DNA of 64,000 nt from Cyanobium sp. CZS48M. GTDB lineage: Bacteria; Cyanobacteriota; Cyanobacteriia; PCC-6307; Cyanobiaceae. The notes under the pieces were generated by a model. It ran no database searches. It was given only the letters and a program-made list of their open reading frames with translations, and was not told the origin of the DNA. The translations under genes and the position numbers were made by a program. Below are positions 1-64,000 of this stretch, in pieces. How positions within the stretch are numbered: position 1 is the first letter of the stretch; each line of letters starts with the position of its first letter. The DNA lies in the NCBI GenBank assembly GCA_030373145.1, contig JAUCZK010000002.1, forward strand, positions 62,001-126,000, read 5' to 3'.

Positions 1-30
1 TTGTCGATTGATCAACTTAACAGCCGGGGG

Positions 31-663
31 TCAATCGATTCCGGGATCGATCTGGATCAGCCAGCTGCCCAGATAGCCGCCGAAGGGCACATCGCCAGGC
101 GCCTGGGCCAGGGCATTGAACTGGTACATGCCGATGTTGAACGGATTGAAGAGCGACATGTAGACGCCGATGGTGCCATCTACCGGCACGGGCCGCTCCG
201 GGAAGATCTCGATCGACTTGCCGTTGGCATTCACCTCGATAACGGCCGGAATCGTTTCCTTGCAGCGGGTGCGGGAGAGCATGCCGCCTTCCTTCATCAC
301 GCAGAGCTTGATGTCTTTGGGGTCGATCTTGGCGTCGAAGTTATCAGGAACGGAAACGGTGAGCTTGAGCATCGCTGTCTTGCGATCCTTCGGCCGCAGG
401 ATCAGGTAGTAATCCGATCGCTTCAGGCGCGAGGTGTCGGTCATGAAGAAGTAGAGCCGCCGGTAGTCCTTGTTGTTGTCCCAGCGGAACTCCAAGAGGC
501 CGGGGGTGCCCTGGGCGAGGCTCGTGGCGGGAGCGATTCCGGCTCCGGCGCCCGCCAGCACGGCCCCCAGCCCCACGCCAGCGGCTGCCATCAGCAGGCC
601 GACCCGCTTCGGCCAGGAGGCGCTCAGGTGTCGCAGCCGTTGGTGCAGGTTCGGAAGGGTCAT
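31..663 (-). CDS. DUF2808 domain exported protein
   Basis: A 210-residue protein with a basic N-terminus and a hydrophobic stretch at about residues 20-50 that looks like a signal sequence or anchor. The rest matches the cyanobacterial DUF2808 family, with features such as FRWDNNKDYRRLYFFM and the block KLCVMKEGG. The family is exported and often seen in envelope fractions, but its role is not settled. It lies about 110 bp downstream of the aroH-like gene on the same strand and could be the last gene of sppA-aroH-DUF2808. The ATG at the annotated start is the only good candidate. The family call is from recognition of the sequence, not a search. Confidence 0.8.
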   Translation of the reverse strand: MTLPNLHQRLRHLSASWPKRVGLLMAAAGVGLGAVLAGAGAGIAPATSLAQGTPGLLEFRWDNNKDYRRLYFFMTDTSRLKRSDYYLILRPKDRKTAMLKLTVSVPDNFDAKIDPKDIKLCVMKEGGMLSRTRCKETIPAVIEVNANGKSIEIFPERPVPVDGTIGVYMSLFNPFNIGMYQFNALAQAPGDVPFGGYLGSWLIQIDPGID

Positions 664-770
664 GAATGAGGGGGGGCAGGGTTGGCCAGCGCGAAGCGGG
701 CCCGGGTGTGAACTGGATTGTCGGCCCGCGCCAGCGGGGGCAGCTCGTTCGGGGGGCAGCGGCGCAGCTG

Positions 771-1160
771 TCAGTTGTGACCGGATCTGTCCGGCCGCAG
801 CCGGGCCGCCTGCCGCAGGTAGGGGTGCAGCGGCACCCGGGTGGGCTCCATCCAGGCGTGGGCCAGCAGGCGGATGCAGCGGGGCAGGTCGCCCGCCACG
901 GCCATCTGCTGACAGTCCAGCAGGGCCACCCCGTCCCAGCCGGGCTGCCGTCGGGCGACGGCCGCGGGGAAGCCGGCATCGAGATCGGCAGTGACCGAAA
1001 AGGTCACCGACAGCACCCAGGCCCCGTTGAGACCATTGCCGTCGATCAGGCTGGCGAGCAGTTCACTCACCGCCTCCTCGATGGCGGCGGCGGTATTGGC
1101 GGTGGCGGTGGTGGCGCCCCGCAGCGCCCGCAGCTCCCGCAGCTCCCGGGCCTCGCTCAT
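771..1160 (-). CDS. aroH: chorismate mutase, AroH type
   Basis: Converts chorismate to prephenate, the branch point to phenylalanine and tyrosine. The protein has about 129 residues and aligns along its length with the Bacillus subtilis AroH trimeric fold: LRGATT near residue 13 carrying the conserved Arg, FPAAVARR near 64-71, CIR near 95-97, and a C-terminal HPYLRQA...LRPD. I chose the ATG at 1160 because it overlaps the sppA stop as ATGA; a longer reading to 1190 has no homology. By my alignment the catalytic Glu78 of B. subtilis is Gln here (Q85), while an Asp (D82) sits at the position of Cys75, so the carboxylate appears shifted three residues upstream. Confidence 0.88.
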   Translation of the reverse strand: MSEARELRELRALRGATTATANTAAAIEEAVSELLASLIDGNGLNGAWVLSVTFSVTADLDAGFPAAVARRQPGWDGVALLDCQQMAVAGDLPRCIRLLAHAWMEPTRVPLHPYLRQAARLRPDRSGHN

Positions 1161-1969
1161 GGCCGCCAGAGCCACAGCGGTTGGCCGCACCAGGCCAGCT
1201 CCAGGCTGAGGGCCTGCTGCAGGCTCCTCAGCATGTTGCGGCCAGGGATCAGGCCCCCCAGTCGCCTCTGGGGCTTGCCGAAGAGCACCGGCTGGGTCTT
1301 CTCCTCATCCAGACCGGCCAGCCGTGCCGCCAGCCGCCGGGCGTGCTCCTCATCGCCGAGCTCGTCGATCAGACCCAGTTCCTTGGCCTGGGCACCGCTG
1401 AACACCCGCCCGTCGGCGAAGGCGCGAACCACGCTGTCGCTGAGTCCGCGGCCCGTGGCCACTGCGTCAACGAACTGGCCGTAGCTGGAGTCGATCAGAC
1501 CCTGCAGCAGCTCCCGTTCATCGGCGGTCAGGGCCCGGTCCGGCGAGAGAATGTCCTTGTAGAGGCCACTCTTGACGGTCTCGAAGCTGATGCCGACGCG
1601 CTCCAGCAGTTTCGAGATGTTGTTGCCGCGCAGGATCACGCCGATCGAGCCGGTGATCGTGCCGGGGTTGGCCACGATCTTCTCGGCGGCCACTCCCACA
1701 TACACGCCGCCGGAGGCGGAGATGTTGCCGAAGCTGGCCACCACGCGGCAGCCCTTGCTGCGCAGGCGACCGATGGCCGCATGGATCTCCTGGCTGTCGC
1801 CCACGGTGCCGCCGGGGCTGTCGATGCGCAGCAGCAGCGCCGGGAATTCCCTCTCCTCCACCTGGCGGAGGGCTTTGACCACGCGCTCCCGGGTGGGGCC
1901 GGAGATCGCCCCCTCGATCACGATCCTCGCCATGCTCTTTCGGGACTTGCGGCGCCAGGGCCAGGGCAT
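1157..1969 (-). CDS. sppA: signal peptide peptidase SppA
   Basis: A 270-residue member of the short, single-domain SppA (S49) family, which digests cleaved signal peptides in or near the membrane; in cyanobacteria SppA-type proteases have been tied to thylakoid light acclimation. Visible motifs are LLRIDSPGGTVGDSQE, the nucleophile region ISASGGVYVG and the lysine region VKSGLYKDILSP. The ATG at 1969 is preferred over the longer frame to 2008: the first residues then read MPWPWRRKSRK, and a TAAGAT hexamer at 1993-1998 would lie inside the longer version. First gene of a likely sppA-aroH-DUF2808 unit, divergent from the DMT transporter. Confidence 0.9.
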   Translation of the reverse strand: MPWPWRRKSRKSMARIVIEGAISGPTRERVVKALRQVEEREFPALLLRIDSPGGTVGDSQEIHAAIGRLRSKGCRVVASFGNISASGGVYVGVAAEKIVANPGTITGSIGVILRGNNISKLLERVGISFETVKSGLYKDILSPDRALTADERELLQGLIDSSYGQFVDAVATGRGLSDSVVRAFADGRVFSGAQAKELGLIDELGDEEHARRLAARLAGLDEEKTQPVLFGKPQRRLGGLIPGRNMLRSLQQALSLELAWCGQPLWLWRP

Positions 1970-1992
1970 GCGATGCAGTTCGGAGTCGCTGG

Positions 1993-1998
1993 ATCTTA
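1993..1998 (-). promoter_or_regulatory. possible -10 box of sppA
   Basis: TAAGAT read on the minus strand, 23 nt before the chosen ATG at 1969. It fits the TANNNT hexamer seen before several other genes here. No clear -35 element is visible. Inferred from position and pattern only. Confidence 0.35.
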
Positions 1999-2022
1999 AA
2001 AAGGTCACCGCCGACCGCTTCG

Positions 2023-2988
2023 ATGACCCCTCCGCTGCGTTGGCTGTTGATGCTGCTGCCCTTTGCCCTCTGGGGCACGGCGATGGCGGCGATGAAACCT
2101 CTGCTCCAAACGGCCGGCCCGCTCACGATCGCCTGGATGCGGCTGCTGCCGGCGGCCCTGGTGCTGCTGCTGGTGGCCCGTCTGCAGGGGCGCTCCCTGG
2201 TGGTGGCCGCCACTGATCGCCCCTGGCTGTTGGCCTTCGCCCTTGTGGACGGCACCCTCTTCCAGGGCCTGCTGGCCCGCGGTCTGGAGAGCACCGGCGC
2301 CGGCCTGGGCTCGGTGCTGATCGATTCCCAGCCCCTGCTGGTGGCCCTGCTGGCCCGCAGCCTCTTCGGTGAGGCGATCAATCCGGTGGGCTGGTCGGGC
2401 CTGCTGCTGGGTCTGGCCGGCATCGCCTGCCTGGGCCTGCCGGCACCGCTGCTGCGGCACTGGTGGCTGGATGGGCCCCAGGTCCTGGGGCTGCATCCCT
2501 GGAGCCATGGCGAGACCTGGATGCTGGGGGCGGCGGTGGCCATGGCGGTGGGCACCGTGCTTTGCCGCTACGCCAGCCGTGGCAGCGATCCGGTGGTCGT
2601 CACCGGTTGGCACATGCTGATCGGCGGGGTGCCCCTGCTGCTTGGCTCGCTGGGCGTCACCCGTCTCGACGGGGCGGCGGCGCCCTTCTGGCCGGCCTGG
2701 AGTGCCCTGGAGTGGGGCCTGATGGCCTACGCCAGCGTGCTGGGCAGCGCCCTGGCCTACGGGCTCTTCTTCTGGTTCGCCAGCCGCGGCGACCTCACCG
2801 GTTTCACCGCCCTCACCTTCCTCACGCCCGTCTTCGCCCTGCTCTGCGGCCTGCTGCTGCTGGAGGAGCGGCTGCTGCCGCTGCAGTGGTTCGGCTCGGC
2901 GCTGGCCCTGGTTTCGGTGCTGCTGATCAACCAGCGGCAGCGGCTCTGGCGCCAGGCCCTGGCCGATCCACCGCCCCTGCTGCCATGA
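2023..2988 (+). CDS. DMT-superfamily (EamA) transporter
   Basis: A 321-residue integral membrane protein with about ten hydrophobic segments arranged as two EamA repeats (roughly residues 10-140 and 165-300). Typical repeat features include PFALWGTAMAAMKPL near the N-terminus and LTFLTPVFALLCGLLLLEE in the second half. Members export amino acids, sugars or other small metabolites; the substrate cannot be read from sequence. The stop overlaps the start of the GT4 glycosyltransferase as ATGA, so the two are probably cotranslated, which might hint at a role in envelope precursor or sugar handling, but this is inference. Confidence 0.88.
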   Translation: MTPPLRWLLMLLPFALWGTAMAAMKPLLQTAGPLTIAWMRLLPAALVLLLVARLQGRSLVVAATDRPWLLAFALVDGTLFQGLLARGLESTGAGLGSVLIDSQPLLVALLARSLFGEAINPVGWSGLLLGLAGIACLGLPAPLLRHWWLDGPQVLGLHPWSHGETWMLGAAVAMAVGTVLCRYASRGSDPVVVTGWHMLIGGVPLLLGSLGVTRLDGAAAPFWPAWSALEWGLMAYASVLGSALAYGLFFWFASRGDLTGFTALTFLTPVFALLCGLLLLEERLLPLQWFGSALALVSVLLINQRQRLWRQALADPPPLLP

Positions 2989-4076
2989 CGGTCCCCTGGC
3001 GACTGCTGGTGGTGAGCACGCCGGTGGGGGCGCTCGGCTCCGGCGGCGGCGGCGGCGTGGAGCTCACCCTCGAGGGCCTGGTGGCCGGGCTGATCGGCCG
3101 CGGCCACCGGCTCACGGTGCTGGCCGCCGAGGGGTCGCGGCTCTCGAGGGACTGCGCCGCAGCCCGGCTCTGGACGGTGGCGGGCGTCGATCAGCCCAGC
3201 TGGCAGCACCAGGGCCGTGACGCACCCGTTCAGATTCCCGCCGCCGGGCTGCTGCCGGCCCTCTGGCGCCAGGTGCAGGCTCACCAGGGCGAGTTCGATG
3301 CGGTGCTGAACCTCGCCTACGACTGGCTGCCCTTCTGGCTCACCCCCCTGCTGCCCACGCCCCTGTTTCACCTGGTGAGCATGGGCTCGGTGGCGACGGT
3401 GATGGATGAGGTGATCGAGGCCGTGGCCCGCAGCGACCAACGTCGGCTGGCCTTTCACACCAGGGCCCAGGCCGGTGATTTCCGCTTGCCCGCTCCACCG
3501 CTGGTGGTGGGCAATGGCTTCGACCTCTCGGCCTACAGCTTTCAGGCGCGGCCTGCTGCTGAGCCCCTGCTGGGCTGGGCCGGCCGCATCGCCCCGGAGA
3601 AGGGCCTGGAGGATGCGGCGGCAGTGGCGGCCCGCCTGGGGGAGCGGCTGCTGGTCTGGGGGGTGCGGGAGGACCCCGCCTACGCGGCCGCTGTGGAGGC
3701 TTCGGTGCCCCCCGGCACCATCGACTGGCGTGGCTTTCTGCCCACCCAGGCGCTGCAGGCGGAGCTGGGCCGCTGCCGCCTGCTGCTGAACACGCCCAAG
3801 TGGAACGAAGCCTTCGGCAACGTGGTGGTGGAGGCGATGGCCTGCGGCGTGCCTGTGGTGGCCTATGCCCGGGGCGGCCCCGGCGAGCTGATCGTGCCGG
3901 GGGTCACCGGCCTGTTGGTGCCCGCCGACGACGTGGAAGCCCTGACACTGGCGGCCCGGGGCGCGGCGGCACTGGAGCGCTCCGCCTGCCGCCGCTGGGT
4001 GGAGCGCCATGCCTCCAGGGAGGCCTTCGCCGAGCGGATCGAGACCTGGATCCGTGACGGTCTGCGCCCGGCCTAG
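2985..4076 (+). CDS. GT4 family glycosyltransferase
   Basis: A 363-residue GT-B fold glycosyltransferase. The N-terminal half has a glycine-rich acceptor loop (GSGGGGGVE, residues 18-26). The C-terminal half has GRIAPEKGLEDA and the donor-binding EX7E element in EAFGNVVVEAMACGVPVVAY at about residues 275-295, which is diagnostic of GT4 enzymes that use a nucleotide-sugar donor. The ATG at 2985 overlaps the previous stop. It probably builds a polysaccharide or glycolipid together with the GT83 enzyme that follows after 24 bp. The acceptor and the sugar are unknown. Confidence 0.88.
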   Translation: MTVPWRLLVVSTPVGALGSGGGGGVELTLEGLVAGLIGRGHRLTVLAAEGSRLSRDCAAARLWTVAGVDQPSWQHQGRDAPVQIPAAGLLPALWRQVQAHQGEFDAVLNLAYDWLPFWLTPLLPTPLFHLVSMGSVATVMDEVIEAVARSDQRRLAFHTRAQAGDFRLPAPPLVVGNGFDLSAYSFQARPAAEPLLGWAGRIAPEKGLEDAAAVAARLGERLLVWGVREDPAYAAAVEASVPPGTIDWRGFLPTQALQAELGRCRLLLNTPKWNEAFGNVVVEAMACGVPVVAYARGGPGELIVPGVTGLLVPADDVEALTLAARGAAALERSACRRWVERHASREAFAERIETWIRDGLRPA

Positions 4077-4100
4077 GTTCGCTGCGACTCAGGCGCCCCC

Positions 4101-5954
4101 GTGTCCCCGTCCCCTTCCCGTTCCCCGGATGGGGGCCCACTCACCGCCGGCCGCTGGGCGGTGCTGGCTCTGATTCTGGTGCTGGGCATCGCCCTCTTCC
4201 TCTGGCAGCTCGGCGCCACGGGGCTGGTGGATGAAACGCCCCCCCTGTTCGCCGCCTCCGCCCGGGCCATGGCGGAAACCGGCCACTGGCTGATTCCCCA
4301 CGTCAATGGGTTGCCCCGCTACGACAAGCCGCCGCTGATCTACTGGCTGATGGGGCTGGTCTATGCGATCCCCGGCCAGGAGCAGTGGAACCCCCTGGGC
4401 ACCTGGGCGGCCCGCCTGCCCTCTGCCCTGTCGGTGATCGCGGTGATGCTCAGCCTGGGATACACCCTGCTGCGCTGGCCCCAGTCGAGCGGGGGGCTGC
4501 GCTCCGCTTGCACCGCCCTGGGGGCGGTCCTGGCCTTCGCCCTCTCGCCGCTGATCCTGCTCTGGGGGCGGATCGCCGTCAGTGATGCCCTGCTCACCGG
4601 CTGCCTGGCGGTGGCGTTGCTGCTGTTCTGGCAGGGCTGGGCCGAGCCCCGCCGAGCGGTCTGGCCCGGCTGGGCCGTGCTGGGCCTGGCGGTGCTGGCC
4701 AAGGGGCCTGTGGCCCTGGCCCTGGCGGGACTGACCCTGCTGGGGTTCGGGCTCAGCCAGCGTCGCCTGGGGGGCCTCTGGCGACGGCTGCGGCCCCTGC
4801 CGGGGCTGGCGCTGACGGCCCTGGTGGCCCTGCCCTGGTATCTGGCGGCCCTGGCGGTGGAGGGCGAAGCCTTCTGGAACAGCTTCTTCGGCTACCACAA
4901 CTTGCAGCGTTTCACCACGGTGGTGAACCAGCACCTGCAGCCCTGGTGGTACTTCGCGCCGGTGCTGCTGGTGGCCGGCCTTCCCTTCACTCCCCTGCTG
5001 CTGCTGGGGCTGCTCAGGGCCCTGGGCCGCTGGAGGCGCCGCTGGAGCGCTCCGCTGGCCGGGGGCGCCTCCCGGCCCGAGCCCGCCGGCTCCCTGGCCA
5101 GTTACGCCGCCTGCTGGTTGCTGGCGGTGCTGATCTTCTTCACGCTGGCCGCCACGAAGCTGCCCAGTTACTGGTTGCCGGCCACGCCGGCCGCCGGTCT
5201 GCTGATCGCCCTCACCGCCGCCGAGGGCGGGCGGGCCAGCCGCTGGGCCCTGGGGGCCTCCGTGGCGCTGATGGGGCTGCTCACCGTGGTGCTGACCCTC
5301 TCGCCCCGCTGGATTCCCCTGATCAACGATCCGGAGATGCCCACCCTGCCGGCGGAGCTGCTGGCCAGTGGACTGGTGCTGCGCGCGGCGGTCTGCTTCG
5401 GCCTGGCCACCAGCGCCGGGATCTGGCTCTGCTGGACGCCGCAGCGGCGGCGCTGGGGACTGCTGCCCGCCCAGCTGGGTCTGGTGCTGTTCCACCTGCT
5501 GGCGGTTCTGCCGATGTGGGGCCTCGGCGACGGCGTGAGGGGGCTGCCGGTGCGAACGGTGGCCCAGCAGGTGCGCCTGGCGCGCCGGGGCTCTGAGCCC
5601 CTGGCGATGGTGGGCATCCTCAAGCCGTCGCTGCACTACTACACCCGCCAGGTGGTGCTCTACGAGGGCATCTCCCCCACCGCGCTGGTGAACCTGGCCG
5701 AGCGCCTGCAGCGGGAACAGCGCCAGGGGTTGAGCCCCAGCTCCCCTGAGGCGCAGCCCACCGTGCTGGTGGTGATCGATCAGCGCACGGCCCAGGAGCC
5801 CCACTGGCTGGGGCTGGCTCCGCTTGAGCTGGGCCGCTCAGGGTTGTACCGACTCTGGCGGCTCGATCGGGCCCGGCTCCAGCGACGGGCCGATGAGCTG
5901 CGGGCCGCAGGAGTGGCGCCCACCTGGCAGCGGCCGGTGCCGGAGCGTTACTGA
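4101..5954 (+). CDS. GT39/GT83-type membrane glycosyltransferase
   Basis: A 617-residue polytopic membrane protein of the PMT/ArnT superfamily, which transfers sugars from polyprenyl-phosphate carriers on the outer face of the membrane. The first extramembrane loop carries the conserved acidic pair in VDETPPLFAASARAM (about residues 36-50), followed by YDKPPLIYWL, both hallmarks of the family. Many further hydrophobic segments follow to about residue 460, then a soluble C-terminal domain. Translation starts at GTG 4101. The 3' end overlaps the convergent DUF721 gene by 7 bp. Substrate unknown; lipid A or glycan modification is plausible. Confidence 0.87.
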   Translation: MSPSPSRSPDGGPLTAGRWAVLALILVLGIALFLWQLGATGLVDETPPLFAASARAMAETGHWLIPHVNGLPRYDKPPLIYWLMGLVYAIPGQEQWNPLGTWAARLPSALSVIAVMLSLGYTLLRWPQSSGGLRSACTALGAVLAFALSPLILLWGRIAVSDALLTGCLAVALLLFWQGWAEPRRAVWPGWAVLGLAVLAKGPVALALAGLTLLGFGLSQRRLGGLWRRLRPLPGLALTALVALPWYLAALAVEGEAFWNSFFGYHNLQRFTTVVNQHLQPWWYFAPVLLVAGLPFTPLLLLGLLRALGRWRRRWSAPLAGGASRPEPAGSLASYAACWLLAVLIFFTLAATKLPSYWLPATPAAGLLIALTAAEGGRASRWALGASVALMGLLTVVLTLSPRWIPLINDPEMPTLPAELLASGLVLRAAVCFGLATSAGIWLCWTPQRRRWGLLPAQLGLVLFHLLAVLPMWGLGDGVRGLPVRTVAQQVRLARRGSEPLAMVGILKPSLHYYTRQVVLYEGISPTALVNLAERLQREQRQGLSPSSPEAQPTVLVVIDQRTAQEPHWLGLAPLELGRSGLYRLWRLDRARLQRRADELRAAGVAPTWQRPVPERY

Positions 5955-6481
5955 GCTTCGGTCTGCTCCAGGTTGCGGCGGCAGAGGCCGCAGTGGCCCC
6001 AGCGGGCCAGTTCACCGGCTGGGGCGGGGGTGCCGCAGGCCGGGCAGAGCGCCAGACCGTGCACGTCCACCCGGCTGGGGTGGGCGGCCCAGACCCGGGC
6101 GATGTCCTCGCTTCCGGGGAGACCGGCGGCAGGGGGCTGGTGCTGGCGGAAGCGCAGGTCGCGGACCGGAAAACCCGAACCCCGCAGGGCGCCCAGCAGC
6201 TGATGGCGGTTGTAGCGCAGGGCCTGCAGCCACTGGGGATGCTGGGCGCCCACCGTGAGCACCCCCCCCTGGAGGCTGAGGGGGCGGCAGTGGGGGGCCA
6301 GCTGGTCGCCGGCGATCCGGGGCCAGGCCTGCCAGAGGGCCGCCAGGCTGCCTGCCCGGCGCCACTCCTGCTGCATCTGCTCCAGGCAGGACCCCACGGC
6401 CACGATCGGTGCGGGCGCTGCCGGCATCAGCACGCTGACGTTGCCGATCCGGCGCACCTGATCCTGTGGAGCCCTGGCCAT
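5948..6481 (-). CDS. DUF721 protein with C-terminal zinc-ribbon-like motif
   Basis: A 177-residue protein. Residues about 20-110 match DUF721 (WPRIAGDQLAPHCRPLSLQGGVLTV, then WLQALRYNRHQLL), the family that includes the DnaB-loading factor DciA. The C-terminus adds CPAC and CGLC pairs about 15 residues apart, a likely Zn ribbon. A role in replication initiation is therefore possible but is inference from the family. The ATG at 6481 is preceded by TAACCT with only six bases between, so the mRNA could be leaderless. Divergent from the vipp1 gene. Confidence 0.78.
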   Translation of the reverse strand: MARAPQDQVRRIGNVSVLMPAAPAPIVAVGSCLEQMQQEWRRAGSLAALWQAWPRIAGDQLAPHCRPLSLQGGVLTVGAQHPQWLQALRYNRHQLLGALRGSGFPVRDLRFRQHQPPAAGLPGSEDIARVWAAHPSRVDVHGLALCPACGTPAPAGELARWGHCGLCRRNLEQTEAQ

Positions 6482-6487
6482 GGCCTG

Positions 6488-6493
6488 AGGTTA
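6488..6493 (-). promoter_or_regulatory. TANNNT box 6 nt before DUF721 start
   Basis: TAACCT on the minus strand, then CAGGCC, then the ATG at 6481. The spacing places the expected transcription start at or next to the start codon. There is no Shine-Dalgarno in the spacer. Pattern-based only. Confidence 0.4.
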
Positions 6494-6571
6494 GGGAGTG
6501 TGGGTGCGGGCAACCGTCCGTGGTGCGACGGGCCACAGCGGCTACCCTCCGGATTGCCCCCGCCTCGACCC

Positions 6572-7348
6572 ATGGGCTTCTTCGACCGGCTCAGCCGCCT
6601 GCTGCGGGCGAACCTCAACGACTTGGTCAGCAAGGCCGAGGATCCCTCCAAGATCCTGGATCAATCCGTGGCGGACATGCAGTCCGACCTGGTGAAACTG
6701 CGCCAGGCCGTGGCCACCGCCATTGCCAGCCAGAAGCGGATCCAGAACCAGGCCGAACAGGCCGAATCCCAGAGCCGCACCTGGTACGAGCGCGCTGAGC
6801 TGGCCCTCAAGAAAGGTGAGGAAGACCTCGCCCGCGAGGCCCTCAGCCGCCGCAAGACCTATCAGGAAACGGCCACAGCCCTCAACAACCAGCTCAACGG
6901 CCAGGCCGGCCAGGTCGACACCCTCAAGCGCAGCCTCACGGCCCTTGAGGGCAAGATCGCCCAGGCCAAGACCAAAAAGGACATGCTCAAGGCCCGCGCC
7001 CAGGCGGCCCAGGCCCAGGAGCAGCTGCAGAGCGCCGTCGGCAACCTCGGCACCAACTCCTCGATGGCCGCCTTTGATCAGATGGAGGAGAAGGTGCAGG
7101 CCCTTGAGGCTCGCAGCCAGGCCGCCGCGGAACTGGCCGGGGCCGATCTGGAGAGCCAGTTCGCCGCCCTGGAAGGCGGCAGCGATGTGGATGATGAGCT
7201 GGCCGCCCTGCGCAATCGGCTTGAGGGAGGTGCCTCGGCGGAACCGCTGCTGCCCATCAGCGCTGAACCGCCCAAGCTGGAGCCCGTTCAGGCGGCCCAG
7301 GTGGACGCCGAGCTCGAGGAGCTGAAGCGCTCGATCGACAAGCTCTGA
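6572..7348 (+). CDS. vipp1: PspA/IM30 (Vipp1) membrane-remodelling protein
   Basis: A 258-residue ESCRT-III-like protein needed for thylakoid biogenesis and membrane repair in cyanobacteria. It begins MGFFDRLSRLLRANLNDLV, the amphipathic helix 0, and continues as long coiled-coil helices typical of PspA/IM30 (for example ARSEALSRRK-type heptads and TLKRSLTALEGKIAQAK). A separate C-terminal helix (VDAELEELKRSIDKL) after a linker is the extension that distinguishes Vipp1 from bacterial PspA. The ATG at 6572 is clear from homology; the frame upstream to 5993 is antisense to DUF721 and not coding. A TACCCT hexamer lies 23 nt before the start. Confidence 0.93.
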   Translation: MGFFDRLSRLLRANLNDLVSKAEDPSKILDQSVADMQSDLVKLRQAVATAIASQKRIQNQAEQAESQSRTWYERAELALKKGEEDLAREALSRRKTYQETATALNNQLNGQAGQVDTLKRSLTALEGKIAQAKTKKDMLKARAQAAQAQEQLQSAVGNLGTNSSMAAFDQMEEKVQALEARSQAAAELAGADLESQFAALEGGSDVDDELAALRNRLEGGASAEPLLPISAEPPKLEPVQAAQVDAELEELKRSIDKL

Positions 7349-7393
7349 GCCCCGCCGCCGCAGCCGACCCCCTGCTGGCCCGACCCGGCTCCA

Positions 7394-7399
7394 TACAAT
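7394..7399 (+). promoter_or_regulatory. possible -10 box of thioredoxin gene
   Basis: TACAAT, close to the sigma-70 consensus, 21 nt before the GTG at 7421 in the 72-bp gap after vipp1. This would give a leader of about 15 nt. No clear -35 is seen. Confidence 0.4.
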
Positions 7400-7420
7400 C
7401 GCCATAACTGAACCGGGTCC

Positions 7421-7741
7421 GTGGCCGTTGCCGTTTTCACCGATGCCAATTTCGAGGCTGACGTGCTCGCCGCCACCGGCACGGTGCTGGTGGATGTCTG
7501 GGCTCCGTGGTGCGGTCCCTGCCGGTTGATGGCACCCCTGATGGACTGGGCGGCAGCTGAGTACGGCGATACCCTGCTGGTGGGAAAACTCGAAGCCGAC
7601 CCCAACCCCACCGCCCGCGACAGCCAGAAGATCCAGGGTCTCCCCACCCTCATCCTCTTCCGAGGCGGCCAGGAACTCGCCCGCCATGAGGGCGCCATGG
7701 CCAAACCCCAGCTCAAGGCCTTCCTGGATGCGCATCTCTGA
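7421..7741 (+). CDS. trxA: thioredoxin
   Basis: A 106-residue thioredoxin fold protein with the redox centre WCGPC at residues 30-34 inside DVWAPWCGPC and the cis-proline segment GLPTLILF near residue 73. It reduces protein disulfides in the cytoplasm; cyanobacteria encode several paralogues, so the exact partner set is unknown. Translation appears to start at GTG 7421. Its last 14 bases overlap the following aminotransferase gene, so the two may be coupled. Confidence 0.92.
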   Translation: MAVAVFTDANFEADVLAATGTVLVDVWAPWCGPCRLMAPLMDWAAAEYGDTLLVGKLEADPNPTARDSQKIQGLPTLILFRGGQELARHEGAMAKPQLKAFLDAHL

Positions 7742-8957
7742 ACGGGTCAGCCGCCTCGGTCAGGGGGTCTTCGCCCGTAATGACCGCCGCAAGATTGCCT
7801 ACAGCGAGAGCCTGCTGAATCCTCAGCTGTCCGCCAGCCTGCCGCCGCTGCTGGATCTCTCCCTCGGCTCCACCGACCTGCCCCCACCGCCGGTGGCACT
7901 GGAGGCCATGGCCAAGGCTCTGCGGCAGCCCAGCAGCGCCTCCTACTGTCTCCATGGCGCCACCCTGCCGTTCCGAGAGGCGGTGGCGGCCTGGGCCCAG
8001 CGCCGCTTCGGCGTGACGGTTGACCCCGAGCGGGAGGTGCTGCTGCTGGTGGGGTCCCAGGAGGGCACGGCCCACCTGCCCCTGGCGGTGCTGAACCCCG
8101 GCAACTCCGCCTTGTTGCTGGACCCCTACTACCCCTCCCACCGCGGCGGGTTGCACCTGGCCTCGGCCCAAACCGAATTGCTGCCCCTGCGCGCCGATCA
8201 GGGCTGGCAGCCCCAGTTCGAGGCGATCCCTCCGTCCGCCTGGGATCAGCTGCGGCTGATGGTCCTCGGCTACCCCCACAACCCCACCGCCACGGTGGGT
8301 GAGCAGGGCTGGCTGGATCAGGCCGTGGCGCGGGCCCAGCGCCACGGCTTCGTGCTCGCCCACGACAATCCCTACGTGGATCTGGCCCTGGAGGGCGAGG
8401 CGCCGGCCCTGCTGCGCAACCCCCACTGGCGCAGCTGCGGCATCGAGTTCTTCTCCTTCTCCAAGAGCTGGTGCCTGGGGGGCTTCCGCCTGGCCTTCGC
8501 CATTGGCGCCGAGCCCCTGATCACCGCCCTGCGCCAGCTCAAGGGGGTGGTTGATTTCAACCAGTCCCTGGCCCTGCAGGCTGGCGCCATCGCTGCCCTG
8601 GAGCAGGCGCCCGAGTGGCCGGCAAAACTGCGGGAGGTGTACCGGCTGCGCCGTGACCGCATGGCGGCGGCCCTGGCGGCCCAGGGCTGGTCGCTGCGGC
8701 TCCCCTCGATGGCGCTCTACCTCTGGCTGGGCCTGCCGGAGGTGGCGAGGGCCCGGGGTCTGGATTCGGAGTCGTTCTGCGCGGCCCTGTTGGAGGCCAC
8801 CGGCGTGGCCCTGACCCCTGGCAACGGCTTCGGCCCCAGCGGCGAAGGCTGGATGCGGCTGGCGTTGGTGCACCCGGTGGAGGAGCTGGAGGCTGGCGCC
8901 GAGCGAATCGGCCAGTGGCTGCGCTGCCTCGATGGGGCCCTGAGTCCCAGCGGTTGA
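7728..8957 (+). CDS. class I/II PLP-dependent aminotransferase
   Basis: A 409-residue fold-type I aminotransferase. Visible PLP elements are GSQEGTAHL near residue 110, the YPHNPTATVG substrate/cofactor loop near 185, DNPYVDL near 215, and the Schiff-base lysine in FSKSWCLGGFRLAF near residue 245. It resembles aspartate/LL-diaminopimelate-type enzymes, but the substrate cannot be assigned. I chose the ATG at 7728 (MRISERVSRLG), which overlaps trxA by 14 bp; the longer frame at 7686 lies wholly inside trxA. Followed after 7 bp by the biotin ligase gene. Confidence 0.85.
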   Translation: MRISERVSRLGQGVFARNDRRKIAYSESLLNPQLSASLPPLLDLSLGSTDLPPPPVALEAMAKALRQPSSASYCLHGATLPFREAVAAWAQRRFGVTVDPEREVLLLVGSQEGTAHLPLAVLNPGNSALLLDPYYPSHRGGLHLASAQTELLPLRADQGWQPQFEAIPPSAWDQLRLMVLGYPHNPTATVGEQGWLDQAVARAQRHGFVLAHDNPYVDLALEGEAPALLRNPHWRSCGIEFFSFSKSWCLGGFRLAFAIGAEPLITALRQLKGVVDFNQSLALQAGAIAALEQAPEWPAKLREVYRLRRDRMAAALAAQGWSLRLPSMALYLWLGLPEVARARGLDSESFCAALLEATGVALTPGNGFGPSGEGWMRLALVHPVEELEAGAERIGQWLRCLDGALSPSG

Positions 8958-8964
8958 CCGTGCC

Positions 8965-9732
8965 GTGATCGGCCGGATTCAGGCGGCCCGGCTCCATGAG
9001 ACTGCCCTGCTGCCTCTGTCCCCAGCAGCTCCTGGGGTTCCACCGCTGCCCTGGCGGCTGCTGTGGTTGCCCTGCTGCGCCAGCACCGAGCAGAGCCTCC
9101 ACCAGGCCCTGGCCGGCGGCGCTCAGCCCCCGTTGGCCCTGCTGGCCGGCCGGCAGCGATTCGGCCATGGTCAGCGGAATCGCCCCTGGATCTCACCGCC
9201 CGGTGGGGTGTGGCTGAGCGCGGCCCTGCCCTGGCCTGAAGCGCCGGCCACCACTGCGGCGCTGGGGCTGGCGGTGGCCGTGGGCCTGTCCCTGCAGCTC
9301 GAAGCCCTCGGACTGGCCGTCCAGCTCAAGTGGCCCAACGATCTGCTGGTGGACGGTCGCAAGCTGGCGGGCCTGTTGCCGCGCCTGAGCCTGCGTGGTC
9401 CCTCGATTCGCCTTGCCCGGGTGGGGGTGGGTGTGAATGGTCGCAACCGGGTGCCGGTCGGGGCCATCAGCCTGCTGGAGGCCCTCGGGCGCCGCACCAG
9501 GGACAGCGACGTGTCGGCGCTGGCGGCTCGTGTGCTCGCCGCGCTGGAGTGGGCGGTGTTCCGCAGCACCAGCCCTGAGCTGGTGCGTGAGCTGGCGGAA
9601 CGCCGCCTGCTGGTGCCCTCCGAAGGGGTGACCTATCGCCAGGAGCGCTGGCAGGTGGAGGGCCTGAGCGTGGATGGCGCTCTGGTGCTCAGGCGGGCGG
9701 GGGAGCGGATCCTGCTGAGGCGAAGCTTCTGA
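8965..9732 (+). CDS. birA: biotin--[acetyl-CoA-carboxylase] ligase
   Basis: A 255-residue monofunctional biotin protein ligase that attaches biotin to the BCCP subunit of acetyl-CoA carboxylase. The KWPNDLLVDGRKLAGLL block (about residues 117-133) is the family signature. There is no N-terminal helix-turn-helix, so it is not a repressor. The biotinoyl-AMP loop, GRGRRGR in E. coli, reads GHGQRNR here before PW, so several loop positions differ. GTG at 8965 is the likely start. Confidence 0.87.
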   Translation: MIGRIQAARLHETALLPLSPAAPGVPPLPWRLLWLPCCASTEQSLHQALAGGAQPPLALLAGRQRFGHGQRNRPWISPPGGVWLSAALPWPEAPATTAALGLAVAVGLSLQLEALGLAVQLKWPNDLLVDGRKLAGLLPRLSLRGPSIRLARVGVGVNGRNRVPVGAISLLEALGRRTRDSDVSALAARVLAALEWAVFRSTSPELVRELAERRLLVPSEGVTYRQERWQVEGLSVDGALVLRRAGERILLRRSF

Positions 9733-9776
9733 CGGGCCGGGGTCAGTTGTGCGGCTGAACACCATGAAGGTTTCTT

Positions 9777-10991
9777 ATGCTCCTGAGACTGAATTCGGTT
9801 TTTCGTTTGCGTTGCAACCCCTGGCACTCACGCCTGCTGCTGGGCTCCCTGGTGCTGGCGTCAGCCCCCCTGAGCCTGGCCCAGTTGCGGCCACCCGCTG
9901 AGCTGGCGGCCCCCGGGGAGTCAGCCGCGCCGGTCGCCTCGCCTCTGCAGTCCGCGCCCCAGAGCCAGGCGCCGCCGGCCCTGGCCCCCCAGGCACCGGC
10001 TCCCCGCACCCTCTCGCCCCGCCTGGCCAACGATCCCCCGGCTCCGCTGAAGCCGAGCTTTGATCAGGTCCCCCAGGCCCGGCCCCGTCGCTTTGATCAG
10101 TCGCTTGACGACCTGGTGCGTCAGGGGGTCGTCACCCCTGCCGAGCGCAACCGGGTGCAGTCCAGCGGCGCCCTGCGGCCCGGTGAACTTCCAGCCCACC
10201 AGCAGGCCTGCAGTACTGGCGCCCTCTCCGAGCAGGAATGCCGCACCGGTGTGTCGGTGCGCTGGCGCGGCCGCAATCCCCTGCAGGAGGAGCGCCTCGA
10301 CAACGACGGCAAGGCCAGCGGAGCTCTGCTGGCTGGCATGGGCCGCCTCGGCAGCGATGGCGTACCCCTGCCGCCGATCACGGTGCCCGTCTCTGCTCTG
10401 CTCTCCGGCGCCGGCGGCAGTTTCCGCCTCAGTGATGTCTTCGGTGTCACCCCCCGCCCCGCTCCCTTGGTGGGCAATGGCAACCGGGGCCTGCTCTTCC
10501 CTCTGATCGGCTCGGCCGTCACCAGCAGTGGCTTCGGCTGGCGTCTGCACCCGGTGCTGGGCAGCTGGCTGATGCACGCCGGCAAGGATCTGGCCGCTCC
10601 GGAGGGCACCCCCGTGGTGGCCGCCCTCAGCGGGCGGGTGGTGAGCAGCGGCGTGGCCGGTGGCTACGGGCTGGCGGTGGAGATCGAGCACAGAAATCCC
10701 CTGCGCCGCACCCTCTACGGGCACCTCTCTGAGCTCTATGTCAAAGAGGGGGAACAGGTGAAGCAGGGCACCGTGATCGGCCGGGTGGGCAGCACCGGTC
10801 TGAGCACGGGTCCCCACCTCCATTTCGAATTGCGGCTGCCTGAGAATGGCGGCTGGGTGGCGGTGGACCCCGGCATGCTCGACCCCGGCGGAGCGACGGT
10901 TGCCGGTGGCCCCGATGCCATCGCCCTGTTGATGGGTCAGTTGTTGCAAAGCCTGGAGCGACCCGTGGCCCCGCTTCAGCAGCCCGGCTGA
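9777..10991 (+). CDS. M23 family peptidoglycan metallopeptidase
   Basis: A 404-residue exported protein. Residues 1-35 form a signal peptide (hydrophobic core LLLGSLVLASAPLSLA), followed by a proline/alanine-rich spacer. The C-terminal LytM/M23 domain shows the zinc ligands in HAGKDLAAPEG (H-x3-D) and GPHLHFELR (HxH), so it is probably an active peptidoglycan endopeptidase. An AAGG ribosome-binding site lies 6 nt before the ATG, one of the clearer Shine-Dalgarno sites here. It ends at a hairpin shared with the convergent ABC gene. Confidence 0.9.
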   Translation: MLLRLNSVFRLRCNPWHSRLLLGSLVLASAPLSLAQLRPPAELAAPGESAAPVASPLQSAPQSQAPPALAPQAPAPRTLSPRLANDPPAPLKPSFDQVPQARPRRFDQSLDDLVRQGVVTPAERNRVQSSGALRPGELPAHQQACSTGALSEQECRTGVSVRWRGRNPLQEERLDNDGKASGALLAGMGRLGSDGVPLPPITVPVSALLSGAGGSFRLSDVFGVTPRPAPLVGNGNRGLLFPLIGSAVTSSGFGWRLHPVLGSWLMHAGKDLAAPEGTPVVAALSGRVVSSGVAGGYGLAVEIEHRNPLRRTLYGHLSELYVKEGEQVKQGTVIGRVGSTGLSTGPHLHFELRLPENGGWVAVDPGMLDPGGATVAGGPDAIALLMGQLLQSLERPVAPLQQPG

Positions 10992-11013
10992 TCCTGAACC
11001 AAGGGCAGGATCA
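10989..11013. terminator. hairpin between two convergent genes
   Basis: Inverted repeat TGATCCTG/CAGGATCA with a 9-nt loop. Its arms contain the stop codons of both convergent genes (TGA at 10989 and the minus-strand TGA at 11011-11013). No U-run follows, so termination is a guess. Confidence 0.4.
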
Positions 11014-11742
11014 ATCGGCGATGTGGCCGTCGCGGAAATGCACCACCCGCTGGGCCCGCGCTGCAACGTCGTCTTCGTGGGTCACCAGCACCACCGTCAT
11101 CCCCTGACGGTGGAGGTCGTCGAAGATCTCCAGCACCTCCTGGGTGGTGTGGGAATCGAGGGCGCCGGTGGGCTCATCGGCCAGCAGCAGGGCCGGCTGG
11201 TTGATGATCGCCCTGGCCACGGCCACCCGCTGTTGCTGACCTCCTGAGAGCTCATTGGGCTTGTTGCGCAGCCTCTGCGCCAGTCCCACCCGCTCCAGGG
11301 CCTCCACGGCCCGCTCCCGGCGTTCCTTGGCCGGAATGCCGGCGTAGACCATCGGCAGGATCACATTGTCGAGGGCACTCATGTGCGGCAGCAGATGGAA
11401 CTGCTGGAACACGAAACCCAGACTGCGATTGCGCAGGTCCGCCAAGGCGTCGTCATCCAGCTGCTCCACGGGAATCCCCCGCAGGAGATAGCTGCCGGAG
11501 GTGGGCCGATCCAGGCAGCCGATGATGTTCATGGCCGTGCTTTTGCCCGAACCGGAGGTGCCCATCACCGCGAGGTAATCGCCCTGCTCCACCGTCAGGC
11601 AGAGGTCGTCGAGGGCCCGCACCTCGGTATCACCCGAGCCGTAGATCTTGCTGATGTGCTGCAGCTGCGCCACAGGTTCGCTTGCGCCCATCTGGCTGGT
11701 GTCGGGGCGAGAGGAGGTTGCCGGCGCGCTCTGGCCACTCAT
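11011..11742 (-). CDS. MacB/DevA-like ABC transporter ATPase
   Basis: A 243-residue ATPase of the MacB/LolD family: Walker [11 protein letters not shown]-loop [18 protein letters not shown], signature [14 protein letters not shown], Walker [13 protein letters not shown] and the H-loop VLVTHEDD. Such ATPases drive MacB-type permeases for lipoprotein, peptide or glycolipid export. No permease lies next to it; an HlyD-type adaptor occurs elsewhere in the window (53.5 kb). The ATG overlaps the ndhB stop as ATGA, so it is translated from the ndhB transcript. Confidence 0.88.
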
Positions 11743-13304
11743 CCCAGGGCCGCGGCAGCGGATTCACTGGCCGCGATGGCGTGCTGCAGCATCGGCGTTC
11801 CCGACACCGCGGCATTGGCCCAGGTGAAAAGGGGGTTGGAGAGGATGCCACCGACGGCGGTCACCAGCACGCAACCCACCAGGGCCGCCCGCAGGGGTTG
11901 CATGCCAGTGAGGCTCCAGCTGATCTCCGGGTAGGCCTTGACCACATCCGAGGCCTCCTGGGGCTCTTTCACCACCATCATCTTGATCACGGAGATGTAG
12001 TAGTAAATCGACACCACCGAGGTGATCAGGCCCACCACCACCAGCAGGTATTGCTGATCGGCCCAGCCGGCGAAGAAGAGATAGATCTTGCCGAAGAAGC
12101 CCAGCATCGGCGGGATTCCACCCAGGGAAAGCAGACAGAGGCTCAGCCCCAGGGTGATCAGCGGATCCTTCTGATAGAGGCCTGCGTAGTCGGAGATGCG
12201 GTCGCTGCCGGTGCGTAGTGAGAACAGAATGATGCAGGCGAAGGCGCCCAGGTTCATGAACAGATAGGCGGCCATGTAGAGCACCATCGCGGCGTAGCCG
12301 TCCTCGGTGCCGCAGACCAGCCCGATCATCACGAAGCCGGCCTGGCCGATGGAGCTGTAGGCCAGCATCCGCTTCATTGAGGTCTGGGCCAGGGCCACCA
12401 CGTTGCCCAGGGTCATGCTCAGGATCGCCAGCACGGTGAACAGCACCTTCCACTGGGCATCGAAGCTCTCGAAACAGCCCACCAGCAGGCGCAGGGCCAG
12501 GGCGAAGCCAGCGGCTTTCGAGCCCACCGAGAGGAACGCCACCACCGGAGTGGGTGAACCCTCGTAGACATCCGGGGTCCACTGGTGGAAGGGCACCGCC
12601 GCGATCTTGAAGGCCACCGTGGCCAGCACGAACACCAGGGCCAGAGCGGTGACCGGGGTGGCGCTGGTCTGAAGGGCCAGGCCCACCGCCTCCAGGCTGG
12701 TCTCACCACCGGTGAGGCCGTAGAGCAGCGAGGCGCCGTAGAGGAAAACAGCGGCGGCGGCTGAGCCCACCAGCAGGTACTTGAGGGCTGCCTCGCCGGA
12801 GCGCGCATCCCGCTTCATGTAGCCGGAGAGCAGGTAACTCGAGACCGAGAGGGTTTCCAGCGAGATGAAGATGCTCACCAGGTCGGTGGAGCCGCAGAGG
12901 AACATCGCCCCGAGGGTGGCCGCCAGCAGGATCGCGGCGTATTCCCCCACCGGCGTACCGCTGCGCTCCACGTAGCGCCAGCTGATCAGCAGGGAGAGGA
13001 GGGTGGAGGCGGCCACGACGCCGCGGAAGGCGATGGCCAGGTTGTCGGCCAGGAAAGAGCCCAGGAACGAAGGCTCCAGGGGGGCGTCCCATTGCAGGGC
13101 CAGCAGCACCAGCGCGGTGCCCAGGCCTCCGTAACAGATGGGAGGTACCCAGCGGCTGGCGGCCTCCTCGCCGGCGAGATCCACCAGCAGGCAGGCCAGC
13201 AGGGCCACCAGCACGGCGGTTTCCGGAGCGATGGCACCGGCGTTGAGCTGCAGGGCCGTGATGACCGGAGCTGCTCCACCGGTCAGGGCGCAAAACACCG
13301 TCAT
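11739..13304 (-). CDS. ndhB: NAD(P)H-quinone oxidoreductase subunit 2 (NdhB)
   Basis: A 521-residue membrane subunit of the photosynthetic NDH-1 complex, which takes electrons to plastoquinone in respiration and cyclic flow and pumps protons. The proton-channel core is clear: [39 protein letters not shown] and [14 protein letters not shown] chose the ATG at 13304, which gives a length normal for NdhB; the frame extends to 13418 but the extra residues look non-coding and overlap the topA promoter area. Divergent from topA. Confidence 0.94.
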
Positions 13305-13426
13305 CACTGGTCTATGGCAGGGCGTGATGCTGCGGACTGTAGCCGCGCTGGCAGGGCTTGTTTGTGGCCTTGTTCGGCAGGGTGGCCCCCCGATGCGATA
13401 AAGAGGGGACCGGTTCATGCCTGCCT

Positions 13427-16177
13427 GTGGCGCACACGCTGGTCATCGTTGAGAGCCCCACCAAGGCCCGCACCATCCGCGGTTATTTGCCGAAGGATTT
13501 CCGGGTCGAGGCGTCGATGGGACACGTGCGTGATCTGCCCAACAACGCCAGCGAGATTCCGGCGGCCCACAAGGGCGAGAAGTGGGCCAACCTCGGCGTC
13601 AATACGGCCAGCCAGTTCGAACCGCTCTACGTGGTTCCCAAAGACAAGAAAAAAGTGGTCAAGGAGCTGAAGGAGGCCCTCAAGGGGGCCGATCAGCTGC
13701 TGCTGGCCACGGACGAGGACCGGGAGGGGGAGAGCATCAGCTGGCACCTGCAGCAGCTGCTGAACCCCAAGGTGCCCGTCAAGCGGATGGTGTTCCACGA
13801 GATCACCAAGGAGGCGATCAGCCGCGCCCTCCAGGAGACCCGCGATCTGGACATGGAGCTGGTCCATGCCCAGGAAACCCGCCGCATCCTCGATCGGCTC
13901 GTGGGCTACACCCTCTCGCCGCTGCTCTGGAAGAAGGTGGCCTGGGGCCTCTCCGCCGGCCGGGTCCAGTCGGTGGCAGTGCGTTTGCTGGTGCAGCGGG
14001 AGCGGGCCCGCCGGGCCTTCCGCAGCGGCTCCTACTGGGATCTCAAGGCCCGCCTGGAGCACCAGGGCACGGGCTTCGACGCCAAGCTCACCCATGTGGC
14101 TGGCGAGAAGATCGCCGGCGGGTCTGATTTCGACGAAACCACCGGCGCCCTCAAGGCCGGCAGCAAGGTGCGCCTGCTGGAGGAATCGGAAGCCCGCAGC
14201 CTGCGCGAGACGGTGCTCAGCCAGCCCTGGCGGGTGGCGGAGGTGGAGGCCAAGCCCACCACGCGCAAGCCGGTGCCGCCCTTCACCACCAGCACCCTGC
14301 AGCAGGAGGCCAACCGCAAGTTGCGTCTCTCGGCCCGCGACACCATGCGCACCGCCCAGGGGCTCTATGAGCGCGGCTTCATCACCTACATGCGCACCGA
14401 CTCGGTGCACCTCTCCGACCAGGCCATCAATGCGGCCCGCTCCTGCGTCAGCGAGAAGTACGGCAAGGACTACCTGAGCCCGGCCCCGCGCCAATTCACC
14501 ACCAAGGCTCGCAACGCCCAGGAGGCCCACGAGGCGATCCGCCCCTCCGGCGACGCCTTCCGCACCCCCCGTGACACGGGCCTCGACGGCAAGGATCTGG
14601 CCCTCTACGAGTTGATCTGGAAGCGCACGGTGGCGTCCCAGATGGCCGAAGCGCGGCTGACGATGCTGAGCGTGGAACTGCAGGTGGCGGAGGCCAGCTT
14701 CCGCGCCAGCGGCAAGCGCATCGACTTTCCCGGCTTCTTCCGGGCCTACGTGGAGGGCAGCGACGATCCCGACGCCGCCCTCGAAGGCCAGGAGGTGCTG
14801 CTGCCCTCCCTCGCCGTGGACGATCGGCCGGCCTGCGCCGGGGTGGAAGCCCTCGGCCACCAGACCCAGCCCCCGGCGCGCTATAGCGAGGCCGCTCTGG
14901 TGAAGATGCTGGAGAAGGAAGGCATCGGCCGACCCTCCACCTACGCCAGCATCATCGGCACGATCGTGGATCGCGGATACGCCACCCTCGGCGGCAATGC
15001 CCTCACCCCCAGCTTCACGGCCTTCGCCGTGACCGCCCTGCTGGAGGGCCACTTCCCCGACCTGGTGGACACCAGTTTCACGGCCCGGATGGAGTCAAGC
15101 CTCGATGAGATCTCCACCGGCAAGCTGGAGTGGCTCCCGTACCTCACCGGCTTCTACAAGGGTGAGAAGGGCCTGGAAACTCAGGTGCAGCAGCGGGAGG
15201 ACGACATCGACCCCACCGTTTCACGCACGATCGTGCTGGAGGGTCTCCCCTGTGTGGTGCGGATCGGCCGCTTCGGCGCCTACCTGGAAGCCAAGAAGGT
15301 GGGCGACGACGGCAGCGAAGAGCTGATCAAGGCCACCCTGCCCCAGGAGATCACCCCCGGAGAACTCGACGGCGAACAGGCCGAGCTGATCCTGCGCCAG
15401 AAGAGCGAGGGGCCGGAATCGATCGGCGTCGATCCGGACACCGGCGAGGCCATCTACCTGCTCTTCGGTCAGTACGGGCCCTATCTGCAGCGGGGCCAGG
15501 CGAGCGATGAGGTCCCCAAGCCCAAACGGGCCTCCCTCCCCAAGGGCCTCAAGCCCGATGAAATCAGTCTTGAGGATGCCCTCGGTCTGCTGCGCCTGCC
15601 ACGGCTGCTGGGGGAACACCCCGAGGGCGGCAAGGTGCAGGCGGGTCTGGGGCGGTTCGGCCCCTATGTGGTGCACGACAAGGGCAAGGGCGAAAAGGAT
15701 TACCGCTCGCTTAAGGCCGAGGACGATGTGCTGGTGGTGGACCTCTCGCGGGCCCTGGAGCTGCTGGCCATGCCCAAGCGCGGTCGGGGCGGGCGCACCG
15801 CCCTGAAGGATCTGGGCACCCCCGAGGGAGCGAGCGAAGCCATCCAGGTTTTTGATGGCCCCTACGGCCTCTACGTGAAGCAGGGCAAGGTCAATGCCTC
15901 CCTGCCCGAGGGGATGGGTGCCGAGGCCATCACCATCGAGCAGGCGGTGGAATTGCTGGCGGCCAAGGCCGCCAGCGGCAAGGGCAAGACCACCAAGGCT
16001 GGTGCGACGAAAACCGCCGCCAGCAAAGCGGCCGCCAGCACCACTGCGAAGGCCAAGCCCAAGGCACAGCCGAAGGCCAAAGCCGACGCCGCCAGCAAGC
16101 CCAAGATCCCCTCCACCACCAAGACCGGCCGCCCCAGGGCCAGCGCGGTTCGGATCATCCAGGCCGGCTCGGGCTGA
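13427..16177 (+). CDS. topA: DNA topoisomerase I
   Basis: A 916-residue type IA topoisomerase that relaxes negative supercoils. The Toprim domain opens with [19 protein letters not shown] and includes DEDREGE; the catalytic tyrosine is in [14 protein letters not shown] at about residue 321. Instead of zinc fingers the C-terminal third has repeats of the GRFGxY/GPYGxY type (for example [37 protein letters not shown]). The last 70 or so residues are a lysine/alanine/proline tail resembling histone H1. GTG 13427 is the start implied by homology. The stop overlaps the next ATG as TGATG. Confidence 0.95.
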
Positions 16178-16722
16178 TGGCCCGCCCCCTCGCCCGTGGG
16201 CTGAGCCAGGTGGGCCTGGTGGCCTTTCTGCTCGCCGCCCTGGCCGGTTGCACTGATACCCCCCTGGGTGAGCGCCTCGCCGGCAGCTTCGGCGCCCCGG
16301 CCACGCCAGCCGCCGGGGCCGGGGCCACCCCCGGAGCAGCGGCGCCCGGCCCCGCACCTGCATCGGGCACCGCACCTGCGCCCGCCACGGCCTCCGCCTC
16401 GCCGGCGTCTCCGGCCCCGCCCAACGCTGACGCAGCGGCCAAGCCTGGTGGGGCTGCCGCCGCCAAGCCCCCTGGAGCCGGTGCCGCCAAGCCCGCTGGG
16501 GAGACTGCCTCCAAGCCGGCGAAGCCAGCCGCCGCTTCCGCCGCCTACCGGATCACCATCAAGCTGCCCGGGGCTGACCCCTCGGCTCCGGCCGAAGTGG
16601 TCACCGAGGCCCTGCGGGCCGCTGGGGTGAGCTTCGAAGTGGAGACGATCGAGCGCATGCCTTCCGCTGGCGGCGCTGGCACGGCGGCCCCGACCTCCAG
16701 CCCCGCCCCGGCCCCCCGCTGA
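16177..16722 (+). CDS. putative lipoprotein with Ala/Pro linker
   Basis: A 181-residue protein I do not recognise. Residues 1-25 are a signal peptide ending in the lipobox LAGC, so Cys25 should be lipidated. Residues about 40-120 are a low-complexity alanine/proline/glycine linker. A small globular segment follows (YRITIKLPGADPSAPAEVVTEALRAAG in parts, about residues 122-160), then another Pro/Ala tail. The ATG shares one base with the topA stop (TGATG), so it is translationally coupled to topA. Role unknown; the design (lipid anchor, flexible spacer, small domain) fits an envelope-reach protein. Confidence 0.72.
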   Translation: MARPLARGLSQVGLVAFLLAALAGCTDTPLGERLAGSFGAPATPAAGAGATPGAAAPGPAPASGTAPAPATASASPASPAPPNADAAAKPGGAAAAKPPGAGAAKPAGETASKPAKPAAASAAYRITIKLPGADPSAPAEVVTEALRAAGVSFEVETIERMPSAGGAGTAAPTSSPAPAPR

Positions 16723-16733
16723 GCCCCGCTGCG

Positions 16734-17426
16734 ATGCCACCGTCGATGCCTCCGCCGTCCCCCCCCCCAACTCCCAAGACCGCCAACACCAGCCTCAGCC
16801 GCCGCCAGGCCCGCCAGTTGGTCGAAACCGCCTATCTGGCCTCCGCCACCGCCCTGCTCTGGGCGGGCCTCTACTACCTGCCGGTGGGCGGGGCCCTGTT
16901 CCGGCTGGCGCTGCCCCTGCCCCTGGCCCTGCTGCAGGTGCGTCAGGGCTGGCGGCCCGGCTGGGAGGGCGCGGTGGTGACATCGCTGCTGCTGGTGGCG
17001 TTGATGGGGCCGATCCGGGGCCCGCTGGTGCTCTTCCCCTACGGACTGCTGGCCCTGTGGCTGGGCTGGGGCTGGGCAGAGCGCCGCAGCTGGTGGCTCA
17101 CCTGGAGCGTGGGCCTGTTGATCGGCAGTGCCGGCTTCCTGGTGCGGGTGGCGGTGCTCTCGCTGCTGCTGGGGGAGAACCTCTGGGTGCTGATCACCGC
17201 CGCCGCCGCCGGCGTGCTGGAGCGCCTCAGCTCCCTGCTCAACCTGGGGGTCGGCCCCGACCTGCTGCAGGTGCAGCTGATGGCCCTGACCCTGGTGCTG
17301 GTCCAGAACCTGATCTATGTGCTGGCCCTGCATGCCGTGGCCTACTGGATCTTTCCGCGGCTGCAGGCGCCCATCAGCGAGCCACCGCCCCAGCTGCGGT
17401 CGCTGGTGGCGCTCGATCCCCTCTGA
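16734..17426 (+). CDS. DUF2232 membrane protein
   Basis: A 230-residue protein with a proline-rich N-terminus (residues 1-20) and six or so hydrophobic helices, matching the DUF2232 family that resembles the S-component-like or YybS-type membrane proteins. FRLALPLPLALLQVRQGWR and GPIRGPLVLFPYGLLAL are typical parts. The substrate or partner is unknown. It lies 11 bp after the lipoprotein gene and 6 bp before the CobT-like gene. Confidence 0.75.
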   Translation: MPPSMPPPSPPPTPKTANTSLSRRQARQLVETAYLASATALLWAGLYYLPVGGALFRLALPLPLALLQVRQGWRPGWEGAVVTSLLLVALMGPIRGPLVLFPYGLLALWLGWGWAERRSWWLTWSVGLLIGSAGFLVRVAVLSLLLGENLWVLITAAAAGVLERLSSLLNLGVGPDLLQVQLMALTLVLVQNLIYVLALHAVAYWIFPRLQAPISEPPPQLRSLVALDPL

Positions 17427-17432
17427 ATTCCC

Positions 17433-18602
17433 TTGATCAGCCTCTGCGGTGACCCGGACCAGGCCCGTCGCTGGTGCGAACGTTTTGGCCGCGACTGGCG
17501 TGAGAGCCAGGTGCTGCTGCTGCTGGCTGGCACCGACACCGCCGCGGTGCCGGGCATCTCCGCCGCTGGAGCCACTCCTGAGGTGCGCCTGGCCACCGCC
17601 GCCGCCGACGCCGAACTGCTCCTGCTGGGCCCGTCGGTGCGGCGGCCCCATGCCCTGCCCCCCCTGCCCGCCGGGGTCAGCCCGGCCCTGATCTCCCATG
17701 TGGTCTGCCAGGGCCTGGTCCTGGTGCCCCTGGTGGCCGATCTGGGCTGCGCGGTGGCTCCGGCCGTCCCCCACCTGCGCCTGGGGGGTACCCCGGCCCG
17801 CTGCCTCAGCACCGGAGCGGCGATGCCGCGGCAACGGGTGCAGCGGCTGCTGCGACTGGGTCAGCGCTGGGGAGCCCGCTGGGCGGCCGCCCGCCACACC
17901 ACTCCCAGCGGCGAGCCAGCACCGGTGGTGATCGCCGAGTGCGTGCCGGGGGGCACCAGCACGGCCCAGGCGGTGCTCACCGGCCTTGGGGTGGAAGCTG
18001 GTGGTCTGGTGAGCGGCAGCCTGCGCCAGCCAGCCCATGCGCTCAAGGGCGAGCTCACGGCGCGCGGGCTGGCGGCGGCGGGGCTGGAGCCGCTGGGGCC
18101 CGGGCCAGGAGCGGCGGCGGCGCTGGACCTTGATCCCCTGGCGGTGCTGGCCGCCGTTGGCGATCCGATGCAGGCCCTGGCGGCGGGCATCCTGCTCGGG
18201 GCCGCCGGCCGGCGGGTGCCGGTACTGCTGGCCGGCGGCAGCCAGATGGCGGCCGTGCTGGCGCTGGCGCTGGCCTTGGCGTCGGCCCACCAGCGCCCGG
18301 CGCTGGCGGCCCATGGGGCCCTCGGTACCACCGCCTGGGTGGCCCAGGAGCCCGGCAGCGACCTCAGCCTGCTGCTGCAGCGGGTGGGGGAGCGCTGGGG
18401 CGTGAGACCGATGGCCTTTGCCAGTTCCCTGCGCTTCGCCCACTGCCGCAGCGCCGCCCTGCGCGACTACGAGCGGGGCTATGTGAAGGAGGGGGTGGGG
18501 GCCGGTGGTCTGGCCCTGCTCTGGGAGCTGAGCGGCCGCAGCCCTGCGGCCCTGGCCGCCGCCTGTGATCAGGCCATGGAGCGGCTGCGGGAGAGCAGTT
18601 GA
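17433..18602 (+). CDS. CobT-like phosphoribosyltransferase family protein
   Basis: A 389-residue protein similar to the divergent nicotinate-nucleotide:dimethylbenzimidazole phosphoribosyltransferase (CobT)-like family found in cyanobacteria and archaea. Recognisable parts are ECVPGGTSTAQAVLTGLG near residue 170, GDPMQALAAGILLGAA near 245 and VLLAGGSQMAAVLALAL near 270. Canonical CobT activates the lower ligand of cobamides; whether this divergent form does so in a picocyanobacterium, which makes pseudocobalamin, is not settled. TTG at 17433 is the apparent start. CobM is also encoded in this window (42.7 kb). Confidence 0.75.
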   Translation: MISLCGDPDQARRWCERFGRDWRESQVLLLLAGTDTAAVPGISAAGATPEVRLATAAADAELLLLGPSVRRPHALPPLPAGVSPALISHVVCQGLVLVPLVADLGCAVAPAVPHLRLGGTPARCLSTGAAMPRQRVQRLLRLGQRWGARWAAARHTTPSGEPAPVVIAECVPGGTSTAQAVLTGLGVEAGGLVSGSLRQPAHALKGELTARGLAAAGLEPLGPGPGAAAALDLDPLAVLAAVGDPMQALAAGILLGAAGRRVPVLLAGGSQMAAVLALALALASAHQRPALAAHGALGTTAWVAQEPGSDLSLLLQRVGERWGVRPMAFASSLRFAHCRSAALRDYERGYVKEGVGAGGLALLWELSGRSPAALAAACDQAMERLRESS

Positions 18603-18610
18603 TCGCCGCC

Positions 18611-18616
18611 TAGGGT
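18611..18616 (+). promoter_or_regulatory. TANNNT box 6 nt before binding-protein gene
   Basis: TAGGGT, then CCAGCG, then the ATG at 18623. If it is a -10 box the transcript starts at the start codon. No Shine-Dalgarno and no clear -35 are visible. Confidence 0.4.
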
Positions 18617-18622
18617 CCAGCG

Positions 18623-19690
18623 ATGCAGGCCGATACCCGCCCCCCCAGCAGCTCGATGAGCCGCCGCAGGCTGCTGCAGCTCTCCGCCCTGGCCGGCCTG
18701 GGACTGGTGGGGGGCTGTGGCCGGGGCTCCGCCGTGCAGCTGGTCTATGGGCGCGGGGAGTTTCCCGCCGCCTGGGCGAAGCGGCTGCCGGATCCCTGGA
18801 GCGCCCAGCCCGTGGACGGTCCCGAAGCGGTGCTCAAGGCCCGCTCGGCCGCCCTGATGCAGCTGGGCGACGGCTGGCTGGAGGCCTCGGCATCGCCGCA
18901 GTGGCAGCCGTTCGCGGCAACGGAATCTGTCGCCGCCTCTGAACTCTGGGAGGGGCTGGCGCCCGAGGCCCAGGCACCCAGTCGTCTGTTTCGGCCCGAA
19001 CCAGCGCCGGCCCTGGCCTACCCCTGGGCCTTCGGCACCTGGCTGCTGGTGCTGCGCAACCGCCGCGAGCTGGTGGCCCGGCAGGGCGAAGGTTGGTCGC
19101 TGCTGCTGGACCCGAGCCTGCGGGGGCAACTGCTGCTGCCGTCCTCGCCGCGGGTGGTGATTGATCTGGCCCTGCGCCAGCTGGGGCTGCCTCCGGGCGA
19201 TCCTGCCAGCCTCGCTGACCCCCGCCTGGGCGATCAGCTCGGGCGGCTGCGCCGTCAGGCCGCTGCCTTTGATGATCGCGATGGCCTGAACCTGTTGCTC
19301 TCCGGCCAGGTGGAGGCCGCTGTGCTGCCCAGCCAAAGGGTGCTGCCACTGCTGCGCAGTGACACCCGCCTGAGCGCCCTGTTGCCGGAGAGCGGCTCAG
19401 CCCTCTGGTGGAATCTGCTGCTGCGCCCGACCCAGACCCGGGAGCTGCCGCCGCTGCGCTGGCTGCTGCAGGCGCGGGAGGCGCCCCTGATCAGCCGCCT
19501 GCTGGCGGCCGGCTGGGTGCCGCCGCTGCGCCGGGAGTTGCTGGCATCGGCGCTTTCCAGCTGGCCGCCAGCGGTGGCTGCCCTGCTCTATCCGCCGCCG
19601 CCGCTGCTGGCACGCTGCACTTCCCTGCCGCCGCTGGCCGCCGAGCAGCGCCGCCAACTGCAATCGCTGTGGGACCGCAGCACCCCCTAG
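18623..19690 (+). CDS. substrate-binding lipoprotein of ABC type (PotD-like)
   Basis: A 355-residue periplasmic binding protein. The N-terminus has a twin-arginine-like motif (SRRRLLQLSAL) and a lipobox-like LVGGC near residue 32, so it may be a Tat-exported lipoprotein. The body (WAFGTWLLVLRNR near residue 135; LPSSPRVVIDLALRQLGL near 172; LLSGQVEAAVLPSQRVLP near 230) is reminiscent of the spermidine/putrescine- or iron-binding type II fold. No permease or ATPase neighbours it, so the substrate is unknown. The start codon follows a TAGGGT hexamer with six bases between. It shares a CTAG stop with the convergent reductase gene. Confidence 0.72.
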   Translation: MQADTRPPSSSMSRRRLLQLSALAGLGLVGGCGRGSAVQLVYGRGEFPAAWAKRLPDPWSAQPVDGPEAVLKARSAALMQLGDGWLEASASPQWQPFAATESVAASELWEGLAPEAQAPSRLFRPEPAPALAYPWAFGTWLLVLRNRRELVARQGEGWSLLLDPSLRGQLLLPSSPRVVIDLALRQLGLPPGDPASLADPRLGDQLGRLRRQAAAFDDRDGLNLLLSGQVEAAVLPSQRVLPLLRSDTRLSALLPESGSALWWNLLLRPTQTRELPPLRWLLQAREAPLISRLLAAGWVPPLRRELLASALSSWPPAVAALLYPPPPLLARCTSLPPLAAEQRRQLQSLWDRSTP

Positions 19691-20856
19691 CCCCAGAGTC
19701 GGCGCCGTGGGGTGGCCGCCAGGCGCCGGTGGGTGTCGGCCAGGAGGGAAGGAATCTCCAGCCCATGGGGACAGCGTGGCAGGCAGGCTCCGCAGCTGCG
19801 GCAGGCGCTGGCATTGAGCGTTTCCCACCAGTGACCGGCCCTGCCGATCAGGTTGTAACGCTCGTTGGCGAAGGCCTCCATGCCATGGCCCAGGGCCAGA
19901 TTGCGCAGGCGCAACAGCTCGGGGATCGGCACCTCGCTGGGACAGGGCAGGCAGGCCCGGCACTGGCCGCAGCGCTCGGCGCCGAGGCGGGCGCTGCCGC
20001 TGGCCTCGAGGCGGCTGAGGGCCTGGAGTTCCAGGGGCTCCAGGGGGCCGGCGGCGGCCCTGAGTTGCCCGGCCAGCTCCAGGTCCTGCCGTGTTTCGGC
20101 CCCGAGGGTCAGGCTGCTGATCCCCTGGGCCAGCAGAAATCGGTAGGCCAGCCGCAGGGGCTGCAGGGGCGCGCAGTCGTCGATCAGCTCGGGGGGTGGA
20201 GCGTAGAGGCGCCCGCCTTTATCAGCCGGTGAAATGGCCAGGACCCCCAGGCCTGCGGCCAGGGCCCGCTGGGCCAGGGGCAGCCGCTCCTGATCGAAAA
20301 GATGCAGGTGCAGGCTGCAGAAGCTGAACCGCCCGCTGGCCAGGGCCCGCTCGATCAGGGGGGTGGAGCCATGGCTGCTGAACCCCAGCTGAGCCACCAG
20401 CCCCTGCGCCAGGGCCCACTCCAGCAGCTGTGCCCCCGGCCCCTCTAAGGCCCACTCCAGGTGTTCGGCTCGGTTCAGCCCATGCACAGCCAGGTTGTCG
20501 AGGCGAGCAACCCCCAGCCGCTCCAGGCTGGCGCGCAACTGGGCCTGGCCGCACGCCAGGGAGGCCCCGGGCAGGATCTTGCTGGTTAGCACCAGCTCGG
20601 CGCGCTCAGCGGGGTGGCGGCGGCTGATGTGGGACAGGGCCTGGCCCAGGTAGGCCTCGGCCGGTCCGTAGGAGGGGGCTGTTTCGATGTGGTTGATGCC
20701 CGCCTCCAGGGCGGCCTCCAGCACCTCCAGCATCTGCTCGGCGCTGCCGAGGGCCCGCATGGTGCCGAGGCTGAACAGAGAAACCTCAGGCCCTCCGCCG
20801 AAGGGGCGCCGCTCGGGGAACACGCCCGCCTCAGGAGTTGCCGCTGCCCGCTGCAT
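19687..20856 (-). CDS. aldo/keto reductase with two C-terminal [4Fe-4S] motifs
   Basis: A fusion of an aldo/keto reductase TIM barrel and a ferredoxin-like tail (about 389 residues). The barrel shows GINHIETAPSYGPAEAYLG with the catalytic Tyr, TSKILPG with the Lys and NLAVHGLNRAEH with the His. The C-terminal part has CGQCRACLPCP and CRSCGACLPRCP, two cysteine sets for iron-sulfur clusters. The substrate of this family is unknown. Two starts are possible: ATG 20856 (overlap of 26 bp with the DUF151 gene) or ATG 20883 (53 bp); homology starts after both. The stop shares CTAG with the binding-protein gene. Confidence 0.85.
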   Translation of the reverse strand: MQRAAATPEAGVFPERRPFGGGPEVSLFSLGTMRALGSAEQMLEVLEAALEAGINHIETAPSYGPAEAYLGQALSHISRRHPAERAELVLTSKILPGASLACGQAQLRASLERLGVARLDNLAVHGLNRAEHLEWALEGPGAQLLEWALAQGLVAQLGFSSHGSTPLIERALASGRFSFCSLHLHLFDQERLPLAQRALAAGLGVLAISPADKGGRLYAPPPELIDDCAPLQPLRLAYRFLLAQGISSLTLGAETRQDLELAGQLRAAAGPLEPLELQALSRLEASGSARLGAERCGQCRACLPCPSEVPIPELLRLRNLALGHGMEAFANERYNLIGRAGHWWETLNASACRSCGACLPRCPHGLEIPSLLADTHRRLAATPRRRLWG

Positions 20857-21394
20857 CCGGGTTCGGCGCGCTGTCGTCGCCATCGGGGTTGTCCTGGCGT
20901 TGGGCCCGGCTGAGATTGCGGATCAGCTCGGCGGGGCTCACCTGGTCAATGAAGCGGCGGAAATCGGCCTTCTCCTCGGCATCCGCTTCTGAATCCACCG
21001 GGATCGAGGCGTCCGCCACCACTTCCTCCAGCATCCAGATGCTGCTCCCAGTGCGCAGGGCCAGGGCGATCGCATCGCTGGGTCGGCAGTCGAGTTCGCT
21101 GGCCTCTCCGTCGGAATCGCTGAGCTTGAGCACGGCCCGGAAGGTGGCGTCCTCGATCGAGTGGATGATCACCCGCTCCAGGCTGACTCCGCCCACGGCC
21201 ATCAGGGCGGCCATCAGGTCGTGGCTGAGGGGGCGGGGCGGGGTTGTACCCCCCAGTCCCGCCAGGATGTTCTGGGCCTGGGCCTGGTCGATCCAGATCG
21301 GCACCTGCCGGCGGCCGGACGGGTCCCGCAGCAGCACGATCGGGCTGCGACTGGCCGCATCCAGGGCAATTCCGGCGACGCGCATCTCCACCAT
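20831..21394 (-). CDS. bifunctional nuclease family protein (DUF151)
   Basis: A 187-residue member of the DUF151/BFN family, reported to have DNase and RNase activity in plants. Core motifs are MRVAGIALD, SRSPIVLLRDPSGRRQVPIWID and LDCRPSDAIALALRTGSSIW. A charged C-terminal tail (SEADAEEKADFRRFIDQ and DNPDGDDSAPNPD) follows. I chose ATG 21394 (MVEMRVAG) over the longer frame to 21451, which would run into the start of ribE. Divergent from ribE. Confidence 0.86.
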   Translation of the reverse strand: MVEMRVAGIALDAASRSPIVLLRDPSGRRQVPIWIDQAQAQNILAGLGGTTPPRPLSHDLMAALMAVGGVSLERVIIHSIEDATFRAVLKLSDSDGEASELDCRPSDAIALALRTGSSIWMLEEVVADASIPVDSEADAEEKADFRRFIDQVSPAELIRNLSRAQRQDNPDGDDSAPNPDAAGSGNS

Positions 21395-21449
21395 GGTCCT
21401 GCAGCGTTGGCCCTTTGTCCGATTATGGCCAGCAGCGCCGCAACCCCCC

Positions 21450-22100
21450 ATGTTTACCGGTCTGGTTCAGGCGGTGGGCCGCCTGCGGCGCCACGCCCAC
21501 GGCGTGACCATCGAGGGCCTGAGCGGCCTCGATCCCCTGGCCCTGGGGGACAGCGTGGCGGTGGATGGGGTCTGCCTCACGGTCAGTGCCCTGATGGCGG
21601 ATGGCTTCCGCGCCGATGTCAGTGAGGAGACGCTGCGGCGCAGCACCCTGGCCGCCAAAGCCGAGGCTGGTGCAGCGGTGAATCTGGAGCCGGCGCTGCG
21701 GCTTTCGGACCGCCTGGGGGGGCACCTGGTCAGCGGCCACGTCGATGGCCTTGGCGAGGTCCTGGCGATCACGCAGGAGGCGGGTTCCTGGCGCTTGGAG
21801 CTGGCCTGGGCCGACCCCGCCTATGGGCGCTATGTCTGCGACAAGGCCAGCGTGGCCGTCGACGGCATCAGCCTGACGGTGGCGGGCAGCGACCCGGCCG
21901 GGGAGCGCTTCTGGATCGCCGTGATTCCCCACACCTGGGGGAGCACCACCCTGACGGGGCGGCAGGTGGGGGATCGGGTCAACCTGGAGGCGGATCTGCT
22001 GGCGAAGTACACCGAACGCCTGCTGCAGCACACTCAGCAGCCCCCGTCGGCCCAACCGCCACTGGATCGGGCCTGGCTGGCAGAGCACGGCTGGGGCTGA
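21450..22100 (+). CDS. ribE: riboflavin synthase (alpha subunit)
   Basis: A 216-residue enzyme that dismutates two 6,7-dimethyl-8-ribityllumazines to riboflavin. It has the usual duplicated lumazine-binding barrels: MFTGLVQAVG at the N-terminus with GDSVAVDGVCLTV near residue 40, and LVSGHVDGLGEV near 92 with ASVAVDGISLTVAG near 135. The final residues form the usual trimerisation helix region. ATG 21450 is set by homology. Confidence 0.94.
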   Translation: MFTGLVQAVGRLRRHAHGVTIEGLSGLDPLALGDSVAVDGVCLTVSALMADGFRADVSEETLRRSTLAAKAEAGAAVNLEPALRLSDRLGGHLVSGHVDGLGEVLAITQEAGSWRLELAWADPAYGRYVCDKASVAVDGISLTVAGSDPAGERFWIAVIPHTWGSTTLTGRQVGDRVNLEADLLAKYTERLLQHTQQPPSAQPPLDRAWLAEHGWG

Positions 22101-22141
22101 AAACCCGCCGTAGCCTGGGGACCTCTGCTTGTACGGGACCC

Positions 22142-22738
22142 ATGACATCGCCGCTGCCGCCCCTGCGTCCGCTTGAGCGCCGCCAGGTGGCGGCCCTGCG
22201 CACCTTCACCATCGCCGAAGGGGTGCTGATGCTGGTGCTGGGGGTGCTGGCGCTGGTGTTCCCGGTGGTGGCCTCCTTCTGGATCACGGCGATGGTGGCC
22301 CTGGCCTTCCTGGTGGGCGGTCTGGTGGGCTGGATCGACAACCTGGTGAGGGCCCGTCAACTCAGCCGCCGTCACACCTTCTTTCGGCTGGTGGTCTCCA
22401 CCCTGTTCCTGGTGACCGGTGGCTGGATGATCTCCCAGTTCCGCGGCGGGCCTCTGCAGGTGGCCGATCAGGTGGCGGCCCTGTCCCTGGCCGTGGGTGT
22501 GGTGTTTCTGGTGGAAGGTCTGGTGGCGGTGCTGGTGGCGATCAGCCACCGGGGTGCACCCGGCTGGGTCTGGGGGCTGCTCAACGGCCTGGTCACCCTG
22601 GTGCTCGGCGGCCTGATCCTCTCGATGAAACTGGCGGGACAGCTCTCCGTTCTGGGAATCCTGGTGGGGGTGAGCTTCCTCTTCAGCGGCGTCGACCTGC
22701 TGGCCTTCGGCGCCAGCTTCCACCCCGAAGAGGACTAG
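22142..22738 (+). CDS. DUF308 (HdeD-like) membrane protein
   Basis: A 198-residue protein with about six hydrophobic segments in paired repeats, matching the DUF308/HdeD family (ITAMVALAFLVGGLVGWIDN; LLNGLVTLVLGGLILSMKL). HdeD in E. coli is linked to acid stress, but no function is known in cyanobacteria. A TAGCCT hexamer lies 25 nt before the ATG. Its stop TAG lies in a CTAG shared with the convergent cyAbrB gene. Confidence 0.82.
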   Translation: MTSPLPPLRPLERRQVAALRTFTIAEGVLMLVLGVLALVFPVVASFWITAMVALAFLVGGLVGWIDNLVRARQLSRRHTFFRLVVSTLFLVTGGWMISQFRGGPLQVADQVAALSLAVGVVFLVEGLVAVLVAISHRGAPGWVWGLLNGLVTLVLGGLILSMKLAGQLSVLGILVGVSFLFSGVDLLAFGASFHPEED

Positions 22739-23121
22739 GGCAAGCCTGGGCCTGAGGGGCCCGGAGTGCCGCCGGTGTCATCCACGGGCAGCAGCCAGAT
22801 CGAGCCTGTTTCGTGATGGATCTGGATGTGAAACTCCTGGCCGGGCTCCAGTCCCATGCGGCGGGTGTAGGCATGGCCGATCAGCAGGTTGCCGTTGCCG
22901 TGCACGCGGGTGCGGAATTCGGCCTGCCGGCCCTTGCCTGCGCCGGAGCTGGCCGCAGCTCCCCCCAGCCGGTAACCCTTGGCTTCCACCAGGGCCCGGT
23001 AAAAGCTCTTCTTGAGCAGCCGTCCGCTGGGGCTGACGTAGCCGCAGCCACGGGCGATGTCATCTTCCGAGCAGTTGCTCAAGGAGCGGGCCTTGTCGAG
23101 CAACTCCTTACCCTGGAGCAT
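22735..23121 (-). CDS. cyAbrB family transcriptional regulator
   Basis: A 128-residue cyanobacterial AbrB protein, a DNA-binding global regulator of carbon/nitrogen metabolism and stress. It begins MLQGKELLDKARSLSNCSEDDIARGCGY, and the C-terminal AbrB swapped-hairpin region has EFRTRVHGNGNLLIGHAYTRRMGL. Three in-frame ATGs exist (23154, 23142, 23121). I prefer 23121 because family members begin at this point and an extended -10 (TGTTATAAC) lies directly before the first ATG, which would place that ATG before or at the transcription start. Confidence 0.85.
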   Translation of the reverse strand: MLQGKELLDKARSLSNCSEDDIARGCGYVSPSGRLLKKSFYRALVEAKGYRLGGAAASSGAGKGRQAEFRTRVHGNGNLLIGHAYTRRMGLEPGQEFHIQIHHETGSIWLLPVDDTGGTPGPSGPGLP

Positions 23122-23155
23122 GGTTCTGCCGGTTGACGGCATGACGTTCGACATG

Positions 23156-23164
23156 GTTATAACA
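23156..23164 (-). promoter_or_regulatory. extended -10 promoter of cyAbrB gene
   Basis: TGTTATAAC on the minus strand, fitting TGnTATAAT. The expected start of transcription is near 23149, leaving a leader of about 28 nt to the ATG at 23121. No -35 is needed for an extended -10. Confidence 0.55.
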
Positions 23165-23214
23165 GTCTTGTCGCCGATTGTGACCAGGGAGATGCTGACT
23201 CAGCCAGGGACGCT

Positions 23215-23859
23215 TCAGAGCAGGTAGAGAATTCCGTAGAGAATCAACCAGATCCCATCGACAAAGTGCCAGTAGAGCTCAGCGGCTTCCACGCCGAAGT
23301 GATGATCGGCTGTGAATTTTCCAGGGATACGGGCCTGCCACCAGACAATCAGGATCATCAGAGCCCCCAGCGTCACGTGCAGCCCGTGGAAGCCGGTGAG
23401 GGCGTAGAAGGTGCTGGCGTAGAGGTTGTCGGTGAGGCCGAAGGGGAGGGAGAAGTACTCCACCATCTGGCCGCCGAGGAAGGCCAGGCCCAGCCCGGCG
23501 GTGACCAGCAGCCAGAGGCGGCAGGCCCCGAGCTGGTTCTGGCGCAGCTGCTTGGCGGCGCGGTGAAAGGTGAAGCTGCTCACCACCAGCAGCACGGTGT
23601 TGATCGTGGGCAGGATCAGCTCCAGCTCGTAGATCGCACCGGCCGGCAGGGGATTCACGGCCCGGAAGGTCAGGTAGGCGGCGAAGAAGCCGGCAAAGGT
23701 CATGCCGTCGGCCACCAGGAAGGTGGCTAGGCCGAACATGCGGTGGTCGGGATGGCCCTCTTCGGCGGCGCCATGGGCCAGCAGCTCGGCACCCTGCGCC
23801 AGGGATGGGGCGAGGGTGTCGGTGGGGGACTGATCCGAGCTGGGGGAGAAGGCTGTCAT
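23215..23859 (-). CDS. ctaE: cytochrome c oxidase subunit III
   Basis: A 214-residue, five-helix subunit III of the aa3-type terminal oxidase. HRMFGLATFLVADGMTFAGFFAAYL and LTGFHGLHVTLGALMILIVWWQ are family hallmarks, as is the terminal ELYWHFVDGIWLILYGILYLL. The ATG is preceded by a good AGGAG Shine-Dalgarno at about 5 nt. It follows ctaC and ctaD on the same strand (order ctaC-ctaD-ctaE). Confidence 0.94.
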   Translation of the reverse strand: MTAFSPSSDQSPTDTLAPSLAQGAELLAHGAAEEGHPDHRMFGLATFLVADGMTFAGFFAAYLTFRAVNPLPAGAIYELELILPTINTVLLVVSSFTFHRAAKQLRQNQLGACRLWLLVTAGLGLAFLGGQMVEYFSLPFGLTDNLYASTFYALTGFHGLHVTLGALMILIVWWQARIPGKFTADHHFGVEAAELYWHFVDGIWLILYGILYLL

Positions 23860-23952
23860 GGCGGCTCCTGGCGATGGAGGAGGAGGAAATTCAGAGTCGG
23901 CTGGAAACAGGGGTGGTCCGAAAATCGTCGTGACTGCCGAACCGTGGCCAGG

Positions 23953-25623
23953 TCATTGGCCGCTGGACCAGAGCTCGCGGCCGGTGGCGGCCTTGAGGTC
24001 GATCTGGCCAGGAGGCACCCCATAGCCGTAAGGGTGGGTCACCAGCGGCGCTTCACCCTTCCAGTTCTCCACCGGCGGCGGTGAGGTGGTCAGCCACTCG
24101 GGGGTGAGGGCATTCCAGGGGTTGTCACCGGCCACCTTGCCTGAAAAGGCACTCCAGAACACATTGATCAGGAACGGCAGGGTGCTCAGTGCCATCAGCA
24201 GAGCACCGACGCTGCTGATCTGATTCACCAAGGTGAACTGGGGGTCGTATTCGGCCACCCGGCGGGGCATGCCATTGAGACCGAGCCAATGCTGAGGTGC
24301 GAAGCAGAGGTTGAAGCCGATGAAGGTGATCAGGAAGTGGAAGCGACCGAGATCCTCATTCAGCATCCGGCCGGTGAATTTCGGGTACCAGTGGTAGATC
24401 GAGCCGAAGATCACGAAGACTGTGCCACCATAGACCACATAGTGGAAATGGCCGACCACGAAATAGGTGTCGTGCACATGGATGTCGAACGGCACCTGGG
24501 CCAGGGCCACACCTGTGATGCCGCCGAAGACGAAGTGAAGAATGAAGGCGCAAGAGAACAGCATGGCGCTGTTGAGGGCGATCTTGCCGCCCCAGAGGGT
24601 GGCGAGCCAGTTGAAGAATTTGATGCCGGTGGGCACGGCGATGAAGGCCGTGGCGATCGTGAAGAACAGGCGCATCCAGGGCGGTGTGGCGCTGGTGAAC
24701 ATGTGGTGAGCCCAGACGATCAAACCCAGGAAGACAATGGCCAGAATCGAGTACACCATGGTGGTGTAACCGAACAGGGGCTTGCGGGCGTGGACCGGCA
24801 GGATTTCACTGACCAGTCCGAAGGCCGGCAGTACCATGATGTACACGGCCGGGTGGGAGTAGAACCAGAACAGGTGCTGATACACCACCGCATTGCCACC
24901 TAAGGCGGGGTTGAAGAAACCGGTATGGGCAATGATGTCGAAGCTGAGCAGCACCAAGGTGCCGGCCAGCACCGGGGTGGAGAGCACCACCAGAATGCTG
25001 GTGCCGAGCATCGCCCAGCAGTACATCGGCAGCTGCATCATCTTGAGTCCGGGCCGACGCATCTTCAGGACGGTGGCGATGAAATTGATGCCTCCGAAGA
25101 TGGAGCTGCCCCCCAGCAGCAGCACACTCAGGATCCAGACCACCTGACCGGCCGCCGGAGTGGTCAGGCTGAGGGGTGGGTAGGCCGTCCAGCCCGATTG
25201 GGCGGCACCGCCGATGAAGTAACTGGCGATCAGCAGAAATCCGGCCGGAGGGATCAACCAGAAGGCCACGGCATTGAGCCGCGGGAACGCCATGTCGCGG
25301 GCCCCGACATAAAAGGGAATCAGATAGTTGCCGAAGGCACCGTTCACCACCGGCACAATCCAGAGGAAGATCATCACCGTGCCGTGGAGCGTCAGCACCT
25401 CGTTGTAGGTTTCGCGGCCGATGAAGTCGGAGATCGGGCTGGCCAGCTCAACGCGGATCATCCCGGCCAGGGCCCCGCCCACCAGGTAAAAGAAGAAGCC
25501 GGCCACCATGTACTGCAGGCCGATCACCTTGTGATCAAGGCTGAAGCTGAGGTAACGCAGCCAGCCCTCGGGCTGAAGCCCCGGCGGCGACGAGCTGGTC
25601 TGCGGAGGAAGAGCGATGGTCAT
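23953..25623 (-). CDS. ctaD: cytochrome c oxidase subunit I
   Basis: A 556-residue heme-copper oxidase catalytic subunit with 12 helices. Ligands to heme a and the binuclear centre are in TLHGTVMIFLW, FWFYSHPAVYIMVLP, VWAHHMFTS and VVGHFHYVVYGG. It reduces O2 at the thylakoid or cytoplasmic membrane. Residues VDVWW-like elements and the K- and D-channel positions were not checked individually. It follows ctaC after a 100-bp gap and precedes ctaE by 93 bp. Confidence 0.96.
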   Translation of the reverse strand: MTIALPPQTSSSPPGLQPEGWLRYLSFSLDHKVIGLQYMVAGFFFYLVGGALAGMIRVELASPISDFIGRETYNEVLTLHGTVMIFLWIVPVVNGAFGNYLIPFYVGARDMAFPRLNAVAFWLIPPAGFLLIASYFIGGAAQSGWTAYPPLSLTTPAAGQVVWILSVLLLGGSSIFGGINFIATVLKMRRPGLKMMQLPMYCWAMLGTSILVVLSTPVLAGTLVLLSFDIIAHTGFFNPALGGNAVVYQHLFWFYSHPAVYIMVLPAFGLVSEILPVHARKPLFGYTTMVYSILAIVFLGLIVWAHHMFTSATPPWMRLFFTIATAFIAVPTGIKFFNWLATLWGGKIALNSAMLFSCAFILHFVFGGITGVALAQVPFDIHVHDTYFVVGHFHYVVYGGTVFVIFGSIYHWYPKFTGRMLNEDLGRFHFLITFIGFNLCFAPQHWLGLNGMPRRVAEYDPQFTLVNQISSVGALLMALSTLPFLINVFWSAFSGKVAGDNPWNALTPEWLTTSPPPVENWKGEAPLVTHPYGYGVPPGQIDLKAATGRELWSSGQ

Positions 25624-25722
25624 GGAGGCGAGCGGCGGTGCGGTGGGGGAAGACTCAGGGACTGGAGTTGAAGGGCCGAAACCTGGGGCCCCTGCTTAGG
25701 ACTGATCAGCTGGGCTGCTCGC

Positions 25723-26622
25723 TCAACCGGTGGTGCTGGCGCCGGGGGCGATGGCCACGGTGGCGGTGTTGTTCTTCTCGAACCAGGTGGCGAACTCGTC
25801 CGGCTCATGGACCACCACCGTGGAGCGCATGCCGCCGTGGTACGGGCCGCAGAGCTCAGCGCAGATGATCGGGTAGCTGCCGGCCTTGATCGGCGTGAAG
25901 GACAGCAGGGTGGGCTGGCCAGGAATGATGTCCTGCTTGAGGCGGAATTCGGGCACCCAGAAGGCGTGGATCACATCGCGGGCCTCCATGCGCAACTCCA
26001 CCGGCTGGCCCTTCTGCACATGCAGTTCCCCGCTGGTGATGTCGCCTTGGGGGTAGTGGAAGAGGAAGGCGAACTGCAGGGCCGTGACCTCCACCGGCAA
26101 GGTTGGTGCCGCCGAAACCTGGCCTGATCCGATCCCCCCCCAGATTCGCTCGGACGGCTCAGGGGGGGTGCCGAGCACGGAGGCCTGAATCACGGCGCTG
26201 ACGTCGCTGTCACTGCCCTGGGAGGTCATCATCGCCCCGTGCATCGAGTGGGGATCGCTGAGGGGGACCATGCCGCCCATGCGGTCGTAGATGTCGTAGC
26301 TGTAGATGCCCACGAACAGCACCACGACCGCAGGAATGGCGGTCCAGAAGATCTCAAGCTGCAGATTCCCCTCCACGGCCACACCGTCGCCCGTTTCACC
26401 CTCGCGGCGACGAAAACGGATCAGGCTGAATATCAGCAGGCCAAAAATTCCGATGAAAAGGATGCTGCCGATGCTGAAGAGCACCCTGAAGAGCTGATCG
26501 TAAATCGGCGCATTCAGGCTGGCTGCCGCCGGCAGGATGTCGACGTTCTGGCCAATCCAGAGGCCACTGAGCACAAGGGCCATTCCCAGAACCAGGCTGA
26601 GAACGGCAGACGGGATGGGCAC
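25723..26622 (-). CDS. ctaC: cytochrome c oxidase subunit II
   Basis: A 299-residue subunit II. Two N-terminal transmembrane helices are followed by the periplasmic CuA domain, with ligands in CAELCGPYHGGM (C-x3-C-x3-H-x2-M) and an upstream His in VIHAFWVPEF. It receives electrons from cytochrome c or plastocyanin. The start is GTG 26622, preceded by TTTGATCCAGTT; the TTTGAT could be a weak -10 at the same short spacing seen before other genes. Divergent from ctaA. Confidence 0.94.
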   Translation of the reverse strand: MPIPSAVLSLVLGMALVLSGLWIGQNVDILPAAASLNAPIYDQLFRVLFSIGSILFIGIFGLLIFSLIRFRRREGETGDGVAVEGNLQLEIFWTAIPAVVVLFVGIYSYDIYDRMGGMVPLSDPHSMHGAMMTSQGSDSDVSAVIQASVLGTPPEPSERIWGGIGSGQVSAAPTLPVEVTALQFAFLFHYPQGDITSGELHVQKGQPVELRMEARDVIHAFWVPEFRLKQDIIPGQPTLLSFTPIKAGSYPIICAELCGPYHGGMRSTVVVHEPDEFATWFEKNNTATVAIAPGASTTG

Positions 26623-26810
26623 AACTGGATCAAAGCTCCCTCCACCATATGGGGATCACCGGCGCTCCGCTTGGAGTCGTCTTCATCCCCTCGGCTTGCC
26701 GCGAAAGCCCGTGCGGAAGTCAGCACATGATGGCGAGTCGTTGCGGATGGCCCCGCCCCGGACAGGTGCGTGCTTCCCCACAACCAAGCGGCCACACCTG
26801 CCGTGATCGC

Positions 26811-26816
26811 TAGCTT
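26811..26816 (+). promoter_or_regulatory. TANNNT box 6 nt before ctaA
   Basis: TAGCTT, then six C residues, then the ATG at 26823. Spacing again implies a transcript beginning at the start codon. No Shine-Dalgarno is possible in the spacer. Confidence 0.4.
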
Positions 26817-26822
26817 CCCCCC

Positions 26823-27815
26823 ATGCAATCCACCCGGGCCACCACTCTGCTGAGCTCCCATCTGGTGGTGGCGCTGATCGCTCTGGTGGGCATCGGCGGT
26901 GCCACCAGAGTCATGGAAGCCGGTCTGGCCTGCCCCGACTGGCCCCTCTGCTACGGCACCTTCCTGCCGGGTCGTCAGATGAATCTGCAGGTGTTCCTGG
27001 AGTGGTTCCACCGCCTGGATGCCTTTTTGGTGGGTCTGGCACTGGTGGCCCTTCAGGTTGTGGTGCTCAGGCGGCCCGCCGGTCGGCGCCCGGCCTGGTT
27101 GATCGCCGCCAGTGCCTCCTCCCTTGGACTGGTGGCTGTTCAGGGGTTGCTGGGTGCTCTCACCGTCACCCAGTTGCTGCGATTTGATGTGGTCACGGCC
27201 CATCTCTCCACCGCACTCGTGCTGGTGGCGCTGGTGAGTGCCATTCACCAAGGGCTGCTGGATCCTGATCCATCGACCCATCCGGCCTTCTCTCAGCCTG
27301 CCCCTCCCAGCGAACGCTCCGATCGGCCCAAGGCCCCGCTTCTGGCCTGGCTGGGGCGCCATGGCTGGTGGCTGGCCTCCGCCATCACGGCCCTGGCGGT
27401 GTTTGTCCAGGCCATCAGCGGTGCGCTGATGGCTACCCAGTGGGCCTCAGGCAGCTGCCTGACCTCCGGGGTGGCCTGCGGCTGGCTGGCCCTGCACCGC
27501 CAGCTGGCTACTCCTGTGGCCACAGCGGTTCTGGTGCTGGCGGCCGCCCATCTGCTGGTGAACCGAAATCGGCGTTATCAGAGCCCCTACGCCCTGGCGG
27601 CCCTGCTGCTGGTGGTTCTGCAGATCGCCCTTGGGGTGCTCACCCTGCGCCTCTCCCTGGCGGTGCCGCTGGTCACTGTGGGTCACCAGCTCACGGCCGC
27701 CCTGCTGGTGGCCGTGCTCAGCGCCCTGGCCATGCGTCACCGGCCGATCCCCGTTCTCGCAGCGATCGATCCCATTCAGCCCCAGACCCCCCACCTCGAG
27801 TCCTGTCATGGTTAG
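26823..27815 (+). CDS. ctaA: heme A synthase (COX15/CtaA family)
   Basis: A 330-residue eight-helix membrane protein that oxidises heme O to heme A for the oxidase encoded next door. Each half-bundle has its histidines, for example [15 protein letters not shown] and [13 protein letters not shown] in the N-terminal half and [12 protein letters not shown] and [11 protein letters not shown] in the C-terminal half. The cysteine pair in [10 protein letters not shown] near residue 40 is typical. The last 8 bp overlap ctaB. Confidence 0.92.
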
Positions 27816-28806
27816 CGCCACCAGCCTCAGCCCCCAGCTCAGCAGCCGCGACCAGGTGGTGCCGTCACGCTCCAAGGTGAAGCTGCCCCCCTGGCTCGAG
27901 ATCGCCAAACCCAGGTTGATTCCTCTGCTGCTGGCCACCACCTTGGGGGGCATGGCCCTCTCCGAGGGCTGGCCGATGACGGCCCCTCGGCTGGCCTGCA
28001 CCCTTGGCGGCGGCGCCCTGGCCTCTGCGGCGGCCGGGGTGCTCAATTGCCTCTGGGAGCAGGAGCTGGACGGACGCATGGTGCGCACCAGCGGCCGGGC
28101 CCTGCCCTCCGGCCGGCTGTCGGCTGGCACCGCGTTCGCTGTGGCGGTTTCGCTCACCTGTGCGGCGTCCCTGCTGCTGGTGAGCGGTGTCAATTGCCTG
28201 GCGGCCGCGCTTTCCCTGCTGGGCCTCTGCAGCTATGTGCTGCTCTACACAGCCCTGCTCAAGCCCCGCACCACCCAGAACATCGTCATCGGTGGCGTGG
28301 CCGGTGCCATCCCGCCGCTGGTGGGTGCCGCCGCGGCCACTGGCCACGTGGGCCTCGGCGGCTGGTGGCTGTTCGGCCTGGTGATGCTCTGGACACCTGC
28401 TCACTTCTGGGCTCTGGCCCTGCTGCTCAAGGAGGACTACCGCTCGGTGGGCATTCCGATGCTGCCGGTGGTCAAGGGCACCGAAGTGACCGCCGTGGCG
28501 ATCGGCCACTACGCCCGCGCCACCGTGCTGGTGAGCCTGCTGGGGGTGCTGGCCCTGCCCAGCGGTGGCTGGCTCTACGGCCTGCTGGTGATCCCCTTTA
28601 ACGCCCGCCTGCTGCAGATGGCCCACACCCTCGGCCTCAGTCCCGACGAGGTGGCGCCGGCCAGGGGGCTGTTCCGCTGGTCGATCCTGTATCTCTTCGG
28701 CATCTGCCTGCTGCTGCTGATGGCCCGGCTGCCCGGCGCTGAAGTGTTCAGCGTTCAGATCGGCGAATTGCTGGCTGCGCTCAACCCCCCCTCCGCCGCT
28801 TTCTAG
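27808..28806 (+). CDS. ctaB: protoheme IX farnesyltransferase
   Basis: A 332-residue UbiA-superfamily enzyme that farnesylates heme B to heme O. Catalytic aspartate-rich regions are [23 protein letters not shown] near residue 75 and the loop [26 protein letters not shown] near 205. In the first motif the usual N-x3-D-x3-D reads N-x3-E-x3-D. The ATG at 27808 lies within the end of ctaA. It sits upstream of an ABC transporter, an order common in marine Synechococcus as I recall. Confidence 0.93.
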
Positions 28807-28858
28807 ATTGAAAGCTCCCATTGGCCGGGCCGGAGTGTCAGCAACGCAGCCAGACGCC

Positions 28859-29866
28859 ATGATCCAGCTGGATCAGATCAGCAAGGCCTACGGACCAGTC
28901 ACGGCCCTTGATGGCCTGAGTCTGCGTGTTCCGGCCGGCAGCCTCTATGGCCTGCTGGGACCCAACGGGGCCGGCAAGACCACTGCCCTGCGCATCCTCT
29001 GCACCCTGCTGGCCCCGGATCGTGGTGGAGTGCAGGTGGCTGGTATCGATGCCCTGCAGCAGCCCCGCCAGGTGCGCGAGCGGCTGGGCTACGTGGCCCA
29101 GGAGGTGGCGATCGACAAGATCCTCACCGGACGGGAAATGCTGCGGCTGCAGGGTGCGCTGTATCACTTGGCCACTCCCCACCTGCGCCAGCGCACCGAG
29201 GACCTGATCGAGCTGCTGGGGATGGGGGGCTGGATCGACCGCCGCTGCGGCACCTATTCCGGTGGCATGCGTCGCCGCCTTGATCTGGCCAGTGGTCTGC
29301 TGCATCAGCCCTCGGTGCTGGTGCTGGATGAACCCACCGTGGGGCTCGATATCGAAAGTCGCGCCGTGATCTGGCAGGTGCTGAGGCAGCTGCGGGACGC
29401 CGGCACCACGGTGCTGCTCAGCAGTCATTACCTCGAGGAGATCGATGCCCTCGCCGATCGGCTGGCGATCCTCGACGGTGGCAGGGTGATCGCCGAGGGC
29501 AGCCCCAGTGAGCTCAAGCGCGCCCTGGGCGGTGATCGCGTCACCCTGCGGGTGCGTGAGTTCAGCGATGAGACGGAATCGGCCCGGGTGCAGCAGGTGC
29601 TGCAGGGCTGCCCTGGCGTGCGCCAGGTGGTGGTGAACCGCGCCCAGGGCCATTCCCTCAACCTGGTGGTGGATGGGGAGGCCGTGATTGAAACCTTGCG
29701 GCAGCAACTGAATCAGGCCCAGCTGCCCGTGTTCTCCCTCTCCCAGAGCCGACCGAGCCTCGACGACGTCTACCTCCAGGCCACCGGCCGTACGTTGATG
29801 GATGCCGAACTGGAGGTGGTCGGCGTCCGTGACCCCAAGGCCGAGCGCAAGCAGGCCATGCGCTGA
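28859..29866 (+). CDS. ABC-2 type exporter ATPase (DrrA-like)
   Basis: A 335-residue ATPase: Walker A GPNGAGKTT, signature YSGGMRRRLDLA, Walker B VLVLDEPTVGLD, and a C-terminal extension of about 100 residues (LRVREFSDETESARVQQVL and the DDVYLQATGRTL end) typical of the daunorubicin-resistance/CcmA-like family. It pairs with the ABC-2 permease 60 bp downstream. The ATG at 28859 is chosen over the TTG frame at 28808 because the family start is MIQLDQISKAYG. The exported compound is unknown. Confidence 0.88.
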   Translation: MIQLDQISKAYGPVTALDGLSLRVPAGSLYGLLGPNGAGKTTALRILCTLLAPDRGGVQVAGIDALQQPRQVRERLGYVAQEVAIDKILTGREMLRLQGALYHLATPHLRQRTEDLIELLGMGGWIDRRCGTYSGGMRRRLDLASGLLHQPSVLVLDEPTVGLDIESRAVIWQVLRQLRDAGTTVLLSSHYLEEIDALADRLAILDGGRVIAEGSPSELKRALGGDRVTLRVREFSDETESARVQQVLQGCPGVRQVVVNRAQGHSLNLVVDGEAVIETLRQQLNQAQLPVFSLSQSRPSLDDVYLQATGRTLMDAELEVVGVRDPKAERKQAMR

Positions 29867-29926
29867 GCTCCCTGCTGTGATGTCTCGCTTCATCCCCTGC
29901 CCGCCCGCCTCTCCTGTTTTCCGGCC

Positions 29927-30799
29927 ATGACCAGCGCCTCGCCCCTGACGCTCCACGCCGCCCCGCCCGACCAGGCCCCGGCCGAGCGTTCCGCCTTTGC
30001 CGACCTCAGCCAGGAGACCCTGGCCCTGACGCGCCGGCTGTTTCTGCAGCTGGCCCGGCGTCCCTCCACCCTGGTGGCGGGGGTGCTGCAGCCGCTGATC
30101 TGGCTGGTGCTGTTCGGGGCGCTCTTCGCCAAAGCACCGGAGGGCCTGCTGCCCGATGGTATGAGCTACGGCCGCTTCCTCGGGGCCGGGGTGATCGTCT
30201 TCACCGCCTTCAGTGCGGCTCTCAACGCCGGCCTGCCAGTGATGTTCGACCGGGAATTCGGCTTTCTCAACCGGCTGCTGGTGGCCCCCCTGCGCTCCCG
30301 CAGCTCGATCGTGCTGGCCTCGGTGCTCTACATCACCAGCCTCAGCCTGATTCAGAGCCTGGCGATCATGGTCACCGCCGCCCTGCTGGGCTACGGCTGG
30401 CCCGGCGCTGCCGGGCTGCTGCTGGTGCTGGTGACTCTGCTGCTACTGGTGTTTGCCGTCACAGCCCTCAGCCTGGGGCTGGCCTTCGCCCTGCCGGGGC
30501 ATATCGAGCTGATTGCGGTGATTTTCGTGGCCAACCTGCCGCTGCTGTTTGCCAGCACAGCGCTAGCACCGATTTCCTTCATGCCCACCTGGTTGGGCTG
30601 GCTTGCGGCACTGAATCCACTTACCTTCGCTATAGAACCCATTCGCGCTGCCTATGCCGGCAGTTTTTCCCTTCAGGCCGTGGTCCTGGAAGCTCCCTAC
30701 GGGGATCTCACCGGCCTCACCTGCCTCGGCATCCTTGCCGCCCTCGCCCTCGGTCTGTTTCTCCTGATCCGGCCCCTGCTGGATCGCAAACTCAGTTGA
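29927..30799 (+). CDS. ABC-2 type transporter permease
   Basis: A 290-residue membrane protein with six predicted helices and the ABC-2 permease pattern (LQPLIWLVLFGALFA; TAFSAALNAGLPVMFDREFGFLNRLLVAPL). It is the partner of the ATPase upstream. Its stop codon overlaps the next gene's TTG start (TTGA). Confidence 0.86.
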   Translation: MTSASPLTLHAAPPDQAPAERSAFADLSQETLALTRRLFLQLARRPSTLVAGVLQPLIWLVLFGALFAKAPEGLLPDGMSYGRFLGAGVIVFTAFSAALNAGLPVMFDREFGFLNRLLVAPLRSRSSIVLASVLYITSLSLIQSLAIMVTAALLGYGWPGAAGLLLVLVTLLLLVFAVTALSLGLAFALPGHIELIAVIFVANLPLLFASTALAPISFMPTWLGWLAALNPLTFAIEPIRAAYAGSFSLQAVVLEAPYGDLTGLTCLGILAALALGLFLLIRPLLDRKLS

Positions 30800-32100
30800 C
30801 TCCCCCCGTGTCCACCACCCATCCCCCGTTTGCGGCCGACCCGATGTCCCCTGGCAGCTCAAGGCTCTCGGCTCATGACCTGTTCCAGGCTCTGGAGCAG
30901 CGGGACGGTGCCCTGCTCTCGGCCCATTCCCTGCGCTGGGCCCACCGCCACGGGGTTGAAGCGCTCGAGAGCCTGATCCAGTCCCAGGGTCTCGATCAGA
31001 CCGCACGCCTGTGGTGGCGCGAACAACTGCTGCGCCCCACCCCGGCGGTGGCCGCCGCTGCCAGTGGGGCACTCCACGAGGTCCAGCCCGCTGTGGCCGC
31101 CACGGTTCTGGAAGACTCGGTGCCCCTGCCCCCGGAATGGCTGGTGCCAGCCGGGGTTGACCAGCCGCCTGAGCCCCTGTCGGAGCCGGAGCCGGACCTT
31201 GTGACAGTTGCCGGCAACAGCGCGGATCTCCAGCCTGAAGCTTCAGAAGCCCCTCAGGTTTTCGAAAGTCCTGAAGCGAAGACGCTCGACGTTGCTGTTG
31301 CGGTGGTTGATCCCGAGGGCATTGATCCTGTCGCCTTTGAAGCGGCTGTGCTTGAGCCGGCGGTCGCTTTCGCCACCGAGCCACTTCCTCCCCTGGCGGA
31401 GGCCTTCGGCCCGATCCCTGGCCTTGAACCGCTGCCCAGCTTCAACGTCCAAGCCATCTTCGCGATGCAGTCGGAGTTGGCCGAACAGCCTCTGGCTCCT
31501 CCGATCGTGCCGCCGGTGATGGCTCCCCCTGCGGAGCTGCAACTGGACGCCTTTGCAGCGGTGGAGGCTCCTGCTGAGGCCGTCGCCCCTGCTATTGCCA
31601 GTGGGCCTGAGCCCCTTCCTGCGGTTCCCATGGCGGTTGAGGCCAGCGCGGCCCAGCCAGCGGCCCAGAAGCCTTCCGGGCCTCGACGCAATCCCTTGTC
31701 CCGTCTGCGCGGCCTGCTCAAGGACTGCGTTGAGGAGGTGGCCAGCACCTTCGCCAACAACGAGGACGATGAGGCCTACAGCTCGATGGAGCCTGTCTCC
31801 GCAGCAGCTGAAGCCCCCCGGCTGAACGAGCCCTTGGTCGAGCCGCCTGCGGCCCAGCCCTCTGCGCCGCGGGGGGCGATCGCTCCCCCACCCTTCGCGC
31901 TGCAGCAGCCGCTCCAACCGACGCGACAGGCCCAGCGGCGGGGGCGGATTGAGACCGACAGTGGCGCCGGTCGTGCTGGCCGGGCCAACCAGCCGGGGCC
32001 GGCAACTCCAGCCCCCGCCCCCAGCCATCCCGCCCTCGATTCCCTGCGTTCCTGGCTCCCAGACGGGCTGGAACAGGACGACCACCGTCAGGCCTCCTGA
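30796..32100 (+). CDS. unknown acidic Ala/Pro-rich protein
   Basis: A protein of up to 434 residues that I do not recognise. Residues about 25-80 look like a small helical domain (DLFQALEQRDGALLSAHSLRWAHRHG and WWREQLLRP). Residues 85-300 are acidic and rich in Ala, Pro, Glu and Val, without obvious fold. A short basic segment, RNPLSRLRGLLKDCVEEV near residue 297, may be an amphipathic helix, followed by more disorder. No signal peptide. TTG 30796 couples it to the ABC permease (TTGA); GTG 30808 and ATG 30844 are alternatives. Confidence 0.65.
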   Translation: MTPPVSTTHPPFAADPMSPGSSRLSAHDLFQALEQRDGALLSAHSLRWAHRHGVEALESLIQSQGLDQTARLWWREQLLRPTPAVAAAASGALHEVQPAVAATVLEDSVPLPPEWLVPAGVDQPPEPLSEPEPDLVTVAGNSADLQPEASEAPQVFESPEAKTLDVAVAVVDPEGIDPVAFEAAVLEPAVAFATEPLPPLAEAFGPIPGLEPLPSFNVQAIFAMQSELAEQPLAPPIVPPVMAPPAELQLDAFAAVEAPAEAVAPAIASGPEPLPAVPMAVEASAAQPAAQKPSGPRRNPLSRLRGLLKDCVEEVASTFANNEDDEAYSSMEPVSAAAEAPRLNEPLVEPPAAQPSAPRGAIAPPPFALQQPLQPTRQAQRRGRIETDSGAGRAGRANQPGPATPAPAPSHPALDSLRSWLPDGLEQDDHRQAS

Positions 32101-32109
32101 GGAAGGGCT

Positions 32110-32817
32110 TTGGCCGTTGATCCCCGCCTGCTTCGCCGAGCGCTGCAGGGTCGCCTGATCGTCTCGGTCCAGGCCCCGCCGGGATCACCGATGCGTGACC
32201 CTTCGGTGATCGCCGCCATGGCGGAGGCCAGCCTGGCCCATGGTGCCGCCGGAGTTCGCCTCGAGAGCCCTGAGCACATCGGAGCGGTGCGGCAGCGCTG
32301 TCCCGGGTCCCTGATCGTTGGCCTCTGGAAGCGGGTCTATCCCGGCAGCTCCGTGTACATCACGCCGGGCTGGGAGGAGGTGAGAGCTGTGTGGGCCGCG
32401 GGGGCCGACATCGTCGCGATTGATGCCACCGCCAGGGAACGCCCAGACGGGGAGGACCTGGCAGGGCTGATCGAGAGGGTTCAGCGTGATCTGGGGGCCC
32501 CGCTGATGGCCGATGTCGACAGCGTTGAGAATGGCCTGCGGGCGGCGGCGCTCGGCTGCCGGTGGGTGGGCACCACCTTGATGGGTTACACCGAAGCCAC
32601 AACGAATCAGCGCCCCCCGGCCTGGGATCTGCTGCCGCCGTTGCGCCTGCAATTACCCCCTGAAACCGCCCTGATCTGCGAAGGGGGACTCTCCTCTCCA
32701 GATCAGGCCAGCAGGGCTCTGGCCGAGGGAGCGGACGCTGTGGTGGTGGGCACCGCCATCACGGGCGTTGACCTGCAGGTGGCCGCCTATGTGGGCCGGA
32801 TGGCTGCGGACCGCTGA
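32110..32817 (+). CDS. nanE: N-acetylmannosamine-6-phosphate 2-epimerase family (NanE)
   Basis: A 235-residue (beta/alpha)8 barrel that matches NanE: LIVGLWKRVYPGSSVYITP, ADIVAIDATARERP, MADVDSVENGLRAAALG and EGGLSSPDQASRALAEGADAVVVGTAIT. NanE interconverts ManNAc-6-P and GlcNAc-6-P. There are no other sialic acid catabolism genes here. TTG 32110 is preceded by AGGAAGG 4 nt upstream, a good ribosome-binding site. The 3' end faces groL. Confidence 0.82.
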   Translation: MAVDPRLLRRALQGRLIVSVQAPPGSPMRDPSVIAAMAEASLAHGAAGVRLESPEHIGAVRQRCPGSLIVGLWKRVYPGSSVYITPGWEEVRAVWAAGADIVAIDATARERPDGEDLAGLIERVQRDLGAPLMADVDSVENGLRAAALGCRWVGTTLMGYTEATTNQRPPAWDLLPPLRLQLPPETALICEGGLSSPDQASRALAEGADAVVVGTAITGVDLQVAAYVGRMAADR

Positions 32818-32838
32818 AGCAGCGGCCCGCCCGCTGGC

Positions 32839-34924
<2,086 letters not shown>

Positions 34925-34939
34925 TGGGGTGATCGCGCT

Positions 34940-35746
<807 letters not shown>

Positions 35747-36877
35747 TCAGTTGGTCATCGCTTCGACCCCCTCGAGGGCGGGGCCCAGCAGCTGGGCAAA
35801 GCGTTGCAATTCCTCCTTGCTGCCCATCACCACCAGCAACTGGCCCGGCAGCAGCCTCACATCGCCATTGGGGTTGGTGATCAGTTTCGGGGGAAGGGGA
35901 GCGCTGGTGATGCCGCGGTAAACCGAAGGGTTGTTTGCCTTCGGGGCGGGCATACGCACGGCCAGCACCAGGGCCCCGGTGCGCCGGCGCAGTTCCAGCT
36001 CGGCCAGGGTGCGGCCGTTGAGATCGCCCAGCAGCTGGCCGTTGCCGCTGAGCTGAAACTCCTCCACCTCGCACTCCGATCCAGCCAGCAGGTCCATGAA
36101 CTGAACCGCCAGGGGGCGCAGGGCCGTGGCAGCCATGCTGCGCCCCCCCGCCACGTAGGGACTCACCACCTGATCAGCGCCGGCCAGCCGCAGCTTGCGT
36201 GCCGCCTCATCGCTGTCGGAGCGGGCGATCAGACGGCAGCGGGGCGCAATGCCCCTGGCACTGAGCACCACATAGAGATTGGCGGCGTTGTTGGGCAGGG
36301 CCGCCACCAGGCTGCGGCAGTGGTGAATGCCCGCCTCCATCAGGGTTTCATCGAGGGTGGCATCGGCCTGAAGCACCGGCAGGCCCTGCTCCTCGGCGGC
36401 CTCCTTGCGGCCCTGATCCATCTCCACCACCAGCAGCGGCACGCCCTCGGAGGTGATCTGATCGGCGATCTCCCGGCCGATGCGGCCATAGCCGCAGAGA
36501 ATCACGTGGTCATTCATGGTGAGAAGCCAGCGGCGGAAGCGGAGTTCGCGCATCCGGCGGAAGTAGCCGGAGTCGGTGAGTCCCAGCAGGCCCTGGATCG
36601 CCACCTGGACCACCACCAGGCCCCCGGCGATCGAGAGGGTGGTGACCACACGGCCGGCCGCTGAGAGGGGCTGGGTGGTGCCGTCGCTCCAGCCCAGGGT
36701 GGTGAGGATCACCAGCACCATCCAGTAGCAGTCGCCCCAATCCCAGCCCTCGGTGTAGCGGTAGCCCGCCGCCGACAAATTCACCAGGGCCACCAGGGCG
36801 ATCAAAGGGGACCGCCAGGGTTGGCGGATCCTGGAGGAAGGAGGCCTGGGGCGGCGACGCCTGGGGGGTGGAGGCAT
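35747..36877 (-). CDS. potassium channel protein with RCK (TrkA-N/TrkA-C) domains
   Basis: A 376-residue channel of the two-helix-plus-RCK type. Residues about 20-40 form TM1, 50-62 the pore helix, about 64-70 the selectivity filter and 75-95 TM2. The Rossmann RCK domain follows (VILCGYGRIGREIADQI near residue 128) with a TrkA-C-like part near residues 270-370. The filter reads TTLGWSDG instead of the canonical TxGYGD, which is unusual. It is preceded on the same strand by the GT9 gene with a 29-bp gap. Confidence 0.8.
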   Translation of the reverse strand: MPPPPRRRRPRPPSSRIRQPWRSPLIALVALVNLSAAGYRYTEGWDWGDCYWMVLVILTTLGWSDGTTQPLSAAGRVVTTLSIAGGLVVVQVAIQGLLGLTDSGYFRRMRELRFRRWLLTMNDHVILCGYGRIGREIADQITSEGVPLLVVEMDQGRKEAAEEQGLPVLQADATLDETLMEAGIHHCRSLVAALPNNAANLYVVLSARGIAPRCRLIARSDSDEAARKLRLAGADQVVSPYVAGGRSMAATALRPLAVQFMDLLAGSECEVEEFQLSGNGQLLGDLNGRTLAELELRRRTGALVLAVRMPAPKANNPSVYRGITSAPLPPKLITNPNGDVRLLPGQLLVVMGSKEELQRFAQLLGPALEGVEAMTN

Positions 36878-36906
36878 CCGAGGCGCCGGGGTTGAAGGGG
36901 GGACGC

Positions 36907-37755
36907 TCAGCCCAGACCGAGGGCCTGCAGGACGTCAGCAACATCGAGCTCGTGCAGGGACGTTGCCACTCCGAGTCCTTGTACACCAGGGCGGGAGGGC
37001 AGGCTGTCGCCGCTGCGACCCAGGGCCACCAGGGGTGTGCCGCTGAGCACCGCCAGTTCTGTGGTGACGGGATCGCTGCTGAGCACCACGTCGGCGGCCG
37101 CCACCTGGGTGGCCCGCTCTAGGGGGGTGCCGTCACGGCGGGCCTGCTGCACACGCAGCTGGGGCAGGCGGGCACGGATCGCTTGCGGCAGCTCCTGCCA
37201 GCGCTGGGCCGGCCAGTCGGCTGTTGCCGCCGTGGGTTGGGGGTCAGGGGCCAGCAGCAGCAGCGGGCCCTCGCCTGCCGGCGCAGCAGCCACCGCCTGC
37301 TCCAGGGAGGCTTGGGGCAGGCTGAGGCGATAGCTGGCGGCGTCGAGAGGCACGCCGATGGGCCGCAGCCAGGCTTCAAGGGTCTGGTTGGGCCATCCCG
37401 CCTGGCGGCTGACGGTGGTGGTGGCGGAAAAACCACCGGTGGCGATCCGGGTGGGGATATGGCCCAGCGACAGCATCAGATCGATGGGCCAGCCGCTGCC
37501 CAGGTTCAGGCAGACCTGGAAATCGGGTTCGCGCACTCCTCCCAGCAGGTTGGCCCAGTCGGCCAGGCTCACCCCCCCATCGAAGCTGTAGCCCAACACT
37601 TTCTCCACCGCCGGCACGAGCTTCCAGGCCGCCCCCACCCCGGCGGGGCAGGCCACCTGCACCTGGGCCTGGAGCTTGGCGGCCACGGCGGCCACGGCCG
37701 GAATCGCCTGGAGCTGGGTTGCCATGCCGCCCGGGATCAGAACAAGAACACGCAT
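36907..37755 (-). CDS. GT9-type (heptosyltransferase-like) glycosyltransferase
   Basis: A 282-residue protein of the ADP-heptose:LPS heptosyltransferase superfamily, short compared with RfaF/WaaC (about 350). MRVLVLIPGGMATQLQAIPAV matches the N-terminal Rossmann start, and VVLSSDPVTTELAVLSGTPLVALG matches the C-terminal donor region. It probably adds a sugar to an envelope glycan. A TACAAT hexamer at 37788-37793, 32 nt before the ATG, may be its -10. Divergent from ispD. Confidence 0.8.
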   Translation of the reverse strand: MRVLVLIPGGMATQLQAIPAVAAVAAKLQAQVQVACPAGVGAAWKLVPAVEKVLGYSFDGGVSLADWANLLGGVREPDFQVCLNLGSGWPIDLMLSLGHIPTRIATGGFSATTTVSRQAGWPNQTLEAWLRPIGVPLDAASYRLSLPQASLEQAVAAAPAGEGPLLLLAPDPQPTAATADWPAQRWQELPQAIRARLPQLRVQQARRDGTPLERATQVAAADVVLSSDPVTTELAVLSGTPLVALGRSGDSLPSRPGVQGLGVATSLHELDVADVLQALGLG

Positions 37756-37832
37756 CGGAGCGGCGGTGGGGGGCGGCGAGCGGCCTGATTGTATGAATCT
37801 GGTCTGGTTTGTCCGCAGCGCGGGAGTCCCTT

Positions 37833-38522
37833 GTGCATTTGCTGATCGCCGCCGCCGGCAGTGGCCGCCGGATGGGTGCCGAGCGCAACAAGCTGCTGCT
37901 GCCCCTGGCGGGGCGCCCCGTGCTGGCCTGGACCCTGGAGGCGGCCCTCGCCACCCCTGAGATCAGCTGGATCGCTCTGGTGGGCCAGGCCTGTGATCAG
38001 GCGGCGGTGGCAGCCGTGGTGGCAGCGGCGGCCACCGATCGGCCCGTGCTCTGGGTGGAGGGCGGCGAGACCCGCCAGGAGTCGGTGCGCCTGGGACTGG
38101 CGGCCCTGCCGCCGGAGGCGGAAGCGGTGCTGATCCACGACGGTGCCCGCTGCCTGGTGGAGCCGGAATTGATCAGCCGCTGTGCCGCCGCGGCCGCCCG
38201 CGGTGAGGCCGTGATCGCCGCGGTGCCCGTGTCGGACACGATCAAGCGGGTGGCCGCCGACGGCACGATCGAGGACACCCCCGATCGCCGGAGGCTCTGG
38301 GCCGCCCAGACGCCCCAGGGTTTTCCCCTGGCCCAGCTGCGCGCCGGTCACGCCACAGCCGCGACCGCGGGCTGGAGTGTCACCGACGACGCTTCCCTGT
38401 TCGAGCGCCTGGGCTGGCCAGTGCGGGTGATCGAGGCCCCGGCCTCGAACATCAAGCTCACCACCCCCTTTGATCTCACGATCGCCGAGGCAGTGCTGGC
38501 GGCCCGCAGCGGCGGCTCCTAG
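37833..38522 (+). CDS. ispD: 2-C-methyl-D-erythritol 4-phosphate cytidylyltransferase
   Basis: A 229-residue enzyme that makes CDP-methylerythritol in the plastid-type MEP isoprenoid route. The CTP-binding [20 protein letters not shown] opens the protein, with [16 protein letters not shown] near residue 100 and [14 protein letters not shown] near 155. GTG 37833 (MHLLIAAAG) fits the family start better than the TTG at 37809. The TAG stop lies in CTAG shared with the convergent S66 peptidase gene. Confidence 0.93.
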
Positions 38523-39451
38523 AGCAGCAGGCTCAGTTCGCCGTCCTCCCCATCCAGGCGACAGGGCACCCCCAGGGGCAGGGCGCCGTTGCCGGGCTCA
38601 TGGCCCACGGGAAGCCCTGCGAGCACGGGGATGCCGAGGTCGGCGGTGCGTTCGCGCAGCACCTGCTCGAGGCTGAAGCATTCCCCGGCCGACACCCGCT
38701 CCCCATCGGGTTCGTCACAGCCCTGGAAGCTGCCGAAGCCGATCCCAGCCAGCTGTTGCAGGGCGCCGCAGAGGCGCCAGTGGGTGAGCATGCGCTCGAT
38801 CCGGTATGGGGCCTCGCCCACGTCTTCCAGGATCAGCACCGCCCCCTGGAGATTCGGCAGGTGCTCGGTGCCCAGCAGATGGGTGGCCACGGTGAGGTTG
38901 GCCACCAGCAGCGGGCCTTCTGCCCTCCCGCCGCGCCATGGGGTTCCTTGCAACACCCCTGGCGCTTCGCCGAACAGCAGCCGGCGCAGCCGCTCCTGGC
39001 TCCAGGCCGGCTCGGCCGCCAGGGTGGTGATCATCGGGCCATGGACCGCGCCGCGCAGACCCCGGGCCTGCTGGGCCAGCAGCAGCGAGGTCACATCGGA
39101 GAAGCCCAGCAGCCAGCCCTCAGGCAGGAGCAGCGGTTGCTCCAGCAGCCGCGCCGCGCCCCAGCCGCCGCGCACGCAGGCCAGCAGCGCGGCCGGCCCG
39201 GCTGAGGTCGTCGCTTCGTCCGGGCTGGTGGCCCCTCCATCCGGCAGCAGGTCAGCCAGGCGTTCATGGTCGCGGCCGGCCAGATACCCCCAGCGCCGCT
39301 CCGGCACAAAGGGGAGCTCCACCGTCAGCCCCCAGCCCTCCAGCATGGCGATGCCCGCCTCCAGCCGCTGGCGCTCCCCCAGGGCGGAGCTGGCCGCCAC
39401 CAGCCTCACCCGGTCCCCCTGCCGCAGGGGCGATGGCAACCAGTCGCTCAT
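38519..39451 (-). CDS. LD-carboxypeptidase (S66 family, LdcA/MccF-like)
   Basis: A 310-residue serine peptidase of the S66 family, used in murein recycling or self-protection against peptide nucleotides. The nucleophile elbow is [14 protein letters not shown] near residue 120, with [13 protein letters not shown] next to it and a later [16 protein letters not shown] region that fits the family. Its start overlaps the ubiA stop as ATGA, so it is translated after the prenyltransferase. Confidence 0.86.
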
Positions 39452-40329
39452 GCTGCGCGCCCCAGCACCAGGGCCAGCAGCAGCAGGGAGCCGAGCTGCA
39501 CCTGGCGGCCGAAGTGCTCCCCAAACCGGGAGCGGGGCGGTTGCCCCCGCAGGCGACCGGCTTCCCGTTGCATGCCCGCCGCCGCCAGGGCCCAGAGGGG
39601 CCAGAAGATCCAGCTCACTCCGGCGCCATGGGCCGCAGCGGCCAGCAGCAGCGCGGCGGCGCCATAGCTGAGGGCCACCGCGCCGGCGGCGGCCTGCCCC
39701 AGGCTGAGGGCACTGCTGCGCACCCCCAGGGCGGCATCATCCTCCCGGTCGGCCATGGCATAGACGGTGTCGAAGCCGAAGGTCCATAGCAGCGTGGCCA
39801 GCCAGGCCAGCGCCAGGGGCCAGCCCCCCGCCAGGCCGGCCGTGGCCGCAGCCCAGGGGATCAGCACCGCGAATCCCCAGCAGAGCGCCAGCACCAGCTG
39901 GGGATAGGCGAACCAGCGCTTGGCGGAGGGGTAGAGCAGCACCGGCGGCAGGGTGGCGAGCGCCAGGGCCAGGCAGAGGCCGCGGCCGGCGGCCGGCAGA
40001 GTCAGCACCACCGCCAGGGCGATCAGCAGGCAGGTCAGTAGCAAGGCCACCGCCTCGGGCACCCCCACCCGGCCACTGGCCAGGGGGCGCGAGCGGGTGC
40101 GCTCCACCAGTGGATCGATGCGCCGGTCCCAGAGGTCATTGGCCACGCAGCCGGCACCGCTCACGGCCAGGCCGCCGGCCACGATCAGGCCCACCAGGGA
40201 GGGCGCTGGCGGGGCCTGGGGCGTGAGCCAGAGGGACCAGCCAGCGGGGATCAGCAGGATCAGACGCCCGCTGGGCTTGTGCCAGCGCAGCAGCTCGAAC
40301 CAACCCCGCAGGGAGGCGCGGATGTTCAT
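39448..40329 (-). CDS. ubiA: 4-hydroxybenzoate polyprenyltransferase (UbiA family)
   Basis: A 293-residue polytopic prenyltransferase. The two Asp-rich motifs are NDLWDRRIDPLVERTRSRPLASG near residue 65 and YAMADREDDAALGVRS near 190. In cyanobacteria this UbiA-type enzyme is associated with plastoquinone formation from 4-hydroxybenzoate. Divergent from ppx across a GC-rich 100-150-bp gap. Confidence 0.87.
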   Translation of the reverse strand: MNIRASLRGWFELLRWHKPSGRLILLIPAGWSLWLTPQAPPAPSLVGLIVAGGLAVSGAGCVANDLWDRRIDPLVERTRSRPLASGRVGVPEAVALLLTCLLIALAVVLTLPAAGRGLCLALALATLPPVLLYPSAKRWFAYPQLVLALCWGFAVLIPWAAATAGLAGGWPLALAWLATLLWTFGFDTVYAMADREDDAALGVRSSALSLGQAAAGAVALSYGAAALLLAAAAHGAGVSWIFWPLWALAAAGMQREAGRLRGQPPRSRFGEHFGRQVQLGSLLLLALVLGRAA

Positions 40330-40477
40330 CGGCGCAGGTTAAGGCGCTTCAGGGCTGGGACAGGCCGGAGGCTGGCCCGGGAAGCACTGTGGGGCCAGTG
40401 GTGGCTGGCTGCGGTGGCGCGCTGCAGTGGCGTGCTGCAGTGGCAAAGTGGCGCGGTTCGTGCCGGCCGGTCGTCCG

Positions 40478-42106
40478 ATGGTCCCTCCCGAGCCCGCCGC
40501 CACGGTGGCCGCTCCCGCCAGCGAGACCACCGGCGCCGGGCTCCGCTACGTGGCGGCCCTCGACATCGGCACCAATTCCATCCACCTGCTGATTGCGGCG
40601 GTGGATCCGGAGCTGCGCAGTTTTCGTGTGGTGCTGGCGGAGAAGTCGACCACCCGGCTGGGGGAGCGGGATCCCGAGACGGGCGACCTCACCCCCGAGG
40701 CGATCGAGCGGGCCTTCATCGCCCTGCGCCACTACCTTCAGCTGGCCGAAAGCCACGGGGTGGAGCAGATCCTCACCGCCGCCACCAGTGCGGTGCGGGA
40801 GGCCCCCAATGGACGGCTGTTCGTGCAGGCGGTCCAGGAGCAACTGGGCCTGGAGGTGGATCTGGTCAGCGGTCAGGAGGAGGCCCGCCTCATTTACCTC
40901 GGGGTGCTCTCGGGCATGGCCTTCGGGGAGACCCCACACCTGATCCTCGACATCGGCGGTGGCTCTACTGAGCTGATCCTGGCCGACGGGGCCGATGCCC
41001 GTGAACTCACCAGCACCCGCATCGGCGCGGTGCGTCTGCTGCGGGACTTCATCCGTGAGGACCCACTTCCAGCGTCGCGGCTCTCCTTTCTGCGGGTGTT
41101 CATCCAGGGGTCGCTGGAGCCGGCGGTGGAGCGGGTGAAGCGCCGGCTGCGACCGGGAGAGGTCCCGGTGATGGTGGGCACCAGTGGCACCGCCACGGCC
41201 CTGGCGTCCCTCGTGGCCGCCGAGCAGGAGCGCGCGCCCCTGCGCCTGCAGGGATTCCGCATGAGCCGCGAACAGGTTGATCAGCAGGTGAACAGGCTGA
41301 CCACCCTGACGCCGGAGCAGCGCCGCTCCCTGCCCGCGATCAATGAACGCCGTGCCGAAATCATCGTGCCAGGGGCCCTGGTGCTGCAGCAGGCGATGGC
41401 GATGCTGCAGGCCGACGAAATGGTGATCAGTGAGCGGGCGCTGCGCGAAGGGCTGATCGTCGACTGGATGCTGCGCCACGATCTGATCGTCGATCGCTTC
41501 AGCTACCAGAGCTCGATCCGTCGGCGCACGGTGCTGCAGCTGGCCCAGCGCTACGGCGTCGACCAAACTCGGGCGGAGCGGGTGGCCCAGCATGCCCTCA
41601 GCCTCTACGACCGTTGCCGCGGGGTGCTGCACCACGACGAGGGCGAGGGGCGTCAACTGCTCTGGGCCGCAGCGATGCTGCATTCCTCGGGCCAGCACAT
41701 CAACATCAGCGCTTACCACAAGCACAGCTGGTATCTGGTCCGCCACGGTGACCTGCTCGGCTACTCGGAAACCGAGCAGTTGATGGTGGCGGCCATCGCC
41801 CGCTACCACCGCCGCAGTCTTCCCAAGAAGCGCCATGAGGCCTGGCTGTTGCTGCCAGGCCGTGAGCAGAGGCAGACCGTCAACGCCATGGCGATGCTGC
41901 TGCGGCTGGCCGCCTCCCTGGATCGCCGTCCGACGCCGGCGGTGGCGGGCCTGCGGATCGCCTGCAGCACCAGTGAGCTGAGCATCGGCCTTGAGCCCGC
42001 TTCAGCCCTGGATCTGAGCCTGGAGCGCTGGAGCCTGCAGGGTTGCGCCGAGCCATTGGCGGAGGCCACCGGGGTGAAGTTGCTGGTGGAATCCGACCGG
42101 AGGTAG
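40478..42106 (+). CDS. ppx: exopolyphosphatase / ppGpp phosphatase (Ppx/GppA)
   Basis: A 542-residue enzyme that hydrolyses polyphosphate or pppGpp. N-terminal ASKHA fold motifs are AALDIGTNSIHLLIA near residue 25 and ILDIGGGSTELILADG near 155; the C-terminal HD-like part includes AAMLHSSGQHINISAYHKHSWYL. ATG 40478 is preferred; GTG 40427 is an alternative that runs into a GC-rich repeat. Divergent from ubiA. Confidence 0.92.
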   Translation: MVPPEPAATVAAPASETTGAGLRYVAALDIGTNSIHLLIAAVDPELRSFRVVLAEKSTTRLGERDPETGDLTPEAIERAFIALRHYLQLAESHGVEQILTAATSAVREAPNGRLFVQAVQEQLGLEVDLVSGQEEARLIYLGVLSGMAFGETPHLILDIGGGSTELILADGADARELTSTRIGAVRLLRDFIREDPLPASRLSFLRVFIQGSLEPAVERVKRRLRPGEVPVMVGTSGTATALASLVAAEQERAPLRLQGFRMSREQVDQQVNRLTTLTPEQRRSLPAINERRAEIIVPGALVLQQAMAMLQADEMVISERALREGLIVDWMLRHDLIVDRFSYQSSIRRRTVLQLAQRYGVDQTRAERVAQHALSLYDRCRGVLHHDEGEGRQLLWAAAMLHSSGQHINISAYHKHSWYLVRHGDLLGYSETEQLMVAAIARYHRRSLPKKRHEAWLLLPGREQRQTVNAMAMLLRLAASLDRRPTPAVAGLRIACSTSELSIGLEPASALDLSLERWSLQGCAEPLAEATGVKLLVESDRR

Positions 42107-42174
42107 CGACGACGACCGCAGGAGCAGCCCCGCTGTTGCCATGACTGAAGACCACCACCTCTGCTGCCTGATCC

Positions 42175-42594
42175 ATGGATTCTCCGACCGCCTTTGTGGC
42201 CGTTGCCCTTGCCGCCGTCTCCTGGGATGGGACGCTCACCCGTGCCGGTTCCAGGGCCCTGCGCCACTCCCTCGACTACCGCGTGCCCTTCAACCAGATG
42301 GGGGATGCGGCCATGATTCAGCTGTTCGACACCCTGCTGGCTGATCTGCGCCGCGATGGAGCGCCGATCCTGATGGCTCGCGCGGCCTTGCAACTGGATC
42401 CCCACGAGCGGCGCACGGCCTTTGCGGTGGCCGCTGAGATCATGCGCTCCGACGGTCCCCTGGTGGCTCAGGAACAACAAATCCTCCTGGATCTTGCCGC
42501 TCAGCTGGACCTTGATTCCAGCGATTCAGCCCGCATTCTTGAGGTGATGGACATCCTCCACGCTGAACTGATCTGCAGTCCGGTGGCGGCCTGA
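42175..42594 (+). CDS. TerB-like protein
   Basis: A 139-residue soluble protein of the tellurite-resistance TerB-like helical fold: MARAALQLDPHERRTAFAVAAEIMRSDG is the typical core, with EEQQILLDLAAQLDL-type helices after it. TerB proteins bind metal or act in stress signalling; the role here is unknown. It follows ppx by 68 bp. A strong hairpin follows it. Confidence 0.78.
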   Translation: MDSPTAFVAVALAAVSWDGTLTRAGSRALRHSLDYRVPFNQMGDAAMIQLFDTLLADLRRDGAPILMARAALQLDPHERRTAFAVAAEIMRSDGPLVAQEQQILLDLAAQLDLDSSDSARILEVMDILHAELICSPVAA

Positions 42595-42599
42595 TCAGA

Positions 42600-42623
42600 A
42601 GCTCTGGGCCGAAGCCCAGAGCT
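42600..42623 (-). terminator. terminator of tRNA-Val with UUCG tetraloop
   Basis: Perfect 10-bp stem AGCTCTGGGC/GCCCAGAGCT. On the minus strand the loop is TTCG closed by C-G, the very stable cUUCGg type. Only a weak U-run (TTCTG) follows. It lies between the tRNA gene and the TerB-like gene and could stop both transcripts. Confidence 0.65.
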
Positions 42624-42634
42624 CAACAGAATCA

Positions 42635-42706
<72 letters not shown>

Positions 42707-42749
42707 GCACCTCTCGATCCTAAAACACCGTGGTCCAGCCGCCTGACCC

Positions 42750-43550
42750 TCAGGCCTGGGCTACTGCCGGTCGAAACAGGTGATCATGGCTGGCGGAATA
42801 GAGCTTGGAGCGGGCCTGCCCAGGGGCGGCCAGCGCCGGGCTCACCACATAGAGGGTGGTGCGAATCAGTTGTCGCTCCCGGCTCACCTCCGCCATCCGC
42901 TCCAGGGGCACCACCTGCAGCCACTGGTCGGGCCAGCTGACGCGGTAGCCGATGGCCACCGGGGTGTCTGCGGGGTAGTGCTCCAGCAACTCCTGCTGCA
43001 CTGACTCGACATGGCGGGCACTCAGGTACAGGCAGAGGGAGGCCCGCAGAGAGGCAAGACGCGCCAGTGACTCCCGCTCCGGCACCCCCGTGCGCCCGCC
43101 GGCACGGCTGAGCACGATGGTTTGCACCAGCCCGGGGATGGTGAGCTCGGCCTTGAGGGCGGCGGCGGTGGCCTGGTAGGCGCTCAGGCCCGGCACCACC
43201 TCCACCCCAAGGCCGGCGTCGGCCAGGCGGCAGATCTGCTCCGCCAGGGCTCCATAGAGGCAGGGATCACCGTCGTGCAGGCGCACCACCCGCAATCCGG
43301 CCCGTGCCCGCGCCACCACCAGCTCCATCACCTCCTCGAGGGTGAGTGTGCTGGTGCGGATCCGCTCACAGTGCTGCGGTGCCAGGGCGGCGATCTGGGG
43401 CGACACCAGGGAATCGGTCCAGACCAGGACGTCGGCGGCTTCAACGGCACGGGTGGCCCGCACGGTCATCAGATCAACGGCGCCGGGGCCGGCACCGACG
43501 ATCAGCACCGGGCACTCAGCACCAGCACCTGGAGTTGGCGTGGCGATCAA
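42750..43550 (-). CDS. cobM: precorrin-4 C11-methyltransferase
   Basis: A 266-residue SAM-dependent tetrapyrrole methylase of the aerobic or anaerobic cobalamin route (CobM/CbiF). It has [18 protein letters not shown] near residue 15, [18 protein letters not shown] near 90, and [15 protein letters not shown] near 115, all typical. TTG 43550 is chosen because it overlaps the lgt stop as TTGA; the longer frame to 43601 would overlap lgt by 55 bp. It is the last gene of a petC-petA-lgt-cobM run. Confidence 0.9.
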
Positions 43551-44449
43551 GAGGGGTTCCTCGGCAGGGGAGGGGCACCGCCAGGATCGGGCAGGGAGCA
43601 CTCCTGGCCGTAGAGCCGCCAGAGGCCGAAGCTGCCGAGGGCGATCAACAGCAGGCTCATCAGCTGGGCCATGCGCAGTCCCCCCTCACAGAAGGGCGGC
43701 GTGGAGAACAGGCAGAGGGGGTCGGTGCGCAGCCCTTCAATCCAGACTCTGCCCAGGCTATAGCTCACCAGGTAGATGCAGCTCAGTGCCCCGGGCGGCA
43801 AGGGGATACGACCCTTGATCCCGGCGCGGAACACCAGCAGCAGCAGGACCACCACGCCGAGGTTCCAGATGGATTCGTAGAGAAAGGTGGGGTGGAAATA
43901 TTGCTGATCGAGAAACGGTTCAGGCCTGTTGAGGGTGGGGATGTAAAGCTTCCAGGGCAGGTCGGTGGGCAACCCGAAGGCCTCGGAATTGAAGAAGTTT
44001 CCCCAGCGGCCAATGGCCTGGCCGAGGGCGACGGAGGGAACCAGCACATCCAGCAGATTCCAGAAGGCCAGCTTGCGCCAGCGGCAATAGACGATCACCG
44101 CCAGGGTTCCACCAATCAGGGCTCCGTGGATGGCGATGCCACCGCGCCAGATGGCCAGGGCCTCCAGCCAGTTGAGTTGATACTGGCGCCACTCCAGCAG
44201 CACGTAGTACAGGCGGGCGCCCAGCACAGCCGCCAGCACCAGCAGGGGCAGCAGGTCGGCGATCACCACGGGATCGATCTGCCGGGCCTTACCCAGCCGC
44301 GTGGCCAGCACCAGCCCGATCAGCACCGCCAGGGCGATCAGCAGGCCGTACCAGCGCAGGGAGAAGGGGCCCAACTGAAAGATCAGCGGCCCCGGTGAAG
44401 CGAACACCGCCAGGGCCGTGGCCGGGGAGAGAAACACCAACAAATGCAC
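43547..44449 (-). CDS. lgt: prolipoprotein diacylglyceryl transferase
   Basis: A 300-residue membrane enzyme that adds diacylglycerol to the lipobox cysteine of prelipoproteins. The Lgt signature [13 protein letters not shown] is at about residues 145-157, and [13 protein letters not shown] near 190 is conserved. Lipoprotein candidates in this window are the topA-coupled protein and the binding protein at 18.6 kb. It starts 28 bp after petA. Confidence 0.93.
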
Positions 44450-44476
44450 TCAGGGGAACGGCGGGGTGGCCAGGGC

Positions 44477-45409
44477 TCAGACGCCTTCGGCGGCCTGGAC
44501 TTTCTCCACCTGTTTCTTCTTCAGCACCAGCATGATCTGGGCCAGGGCCACGGCGGCGAAGAAGGCGAGCATCCCGTAGAGACGCACAGGATTCTGAAGA
44601 ACGATCTCAGCATCCAGCTGGCCGAATCCACCGACGTTGGGGTCGTCGGAGAGGGCTGAGCCGGCACTGACACGGTCACCCACGGCCACGGTGATCGCCG
44701 GGCCGGCGGGAATGGTGTCGCTCACACTCTGACCATCGGCGGTGCTGATCTCCACCACGGAGGCTCCGTTCTCACCGGCGCTGATGGCGGCCACAGTGCC
44801 GTCGACGGAGGCGTTGAAGACTCCGTTGTTGCTCTTCTCACCGGTGGGGTACACCTGGCCGCGGCCACGGTTGCCGCCCACGTGGATTGAATACTTGCCG
44901 AAGTGAATGGAACTGTCGCTGCCGGGATCAGGCGAGAGGATCGGGAAGACGATCTCCTGGTGCTGGTCACCGGGCAGGGGGCCCACCAGCAGGATGTTGG
45001 GGTCGTTGTCGCTGTACTGGGTGAAGTACACGCCAGCGGTCTCCTCCTTCAGCTCCTCACTCAGACGCTCTGGCGGAGCCAGCTTGAAGCCATCGGGCAG
45101 CATCACCACGGCACCCACATTCAGCCCAGAGCGACTGCCATCAGCGCCCACCTGCTGGGAGGCGGTGTCGTAGGGAATCTTGACCACCGCCTTGAAGACG
45201 GTGTCGGGCATCACGGCCTGGGGCACCTCCACCTGGGTGGCCTTCTTGGCCAGGTGACAGTTGGCGCAGACGAGCTTGCCGGTGGCTTCACGGGGGCTGT
45301 CGTAGTTCTGCTGGGCCCAGAAGGGATAGGCATGGCTGGCCTGGGGGGCCACCAGCAGGGCAGCGGCGACAAGCAGGGAGCTCAGCAGCAGGGAGAGGGT
45401 GCGGCGCAT
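44477..45409 (-). CDS. petA: cytochrome f of the b6f complex
   Basis: A 310-residue c-type cytochrome that passes electrons from the Rieske protein to plastocyanin or cytochrome c6. The signal peptide ends before [10 protein letters not shown], so the mature N-terminal Tyr ligates heme, whose binding motif is [10 protein letters not shown]-terminal TM helix near residues 278-300, then a short KKKQVEKVQ tail. It is 46 bp downstream of petC. Confidence 0.96.
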
Positions 45410-45455
45410 GGGGGGTGGGTGAGCGGGCGACGAAGGGGAGTGAGAAGGGGGGGGA

Positions 45456-45992
45456 TCAGGCCCACCAGGGCTTGTCGCCGGTGCGGAAGTCGGTGTCGCT
45501 CCACTGGCTCAGGAACACGGTGTCGTTGTCGACCGTGACGTTGGCCAGGGCCAGGGAGAGCGGGGCTGGACCGCGCACCACCATGCCGGTGGCGTCGTAC
45601 TGGCTGCCGTGGCAGGGGCACATGAACTTGTTGGCGCCGCTGTTCCAGGGCACGACGCAACCGAGGTGGGTGCAGATGGCGTTGATCCCGTAGCTGCCGA
45701 TCGCCTCGGGACCCTCCACCAGCAGGTAGGTGGGATCACCCTTGAGCCCCTGCACCAGGCTGCGGTCGCCCTCCTTGTGGGTGGAGAGCCAACCCGTGGC
45801 GGTGACGGTGTTGCCCAGCTCGTCCTTGGCGGTGGTGCCGCCGCCGCCGCCGGCGGCCTTGGGGGGGATGAAGTAGTTGACCACCGGGTACAGAGCGCCC
45901 AGGGCAACCCCGGTGACCGTGCCGAAGGTGAGCAGATTCATGAACTGCCGACGACCCATTCCGGGCACATCGCTCACAGGGATCTGGGTCAT
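45456..45992 (-). CDS. petC: Rieske iron-sulfur protein of the b6f complex
   Basis: A 178-residue Rieske protein. A Tat-type signal anchor ([19 protein letters not shown]) leads to a glycine-rich hinge (AGGGGGTT). The 2Fe-2S ligands are in CTHLGC and CPCHGSQYD. It is probably exported by TatC, encoded 0.5 kb away. ATG 45992 is preceded by AAGGAA at a suitable distance. It precedes petA. Confidence 0.96.
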
Positions 45993-46092
45993 ACGAGGCG
46001 TTCCTTGGTGCCGAACCAACGTGCCGCCCATTATGACCGCTGCCCCTCCGTCCACCGGGGGACAGACCGGGGGTCTGAGCGGTTGCCGCAAC

Positions 46093-46473
46093 ATGCTGTT
46101 GTCTCCGCCGTCGGCTTCGCCGTTGACCGATCCCGTCACCCCCTCTGCCTCCGAGCCCCTCCGTTATGAGGAGGTGATCGCTCTGTTGCGCTCCCGCTGG
46201 CAGGCCTCCTACGACCTGCAGCTGGTCCAGCGCCGCGGGCGGTTGTACCTGCAGGTGATGTGGGCCTACCTGGAGCAGCAGTCTTTCCCGCTGGATGCCG
46301 CCGGCTATGAAGCCCGCCTGCGGGAACTGGTGGAGGTGCTCAACAACCTTCAGGTGGCTGAGCAGGTGCGGGGCTGGCTCAGCACCACCAGGGACCGGCC
46401 GCGGTTGGGCAAGGCCATGAGCCTGGCCCTGGAGCCGGCCGCGGACGGTCGCAGCAGCGAATTTCTGCTCTGA
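46093..46473 (+). CDS. DUF3067 family protein
   Basis: A protein of about 126 residues of the cyanobacterial/plastid DUF3067 family ([15 protein letters not shown] in the core; [15 protein letters not shown] at the end). No known enzyme motifs. The core starts at [14 protein letters not shown], so the ATG at 46093 is preferred over 46033. It lies divergent from petC, which is a conserved neighbour in my memory but not checked. Confidence 0.78.
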
Positions 46474-46495
46474 GCCCGGCCGCGAGCCTCGCCGT

Positions 46496-47323
46496 TCAGG
46501 TGGGCTCGGGCCGCACCTGCTCCACCAGGGCCACCAGGGCCACCCCAATCAGGAACAGGGCCGTGATCGCTCCGGTGAGCAGCAGCATCGTCACCGGGTC
46601 GGTGGAAGGGGTGAGCACCGCGCCGGCCAGGGCGGAGCCCAGCACCACCCAGCGCCAGGACCCCAGCATGGTGCGGGATCCCACCAGACCGAAGGCCCCC
46701 AGCAGCAGTTGCAGCACCGGCAGCTCAAAGGCCAGCCCGGTGGCGACCATCAGCAGCAGCACGAAATCGAGATAGCGCTCGATCGACCAGATCGGCTCCA
46801 CCACATCGGCGCCATAGTTCACGAGGAAACGCAGGGCCGCGGGCACCAGCGCCCACCAGGCGAAGGCCAGCCCCACCAGAAACAGCACCGCCGATGCGGC
46901 CACCGCCGGGGCCACCAGCCGTCGCTCGCGCCGGGTCAGGCCGGGCAGCACGAAGGAGAGCAGCTCATAGAGGATGTAGGGCAGCACCAGGGTGAGACCG
47001 GCGTAGCCGGCCACCTTGAGGGAGACGAACAGGAATTCCCCAGGGGCCAGCTGCAGGAAGCGCATGCCCACCGCGGGCACCTGCAGCAGGCGCACCAGGG
47101 GGCGCACCAGCACCAGGCAGACGGCTGCAGAAACCACCAGGGCCAGCAGGCTGCGCAGCACGCGCCGCCGCAGCTCCTCCAGGTGCTCCAGCAGGCTCAT
47201 CTCCACTTCGCCGGGGAACTCCTCCGGGCGGCTGACGCGGATGGGTGCCGGCTCGGGCAGGGCCGTTCCGCTGGCGCTGCTGCCGGCTGCGGCGCTGGCT
47301 GTGGATGGGGTTGGTTCGCTCAT
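46496..47323 (-). CDS. tatC: Sec-independent translocase subunit TatC
   Basis: A 275-residue six-helix protein that recognises twin-arginine precursors. The family start MSLLEHLEELRRRVLRSL lies near residue 42 after a long N-terminal Ser/Pro/Ala extension, with FVSLKVAGYAGLTLVLPYILYELLSFVLPGL near 105. It probably serves the Rieske protein (petC). The start overlaps the stop of the rqcH gene as ATGA. Confidence 0.93.
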   Translation of the reverse strand: MSEPTPSTASAAAGSSASGTALPEPAPIRVSRPEEFPGEVEMSLLEHLEELRRRVLRSLLALVVSAAVCLVLVRPLVRLLQVPAVGMRFLQLAPGEFLFVSLKVAGYAGLTLVLPYILYELLSFVLPGLTRRERRLVAPAVAASAVLFLVGLAFAWWALVPAALRFLVNYGADVVEPIWSIERYLDFVLLLMVATGLAFELPVLQLLLGAFGLVGSRTMLGSWRWVVLGSALAGAVLTPSTDPVTMLLLTGAITALFLIGVALVALVEQVRPEPT

Positions 47324-49077
47324 GGCCCAGGCTCCGCTGGGACCTTAGGCACAGATTCCGCCGCTGCGAGCCAGTGGGCGGCCCGCTGCGGTGAAGCCCA
47401 GACCACCTCGCCCCCTCTGTGGGTCACCGTGCCGGCTACAGCCCCGGCGATTCGTTGCAGTTGATCCGAGGGCACCTTCAGCACAGCCACCCGGCCATTG
47501 TGTCGGGCTCGGCTGAAGTGGGCGGCCAGATCAGCGGCCAGCTGGAGGTCGGCCTCCGCGGCCTCCGCGGCCGAGGCCTTGAGCATCACGTGGCTGCCGG
47601 GGCATTCCTGGGCGTGGAACCAGAGGTCGCCACGGCGCGCCTGGCGCAGGCTGATCCATTCGTTCTGGCGGTGGTTGCGGCCCACCTGCACCTGCAGGCC
47701 GCCGGGGGTGAGCAGCTCCAGGGGGGATGGGGTACCAGCCGCGGCGGAGCGCGGCGGAGCGCGGCGGCGAGGCTGGCGCCCCTCGGCGCCTCCCCGGGCC
47801 AGCAGCTCCTCGCTCTCCTGCTCAAGGGCCTCCAGCTGGCGGAGGGCCTCCTCCAGATCCCTGGCCTGTGGGCCGTTGCCGGGGCCGGCCCTGAGCTCAA
47901 GGCTGTGCATCGCCAGGAAGGCCAGGCTGGCGTCAAGCCGCTCCAGCTGGCGCTGATGCAGCTCCAGTCGGGGGGTGATCGAGACCACCGAGCGCCGCAG
48001 CCGCCGGGCCCGCTTGTAGAGGGCCTGGGCTGCGGCCACCTGCTCGCGGCTGGGGGCCGCCAGGCACAGAAGGGCGTCGGCCTCGCGACTGAGCTCATCG
48101 CCGCTCTCCACCTGATCGAGCAGGTCCTGCTGCTGTTGGCGCTGGCGGTCCTCTCGCTCGCGGGCGGCCAGCAGCTTCAGCTCCAGACTCGCCCGGCGTC
48201 GCTGCAGCTCCCCCTGACCCAGGCGCTGGTGGTAGTAGGCCGTCAGGGGGGCGTTCACTGGGCCGCTGGTGGTGGTGCCCCAGCAGCGGTAGTGGCTGGA
48301 GCCAGTGCCGGCGTCATCGACGTCCCAGCCGAAGCGCTCCTGCTCCAGATCGCGCAGCCAGAGCTGCCAGTGCTCCCAGAGCTGATCCCAGTGGACCTGG
48401 CTGAGCGTGTCCACCCGCCGGGCCAGCAGCTCAGGCGCCGGTTCCTGTGCTCCAGCGGCCAGCTGCAGCGCCAGGGCCGGACTGATCCCCTGGTAGGTCT
48501 GCTGTAGGGCCTGGCGCAGCGTCACCGGCACCAGCTGCAGCCGCCGCCGCCAGTGTTCCTGGGATTCATTCATGCTGGGTGGATCCGACTGCAGGGCCGG
48601 TGGGCGCCCATAGAAGGAGCCGCTGGTGATCGGCCGCAGCCGTGAGTGCTGCTCCCGCACCTGGCGGGCCAGGCTCACCACCCGTCCCTGGTCATCGAGC
48701 AGGAACACGTTGCTGTGGCGACCCATCAGTTCCACCACCAGACGGCGGCCGCTGGGCTCTCCGGGCCGGGGCGCGAAATGCAGATCCACCACCCGCTCGA
48801 AACCCTCCTGCTCGATCGCCACCAGGGCCAGCCCCCCGAGGCCGTGCTGCAGGACCCGGGCCAGGGTGCTGCCCTCCCCCTGCCTGGGCGGCGGCGGGAT
48901 CGCCAGCAGCCGGGGGGCCGCCGCCAGCCAGCTGATCTCCAGCCAGCGCAGGCCACTCAGGCCACGCAGCCCCAGCTGCAGGGTGTGGGGATTGGGCTGC
49001 TGGGCCTTCTCGAAGCGCGACGGCACCAGCAGCGGACGCAGCTCCGCCAGCACCGCCCGCAGGGTGGTGAGATCCAT
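47320..49077 (-). CDS. rqcH: NFACT/Rqc2-type ribosome quality control protein
   Basis: A 585-residue NFACT protein that binds stalled 50S subunits with peptidyl-tRNA and adds alanine tails. The N-terminal NFACT-N region begins [25 protein letters not shown]; a coiled-coil segment lies around residues 250-430; the NFACT-R domain is near the C-terminus ([24 protein letters not shown]). ATG 49077 is chosen because the family start matches there. Divergent from gmk. Confidence 0.88.
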
Positions 49078-49156
49078 GGCCTGGATGGCCAGGCTGGGCT
49101 GGGTCTGGGGCGCCATGGGCTGCCGCTTCACGCCGGAGCGTGCGCTGGGATCCCCC

Positions 49157-49162
49157 TACTCT
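49157..49162 (+). promoter_or_regulatory. possible -10 box of gmk
   Basis: TACTCT, 21 nt before the ATG at 49184, in the divergent gap between rqcH and gmk. Pattern-based only. Confidence 0.3.
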
Positions 49163-49183
49163 GCTGGCCAGCCGAAGACCCCG

Positions 49184-49756
49184 ATGGGATCCCCTTCAAC
49201 GCCTGGACGGCTCACCGTGATCAGCGGCCCCAGTGGCGTGGGCAAGGGCACGCTGGTGGCGGCCCTTCTGGAGCGCCATCCCCGCCTTTGGCTGTCTGTG
49301 TCGGCCACCACCCGGGCCCCCAGGCCTGCTGAGGTCGATGGGAGCACCTATCGCTTCCTCGATCGCGGGCACTTCGAGGCCCAGGTGCTGGCGGATGGCT
49401 TCCTGGAGTGGGCCGAGTTCGCCGGCAATCTCTACGGCACGCCACGGGCGCCGGTGGAGGAGCACCTGGCCCTGGGCCAACCGGTGCTGCTGGAGATCGA
49501 GCTGGAGGGAGCCCGTCAGGTGCGGCGGAGTTTTCCCACCGGGTTTCAAGTGTTCATCAAGCCCCCCAGTTTTGAGGAGCTGGAGCGCCGCATCCGTGGG
49601 CGGGGCACAGACAGCGAGGAGGCCATCCAGCGGCGGCTGGAGCGCGCTCACCAGGAGCTGGAGGCCGAAGCGGAATTTGACGCGGTGCTGGTGAATGGCG
49701 ATCTGGAAGCGGCCGTGGCTGAGCTGGAAGCGGCCCTTGGCCTGGCCGCAGGCTGA
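49184..49756 (+). CDS. gmk: guanylate kinase
   Basis: A 190-residue kinase that phosphorylates GMP to GDP. P-loop [11 protein letters not shown] near residue 15, the GMP-binding [16 protein letters not shown] near 40, and [15 protein letters not shown] near 75. ATG 49184 is fixed by homology; the frame upstream is antisense to rqcH. It is followed by a strong hairpin and the psaFJ genes on the other strand. Confidence 0.94.
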
Positions 49757-49766
49757 CAGCCGCCAT

Positions 49767-49791
49767 GAAAAAGCGGCCCCGGGGGGCCGCT
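49767..49791 (-). terminator. intrinsic terminator for psaFJ
   Basis: Inverted repeat AGCGGCCC/GGGCCGCT with a 4-nt loop (49772-49791). On the minus strand it is followed by TTTTT, so it is a classic Rho-independent terminator for psaF-psaJ. On the plus strand the hairpin could also stop gmk, but no U-run follows there. Confidence 0.75.
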
Positions 49792-49921
49792 GATTGAATC
49801 TGAATGACAGTCGGAAGCCGGGTGGCAGAACGACAGGACATCGCGGGCGGACATCCGTGGGTCCTGTCGATCAGTCGTTGGAGCCCCAGCGGAGCATGAC
49901 GACTGAAGGGTGAACGTTCCC

Positions 49922-50038
49922 TCAGAGCGGGCGGAGGATCAGGTCGGGGAAGAAGCGGAAGATCTCAATGGTGATTCCGGCTGTCAGGGTGAACCAGACG
50001 GCGGCAACGACGGGAGCGGTGGTCAGGAATTTTTTCAT
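49922..50038 (-). CDS. psaJ: photosystem I subunit IX (PsaJ)
   Basis: A 38-residue, single-helix photosystem I protein too short for ordinary gene finding. Translation gives [19 protein letters not shown] and then [19 protein letters not shown], which matches PsaJ: a hydrophobic helix followed by the conserved NRFFPD/FRFFPD-type end. It starts 11 bp after psaF, the usual psaF-psaJ pair. PsaJ stabilises PsaF and binds a few chlorophylls. Confidence 0.93.
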
Positions 50039-50049
50039 GGTTCCAGGAA

Positions 50050-50547
50050 TCAGCGGGGGGAAACGGTCACTTTGGAGTCGGCTTCAATCATTTTTCCGCC
50101 GACGAACTCGTTGAAGGCGGCCAGGGGCCAGACGGAGGCGGCCAGGGTGGATTTGAACGCCAGGGGCATGTCGATCTGGATCTCACGCATGGTGGCGTCC
50201 TTGCTGCCGCGGATCGCCATCAGGTAAGCGCGGCCGGCCCAGCCGATCGTGCCAGCGATGTAAAGGAAGAGAAGGCCAGGGATCAGGAAATCACCGGCAT
50301 GGCTGAAGCGGCCATCCACGATCAGGCGGGGCAGGCCGTCATCGCCGCAGAGGGCCTGGCTGTACACGTTGAAGCGTGCCTTGGCCTGGTCGGTGCTGGC
50401 CGCCGAGGCCCGCTGCTGGAAGCGGGGGCTCTCGGCACAGGGGGTCAGGCCTGCCACCGATTCCGCAGCCGAAGCCACGGGCGCAAAGCCGATGAGGAGA
50501 AAGGCCGAGAGCAGAACCGCGCACAGGCGGGGGAGAAGACGTCGCAT
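50050..50547 (-). CDS. psaF: photosystem I subunit III (PsaF)
   Basis: A 165-residue precursor. Residues 1-27 are a signal peptide ending FAPVASA, with mature [24 protein letters not shown] and [36 protein letters not shown] are typical; the transmembrane helix is near residues 96-115. PsaF is the lumenal docking subunit for plastocyanin or cytochrome c6. ATG 50547 is chosen; the frame extends to 50595 without homology. A TACTGT hexamer further upstream could be a -10. Confidence 0.95.
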
Positions 50548-50655
50548 GGAGAGCCTGGGTAGAAGCCGGGGGGAGTGCCCTGCGGAGCCCTGCATCGGCG
50601 TGGGGCCGCGGGGCAGGATGTCACACGCGGACAGTAAGGGAGCTCCCTGGGCGCC

Positions 50656-51711
50656 ATGCCAACGGTTCTGGCCCTCGAAACAAGTTGTGACGAGTCAGCG
50701 GCTGCGATTGTGCGCGATCGCGCGGTGCTGGCCGGCGCCGTGGCCTCCCAGGTGGAGGAGCACGCCCGCTGGGGGGGTGTGGTGCCGGAAATCGCCTCCA
50801 GACGGCATGTGGAAGCCCTGCCCCACCTGGTGGAGCGGGTGATGGCCGAGTCGGGCCTGAGCTACGGCGATCTCGATGGCATCGCCGCCACGGTGGCGCC
50901 GGGTCTGGTGGGGGCCCTTCTGGTGGGATCGGTCACCGGCCGCACCCTCGCCCGCCTGCACGACCTGCCCTTTCTGGGGGTGCACCACCTAGAGGGTCAC
51001 CTCTGCTCGGTGCAGCTGGGGGAGCCCCTGCCGCCCGGCCCCTACCTGGTGCTGCTGGTCAGCGGCGGTCACACCGAGCTGGTGCGGGTGGAGGGGATCG
51101 GGGCCTACCAGCGCCTCGGCCGCAGCCACGACGACGCGGCCGGAGAGGCCTTCGACAAGGTGGCGCGACTGCTGGGACTGGGCTACCCCGGCGGCCCCGC
51201 GATCCAGGTGGCGGCGGCCGACGGCGATCCCCAGCGCTTCCCCTTGCCCAAGGGCCGGGTGTCGCGGCCCGAGGGCGGCTTCCATCCCTACGACTTCAGC
51301 TTCAGTGGCCTCAAGACCGCCGTGTTGCGGCTGGTGCATCGCTTGGAGCAGGAGCCGCCGGAGCTGCCGCTGGCCGACATCGCCGCGAGTTTTGAGCGGG
51401 TGGTGGCGGAGGTGCTGGTGGAGCGCAGCTGCCTTTGTGCCCTGGATCAGGGGCTGGACACCGTGGTGCTGGTGGGCGGGGTGGCGGCCAACCGCCGCCT
51501 GCGCCAGATGATGGGGGAGCGTTGCGCTGCCCTCGGCCTGCAGTGGCGTGTCGCGCCGCTGGCCTACTGCACCGATAACGCCGCCATGATCGGAGTGGCG
51601 GCCGCGGCCCGCCTGGCCGTTGGAGCCCGCAGCAGCTGTGATCTGGGGGTCCTGGCCCGGCTGCCGCTGGAGCAGGCGGGCAGCCTTTACGAAACGCGGG
51701 CTGGTTGTTAA
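50656..51711 (+). CDS. tsaD: tRNA N6-adenosine threonylcarbamoyltransferase (TsaD)
   Basis: A 351-residue ASKHA-fold enzyme that adds threonylcarbamoyl to A37 of ANN-decoding tRNAs. [15 protein letters not shown] opens it; metal ligands are in GVHHLEGHL (H-x3-H) near residue 110, and ATP loops in [12 protein letters not shown] and [14 protein letters not shown] near 270. Divergent from psaF. Confidence 0.95.
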
Positions 51712-51718
51712 TCGCTTT

Positions 51719-51734
51719 AGAGTGTTTCCACTCT
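51719..51734 (+). other. small hairpin before the HLIP gene
   Basis: Perfect AGAGTG/CACTCT stem with a TTTC loop, between tsaD and the high-light-inducible gene. It could be a weak terminator of tsaD or a leader structure of the HLIP mRNA. A TAGAGT hexamer at 51718-51723 overlaps its left arm. Confidence 0.35.
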
Positions 51735-51752
51735 GTCTTGGGACGACAACAG

Positions 51753-51935
51753 ATGGCCCCTGCTGAGATCAGTGAGAACCGGCTTGAGCCCGTCGATGTC
51801 GACCCGCAGGAGCTCAATGCCTGGCGCCGCGGCTTCACCCCCCAGGCCGAGATCTGGAACGGACGTCTGGCCATGCTCGGCCTGTCACTGGGTCTGGCCA
51901 GTCTGCTGTTGATTCGTCTGGCCACCCGCTCCTGA
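51753..51935 (+). CDS. hli: high-light-inducible protein (HLIP/Scp)
   Basis: A 60-residue single-helix relative of plant light-harvesting proteins. The chlorophyll-binding motif is EIWNGRLAMLGLSLGL (ExxNGRxAM) at about residues 34-49, followed by the hydrophobic helix LASLLLIRLATRS. It protects photosystems under high light or during repair. ATG 51753 (MAPAEIS) is chosen over the TTG-type frame at 51705, which lies in tsaD. Confidence 0.92.
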   Translation: MAPAEISENRLEPVDVDPQELNAWRRGFTPQAEIWNGRLAMLGLSLGLASLLLIRLATRS

Positions 51936-51967
51936 GCGGCGACCATGGCCTGAGCTGACCCCGGGCC

Positions 51968-52171
51968 TCAGCCGATCCGGCCGCCCAGGGTCTGGGCCAG
52001 TTCGTTCGGCTTGAGGCTATCGGAGAGCGCTTCGCTGGGATCCACGGTTCCGGCCTCCACCAGAGCTGCCAGCGACTGGTTGACGGTCTGCATGCCGTCG
52101 AAGGCACTGCGGGCCATGATCTGCTCCACCTCATCGAGATCCCCCCGTTGGATGTAGTCGCGGCAGCCTGA
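51968..52171 (-). pseudogene. pilT-like C-terminal remnant
   Basis: The minus strand reads SGCRDYIQRGDLDEVEQIM, then ARSAFDGMQTVNQSLAALV, then EAGTVDPSEALSDSLKPNE and LAQTLGGRIG-stop. This resembles the C-terminus of cyanobacterial PilT-type retraction ATPases (the FDGMQT..NQSL..LV and KPNE.AQ.L.GR pattern). The nucleotide-binding domain is absent. Upstream in the same frame lies an in-frame TGA at 52223-52225 and a short ATG-started reading (52279) of 18 codons. No start codon in the piece itself, so it is a fragment, not a gene. The call rests on recognition only. Confidence 0.6.
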
Positions 52172-52302
52172 CTGCAGTGGCCTCCCCCATGGCCTGGGGA
52201 GCGTGGCTGCTCTCGAGTGGGTTCACGGTTGGGCGGCGGCCAGTGTGATCAGCATTGCTCGGAACTGGGCTCCTGTCATGGGGTAACTCCGGGGCCCTTC
52301 CC

Positions 52303-52308
52303 TAAGAT
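52303..52308 (+). promoter_or_regulatory. possible -10 box of wecB
   Basis: TAAGAT, 21 nt before the TTG at 52330, followed by CCCAGCC. Same hexamer as before sppA. Pattern-based only. Confidence 0.35.
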
Positions 52309-52329
52309 CCCAGCCACCGCCTCGCTCCC

Positions 52330-53457
52330 TTGACCGCCACCGCACCGCTCGTGAGCATCGTGCTGGGCACCCGGCCAGAAGCGATCAAGCTGGCACCGGT
52401 GATCCTGGCGTTCCAGCGCGATAGAGGCTTCCGCACCAGGGTGGTGCTCACCGGTCAGCACCGGGAGATGGTGGCTCAGGTGATGGATCTGTTCGGGCTC
52501 AGTCCCGACCGCGACCTGGCCCTGATGGCCCCGAAGCAGACCCTTACCCATGTCACCTGTGCGGCCCTGCAGGGTCTGCGGGAGGAGTTTCTGGAGTACC
52601 GCCCCCAGTTGGTGCTGGTGCAGGGCGACACCACCACCGCCTTTGCTTCGGCCCTGGCGGCCTTTTACGAGCAGATTCCGGTGGGCCATGTGGAGGCCGG
52701 CCTGCGCACTGACAACCTCCTGGATCCCTTCCCCGAGGAGGCGAACCGGCGATTGATCTCCCAGGTGGCCCAGCTGCACTTCGCACCCACCACTGTGTCC
52801 GAGGCGAACCTGAAAGCCTCCGGCGTGGTGGGGGAGATCCTGGTCACGGGCAACACGGTGATCGACGCACTGCTGCTGAGGGCCGCCTCGGCCCCCCTGC
52901 CCCAGATCCCCGGCCTCGACTGGGAGCGGCAGCGGGTGATCCTGGCCACTGTCCACCGCCGCGAGAACTGGGGCGAGCGGCTCACCAGCATCGCCGAGGG
53001 CTTCCGCCAGCTGCTGGATCGCCACCCCGACACGGCCCTGCTGCTGCCCCTGCACCGCAACCCCACGGTGCGTGAACCCTTGCAGCAGTTGCTGGGTCAG
53101 CATCCCCGCGCCCACCTCTGCGAACCCCTCGACTACGACCAGCTGGTGGGGGCGATCCGCGGCTGCACCCTGCTGCTCTCCGATTCCGGTGGCCTGCAGG
53201 AGGAGGCGCCGGCCCTGGGCAAGCCGGTGCTGGTGCTGCGGCGCACCACGGAGCGGCCCGAAGCGGTCACAGCTGGAACGGCGCGGCTGATCGGCACCGA
53301 CAGCACCTCGATCGTGGAGGAGGCCAGCCGGCTGCTGGACGATCCCCAGGCCTATGCGGCCATGGCCCAGGCCCACAACCCCTTCGGCGATGGTCAGGCC
53401 AGCGGCCGGATCCTCGAGGCCAGCCGCAATTTCCTCAGCCGAGCCGCCGTGGGCTGA
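52330..53457 (+). CDS. wecB: UDP-N-acetylglucosamine 2-epimerase
   Basis: A 375-residue enzyme that makes UDP-ManNAc for envelope glycans. Family motifs are VLGTRPEAIKLAPVI at the start, VQGDTTTAFASALAAFY, VGHVEAGLRT, LATVHRRENWGERL and LSDSGGLQEEAPALGKPVLVLR. TTG 52330 is the apparent start; GTG 52351 is an alternative. A TAAGAT hexamer at 52303-52308 lies 21 nt before TTG. It follows the pilT remnant. Confidence 0.93.
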   Translation: MTATAPLVSIVLGTRPEAIKLAPVILAFQRDRGFRTRVVLTGQHREMVAQVMDLFGLSPDRDLALMAPKQTLTHVTCAALQGLREEFLEYRPQLVLVQGDTTTAFASALAAFYEQIPVGHVEAGLRTDNLLDPFPEEANRRLISQVAQLHFAPTTVSEANLKASGVVGEILVTGNTVIDALLLRAASAPLPQIPGLDWERQRVILATVHRRENWGERLTSIAEGFRQLLDRHPDTALLLPLHRNPTVREPLQQLLGQHPRAHLCEPLDYDQLVGAIRGCTLLLSDSGGLQEEAPALGKPVLVLRRTTERPEAVTAGTARLIGTDSTSIVEEASRLLDDPQAYAAMAQAHNPFGDGQASGRILEASRNFLSRAAVG

Positions 53458-53466
53458 GCGGGGCCA

Positions 53467-54660
53467 TCAGGAGTCCCGCTTCTTCGCCCAGGGGGGCAGA
53501 TCGATGAACACCCGAGTGCCCTGCTCGAGCCCCGTGATGATCTGGGTGTTGCGGCCACTGCTGGAGCCCAGGGTCACCGGCTGAAAGCGCGGCTGGTTGT
53601 CTTTGCCCACCAGCAGCACGCCCGGTTTGCCTTCCTCGGTGACCACCGCCACGGTGGGCACCAGCGTCTGGGGCGGCAGGGTGCCGGTCTGGAAGTTGAT
53701 GTCGGCGGTCATGCCGATGCGCAGCAGGTTGTTGGGGTCGCTGAGGGAGAGCTTCACCTCGAAAGAGGTGACGTTGTTGTTCTTCACAGCCCGCGGTGCC
53801 ACCTGGATCACCCGGGCGGCGAAGCGCTTGTCGGGGAAGGCATCCACCCGCACGCTGGCGCTCTGGCCGATGCTGATGCGGCCGATGTCGTTCTCGGGCA
53901 CCTTGGCGACCACCTCCAGCCCCTGGGCCAGCTCCACCACCGAGGAGCTGGAGGCACCGGCATTGGCGGAAGCGGACGTGGTGGGGGTCACGAAGGCGCC
54001 TGGATCGGCGAAGCGTTGGGTGATCAAGCCATCGAAGGGGGCCCGGATCGTCAGTTCTCCCCTCTCCACCGTGCGTTGGCTGAAACGCTTGCGAGCCGCG
54101 TCGAGGGAGGCCCCGGCGGTGAGGGCCCGGGTGCGGAACGAGACGATGTCGTCCTCGCTGATGGCCCCTTCGGCGAACAGCTTGAGGCGGCGTTCGTAGT
54201 CGGAGCGGGCGCGGATCTCCTCGGCTTCCGCCAGGCGCACCTGGGCCCCCAGTTCCAGCTCCCGCTGGCGCAGGTCACCGCTGTCCATCAGGGCGATGGG
54301 CTGGCCCTTGCTCACCCGGTCGCCTTCATCCACGAAGAGAGATTCGAGCACCCCGCCGCGTTTGGGGCTCACGTTGACGCTGCGACCCGCCTCCAGCTCA
54401 CCGCTGGCACTGACCACCCCCGGCAGGGTGCCCCGCTGGGCCACCACGGTGAAATCGGCGAGGTTGCTGCGTTTGGCGGCCTGGCGCTGGCGCTGCCAGA
54501 TGGCCACGCCGCCTACCACCAGCACCAGGGCCACAGCTCCGGCCGCCCAGCGCCGCCAATGGCCGCGCGGAGCCAGACCGCCGGTCCCTGGGGCGCCCGC
54601 GCTAAAGCCGGAGGGCAGCGGAGCCTGCAGCGGCTTCGGGGCTGGGGGTTGTTCGAGCAT
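53467..54660 (-). CDS. HlyD/RND-type periplasmic adaptor
   Basis: A 397-residue membrane-fusion protein. Residues about 34-55 form a signal anchor (AAGAVALVLVVGGVAIW). The barrel-sandwich hybrid and hairpin follow (VVSASGELEAGRSVNVSPKRGG; helical stretch with DYERRLKLFAEGAISEDDI), then the beta-barrel (VPENDIGRISIGQSASVRVDAFPDKRF). It would join an ATPase/permease such as MacB or DevBCA. No permease lies adjacent; a MacB-like ATPase is at 11.0 kb. Confidence 0.88.
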   Translation of the reverse strand: MLEQPPAPKPLQAPLPSGFSAGAPGTGGLAPRGHWRRWAAGAVALVLVVGGVAIWQRQRQAAKRSNLADFTVVAQRGTLPGVVSASGELEAGRSVNVSPKRGGVLESLFVDEGDRVSKGQPIALMDSGDLRQRELELGAQVRLAEAEEIRARSDYERRLKLFAEGAISEDDIVSFRTRALTAGASLDAARKRFSQRTVERGELTIRAPFDGLITQRFADPGAFVTPTTSASANAGASSSSVVELAQGLEVVAKVPENDIGRISIGQSASVRVDAFPDKRFAARVIQVAPRAVKNNNVTSFEVKLSLSDPNNLLRIGMTADINFQTGTLPPQTLVPTVAVVTEEGKPGVLLVGKDNQPRFQPVTLGSSSGRNTQIITGLEQGTRVFIDLPPWAKKRDS

Positions 54661-54751
54661 CCGCGTGGCGATGGCCGTGCTCCGTTCAGTGAGACCAGTC
54701 TTCCTGGTGTTGTCCCCAACTGTGGCCCCGGTCCCTGGAGGGGGCCCCGTC

Positions 54752-54757
54752 TAGATT
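54752..54757 (+). promoter_or_regulatory. TANNNT box 7 nt before ychF
   Basis: TAGATT, then CCAGTCC, then the ATG at 54765. Another short-spacing promoter-like hexamer without a Shine-Dalgarno. Confidence 0.4.
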
Positions 54758-54764
54758 CCAGTCC

Positions 54765-55856
54765 ATGCTCAAAGCCGGAATCGTGGGGCTGCCCAACGTG
54801 GGCAAATCCACCCTGTTCAACGCCCTGGTGGCCAACGCCCAGGCCCAGGCGGCCAATTTCCCCTTCTGCACGATCGAGCCCAACGTGGGCAGCGTGGCGG
54901 TGCCTGATCCGCGGCTGAAGATGCTCTCGGATGTGTCCAGCTCCCGTGAAATCGTGCCCACCCGGGTGGAGTTCGTCGACATCGCCGGGCTGGTGAAGGG
55001 GGCCAGCCAGGGGGAGGGCCTGGGCAACAAGTTCCTCGCCAACATCCGCGAGGTCGACGCGATCGTGCACGTGGTGCGCTGCTTTGAGGACGATGACGTG
55101 ATCCACGTGTCGGGTGATGTGGATCCGGTGCGGGATGCCGAGGTGATCAACCTGGAGCTGGGCCTGGCCGATCTCGGCCAGATTGAGAAGCGCCGCGAGC
55201 GCCTCAAGAAACAGGCGCGCACCAGTAAGGAGGCCCAGGTCGAGGATGCCGCGCTGGCGCGGATCCAGGCGGAGCTGGAGCGGGGCGGTGCCGCCCGCAA
55301 CGTGGAGCTGGGGGAGGAGGAGGCCCCGATGCTCAAGCCCCTGGGGCTGCTCACCGCCAAACCGATCATCTACGCCACCAACGTCTCGGAAGACGACCTG
55401 GCCGGCGGCAATGCATTCAGCCGCTCCGTGGAGGAGCTGGCCGGCCGGGAAGGCGCCGGCGCCGTTCGCATCTCAGCCCAGGTGGAGGCGGAACTGATCG
55501 AGCTCGGTGAGGCCGAGCGCGGAGATTACCTGGAGGGCCTCGGGGTGAGCGAGGGCGGCCTGCAGAGCCTGATCCACGCCACCTACCGCCTGCTGGGCCT
55601 GCGCACCTACTTCACCACCGGTGAGAAGGAAACCCGCGCCTGGACGATCACCGCCGGCATGACCGCCCCCCAGGCCGCCGGGGTGATCCACACCGACTTC
55701 GAGCGCGGCTTCATCCGCGCCCAGACCGTGGCCTACGCCCAGCTGCTGGAGGCCGGCTCCCTGCCGGAGGCCCGCAACCGCGGCTGGCTGCGCAGCGAGG
55801 GCAAGGAGTATGTGGTGCAAGAGGGCGATGTGATGGAGTTCCTCTTCAACGTCTGA
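54765..55856 (+). CDS. ychF: redox-regulated ATPase YchF (OLA1)
   Basis: A 363-residue OBG-like P-loop protein, an ATPase rather than GTPase in the family. G1 is [16 protein letters not shown]3 is [19 protein letters not shown], and the TGS domain near the C-terminus has [14 protein letters not shown] and [16 protein letters not shown]. It is linked to translation and stress. The start codon follows TAGATT by 7 nt. Confidence 0.95.
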
Positions 55857-55920
55857 AAACCTGCGCCGATATCAAGGCTGGGAGCTGAGACTGAATAGTT
55901 GATTCATCTTGTAGGGCGCA

Positions 55921-56436
<516 letters not shown>

Positions 56437-56485
56437 GTATTTGGCCTCAATCCCTTGGCTCGATCAACTCAGTCCTGTTGGTCAA

Positions 56486-57197
56486 TCAGGGGTATGGCCA
56501 GAGCACCAGTCTTGGCTGCTGATAGTTGAAGATCGTCCCAAGTGGTGTGGGGATCAAGTTGGGCTTGTTCTGGTGGAAGCGGGCCGGCCTCTCGGAGACA
56601 ATTGGATCCGGGGCGCGCAGATCCGTCTGTAGTCCTGTGCCCGGTTCCCCAGGAATGAGCCCGTCCACCCCCATGCTGGCCAAGCGCTCCAGCTGCAGGG
56701 AGCGGCTCAGGGACTGCAGCGCATATTGACTCAAGTCGTACCGGGAGAACCCTGGGAAGGTTGGGTGCGCTGAGCAGGTTGTGAAATCCAGCACGCGGAT
56801 CGCGTACTCCATGCGCCTCGCCAAGGCGACCCTCGGCTGCGCTGGTGCAATTGCCATGAGTGTCAGTGCTGCTGTCCTTTTGGTGCCTGAGTTGAGACAC
56901 TAGGGGTGGCGACTGTCTTGACCCTCCCGCTCCATTCATGAGTGTAGTGAGACCCCCGGTGCTCAAGGCCTGCTCCATGCCGCTGACGGTTGCTTCTACC
57001 CCGGCCCTGGTGCAGAAATCAGCACCCACCAAATGAAATCCTTCGTCGTTCGGAAAGCGCCAGGGCTGTATGTTGCGCGCCACACCGATCACGATCCGTC
57101 GGCGTTGGCCTAGTAGGTTAACAAGCTCGCGCCCAATGTCTCGTCTGGCTCCAGTGTCCACAATGGTGCTATCAGGCAGCTGATCAATTCTTGACAT
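56486..57197 (-). pseudogene. broken short-chain dehydrogenase (SDR)
   Basis: Two adjoining minus-strand frames together look like one decayed SDR. The first (from 57197) has a TGxxxGIG-like VDTGARRDIGRELVNLLGQ and an NNAG-like TLMNGAGGS. After a frame change near 56860 the second has GFSRYDLSQYALQSLSRSLQLERLASMG, where Tyr is present but the catalytic Lys position is Gln, then VDGLIPGEPGTGL. Nothing in the intact first frame after 56880 resembles an SDR. Its stop is at 56486. Confidence 0.6.
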
Positions 57198-57534
57198 GGC
57201 TGAAAACGCATGCTGGAATCTTTCTAGATTCGCTACATTGGGTGAATCATTATGAACTTGGATTGAGGCTTTGACAGAGACTTTGTGAGAAAGCAGGCGC
57301 CTGGGAATAGTTGTTGCAAGTACGCGAAGATAGGCGGTTGTATGGCTTGAGATTTCATTTCAATCGGAAGCTCGTTTCCTGGTTCTCAATCATCAAGGTC
57401 TTGGAGACCGAAGCAGGCTATTCTGATCTGCAGAACCATTTAAAGATTCAACTACTCGCTCCTGGGTCCATTGAATGATTCTTGTTGGCCAGAAGAGTTC
57501 AATCTCGTTCCAGAGCCCAGGCTGGTTCATCAGA
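57198..57534. other. gap with no recognisable gene
   Basis: About 340 bp, lower in GC than the rest, between the SDR remnant and the Anbu gene. I see no coding frame with homology, no tRNA and no strong hairpin. A 45-codon minus-strand reading right after the Anbu stop (57393-57530) is not convincing. Confidence 0.5.
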
Positions 57535-58266
57535 TCAGGACCACTCCAGGTCGGGGAGGCCGCGGAAGGCCTGGCGGACACCACTGCTCCAGCCGCTGCT
57601 CAGGGCGGCGAAGTAGGGGTCACCGTCGAGGAAGCGCCGCCGGTGCTGAATGGCCAGGCTGTCGCGCTCGTACCAGATCAGATCGATCGGCATGCCCACC
57701 GACAGATTGCTGCGCATGGTGGAATCGAAGGACACCAGCACGCACTTGGTGGCATCCGCCAGCGTCGTGGCCGGGGTGATGACGCGGTCGATGATCGGCT
57801 TGCCGTATTTGGCCTCGCCGGTCTGCAGGAAGGGGGTGTCCTCGCCGGCTTCGATGAAGTTGCCTTCGGCGTAGATGCGGAACAGCCGCGGGGCGTCTCC
57901 TTTGATCTGGCCGCCGAGGATGAAGGAGGCGTTGAAGGTCAGCGCACTGCCCTCCAGGGAGGGGGCGTCGCGATGCTCGATCTCGCGCATGGCATCCGAC
58001 ACCAGCAGGGCCACGTCGAACAGGGTCTGGGCGGTCCACAGGGTCGCGGGGGCGTCGTTGCGGTTGGCCCGTTGCTTCAGCAGGCTCACCACCGCCTGGG
58101 TGCCGGCCAGGCTGCCGGAACTGAGCAGAACGATCACCCGATCACCGGGCCGCTCGAAGGTGGTCATCTTGCAGAACCTGGCGAAATCATCGACACCGGC
58201 GTTGGTGCGTGAATCGGAGGCCATCACCAGTCCCTCCTGCAGCAGCATGCCCACGCAGTAGGTCAC
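57535..58266 (-). CDS. Anbu-type proteasome-like peptidase
   Basis: A 243-residue Ntn-hydrolase of the Anbu (ancestral beta subunit) type related to HslV. The family start is MTYCVG; here GTG 58266 gives exactly that, leaving Thr2 as N-terminal nucleophile after Met removal, and GLVMASDSRTNAGVDDFARF follows. KCVLVSFDSTMRSNLSVGMPIDLIWY near the C-terminus also matches. The frame extends to 58359, but that would bury the Thr. Usual Anbu partners (alpha-E, transglutaminase-like and ATP-grasp proteins) are not next to it. Confidence 0.87.
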   Translation of the reverse strand: MTYCVGMLLQEGLVMASDSRTNAGVDDFARFCKMTTFERPGDRVIVLLSSGSLAGTQAVVSLLKQRANRNDAPATLWTAQTLFDVALLVSDAMREIEHRDAPSLEGSALTFNASFILGGQIKGDAPRLFRIYAEGNFIEAGEDTPFLQTGEAKYGKPIIDRVITPATTLADATKCVLVSFDSTMRSNLSVGMPIDLIWYERDSLAIQHRRRFLDGDPYFAALSSGWSSGVRQAFRGLPDLEWS

Positions 58267-58377
58267 GGCCGGCTCATCCCTTGGGCGAATCCATTGTTGC
58301 GGCGCGCCCGCCGCTGCGTCTGTGCCGGCAACGCCCCCGGTCAGGGGGGACAATGGCATCAGCTGCAGTGGCCGGTG

Positions 58378-58626
58378 ATGCCCTCATCCCAGACGTCCCC
58401 CGCCAATGACCCTGAAGCGGCCATCGATCCGGCCGCTCCCGCCGATCACCCCCACAATTTCGAGGTCCAGAAGGAACTGCACCAGCGGATCCGCAACGAC
58501 CCCGACTACGACGACTGGGAATACGGCACTGAGCCGCTGCCCCATGAGTCGGAAGCCTGGATCCGTGCCCAGAAGGCCAGGACCCAGGTCAACGATCAGG
58601 TCAACGACCAGGTCGAGGAGCCCTGA
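58378..58626 (+). CDS. small acidic unknown protein
   Basis: An 82-residue protein, unknown. The N-terminus is proline/alanine-rich; the core reads FEVQKELHQRIRNDPDYDDWEYGTEPLP in parts, acidic with Trp and Tyr, and the end carries a NDQVNDQVEEP repeat. No signal peptide or membrane segment. It is divergent from Anbu with 112 bp between. The coherent acidic composition and ATG at 58378 support a real gene, which I believe is conserved in marine Synechococcus but did not check. Confidence 0.6.
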   Translation: MPSSQTSPANDPEAAIDPAAPADHPHNFEVQKELHQRIRNDPDYDDWEYGTEPLPHESEAWIRAQKARTQVNDQVNDQVEEP

Positions 58627-58648
58627 GGGCTCCCCACGCCCACGGGGA

Positions 58649-59923
58649 TCAGGGCTTTGGTTGGATCTGCCGCTGAGCGGCATGGGGATGGAAGCGGCTC
58701 AGCTCCCCTACCAGCAGCAATCCCAGCAGGCTCAGCAGCGTCATCAGCAGCCAGAGGCCGGCCCCGTGCCTCTGGTTCTCCAGCAACCAGCCGCCCACCA
58801 GGGGGGCCACGAAGGAGCTGATGGCGAAGCACTGGGAAAACAGGGCCAGGGCCATCCCCTGATGGGACGCCGGGGTGACCTCGATCACCGCTTCGCTGGC
58901 GGTGGGCAGGAAGGCCGCCGCCGCTGCCGCCAGGGGCAGCTGGGCTAGCACCAGCAGGGGCAGGCTCTGCCAGCCAAGAGCGGAGAGGGCCAGCAGCAGG
59001 CTGCCGAGGGCGAAGCCCAGCAGGCTCCAGCCCAGACCGAAGGCCACCGGCCGCTGCGCCAGCCAGCGCCCCAGGGGCCACTGCAGCAGCAGCAGCAAGC
59101 TGAGCTGCAGCCCCAGCAGCAGGGCCCCGATGCTCTCGCTCAGCGGCGCCCGCTCCAGCCCGCCCCGCACCAGATCCAGCGGCAGGGCGCTCTGCAGCAG
59201 CGACAGCATCGCTGTGGCCAGCAGGGTCACCCCCAGCAGGGGCAGCAGTGGTTTCACCCATTGGCGCCAGGGAAGCCGGCGCTCCAGCTGGCTGGCGGCC
59301 GCCGCCATGGGCAGGGATGAGCGCAGCAGCAGGCTGATCACCACCAGCATGCAGGCGATGTCGAGCAGGTAGATGCCGCGCAGGTGCCGGCTGCCGGCCA
59401 GCAGGGCTCCCAGCAGCACCCCCAGGGCTGCACCCAGAGCATCTCCGGTGCGCACCAGGGCATAGGCGCGGCTGCTGAGCAGGGGTGGCGCACTCAGGGG
59501 CACCGCCAGCTCGATCGCCGGCCAGTAGATCCCCATCGCCAGTCCCAGCAGCACCTGCCCCAGCACATAGGCGGCGAAGGTGTCGGCGCTGAACAGCCGG
59601 CTGTCGGCCCCCACCGAGATCAGTGCCGCCAGCAGCACCGGCCGGGTGGTGCTGAGGCCATGGTCGAGCCACCAGCCGCTCAGCAGCCGCCCGACGGTGC
59701 CAGCCAGGGCCGCGGCGGCCAGCCCCTGACCCACCGCCAGGGCCGAGAACTGCGCCTGATGGAACACCACCGGGGTGAGATAGAGGATCCCGCCGGCCCC
59801 GAAGCTGCCCACCAGGCGGATCACGGTCAGTTCGCGCAGCGGCGCGGGAAACTGGAGCCACCAGATTGGTTGGCTTGCTCCTGCCTGCGGCTCTGTCACA
59901 ACACGTTCGTCGGGGGCTGGCAC
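58649..59923 (-). CDS. MFS transporter
   Basis: A 424-residue 12-helix major facilitator. The first helix region includes VIRLVGSFGAGGILYLTPVVF, loop 2-3 has GRLLSGWWLDHGLS (a divergent motif A), and later parts include RSSLPMAAAA and QLPLAAAAAAFLPTASEAVIEV. Substrate unknown. The ATG at 59923 overlaps the opposite gene's apparent TTG start by 58 bp, so one of the two starts is probably wrong. It follows the acidic protein gene convergently by 22 bp. Confidence 0.83.
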   Translation of the reverse strand: MPAPDERVVTEPQAGASQPIWWLQFPAPLRELTVIRLVGSFGAGGILYLTPVVFHQAQFSALAVGQGLAAAALAGTVGRLLSGWWLDHGLSTTRPVLLAALISVGADSRLFSADTFAAYVLGQVLLGLAMGIYWPAIELAVPLSAPPLLSSRAYALVRTGDALGAALGVLLGALLAGSRHLRGIYLLDIACMLVVISLLLRSSLPMAAAASQLERRLPWRQWVKPLLPLLGVTLLATAMLSLLQSALPLDLVRGGLERAPLSESIGALLLGLQLSLLLLLQWPLGRWLAQRPVAFGLGWSLLGFALGSLLLALSALGWQSLPLLVLAQLPLAAAAAAFLPTASEAVIEVTPASHQGMALALFSQCFAISSFVAPLVGGWLLENQRHGAGLWLLMTLLSLLGLLLVGELSRFHPHAAQRQIQPKP

Positions 59924-61476
59924 TGCTGGCCAGTCTGCTGCTGGGCACGGCGTCGCCGCTGCTGCTGCTGGCCACAGCCCGGGCGGCCGACCGCCTTGAT
60001 GTGCGGCTCGATGGCCTCTCGCTGCCCATCGACCTGCACCAGCTCGAGGCCTGGAGCCTCGATCCGACGGGCAGCCGCAATGAACTGGGGATCTGGCTTG
60101 AGCTGCTCGACAGCAGCAGCCGCGAGGATCTGTTGAGCCTGCTGCGATCCCCCCTGCTGCCCGATCGCGGTTTCGCCCTGCAGCTGCTCCAGAGTTGGGC
60201 GGGCCGTCAGGTGCTCGAGGCGGTGGGGGAACTGTTCGCCGGTGGCAAGCCCGGCAGTGGCGTGCTGCTGCTCACCACCCTGCGCGAGCGCCTGCAGCGG
60301 CCCGAACCGATCCGGTTCGTGGACCTGCTGCAGGCGGTGCCCACGCCCCAGCTCACCCTTGATCTCGATGGTCTGCTGCAGCTCGCGGCCCTCTGGCGGC
60401 GGCAGCTGGAGGAGCAGACGCTGGCGCTGAAGCAGTTGCGGGACCTGCCGCTGCGCCTCCGCCAGGAGTCGGAGACCGGTGCAAGGCTGGCGGCGATTCA
60501 GCCCGACCCCAGGCCCAGGGCCATCGCCCTGACGGTGGCCCACAGGCCAGTCCCGCTGGAGCTGGAGCTCTGGCCGGCCGTCGCACCCCGCCAGCGCTCC
60601 TGGGTGCTGCTGATGCCGGGACTCGGGGGCAGCAGCGCCCAGCTGGGCTGGTTGGCCCGGGGCCTGGCCGCCCGGGGCTGGCCGGTGCTGATGATCGAGC
60701 ACCCAGGCAGCAACGAGGCGGCGGTGCGCCAGATGCTCGATGGCCAGCGCCCCCCGCCGGGGGCTGAAACCCTGCCCGATCGCCTGGCTGATGTGGAGGC
60801 GGTGCTGGCGGCGGAGCGGCAGGGACAGATCCCTGGACTGGGCGACTCCGTGGTGCTGATGGGCCACTCCCTGGGAGGGCTTTCGGCCCTGTTGGCCAGC
60901 GGCCTGCGCCCGGCTCCGGGCCTGACCCGCCGCTGCGAGCGGGCCCTGGATGTGATCCCGCTGATCAACATCTCCAGGCTGCTGCAGTGCCAGCTCCAGG
61001 AGGTGCCCCTGCCGGAGCAGGCGAGCGCTCGGCCCGGAACGCTGGCCGCTGTGGTGAGCTTCAATGGCTTCGGCAGCCTGCTCTGGCCTGGCCGGGGTCT
61101 GGAACGCCTCAAGGCACCGCTGCTGATCACCGGTGGCGGGTTGGATCTGGTCACCCCGCCGGTGAGCGAACAGCTGGCGCTGTTTCTGCAGCACCCCGAT
61201 CCCCGCAGCCGCCTGGTGATGGTGGAGGGCGGCAGCCATTTTTCCGTGGTGCGCGTCAAGGAGCAGGAGCAGGCCCTCTGGCGGCTCGGCGATGGCCTGG
61301 TGGGGGTGGCGCCGGTGCGGGTTCAGGAGTTGCTGCTCAGCCTCACCTCCGATTTCCTCTCGTCGGTGGACGCCGCCATTCCCATGGCCCCGCAGCGGCG
61401 CAGCCGTGATGGCGTCACGGCCTACGTGCTCGATGGCGCCAGTGCCCGGCGTTGGCGCCGCCGCATCGGCCCCTGA
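59866..61476 (+). CDS. DUF1400 alpha/beta hydrolase
   Basis: A 536-residue exported enzyme. Residues 1-45 form a signal peptide (LLASLLLGTASPLLLLATARA). The N-terminal DUF1400 domain (LDGLSLPIDLHQLEAWSLD, about residues 48-190) is followed by an alpha/beta hydrolase with the nucleophile elbow GHSLGGLSALLASG near residue 329 and the His near GGSHFSVVRV. The family is cyanobacterial; possible ester or polymer hydrolysis is inference. TTG 59866 is the apparent start. Confidence 0.82.
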   Translation: MVGLLLPAALSQHVRRGLALLASLLLGTASPLLLLATARAADRLDVRLDGLSLPIDLHQLEAWSLDPTGSRNELGIWLELLDSSSREDLLSLLRSPLLPDRGFALQLLQSWAGRQVLEAVGELFAGGKPGSGVLLLTTLRERLQRPEPIRFVDLLQAVPTPQLTLDLDGLLQLAALWRRQLEEQTLALKQLRDLPLRLRQESETGARLAAIQPDPRPRAIALTVAHRPVPLELELWPAVAPRQRSWVLLMPGLGGSSAQLGWLARGLAARGWPVLMIEHPGSNEAAVRQMLDGQRPPPGAETLPDRLADVEAVLAAERQGQIPGLGDSVVLMGHSLGGLSALLASGLRPAPGLTRRCERALDVIPLINISRLLQCQLQEVPLPEQASARPGTLAAVVSFNGFGSLLWPGRGLERLKAPLLITGGGLDLVTPPVSEQLALFLQHPDPRSRLVMVEGGSHFSVVRVKEQEQALWRLGDGLVGVAPVRVQELLLSLTSDFLSSVDAAIPMAPQRRSRDGVTAYVLDGASARRWRRRIGP

Positions 61477-61488
61477 AGAAGGCGCCGC

Positions 61489-62508
61489 TCAGAAGCGGAT
61501 GCGTGGATCCAGCATCGCCACCAGCATGTCCACCGTCACGCTCACCAGCACCACCAGGGCCGCCACCACCACCACGATGCCCTGCACCAGGGGGTAGTCG
61601 CGCTGGCCGATGGCCTCCTGCAGCCGGAAGGCGATGCCGGGCCAGGAGTAGGTGACCTCGATCAGCAGGGCGCCACCGATCAGCGAAGCCACGGTGATGC
61701 CGGTGATCGTGAGCACGGGCAACAGGGCATTGGGCAGGGCATGGCGCAGCACCACCCGGGTTTCGCTGAGGCCACGGCTGCGGGCCGCCTCCACGTAGTC
61801 GGAGCGCAGCACCCGCCGCAGGTTGAGGCGCAGGGCGTTGGCGAAGATACCGCTGAGGAGCAGGCCGAGGGTGGAGGCGGGCAGCACCAGGTGCCGCAGG
61901 CTGCCGGCCATCTGCTGGAGATTGGCGGCGCGCAAGCTGTCGAGCAGGTAGAAGCCGCTGCCGCTGGGGGGCATCAGAGTGGCGGGGAAGCGCCCGCCCA
62001 CAGGAAACCAGCCCAGCCAGACGGCAAAGATCAGCTGGATCACCATCGCCGCCCAGAAGGGCGGCAGGGCGTAGGTGCCGATGCCGTAGAGGCGTCCGGC
62101 CAGGTCGAGCTTGCCCTCGGGGCGGGCGATACCGCTGAAGCCCACCGCCAGCCCCAGCACCGCCGCGATCAGCAGCGCGCACAGCCCCAGCTCCAGGCTG
62201 GCCGGCAGGCTCTGGCGGATCACGTCCAGCACCGGGGTCTGGTTGGTGAGCGATTCGCCCAGATTGCCCCTGAGCAGATCGGCGAGGAAGTGGCCGTACT
62301 GGGCGGGCAGGGGTTGGTCGAGCCCCAGCTGCTGGCGCAGGGCCTGCCGTGCCGCCTCCGGTGCCCGGGTGCCCAGCAGGGCGTCGATGGGATCCCCCGG
62401 GGCCAGCCGCAGCAGCAGAAACACCAGGGTGGCGATCAGCCAGAGCATCACTGGGGCGAGCAGCAGCCGGCTGCCCAGATAGCCCAGCAGCTGGCGGCGA
62501 CGGCTCAT
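61489..62508 (-). CDS. dipeptide/nickel-type ABC transporter permease
   Basis: A 339-residue six-helix permease of the DppB/NikB family. SRLLLAPVMLWLIATLVFLLLRLAPGDP is the usual start, and the EAA loop near residue 215 is EAARSRGLSETRVVLRHALPNALLPVL. It works with the binding protein encoded upstream (62505-64000) and an inner permease and ATPases not in this window. Its start overlaps the previous stop (ATGA). Confidence 0.9.
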   Translation of the reverse strand: MSRRRQLLGYLGSRLLLAPVMLWLIATLVFLLLRLAPGDPIDALLGTRAPEAARQALRQQLGLDQPLPAQYGHFLADLLRGNLGESLTNQTPVLDVIRQSLPASLELGLCALLIAAVLGLAVGFSGIARPEGKLDLAGRLYGIGTYALPPFWAAMVIQLIFAVWLGWFPVGGRFPATLMPPSGSGFYLLDSLRAANLQQMAGSLRHLVLPASTLGLLLSGIFANALRLNLRRVLRSDYVEAARSRGLSETRVVLRHALPNALLPVLTITGITVASLIGGALLIEVTYSWPGIAFRLQEAIGQRDYPLVQGIVVVVAALVVLVSVTVDMLVAMLDPRIRF

Positions 62509-64000
62509 GGCGCTGGCCTCGCAGCGGACTGCGGCTGATGCAGTTGGCTGAGCACCACGCGGCCGGAGCCATCGAACACCGGGGTGCTCAGTCCGACCTG
62601 GGCCCAGGCCCGCGGCGCCACCAGCCAGACCGGGATGTAGGGGGCGGCGGCGGCGGTTTCACGCTGCAGGCGCTGCAGCAGCTCTATTCGCTCCCGTCCC
62701 TGCAGGCTCTGGCTGCGGCGCAGCTCCTCGTTCAGGCCGGGGCGGGTCCAGAAGCTGCCGCTGGCGGCACTGGGACCTTCCAGGCAGCGCTGGCCCACGG
62801 CCTTGTCGCAGCCCAGCAGTGGCTGCAGATAGTTGTCGGCGTCGGGGTAGTCGCCCATCCACTCCAGCAGGATCGAGGCGAAAGCCCCCTCGCCGAGCTG
62901 ACGGTAGGCCGTGGTGGATTCCATTCCGCTCACCTCCAGCACGATGCAGTCACCCAGATCCCGGCGCAGCTGTTCCTTCCAGATCAGGGCGAAGAGCTTG
63001 TCGGCGGGAATGTTGGAGCGGAAGGTGAAGGGCAGGTTCAGCGTCTTTCCCCGGCAGTAGCCGGCCTGCTCGAACAGCCGCCGGGCTTCCGCCGGGTCAA
63101 AGGCGGGCCAGGCCGTGGGTTCGGAGCCGCTCAGGCTGGGGGGCACCAGATCCCGCAGCGGTGGCCGCAGGCCATGGGTCACCCGCTGGCTGATCAGCTC
63201 GTGATCGAGGCTGTGGGCAATGGCACGGCGCACCAGCGGGTTCTTGAGGGGCGGCTGGTCGCTCAGCAGGGTCAGGTAGCCGATCTCCAGGGCCGGACCC
63301 ACCCCTTCGAGCAGGCGCCCCCGCTGGGCGTCCTGGTGCAGGGAGAGCTGCTGGTCGCCCTCCAGACTGGTGGAGAGCAGCACATCCACCTCGCCGCTGC
63401 GCAGGGCCCCGTAGAGGGCGGTGGAGTTGCTGAGGTTGACCAGATCCAGCCCGCTGTTGGCAGGAGGCTCTCCCCAGTAGTCCTTGAAGGGCTCCAGACG
63501 CTGCTGCTGGTCGGCGAAGAAGGTGAGCCTGTAGGGGCCCGTGCCCACGAAGCGATCATTGAGGAAGCGCTTGTCGTGGCTGCGGTAGGCGGTGGGGGAG
63601 AGGGGCGTGAGACTGACGGCGCTCAGCAGCTGGGGCAGGGCGGTGAAGGGGCGCCGCAGCTTCAGCTCCAGTTCATGGCTGCCGCTGGCCCGCACCGCAA
63701 TGATCCGGTCCCCCAGCAGGTAGCTGAGCTTGCCGATCGCCAGAAAGCGCTCCAGGGTGAACACCATGGCAGCGGCATCAAATGGGGTGCCGTCGTGGAA
63801 GCGCACCCCCTGCCGCAGTGGTACCCAGGCGGTGAGCCGATCCGGGCTCATCCGCGGCAAAGCCGTGGCCAGACGGGGCTGCAGCTCGCCCCTGGCATCG
63901 ATGGCATAGAGCGGATCACCGAGGGCGCTGATCAGCTGCAGGGCCCCGAAGCTGTAGGTGGCGGCCGGGTCCACCGAGTCGATCCGGGTGCGGCTGCCCA
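62505..64000 (-). CDS. family 5 extracellular solute-binding protein (partial)
   Basis: The C-terminal 498 residues of an SBP_bac_5 protein (oligopeptide, dipeptide or nickel type). The frame is open to the window edge, with GSRTRIDSVDPAATY matching the DP region near the mature N-terminus of the family; the signal peptide is beyond 64000. Internal features include RQGVRFHDGTPFDAAAMVFTLER and VGTGPYRLTFF. It starts a binding-protein/permease unit. The substrate is unknown. Confidence 0.88.
   Translation of the reverse strand, partial: GSRTRIDSVDPAATYSFGALQLISALGDPLYAIDARGELQPRLATALPRMSPDRLTAWVPLRQGVRFHDGTPFDAAAMVFTLERFLAIGKLSYLLGDRIIAVRASGSHELELKLRRPFTALPQLLSAVSLTPLSPTAYRSHDKRFLNDRFVGTGPYRLTFFADQQQRLEPFKDYWGEPPANSGLDLVNLSNSTALYGALRSGEVDVLLSTSLEGDQQLSLHQDAQRGRLLEGVGPALEIGYLTLLSDQPPLKNPLVRRAIAHSLDHELISQRVTHGLRPPLRDLVPPSLSGSEPTAWPAFDPAEARRLFEQAGYCRGKTLNLPFTFRSNIPADKLFALIWKEQLRRDLGDCIVLEVSGMESTTAYRQLGEGAFASILLEWMGDYPDADNYLQPLLGCDKAVGQRCLEGPSAASGSFWTRPGLNEELRRSQSLQGRERIELLQRLQRETAAAAPYIPVWLVAPRAWAQVGLSTPVFDGSGRVVLSQLHQPQSAARPAP

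Follow-up and report, generated by a model that had tools for sequence, protein, structure and literature searches.

The second glycine of the selectivity filter counts as part of a signature shared by nearly all K+ channels, and hERG mutants that lack it cause disease. In known channels, this position needs the backbone freedom of glycine. In Cyanobium sp. CZS48M, a channel gene carries serine there instead. The gene lies within the window analysed here, that is, the whole stretch of 64,000 nucleotides from contig JAUCZK010000002.1. How did such a filter arise in a wild bacterium, and what does it do to the pore that carries it? The gene, its parts and its immediate neighbours are located in the window as follows.

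35747..36877, minus strand: 2TM-RCK channel gene, 376 aa (open reading frame with ATG start, translation, Pfam)
36749..36814, minus strand: first membrane helix, residues 22-43 (AlphaFold2 model)
36698..36739, minus strand: pore helix, residues 47-60 (AlphaFold2 model)
36674..36703, minus strand: selectivity filter TTLGWSDGTT, residues 59-68 (translation and orthologue alignment)
36572..36661, minus strand: second membrane helix (TM2), residues 73-102 (AlphaFold2 model)
36158..36505, minus strand: RCK (TrkA_N) domain with GYGRIG motif, residues 125-240 (Pfam, 1.2e-31)
35783..36016, minus strand: TrkA_C domain, residues 288-365 (Pfam, 8.9e-9)
34940..35707, minus strand: downstream neighbour, fabG-like (label from sequence), adjoining channels of both filter types
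36907..37755, minus strand: upstream neighbour, glycosyltransferase-like (label from sequence), adjoining channels of both filter types

The translation of the open reading frame at 35747-36877 (minus strand) contains ILTTLGWSDGTTQPL. Judged by its domains, the window channel is a 2TM-RCK channel of MthK/GsuK architecture, with an Ion_trans_2 pore (33.7 bits against a cut-off of 22.5) and an RCK region formed by TrkA_N (109.8) and TrkA_C (35.6), and it is probably tetrameric. A preliminary description of this locus had recognised both the two-helix RCK channel and the serine in place of the second filter glycine, and both are borne out. Among solved structures, sequence comparison brings out GsuK and MthK as the nearest, and fold comparison MthK and GsuK; TM-scores in the latter are low, since the single-chain AlphaFold2 model arranges the domains differently. 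This model, built on 54 sequences, has a mean pLDDT of 70.8 and values of about 54-63 around the filter; being also a single chain, it is uninformative on pore geometry. It places residues 61-72 in a loop between the pore helix and TM2, and a canonical homologue modelled with AlphaFold2 has the same helix plan and is no more informative on the pore. Residues 44-54 (GWDWGDCYWMV) are invariant in alignment A1 and in all 46 distinct insertion-type sequences described below, as are the TM2 glycines G85 and G86 in A1.

The filter itself reads T59 T60 L61 G62 W63 S64 D65 G66 T67 T68, with Ser64 encoded by AGC at 36686-36688. It departs from the K+ channel signature T-x-G-[YF]-G-[DE], and it does not match the TVGDG type of filter that characterises NaK-type non-selective channels. 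The serine is placed at the second glycine because the acidic residue after it is the counterpart of MthK D64. Relative to canonical orthologues, the window filter combines this serine with two extra residues. All seven of its closest relatives, at 92-97% identity, have G-W-S-D-G-T-[T/S] here, which speaks against chance as well as error.

The aligned sequences indicate that the outer filter is rebuilt, beyond the change of one glycine. A residue profile compared 46 distinct insertion-type sequences with 91 canonical ones. At the second-glycine position, the insertion type has S in 45 and T in one, against G in all 91 canonical sequences, a group defined by that residue. The first filter glycine and the filter threonine are kept in all 46 insertion-type sequences, and T occurs at +6 in 44 of them, while the two x residues of the motif G[FW]SDxxT vary. 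Immediately before the first glycine, the insertion type has L (36) or M (10), where canonical sequences have I (84), V (6) or L (1). Immediately after it, F (32), W (13) or L (1) stands against canonical Y (64) or F (27). The acid following the second-glycine position is D in 46/46, against E (87) or D (4). Pore-helix position -4 is L in 46/46, against I (78), L (10), V (2) or T (1), and the pore-helix tyrosine that aligns with that of MthK is present in 46/46, against Y (47), L (37), F (6) or I (1). Among the 53 Ser-plus-insertion rows of the full set, the serine codon is AGC in 45 and AGT in eight. The preliminary description had anticipated altered selectivity or conductance, which is a reasonable expectation; its picture of one changed glycine was too narrow, as it missed the two-residue insertion after the filter, the replacement of I/V by L/M ahead of the first glycine, and the shift from E to D after the serine.

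A channel homologue was detected in 362 of 399 genomes of the order (E 1e-30), and the channel is kept by most small picocyanobacteria. The best 80 of 104 confirmed candidate loci in picocyanobacteria comprise 39 with Ser and the two-residue insertion (G[FW]SDxxT), 39 with a canonical filter (GYGE/GFGE), one GYSE without the insertion and one GLTD with it. A wider set adds 70 loci of the order, chosen to span genera, giving 152 rows that take in the window and its own duplicate (L003) as well as some genomes twice: 94 canonical, 53 Ser with insertion, three Ser without insertion, one Thr with insertion and one Arg. Trees and profiles used the 141 distinct sequences (91 canonical, 46 with insertion, three Ser without insertion and one Arg). 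Among the homologues sampled in the order, the most divergent carry Gly and lack the insertion (one has Arg), and Gly is therefore taken as ancestral within the order. The preliminary description proposed checking whether GWS is conserved among homologues, and held that homologues with GYGD at this column would refute the feature. Conservation of G-W-S-D holds in the seven closest relatives, and that of G[FW]SD across many genera, but about half of the 80 homologues are canonical or of another type. Gly at this column is found even in sister species, yet the feature stands, since G[FW]SD is itself so widely conserved.

The surroundings of the gene are largely common to the two types. At 64 of the 80 loci, fabG or a glycosyltransferase adjoins the channel, including 34/39 canonical loci, 29/39 Ser-plus-insertion loci and the one Thr type, though not the GYSE. 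The remaining 16 have neither. These 16 loci (L032, L036, L046, L052, L055, L058, L059, L063, L065, L067, L071-L073, L077, L079 and L080) share none of the tested neighbours with the window copy, and their channel gene therefore sits elsewhere; ten are Ser-plus-insertion, five canonical and one GYSE. Several individual loci are also unusual. Serine without the insertion (GYSEV, GFSEV) occurs in L080, a metagenome assembly, and in L091 and L154, apparently through three separate changes. One divergent homologue, L115 (G114), has Arg at the second filter glycine (GYREV), and its relative L114 reads GYGEV but has a stop inside. L082, titled as a Bifidobacterium breve MAG, holds a clearly picocyanobacterial groL-fabG-channel-ispD block and is probably mis-binned or mislabelled.

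The idea, also raised in the preliminary description, that the filter is suited to marine salt is not supported by this distribution. The insertion type is not seen in the small-genome genera sampled, which we take to be marine lineages, and its carriers include BlackSea3 and LacPavin records. Two of the small-genome genera sampled carry Ser without the insertion. To judge by titles, some of the Cyanobium and Synechococcus records among the carriers of both types come from inland waters. In six small-genome members (L106, L107, L108, L109, L111 and L113), the channel frame is shortened to about 241-276 aa, and four of the six are also interrupted by stop codons within the matched stretch, a pattern that looks like ongoing loss of the C-terminal RCK part. 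Potassium channels of freshwater picocyanobacteria are reported to be distinct by habitat (PMC9361551), in passages that do not mention this filter.

Trees indicate that the filter has switched many times within the order. Of 60 genomes searched, 55 yielded rpoB, and a DNA tree was built from these with the window added and one row lacking a typed filter excluded. On this tree, the Ser-plus-insertion state requires 12 changes (11-12 over bootstraps), at least eight of them forced by starred branches. A single clade for the insertion type (27 of 55 rows) was rejected (AU p 0.002). Whole-gene transfer is likewise not favoured as the source of the mixed pattern, as the channel tree without the filter columns still needs 11 changes, again with at least eight forced by starred branches. 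Three sister pairs have opposite filters on both trees: L058/L071, L127/L126 and L015/L119, the last pairing being without a star on the rpoB tree.

Comparison of L058 with L071 places the difference in and around the filter. In 15-codon windows, the two differ at 0-13% of residues outside four exceptional windows, at the N-terminus (40%), the C-terminus (27%), the filter (47%) and just after the filter (20%). At the DNA level, the changes cluster between the end of the pore helix and the beginning of TM2. In a triple test whose donor and block were picked after seeing the data, L058 resembles its sister at four sites and insertion-type L055 at 17 inside this block, against 205 and 37 sites outside it (p 6.7e-10). 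Applied to L127 and L015, the triple test gives a less marked result (p between 5e-4 and 0.5, depending on the donor). A recombination scan covered four opposite-type sister pairs in both directions, with 25-codon windows and 148-149 possible donors. The best window starts between codons -16 and +5, counted from the first filter glycine, in six of eight scans, with best p values of 9e-7 to 1e-11 that are uncorrected minima over many windows and donors. The exceptions are L015 (sister L119), with a peak at -35, and L055 (sister L046), with a peak at +264 (p 1e-5). In same-type control scans, 13 of 16 gave no donor below 1e-5; the three that did were all away from the filter, one reaching 1e-10 at the N-terminus. 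With these exceptions, the scans support a local switch of a filter block of about 25 codons.

Such a switch could result from recombination or from convergence. When only third codon positions are considered, the filter is not the best window in the seven triples tried, and convergence under selection is therefore still compatible with the data. The evidence nevertheless leans towards recombination, because the same two-residue insertion recurs together with S-D-x-x-T. Elsewhere in the protein, pore-helix residue 58 (I/L) tracks filter type in six of eight independent pairs, and residues 55 and 80 do so in about five, while none of 656 tests of site covariation with filter type survives correction.

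Replacement of the second glycine extends beyond the order. A pore profile built from 22 insertion-type sequences only was searched against 291 genomes across the class. Of the 161 matched, 35 represent the window's own family, and 115 pores could be typed from 114 of the other 126. The second-glycine position holds G in 76 (75 by pattern and L338 read by eye), S in 13, M in 11, A in eight, L in four and T in three; glycine is thus absent in 39/115, a count in which such a profile may favour Ser-bearing matches. Non-Gly members occur in 15 of 23 families outside the order. Glu follows the variable position in 115/115, where the search pattern also allowed D, N or Q; the first glycine was required by the pattern, and its constancy is not independent. 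On a full-length tree of 54 proteins chosen to span types (20 from outside the order and 34 from within), the Gly state changes 12 times, at least 10 of these being forced by starred branches. All 20 outside relatives checked are full-length (34-41% identity over 312-381 columns), and the three tested with Pfam have the same domains as the window channel. These sequences mark out a cyanobacterial T-x-G-[FY]-x-E 2TM-RCK branch in which evolution can replace the second filter glycine. Full-length similarity places the window channel in this branch, but it and all 46 insertion-type sequences have Asp rather than Glu after the variable position. Two of four plasmid-borne relatives outside cyanobacteria keep GYGD. 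Plasmid-borne 2TM-RCK channels of Rhodococcus (L410, TVGFREV) and Hymenobacter (L412, a divergent GGGYEVL) lack a normal second glycine, and the phenomenon is therefore probably wider than cyanobacteria.

Other channels of the same genomes behave differently. The Kv-type channel of the window genome, used as a control query against the 39 genomes with a non-Gly 2TM-RCK channel, found a match in 34, and in the 30 loci returned from 30 genomes glycine is kept in every one (TTVGYGD 15, TTVGFGD 14, TSVGYGD 1). Four other channel genes of the window genome keep glycine as well (TTVGYGD, STVGFGD, GSIGYGAL and GSIGYGVL). Two of its channels, L004 and L005, are Kir-like by sequence label and have A or V after GSIGYG, with no acid.

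The reading that we favour, with a probability of about one half, is a working RCK-gated and probably tetrameric cation channel in which a changed outer filter alters selectivity or filter gating. Dehydrated ions would still bind at the inner filter (T, x and the first Gly), and the outer site at the second glycine would be widened or reshaped; Ser at this position, like the Met or Leu of some relatives, is expected to change the shape of the outermost site. The pore would then be less K+-selective, or its filter gating altered. In MthK, the acid after the second glycine (D64) is reported to interact with Y51 of the pore helix, and widening at the second glycine to accompany filter inactivation in MthK and Kv channels (PMC10274084), so that this position plausibly tunes filter gating. 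The window channel retains a Tyr and an Asp that match Y51 and D64. We infer both conduction and altered selectivity or gating from sequence, since a pore that is conserved rather than decayed favours a conducting channel with one or other of these changes.

A serious but less probable alternative is an ordinary K+-selective channel, in which Ser-Asp-x-x-Thr, together with the two extra residues, makes up an outer filter equivalent to the canonical one and the change is near neutral. Repeated switching between related species means that the two filters could be nearly equivalent, which counts against a changed function, and opposite types in the same gene of sister species, within a gene context common to both, fit this well. 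The occurrence of G, S, M, A, L or T at the position in relatives likewise suggests tolerance. A coordinated change at five or more positions, nearly exceptionless in 46 sequences, looks selected, however, and the Kv-type channel never varies there in the 30 genomes that also have a non-Gly 2TM-RCK channel.

It is improbable that the pore conducts little or nothing and that the protein is a nucleotide-sensing or regulatory membrane protein. In A1, no variation is seen in the pore helix, the filter Thr, the first Gly or the TM2 glycines, which would be unexpected for an abandoned pore, and with one match in the genome at E 1e-30 there is no close wild-type partner to poison. Precedents do exist: hERG G628S is reported to traffic with normal conduction lost (PMC11974032), and SynK with GAGD, in which the filter Tyr is changed, is described as non-conducting (PMC2853561). 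Escape from a channel-binding phage or toxin, rather than ion selectivity, is a still more remote driver of outer-mouth diversification. It would account for a local swapped block at the predicted outer mouth and for the variation of the two x residues, but the core S, D and T show no diversification and are fixed, as is the pore-helix change from I to L. The channel gene itself had no match in phages, a search that says nothing on phage or toxin binding. Finally, sequencing error, which the preliminary description had allowed for, is refuted as the source of TTLGWSDG by the seven agreeing relatives (92-97% identity), and frameshift or pseudogene origin is as negligible for a type common to 53 rows (45 distinct sequences).

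These channels form a widely kept family in which the second glycine has been replaced repeatedly (by Ser, Met, Ala, Leu or Thr). Natural pairs of orthologues whose main difference is a short filter block, such as L058/L071, lend themselves directly to experiments on the role of the outer filter in selectivity and inactivation. A more ambitious and rather unlikely version of the favoured reading is that one channel gene toggles between GYGE and G[FW]SDxxT by exchange of a cassette of about 25 codons between species, that the second glycine is dispensable in the family across cyanobacteria, and that the rebuilt allele is weakly selective or Na+-permeable; if this last were true, ion selectivity would be a swappable trait in wild bacteria. 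A Ca2+-dependent channel of Synechocystis has reportedly been the subject of a paper. No paper was recognised as describing this filter change in the open-access literature, judged mostly by title and with most subscription papers outside its scope.

Among known channels, hERG G628S, which turns GFG into GFS, also has Ser for the second filter glycine. It is a disease mutation (long-QT) of a voltage-gated channel without an insertion, whereas the window serine is fixed in wild species. In plant HKT class I (SGGG), a natural Gly/Ser filter difference has been linked to Na+ selectivity (PMC7918770). HKT proteins have four P-loops per chain, with Ser in the first only, whereas the 376 aa window protein has a single P-loop and falls outside the Trk/Ktr/HKT class. 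Bacterial Nav/Cav filters read TLESW, with TLEGWVD in CavMr and TLEDWTD in NavPp (PMC7041947). The window TLGWSD shares their T-L-x-W-x-D look, but the channel has two helices only, with no filter Glu and no voltage sensor, and its insertion-type relatives mostly have F (32/46) rather than the Nav/Cav W (13/46). PF00520 matches only another gene of the window genome, and the helix directly after the filter that Nav channels have is absent from the AlphaFold2 model, whose filter region is poorly predicted. Among the best 60 of 158 solved-structure matches to the pore profile are K+ channels (K2P, MthK, BK and Kv) and none named Nav; some are named only 'Potassium channel protein' and are probably NaK constructs.

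Closer likenesses are found among 2TM-RCK channels. GsuK (2TM, tandem RCK) shares a TTLGF-type filter start and the RCK (phmmer 3.5e-22), but its alignment falls into two RCK stretches, and its second glycine is intact (GFGD). Cyanobacterial 2TM-RCK relatives (TVGFMEV, TVGFAEV, TVGFLEV, TVGFTEV and TVGYSET) have replaced the second glycine in proteins of similar length and domains, but they lack the insertion and have Glu (115/115) where the window channel has Asp. MthK, a Ca2+-gated K+ channel that ranks among the top matches by sequence as well as by fold, has the same plan of two helices, a P-loop and one RCK with TrkA_N and a C-terminal lobe. Its filter is TVGYGD, against TTLGWSDG with two extra residues in the window channel, whose GYGRIG motif suggests a nucleotide rather than Ca2+ as ligand.
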